Of a DNA stretch of 6,073 nucleotides, positions 1 to 6,073 are shown in pieces (the first letter of the stretch is position 1; each line of letters begins with the position of its first letter). The DNA comes from JBFJWU01 sp041623475 [NCBI: bacterium] (GTDB lineage Bacteria; J088). The stretch lies in the NCBI GenBank assembly GCA_041623475.1, contig JBFJWU010000215.1, forward strand, positions 1 to 6,073, in the 5' to 3' direction. Under the pieces are notes generated by a model, which saw only the letters and a list, made by a program, of their open reading frames with translations, ran no database searches and was not told where the DNA came from. The position numbers and the translations under genes were made by a program.

Positions 1-46
1 CGGGTGTCCCGGACGGTGAGGTGTACGTCTGGCGAGGGGTTGGTCG

Positions 47-1291
47 TCAGCCGAGGAAAACGCTGCCGCGACCAGCCAATTGGTCGTATATCATTTCGTG
101 AATTACTCGTCGGACCTTGAGGGTTAATTCGTTGACAAGGATTTCGTTGTCGACATCATCCGGCCCGTACTCGAGGGGAAAATCCATGGGCTCGCCAAAC
201 TGGATGGTCCACTTGGTTGGCAGCGGTATCAGTCCGGCCAGTCCGAACAATGGAAATGTCGGAGTAATTGGAACGTACGGCAGGCGCAGCGGTTTGGCCA
301 GGAAGTTGGCGTTGCCAATAATCGGATGGATCTCTTCGGCCCCGACGACGGCAACGGGGACAATCGGGCTGCCGGTGCGCAGCGCCAGTTTGATGAACCC
401 GCCGCGGCCGAAACGCTGCAACTGGTAGCGGTGCCGGTAGTGCTTGCCAAGGCCTTTGACACCCTCGGGAAAAACCGCGGTCAGCTGGTCGTCGTTGAGG
501 AGGCGAACGGCGTTGTCCTGGCTGGCGCGAACGCCGCCATAACGGTACATCAATGTCCCGAGGACCGGAAAATAAAAGACGAAGTTCTCGACCAGGAATC
601 GGACAGTACGGCGAGCAGGATGCTGGACGCGCACCGCGTGTTTGATCATGGCACCGTCATAGGGCAACATTCCGGAGTGGTTGGACACCAGCAGGGCCCG
701 ACCACCGGCGGGAATGTTATTGACGCCCGTAGCGTCGACACGCCACCATTTTCGATAGAAGAAGTCGGCCAATCGTTCGGCGCGCTCTTCAAAAACCGGA
801 TCGAGGCCGAACGGGTCGACGGTGACACTGCGGTCGGCAAAGAGGATCTTGTTCCAGGCCTCGTAATAGTAGATCGGCGACATAAATCGCAATGTTGATC
901 CGACCAGGTCCAGGAATTCGTCAAAGACTCCCGGAGACGGGGGGCCATCGGGCAGGGGCAGTGATCGCAGGTGACGGAAAGCATCGGCCAGTCGGTCCTC
1001 GATCGCCGCAACATCAACCTGGCGAGCCGTCGAGTTCTGTGTTGGACCAGCGGGCGGTGTCGCCGCGGCTTTCGTCGCAGGACGTTTTGCACCTGGTTGT
1101 GATTTTCTGGCCGCCGCCGTTCGGGGTTTGGTTGCCGCTGGTTTTGGGCCGCCGTTTGCCTTGGGGCGTTTCTTAGTTGGCCGGGACCCGGGAGCTGTCT
1201 TCGAGCTTGAGCGCACATCAGGTGCCATGCCCAGAGCGGCGAACGGATCTGTTCCCAGTCGACTGTCGGATTCTGTATTTGGGTTTGCCAT
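47..1291 (-). CDS. PlsC-like lysophospholipid/glycerol acyltransferase with a basic N-terminal tail
   Basis: Predicted to move an acyl group from acyl-CoA or acyl-ACP onto a lysophospholipid or related alcohol at the inner membrane face. The 414-aa protein has an acyltransferase domain from about residue 185. The first block is VSNHSGMLPYDGA with H205 and D212, so the His-Asp spacing is HX6D rather than the usual HX4D. A GGVR block ends at R255, FPEG with E276 follows (EGVKG in place of EGTRS), and SPIVPVAVVGAEE at 309-320 is the fourth block. A hydrophobic stretch lies at about 342-357. Residues 26-92 form a low-complexity Lys/Arg/Ala/Pro/Thr tail with about 16 basic and no acidic residues; residues 93-183 look like a helical linker. 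The ATG is supported by an AGGAAAA Shine-Dalgarno, so the tail is probably genuine. A 259-bp leader separates it from folA, suggesting its own promoter. Family assignment is firm; the acceptor substrate is unknown, and the C-terminal PLPTKW...FGEP pattern only suggests the COG0204 glycerol-acyltransferase group. Confidence 0.88.
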   Translation of the reverse strand: MANPNTESDSRLGTDPFAALGMAPDVRSSSKTAPGSRPTKKRPKANGGPKPAATKPRTAAARKSQPGAKRPATKAAATPPAGPTQNSTARQVDVAAIEDRLADAFRHLRSLPLPDGPPSPGVFDEFLDLVGSTLRFMSPIYYYEAWNKILFADRSVTVDPFGLDPVFEERAERLADFFYRKWWRVDATGVNNIPAGGRALLVSNHSGMLPYDGAMIKHAVRVQHPARRTVRFLVENFVFYFPVLGTLMYRYGGVRASQDNAVRLLNDDQLTAVFPEGVKGLGKHYRHRYQLQRFGRGGFIKLALRTGSPIVPVAVVGAEEIHPIIGNANFLAKPLRLPYVPITPTFPLFGLAGLIPLPTKWTIQFGEPMDFPLEYGPDDVDNEILVNELTLKVRRVIHEMIYDQLAGRGSVFLG

Positions 1292-1294
1292 GGC

Positions 1295-1301
1295 TTTTCC
1301 T
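1295..1301 (-). promoter_or_regulatory. Ribosome binding site of the acyltransferase gene
   Basis: On the minus strand AGGAAAA stands just before the ATG at 1291, with six bases between AGGA and the start codon. It matters because it supports starting at the long form, which includes the low-complexity basic tail, rather than at an internal Met. Confidence 0.6.
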
Positions 1302-1311
1302 GTCTGTTCTT

Positions 1312-1341
1312 ACGATACCACCGGCGCCAGACCGGTGTCGA
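1312..1341 (-). promoter_or_regulatory. Candidate promoter with an internal dyad before the acyltransferase gene
   Basis: Reading the minus strand, TCGACA (plus 1336-1341) resembles a sigma-70 -35 box at 5 of 6 positions. TATCGT (plus 1312-1317) resembles a -10 box at 4 of 6, with an 18-bp spacer. The spacer is largely filled by a perfect inverted repeat CACCGG-N7-CCGGTG (plus 1319-1337), which could be an operator. The start codon lies about 20 bp downstream of the -10 box. The boxes are weak enough to occur by chance. Confidence 0.3.
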
Positions 1342-1514
1342 TTTTGCCTGTGGCCCTATGGGTGTGTTGACGACATTTCCGGTGATCTCGGCAGACGGCG
1401 CGGAAAACACCCTGCCAGGCGCCCAATTTTGGCGGCCACGGGCACGGCCCGCCCGCGCAGTGTACGGGTCGGATTGGGTCGAGAAAGTGGCTCAGGCGGC
1501 GATTGTGGGGCTTG

Positions 1515-1538
1515 TTTTTCGGGTGAACCCCGGAAAAA
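1515..1538. repeat. Inverted repeat downstream of folA
   Basis: TTTTT-CGGG-TGAAC-CCCG-(G)-AAAAA can fold into a CGGG/CCCG stem extended by five A-T pairs past one bulged base. It begins 13 bp past the folA stop. On both strands the T run precedes the stem and the A run follows it, which is the opposite of the U-tail of an intrinsic terminator. It may be an mRNA-stabilising 3' hairpin or a protein site, or have no function. Confidence 0.4.
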
Positions 1539-1550
1539 TAATGAACACAG

Positions 1551-2054
1551 TCAGTTTTGTGGAATCCACGTTTCGAATGTGAACGAGTGGGCGTGACGGT
1601 CGTCGGCTGGATGATCGCGTGTGTCGACCCGTTGCCATTTTGACCAGTCAACGTCGGGAAAATAGATATCGCCATCGATCTCGGCATGGATCCGGGTCAG
1701 CAGGATCTGGTCCGCGATGGGAAGGGCCAGCCGGTACACCTGGGCACCGCCAATGATCATGACCGTGTCGCCGGCGGCGAGCTCAACGGCCTGTTGAAGT
1801 TCGTTGGCGACGTCGGCGCCGTGGGCGACGAAATCGGGTTGCCGGGTCAGGACGATGTTCTGGCGTCCAGGTAGCGGACGACCGTTCATTGCATCCCAGT
1901 TGCGACGTCCCATAATGATTGGCTTGCCCATCGTCGATTGCTTGAAGAATTTCATGTCGTCGGGCAGGTGCCAGGGCAGGTCGTTGTCGCGACCGATCAC
2001 GTTGTTTGTTGTAACAGCGGCGATCAGGACGACTGTCTTTGTGGGGGTTGGCAT
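1551..2054 (-). CDS. folA: Dihydrofolate reductase
   Basis: Reduces 7,8-dihydrofolate to tetrahydrofolate with NADPH in the cytosol, regenerating the cofactor that ThyA oxidises. The 167-aa length is typical of bacterial chromosomal DHFR. Visible landmarks are VIGRDNDLPWHLPDDMKFFK at 19-38, with D33 matching the catalytic acid (E. coli D27). MGRRNW is at 48-53, and RPLPGRQN at 59-66 has R64 in the place of the folate-glutamate-binding arginine (E. coli R57). IGGAQVY at 101-107 is the NADPH glycine pair, and T120 corresponds to E. coli T113. Between MGR and RPLPGR there is one extra residue compared with E. coli, and the usual Thr of TWES is Asn. The ATG shares its A with the last base of the thyA TGA stop. 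No strong Shine-Dalgarno lies directly upstream, so translation is probably coupled to thyA. It resembles a housekeeping FolA; nothing suggests a plasmid Dfr resistance enzyme. Confidence 0.95.
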   Translation of the reverse strand: MPTPTKTVVLIAAVTTNNVIGRDNDLPWHLPDDMKFFKQSTMGKPIIMGRRNWDAMNGRPLPGRQNIVLTRQPDFVAHGADVANELQQAVELAAGDTVMIIGGAQVYRLALPIADQILLTRIHAEIDGDIYFPDVDWSKWQRVDTRDHPADDRHAHSFTFETWIPQN

Positions 2055-2848
2055 CAGACGGCGACAGGCGCCTTGATGGCCGGATGCGCCTGGTAATCGA
2101 CCAGGGTGATGTCGTCGTAGGTAAATTCAAAGAGGTCGGTTATGTCCGGATTCAGGCGGATTTGCGGCAGTGCCAGAGGCTGGCGTGACAGTTGTTCCCG
2201 GGCCTGGTCCAGGTGGTTGGTGTACAGATGAACATCGCCAAAGGTATGGACAAAATCGCCAGGCTGGAGCCCGACGACCTGGGCGATCATCAGCGTTAAC
2301 AGGCTGTAAGACGCGATGTTGAACGGGACTCCAAGAAAGTAATCGGCGCTGCGCTGGTACAGCTGGCACGACAGGCGACCATTTGCGACATAAAACTGAA
2401 ACATCGTGTGGCAGGGGGGCAGGGCCATGTCCTCGATAAAGGGAACGTTCCAGGCCGACACCAAGATCCGCCGCGAGTCGGGATTGTTGGCCAGCTGGTC
2501 AAGGACGCGCTGGATCTGGTCGATATGGCCGCCGTCGGCGGTCGGCCAGGATCGCCACTGGTAGCCGTAGACCGGACCCAGGTCGCCGTTGTCGTCAGCC
2601 CATTCGTCCCAGATGGTTACGCCGTTGTCGTGCAGGTACTTGATGTTGGTGTCGCCGCGCAGGAACCACAGCAGCTCGTGAATGATCGACCGGAGATGGA
2701 GTTTTTTGGTGGTGACGACGGGAAATCCCTCGTTCAGATCAAACCGCAGTTGCCGCCCGAACAGGCTGAGTGTGCCGGTACCGGTGCGATCGTGCTTTTC
2801 GGCGCCCGAATCGATGATTTCCTGCATCAGTTCCAGGTATGGGCGCAC
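2054..2848 (-). CDS. thyA: Thymidylate synthase (ThyA type)
   Basis: Methylates dUMP to dTMP using 5,10-methylene-tetrahydrofolate as both carbon donor and reductant, releasing dihydrofolate; cytosolic homodimer. At 264 aa it is as long as the E. coli enzyme and appears to align from memory without gaps. The nucleophile is C146 in [14 protein letters not shown]. Phosphate-binding arginines R21, R126, R127 and R166 are present, as are D169, N177 (VPFNIASY), H207 and Y209 (DVHLY). The RSCD motif is RSAD here, a mild change. The start is GTG: it gives an N-terminus MRPYLELMQ matching E. coli MKQYLELMQ and follows a GAAAGG seven bases upstream. It overlaps folA as TGATG and lies 78 bp after meaB, so it may be transcribed with meaAB or from its own promoter. 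Function is essentially certain. Confidence 0.98.
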
Positions 2849-2855
2849 TAAAAAG

Positions 2856-2861
2856 CCTTTC
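2856..2861 (-). promoter_or_regulatory. Ribosome binding site of thyA
   Basis: GAAAGG on the minus strand lies seven bases before the GTG at 2848. Together with the N-terminal match to E. coli ThyA it fixes this non-ATG start. Confidence 0.5.
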
Positions 2862-2882
2862 GTGGCAGCGGGTTAAATGATC

Positions 2883-2910
2883 CTGGCCGATCCGGCTGCG
2901 TGATCGCCAG
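2883..2910. repeat. Bulged hairpin between meaB and thyA
   Basis: On the minus strand CTGGCGATC, a 9-base loop, then GATCGGCCAG form a 9-bp stem with one bulged G. It lies in the 78-bp gap, 16 bp past the meaB stop. The following bases (GATCATTTAACC) lack a clean U run, so it is at best a weak or factor-assisted terminator or processing site. It could separate the meaAB and thyA-folA transcripts. Confidence 0.4.
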
Positions 2911-2926
2911 CGGGGCGTAAGACAGT

Positions 2927-3904
2927 TTACTCAATTTCGCCGACGGTGTTCCAGCGGCCCGCGGCCAGGGCGCGGAACCGGTCACTGGCGGCGTCAAAAT
3001 CGGTGTGGCGGGTCAGGAACGGGGCCGCGCCGCCCAGTTCATCGAGATGTTCGAGGCCGTCGCGACCGAACTCTGCGCGGATCCACTTCGCAAAAAAATG
3101 GGCCTCGCGTTCCCTGAAAGTCCGATCCGCATGGGTGCAGGATGCTGCAATATCGGTGGTCAGTTCGTCCAGCCCCTGGCCGTCAATGGTGCTGGTACGA
3201 AAGATGGGCAGGTCAGGGTCCGGGTCATCCGGGCGCGCCAGGCCCAGGGTACTGCGCAGCATATGGTAGCTCTGTGCTGCCGCTTCGGACTGGTCGGCTT
3301 TGTTGATGACAAAGACGTCGGGGATTTCCATGATCCCGGCTTTCATAAACTGGACGTGGTCACCACCCAGTGGCTGCAGGACCAGGTATGTCCGGTCGGC
3401 GAGCAGGCGGATGTCGGTTTCGCTCTGGCCAATGCCGACGGTCTCGATAAAAATGTAATCGAACAGGTGGCGCAGCAGGCGGCAGACCTGGAATGTCCGG
3501 CGACTGAGGCCGCCGAGGTCAAGGTCACTGGCCTGGCTGCGAAAAAACAGGCGCGGTTCGTCATGGGCGAACTGGACACGGGTCCGGTCGCCCAGCAGGC
3601 TGCCGCCGGACTCCTGGCTGGTTGGATCGACCGCCAGGACGCCAATCGCCTGGGCGTCGGTCTGGTCCAGTAGACGGGTTGCCAGGGCACCAATCAACGA
3701 GGATTTTCCCGCCCCCGGTGTGCCGGTGATGCCGATAAACGTGCCGCGGGACTGTTTGTCGCTGTTTCCCAGTTGGTCGAGGACGTAACGTCGCCGTTGT
3801 GCGGCCTCCGGGCGGTTGTCCTCAAAAACGGAAATCAGCCGGGCGACGGCATATTTCTGCCGTTGCCGGGCGTCAGCCAGGAGCTGATCCAGCTCAGGTC
3901 TCAA
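2927..3904 (-). CDS. meaB: MeaB/ArgK-family G3E GTPase, chaperone of a B12-dependent acyl-CoA mutase
   Basis: MeaB proteins bind an adenosylcobalamin-dependent mutase, use GTP hydrolysis to gate cofactor loading, and protect the enzyme from inactivation. In this 325-aa protein, residues 1-50 are a helical N-terminal arm. The P-loop is GTPGAGKS at 61-68, followed by AVDPTSQESGG and LLGDRTRV (91-110). ETVGIGQSE is at 154-162, GDHVQFMKAGIMEI at 181-194, the guanine-specificity motif NKAD at 201-204, and the G5-like STIDGQGLDEL at 238-248; the rest is the C-terminal dimerisation arm. Segments usually reading like RG-x-LGGLARAT and GDELQGIKKG are here DLDLGGLSRRT and GDHVQFMKAG, so this is a divergent member. 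The start is TTG at 3904. The frame is open only from the TGA at 3959-3961, and no ATG or GTG occurs there, only CTG or TTG. The mutase gene ends 29 bp upstream, which makes it the likely partner. Family assignment is firm; exact start is less so. Confidence 0.92.
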   Translation of the reverse strand: MRPELDQLLADARQRQKYAVARLISVFEDNRPEAAQRRRYVLDQLGNSDKQSRGTFIGITGTPGAGKSSLIGALATRLLDQTDAQAIGVLAVDPTSQESGGSLLGDRTRVQFAHDEPRLFFRSQASDLDLGGLSRRTFQVCRLLRHLFDYIFIETVGIGQSETDIRLLADRTYLVLQPLGGDHVQFMKAGIMEIPDVFVINKADQSEAAAQSYHMLRSTLGLARPDDPDPDLPIFRTSTIDGQGLDELTTDIAASCTHADRTFREREAHFFAKWIRAEFGRDGLEHLDELGGAAPFLTRHTDFDAASDRFRALAAGRWNTVGEIE

Positions 3905-3905
3905 C

Positions 3906-3945
3906 AGGTGTCGGCCAGTAGCGGGTGTGACACCTAGACCGGTGT
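3906..3945 (-). repeat. Competing short dyads across the meaA stop and the meaB start
   Basis: In the transcript, one GGTGT (plus 3930-3934) can pair with any of three ACACC copies: plus 3941-3945, 3924-3928 and 3907-3911. The middle pair forms the near-palindrome GGTGT-C-ACACC at 3924-3934. The outer pair extends to AGGTGT/ACACCT and would enclose the region just before the TTG start. No convincing Shine-Dalgarno is seen before meaB, so these structures could affect translation. The arms are only five to six bases and may be chance. Confidence 0.3.
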
Positions 3946-5961
3946 GCCGGCACGGGATTCAAGGAGCTCGACGATCTGCGCCATGATGTCGACGATCTCG
4001 AAGTCGGCGGGGGTAAAGATGCGTTCGATGCCCAGGTCGCGCAGGCTGTCAAAGTCGTCACGGGGAATGATGCCACCGATCACGACGGGGATCTGGCCAC
4101 TGGCACCAGCGTCCTTGAGGCCATCCATGATCTGGCTGGCCAATTCCATATGTGAGCCGCTGAGAATCGAGACACCGATGACATCAGCGTTTTCCTCGAC
4201 AGCGCTGGTGACGATGTCCTCGGGGCTCAGGCGAATGCCCGAATAGATGACGTCAAATCCAGTGTGGCGGGCGCTGACAGCGATCACCTCGGCACCGTTG
4301 GAGTGACCGTCGAGACCGGGTTTGCCGACGACGATGCGGGGCCGGTGGCCCAGCGCCTGGCTGAGGGCATCGACTCGCTGGCGCAGGTCGGTCACCTGGT
4401 TGTTTTCGATGGTCAACTGCTGGCCCTCGATGCCCGTCGGCGGGCGATATTCGCCGAATACCTTGCGCAGGGTTGCGGCCCACTCGCCGGTCGTGACACG
4501 GGCCAGGGCGCAACGGATCGATGGCTCCATCATGTTGGTATTATCGCGGGCCGCCTGTTCCAGTTCGGCCAGTGCGGCCTGGGCCTCGCTGTCATCCCGG
4601 TTGTCGCGGGTCTGGTCCAGCTGGGCCAGCGTATTGGCAGCCGAATCGGCATCGACCTTGAAGATACCGCCATCGTCGCCGCCCAGCAGTGGCGATGGCA
4701 GGCCGTCGGTCCATTTGTTGACGCCCACGACGGTAATTTCACCGGCGTTGATGTCGCTGATTCGTGCAGACATTGATTTGACCAGTTGCGTCTTCATGTA
4801 GCCGGACTCAACCGCCGGCTGGATGCCACCCATTTCGAGGACACGGTCGATTTCGGCGCGGGCTTCGGCCTTGAGGGCGTTGACCTTGGATTCGATCACA
4901 GGACTGCCGTCAAACAGGTCCGGGTACTCGAGCAGGTCGGTTTCATAGGCAAGGATCTGCTGCAGCCGCAGTGACCACTGCTGGTCCCAGGGGCGAGGCA
5001 GGCTGAGGGCTTCGTTCCACGCTGGAAGCTGGAGGGCGCGACAGCGCGCATTGCGGCTGAGGGTGACGCCCAGGGTTTCGATCAGGATCCGCCAGGCATT
5101 GTTTTCGGGCTGGGGTTCGGTCAGTCCCAGTGAGTTGACCTGGACACCGTAGCGAAAACGGCGCATTTTCGGATTCTGGACACCGTAACGTTCGGCGGTG
5201 ATTTCATCCCACAGTTCAGTGAAGGCCCGCATCTTGCACATTTCCTCGACAAACCGGATGCCGGCATTGACGAAAAAGCTGATTCGGCCGACAATCTGTT
5301 CGAACTGTTCGTGGGAAAAGTGGCCGCGTTCACGGATCAGGTCAAGGATCGCGATTGCGTTGGACAGGGAATACGCCAGTTCCTGGACTGGTGTGGCACC
5401 GGCTTCCTGCAGGTGGTAACTGCAGACATTGGCGGCGTTCCAGTTGGGAATCGTTTCCAGCGCATATTCGTACATTTCGGCGATGATTCGCAGGCTGGCC
5501 TGGGGCGGAAAAATGTAGGTCCCGCGAGCCAGGTATTCCTTGACGATGTCGTTCTGGGTGGTGCCGCGCAGGAGCGCCGGGTCAATGCCGCGTTCACGGG
5601 CGAGGGCAACGTAGAGCGCCAACAACCACATGCTGGTGCCGTTAATGGTCATGGACGTATTCATCTGCTCAATCGGGATCTGGTCGAACAGGACGTGAAA
5701 GTCGTCCAGGGAGTTAATCGGGACGCCGACCTTGCCGACTTCTGGTCGGGCGATGGCGTCGTCGGACGAATAGCCGCATTGGGTCGGCAGGTCAAACGCG
5801 ATTGATAATCCGGTCTGTCCGGATTCCAGGTTCTGGCGGTACAGTTCGTTGCTGGCGCGGGCGTTGGTATGGCCTGCGTAGGTTCGGAAGATCCAGGGAC
5901 GGTCGCGGGTGGGGTTACCGTCGGGATCGGTCAATTGGTGTTTTTGTGGTGAGTCGCTCAT
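3934..5961 (-). CDS. meaA: Coenzyme-B12-dependent acyl-CoA mutase, ethylmalonyl-CoA mutase (MeaA/Ecm) type
   Basis: Most likely rearranges (2R)-ethylmalonyl-CoA to (2S)-methylsuccinyl-CoA, a step of the ethylmalonyl-CoA pathway for acetyl-CoA assimilation. At 675 aa it carries both domains in one chain. The TIM-barrel part covers about 20-500: RPWIFRTYAGHTNARASNELY at 21-41, SIAFDLPTQ at 53-61, EVGKVGVPI at 74-82, R146 in ARGTYIFPP, H183 in SYHLQEAGATP, and FRYGVQVNSLGLTE with PWDQQWSLR further on. The B12 domain follows from about 540: LDGHSNG with cobalt-ligand H553, SIL at 598-600 and GG at 629-630. The wording GHTNARASN, DLPTQ, YGVQVNSLGL and KPGLDGHSNGAE matches MeaA rather than classical methylmalonyl-CoA mutase, which has YAGFST, THRGY and HSQTSGWSLT. 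The ATG lies 11 bases after GGAGGG, a slightly long spacing. MeaB follows directly. Substrate is inferred from family resemblance; no crotonyl-CoA carboxylase/reductase is in view to confirm it. Confidence 0.9.
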   Translation of the reverse strand: MSDSPQKHQLTDPDGNPTRDRPWIFRTYAGHTNARASNELYRQNLESGQTGLSIAFDLPTQCGYSSDDAIARPEVGKVGVPINSLDDFHVLFDQIPIEQMNTSMTINGTSMWLLALYVALARERGIDPALLRGTTQNDIVKEYLARGTYIFPPQASLRIIAEMYEYALETIPNWNAANVCSYHLQEAGATPVQELAYSLSNAIAILDLIRERGHFSHEQFEQIVGRISFFVNAGIRFVEEMCKMRAFTELWDEITAERYGVQNPKMRRFRYGVQVNSLGLTEPQPENNAWRILIETLGVTLSRNARCRALQLPAWNEALSLPRPWDQQWSLRLQQILAYETDLLEYPDLFDGSPVIESKVNALKAEARAEIDRVLEMGGIQPAVESGYMKTQLVKSMSARISDINAGEITVVGVNKWTDGLPSPLLGGDDGGIFKVDADSAANTLAQLDQTRDNRDDSEAQAALAELEQAARDNTNMMEPSIRCALARVTTGEWAATLRKVFGEYRPPTGIEGQQLTIENNQVTDLRQRVDALSQALGHRPRIVVGKPGLDGHSNGAEVIAVSARHTGFDVIYSGIRLSPEDIVTSAVEENADVIGVSILSGSHMELASQIMDGLKDAGASGQIPVVIGGIIPRDDFDSLRDLGIERIFTPADFEIVDIMAQIVELLESRAGTPV

Positions 5962-5972
5962 GGGGTCAGTCG

Positions 5973-5978
5973 CCCTCC
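5973..5978 (-). promoter_or_regulatory. Ribosome binding site of meaA
   Basis: GGAGGG on the minus strand lies 11 bases before the ATG at 5961. It is a strong match with a slightly long spacing; no other start codon is better placed. Confidence 0.5.
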
Positions 5979-5991
5979 GTTGGTTGGCTGG

Positions 5992-6047
5992 ACGCTGTAA
6001 AAGCGTTATTCAGGCTGGGTTCAGGATAACAAACACCGGGCGGTTTG
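5992..6047. repeat. Dyad- and repeat-rich leader of meaA
   Basis: Several short symmetric elements crowd the meaA leader. ACGCT-N5-AGCGT is at 5992-6006. GTTAT-N16-ATAAC has arms at 6005-6009 and 6026-6030. CAAAC-N8-GTTTG is at 6030-6047. TTCAGG is repeated directly at 6009-6014 and 6020-6025, 11 bp apart or about one helical turn. These could be operator sites for meaA; a promoter probably lies here, but no good -35/-10 pair is visible. Each element alone is short enough to be chance. Confidence 0.3.
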
Positions 6048-6060
6048 CGGTTGGGGTCGA

Positions 6061-6073
6061 TGTTTCACGTGAA
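6061..6073. other. parS: Partial parS, ParB-binding centromere site, cut by the window edge
   Basis: The last 13 bases match positions 1-13 of the widely conserved 16-bp palindrome TGTTTCACGTGAAACA without a mismatch; the final ACA would lie outside. The inner 10-bp palindrome TTCACGTGAA (6064-6073) is complete. In most bacteria with ParAB-Smc segregation, parS sites load ParB near the replication origin, often close to parAB, gidAB or dnaA. It sits 100 bp upstream of the meaA start, in an intergenic stretch. Confidence 0.8.

What the first reader, a model, noticed from the sequence alone, without database searches (positions are those of the whole stretch)
6061..6073. Truncated parS centromere site at the right edge, upstream of meaA
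The final 13 bases fit the universal parS palindrome perfectly. A given 13-mer is expected about once per 67 million positions, so chance in 6 kb is small. It suggests this gene cluster is origin-proximal and that ParB spreading could cover the meaA promoter. Only three bases are missing.
Basis: partly seen in the sequence, partly recalled or inferred. Interest (0 to 1): 0.6.

Follow-up and report, generated by a model that had tools for sequence, protein, structure and literature searches.

The report
Cut-off parS chromosome-partition site
The last 13 bases are most likely a real, cut-off chromosome-segregation (parS) site, because the closest relative found carries the same site at the same place, directly between its parB gene and the same vitamin-B12 enzyme gene; the site itself is an ordinary one.

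Summary
Confirmed: the window ends (6061-6073) in TGTTTCACGTGAA, 13 of 13 letters of the parS palindrome TGTTTCACGTGAAACA; expected by chance 2.6e-4 times in the window, both strands. The missing bases could not be read: no genome is held and the last 32 bases are in neither collection scanned. A relative gave the test. Of the best 80 loci kept for the window's MeaA (capped list), the top one (L001, MAG J088, 80% identical) is the only one with parS sites within 2 mismatches. Its order is parA(-) / exact parS / parB(+) / one-mismatch parS / meaA / meaB. That second site lies 129 bp before meaA, the window's 99 bp; 19 of 20 bases from the edge agree. J088 holds only these two sites; the reversed motif occurs in 0 of 24 genomes. 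So the edge is probably the parB-meaA spacer. The missing bases may be ACG rather than ACA. Origin proximity and control of meaA are not shown. A paper lists J088 as a one-genome phylum. Verdict: real, ordinary parS in an unusual neighbourhood.

The parts
6061..6073 (.). first 13 of 16 bases of a parS palindrome, cut by the window's right edge
   Evidence: exact match; matching site at the same place in J088, L001 5723-5738
6054..6060 (-). parS flank shared with J088: minus strand reads TCGACCC here, TCGGCCC in J088
   Evidence: alignment of the two spacers
5962..6060 (-). spacer between parS and meaA (99 bp); no sigma-70-like promoter or terminator found; GGAGG at 5974-5978 may be the ribosome-binding site (by eye)
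3934..5961 (-). meaA-like B12-dependent acyl-CoA mutase, 675 aa
   Evidence: PF01642 and PF02310; PRK09426 matched but under its cut-off; 80% identical to J088
2927..3904 (-). meaB, mutase-associated GTPase
   Evidence: PF03308; NCBIfam MeaB models matched but under their cut-offs; follows meaA in J088 too, 63% identical over 268 aligned residues
2054..2848 (-). thyA, thymidylate synthase (context only)
1551..2054 (-). dihydrofolate reductase (context only)
   Evidence: PF00186
47..1291 (-). phospholipid-type acyltransferase with a basic N-terminal region (by eye; context only)
   Evidence: PF01553; best match among 24 genomes is J088, 67% over residues 7-391

Best explanation
The 13 bases are most of a parS site in the spacer between parB and meaA of a bacterium related to MAG J088. 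The 3' end of parB probably lies just beyond the right edge, the gene reading leftwards towards meaA. ParB would load on this site and on another parS near parA, slide onto neighbouring DNA, and be moved by ParA to segregate the chromosome. Shown: the 13 bases, the meaA neighbour, and the matching arrangement in J088. Inferred: the last 3 bases, parB next door in the window's own genome, ParB binding, and segregation.
For: 13 of 13 bases match; 2.6e-4 such matches expected in the window. L001 is the nearest relative by MeaA (80%; window + L001 pair with 95/98 support among 29 rows, bootstrap not settled) and carries a one-mismatch parS 129 bp before meaA, between parB and meaA, plus an exact parS between parA and parB. 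The first 20 bases from the window's edge match J088 at 19 positions, while the best off-site 20-base match between the two spacers is 15. J088 holds just these two sites within 2 mismatches in 2.8 Mb. In 24 genomes the motif within 1 mismatch occurs in 14 and the reversed control in 0. In 11 of the 13 other genomes with a site, the stretch that I fetched also holds parA and parB.
Against: The window stops inside the site, so a 16-base parS was not seen, nor any parB in the window's own genome. The arrangement is known from one other genome only. 10 of 24 genomes have no site within 1 mismatch at all, and in 2 of 13 the site had no parA/parB match in the stretch fetched. The window's ThyA has no match in J088, so the two genomes need not be close. 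J088's contigs are short, so the origin's place is unknown.
Confidence: 0.9

Rival explanations
1. The site is a parS, but beyond the edge lies a different gene, for example one starting ATG TTT CAC GTG (Met-Phe-His-Val), as recalled for some gidB genes, so that parS is the start of a divergent coding gene in a gidAB-parAB cluster.
For: The plus strand reads ATGTTTCACGTGAA at 6060-6073, an open start. That some gidB genes start this way is recalled, not looked up.
Against: In J088 the matching site lies between parB and meaA, and gidB is on another contig that has no parS.
Confidence: 0.07
2. A chance 13-base match, or a site for another CACGTG-binding regulator.
For: CACGTG is a short common palindrome, and only 13 of 16 bases are seen.
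Against: Expectation 2.6e-4, the same site at the same place in J088, and the reversed control 0 in 24 genomes.
Confidence: 0.03
3. parS here also works as an operator: ParB bound about 100 bp before meaA represses the B12-dependent mutase operon (an addition to the best explanation, not an alternative to it).
For: The site lies before meaA in both genomes. In P. aeruginosa ParB on intergenic parS3 and parS4 represses the next genes, and in S. pneumoniae mutating one parS raised comCDE expression 5 kb away (PMC7022226, part 10 read).
Against: No promoter was recognised in the spacer. Loss of Spo0J in B. subtilis did not change genes beside its parS sites, and in V. cholerae only three genes changed within the ParB-covered region (same part).
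Confidence: 0.2

Closest known systems
chromosomal ParABS system (ParB/Spo0J with parS TGTTTCACGTGAAACA)
   Same: The motif matches 13 of 13 visible bases; in J088 a ParB (PF02195, PF17762, PF23552) and a ParA-type ATPase flank exact and one-mismatch sites.
   Different: In J088 parA and parB are divergent with parS between them, and meaA follows parB. In the 11 other genomes where I found both genes near a site they lie in tandem, with no meaA match in the stretch fetched.
Noc and its NBS site
   Same: J088 ParB matches the Noc model TIGR04285 with more bits (232.1) than TIGR00180 (179.6), but under the Noc cut-off of 315.
   Different: The DNA sites are parS, not NBS (NBS letters recalled). 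The recognition residues look like the RXXG class that PMC7383237 gives for ParB (passages); my placing of positions 173 and 201 in J088 ParB rests partly on recall.
parS sites upstream of PA0011 and PA0013 in P. aeruginosa
   Same: Intergenic parS before other genes; repression reported there (PMC7022226, part 10 read).
   Different: No expression data exist here; the neighbour is a B12-dependent mutase operon.

Membership tests
parS centromere site | match to TGTTTCACGTGAAACA | tested here: inconclusive
   13 of 13 visible bases match; the last 3 are beyond the window
parS centromere site | rare in the genome and clustered near parAB | tested here: inconclusive
   met in the relative J088: 2 sites in 2.8 Mb, both beside parB; not testable in the window's own genome
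parS centromere site | a ParB of the parS-binding kind is encoded in the genome | tested here: inconclusive
   present in J088 with N-terminal, HTH and C-terminal ParB domains; own genome not held
parS centromere site | lies near the replication origin | not testable with these tools
   J088's dnaA, gidB and parB are on separate contigs of 14.9, 8.2 and 8.7 kb
parS centromere site | bound by ParB | not testable with these tools
   needs ChIP or a binding assay

The most novel reading that the evidence does not exclude
In the J088 lineage (listed as a phylum of one genome) and the window's bacterium, the chromosome partition locus has been rebuilt: parA and parB are split into divergent genes with parS in their shared spacer, and a second parS lies between parB and a B12-dependent mutase operon, so that ParB load at the centromere sets both its own expression and that of meaA-meaB.
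Probability: 0.12. Interest if true: 0.5.

Novelty: new member of a known kind. Interest (0 to 1): 0.25.

Why it matters
It adds a likely par locus for a lineage close to a candidate phylum with one listed genome, and shows that a 13-base edge fragment can be judged by its place in a relative. If ParB does control meaA, it would be a further case of a centromere site acting as an operator, here for a metabolic gene. parS as such is long known.

Tried and rejected
Reading on past the edge: no genome is held for the window, and the last 32 bases occur exactly neither in genome contigs nor in viral contigs. Searching by order and by phylum of J088 reached J088 alone; the tool tells no kinship for genomes reached this way, so this is no evidence on how isolated J088 is, and no further parB-parS-meaA example could be sought there. 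ThyA as a marker of kinship failed: no match in J088, which has ThyX; J088's completeness is not given. The acyltransferase supports kinship, but the 24 genomes had been chosen by MeaA. A promoter or terminator between parS and meaA was not found. GC skew of the 6-kb window was looked at and not used. Literature: searches for ParB spreading and expression (15 of 28 listed), divergent parA/parB (10 of 11 listed) and parS with methylmalonyl-CoA mutase (4 of 4 listed) gave no listing that reports a parS beside meaA; that covers the open library only, and I saw just the listings.

Full report
Observation. The window ends in TGTTTCACGTGAA at 6061-6073, an exact match to the first 13 bases of the 16-base parS palindrome. 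The consensus letters come from the finding and from recall; the two papers in which I looked for the 16-mer do not print it. From the window's dinucleotide frequencies 2.6e-4 such matches are expected on both strands. The site lies 99 bp before the start codon (5961) of a minus-strand gene for a B12-dependent acyl-CoA mutase (MeaA-like), followed by meaB, thyA, a dihydrofolate reductase gene and an acyltransferase gene. The full-length NCBIfam models for methylmalonyl-CoA mutase and for MeaB match but under their curated cut-offs, so the substrate of the mutase is not settled.

Own genome. No genome is held for the window, and its last 32 bases were not found by exact match in genome contigs or viral contigs. 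The three missing bases therefore stay unread.

Relatives. Scanning all 80 for parS within 2 mismatches gave sites in one, L001, the best match at 80% identity: an exact site at 4743 and a one-mismatch site, CGTTTCACGTGAAACA, at 5723. L001 reads alaS (cut; my naming from the translation), a glycerate-kinase-like gene, a periplasmic-binding-protein-like gene (minus), parA (minus), parS, parB (plus, ending 5715), parS, meaA (from 5868) and meaB (cut). ParB has N-terminal, HTH and C-terminal ParB domains and aligns with solved ParB and Spo0J chains. parA and parB matches appear in 1 of the 80 loci; 66 of the 80 reach at least 2 kb upstream of the MeaA match by my count, so the absence means something for 65.

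Same place. Both sites lie before meaA (centre to start codon 107.5 bp in the window, 137.5 bp in L001), and from the window's edge inwards 19 of 20 bases agree; the best off-site 20-base match between the two spacers is 15 of 20 (alignment). In a tree of 29 MeaA rows (window plus 28 of the 80 loci) window and L001 pair with 95/98 support; the bootstrap had not settled. The acyltransferase's best match among 24 genomes is also J088, 67% over residues 7-391 of 414. Against close kinship: ThyA finds nothing in J088, which has ThyX.

Specificity. J088's 2.8 Mb hold the two sites only, within 2 mismatches. Across 24 genomes (J088 and 23 others chosen by their MeaA) the motif within 1 mismatch occurs in 14, with 0 to 7 copies each, and the reversed motif in 0. 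I fetched one stretch around a site for each of the 13 genomes with a site other than J088; parA and parB matches were found in 11 of 13, in tandem on one strand in all 11, and not in the stretches of G015 and G022; MeaA gave no match in any of the 13. So the motif marks par loci here, and its place beside meaA was seen only in J088 and the window.

Who it is. The record title calls J088 a Dadabacteria MAG and the tree tool places that record under Thermodesulfobacteriota. A review lists J088 as a phylum of one genome, 'Candidatus Sifixiota', 2.83 Mb, 62.40% GC, iron-rich hot spring (PMC11382960, passages). Matching the MAG to that row is by name and size. The window's GC is 60.1%. Whether the window belongs to that phylum is open.

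How it works. By the established ParABS model (PMC7333895 abstract passage; PMC7022226 passages) ParB loads at parS, spreads to neighbouring DNA and is moved by ParA. That is the most likely role here. Effects on meaA are conjecture: P. aeruginosa gives a precedent for local repression and S. pneumoniae one at 5 kb, while B. subtilis and V. cholerae speak for little effect (PMC7022226, part 10 read); no promoter was recognised in the spacer. That parS mostly lies near the origin is stated in PMC7333895 but was not tested here: dnaA and gidB of J088 are on other contigs than parB, and the whole-genome scan put both sites on the parB contig.

The site matching the window's in J088 reads TGTTTCACGTGAAACG in the window's orientation, so ACG is as good a prediction as ACA, and a next triplet ACG should not count as a refutation.

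Verdict. Very probably a real parS, cut by the window's edge, of a known kind. What is unusual is the neighbourhood, seen in J088 and, as far as the window reaches, here.

Noticed in passing
L001 3907-5715: parA and parB of J088 are divergent with an exact parS in their spacer, whereas both genes lie in tandem in the 11 other genomes where I found them near a site.
   Followed up: partly
window 1551-2848; G001:C136:5901-6500: The window has ThyA with dihydrofolate reductase, while its closest relative J088 shows no ThyA match and has ThyX.
   Followed up: partly
L001 3023-3913 and 5868-8723: The par genes of J088 sit between a periplasmic-binding-protein-like gene (PF01497; perhaps cobalamin-binding, recalled) and the B12-dependent mutase genes.
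   Followed up: no
G001:C390:5988-6680 (L105): A second, distant ParB-like protein (30% identical) on another contig of J088, with no parS-like site in that contig.
   Followed up: no
window 47-1291; G001:C226 (L135) 29-1195: Acyltransferase with a basic, alanine- and proline-rich N-terminal region; the J088 copy, the best match among 24 genomes, lies at the very start of a 3.2-kb contig, so the window's gene order may extend there too.
   Followed up: partly
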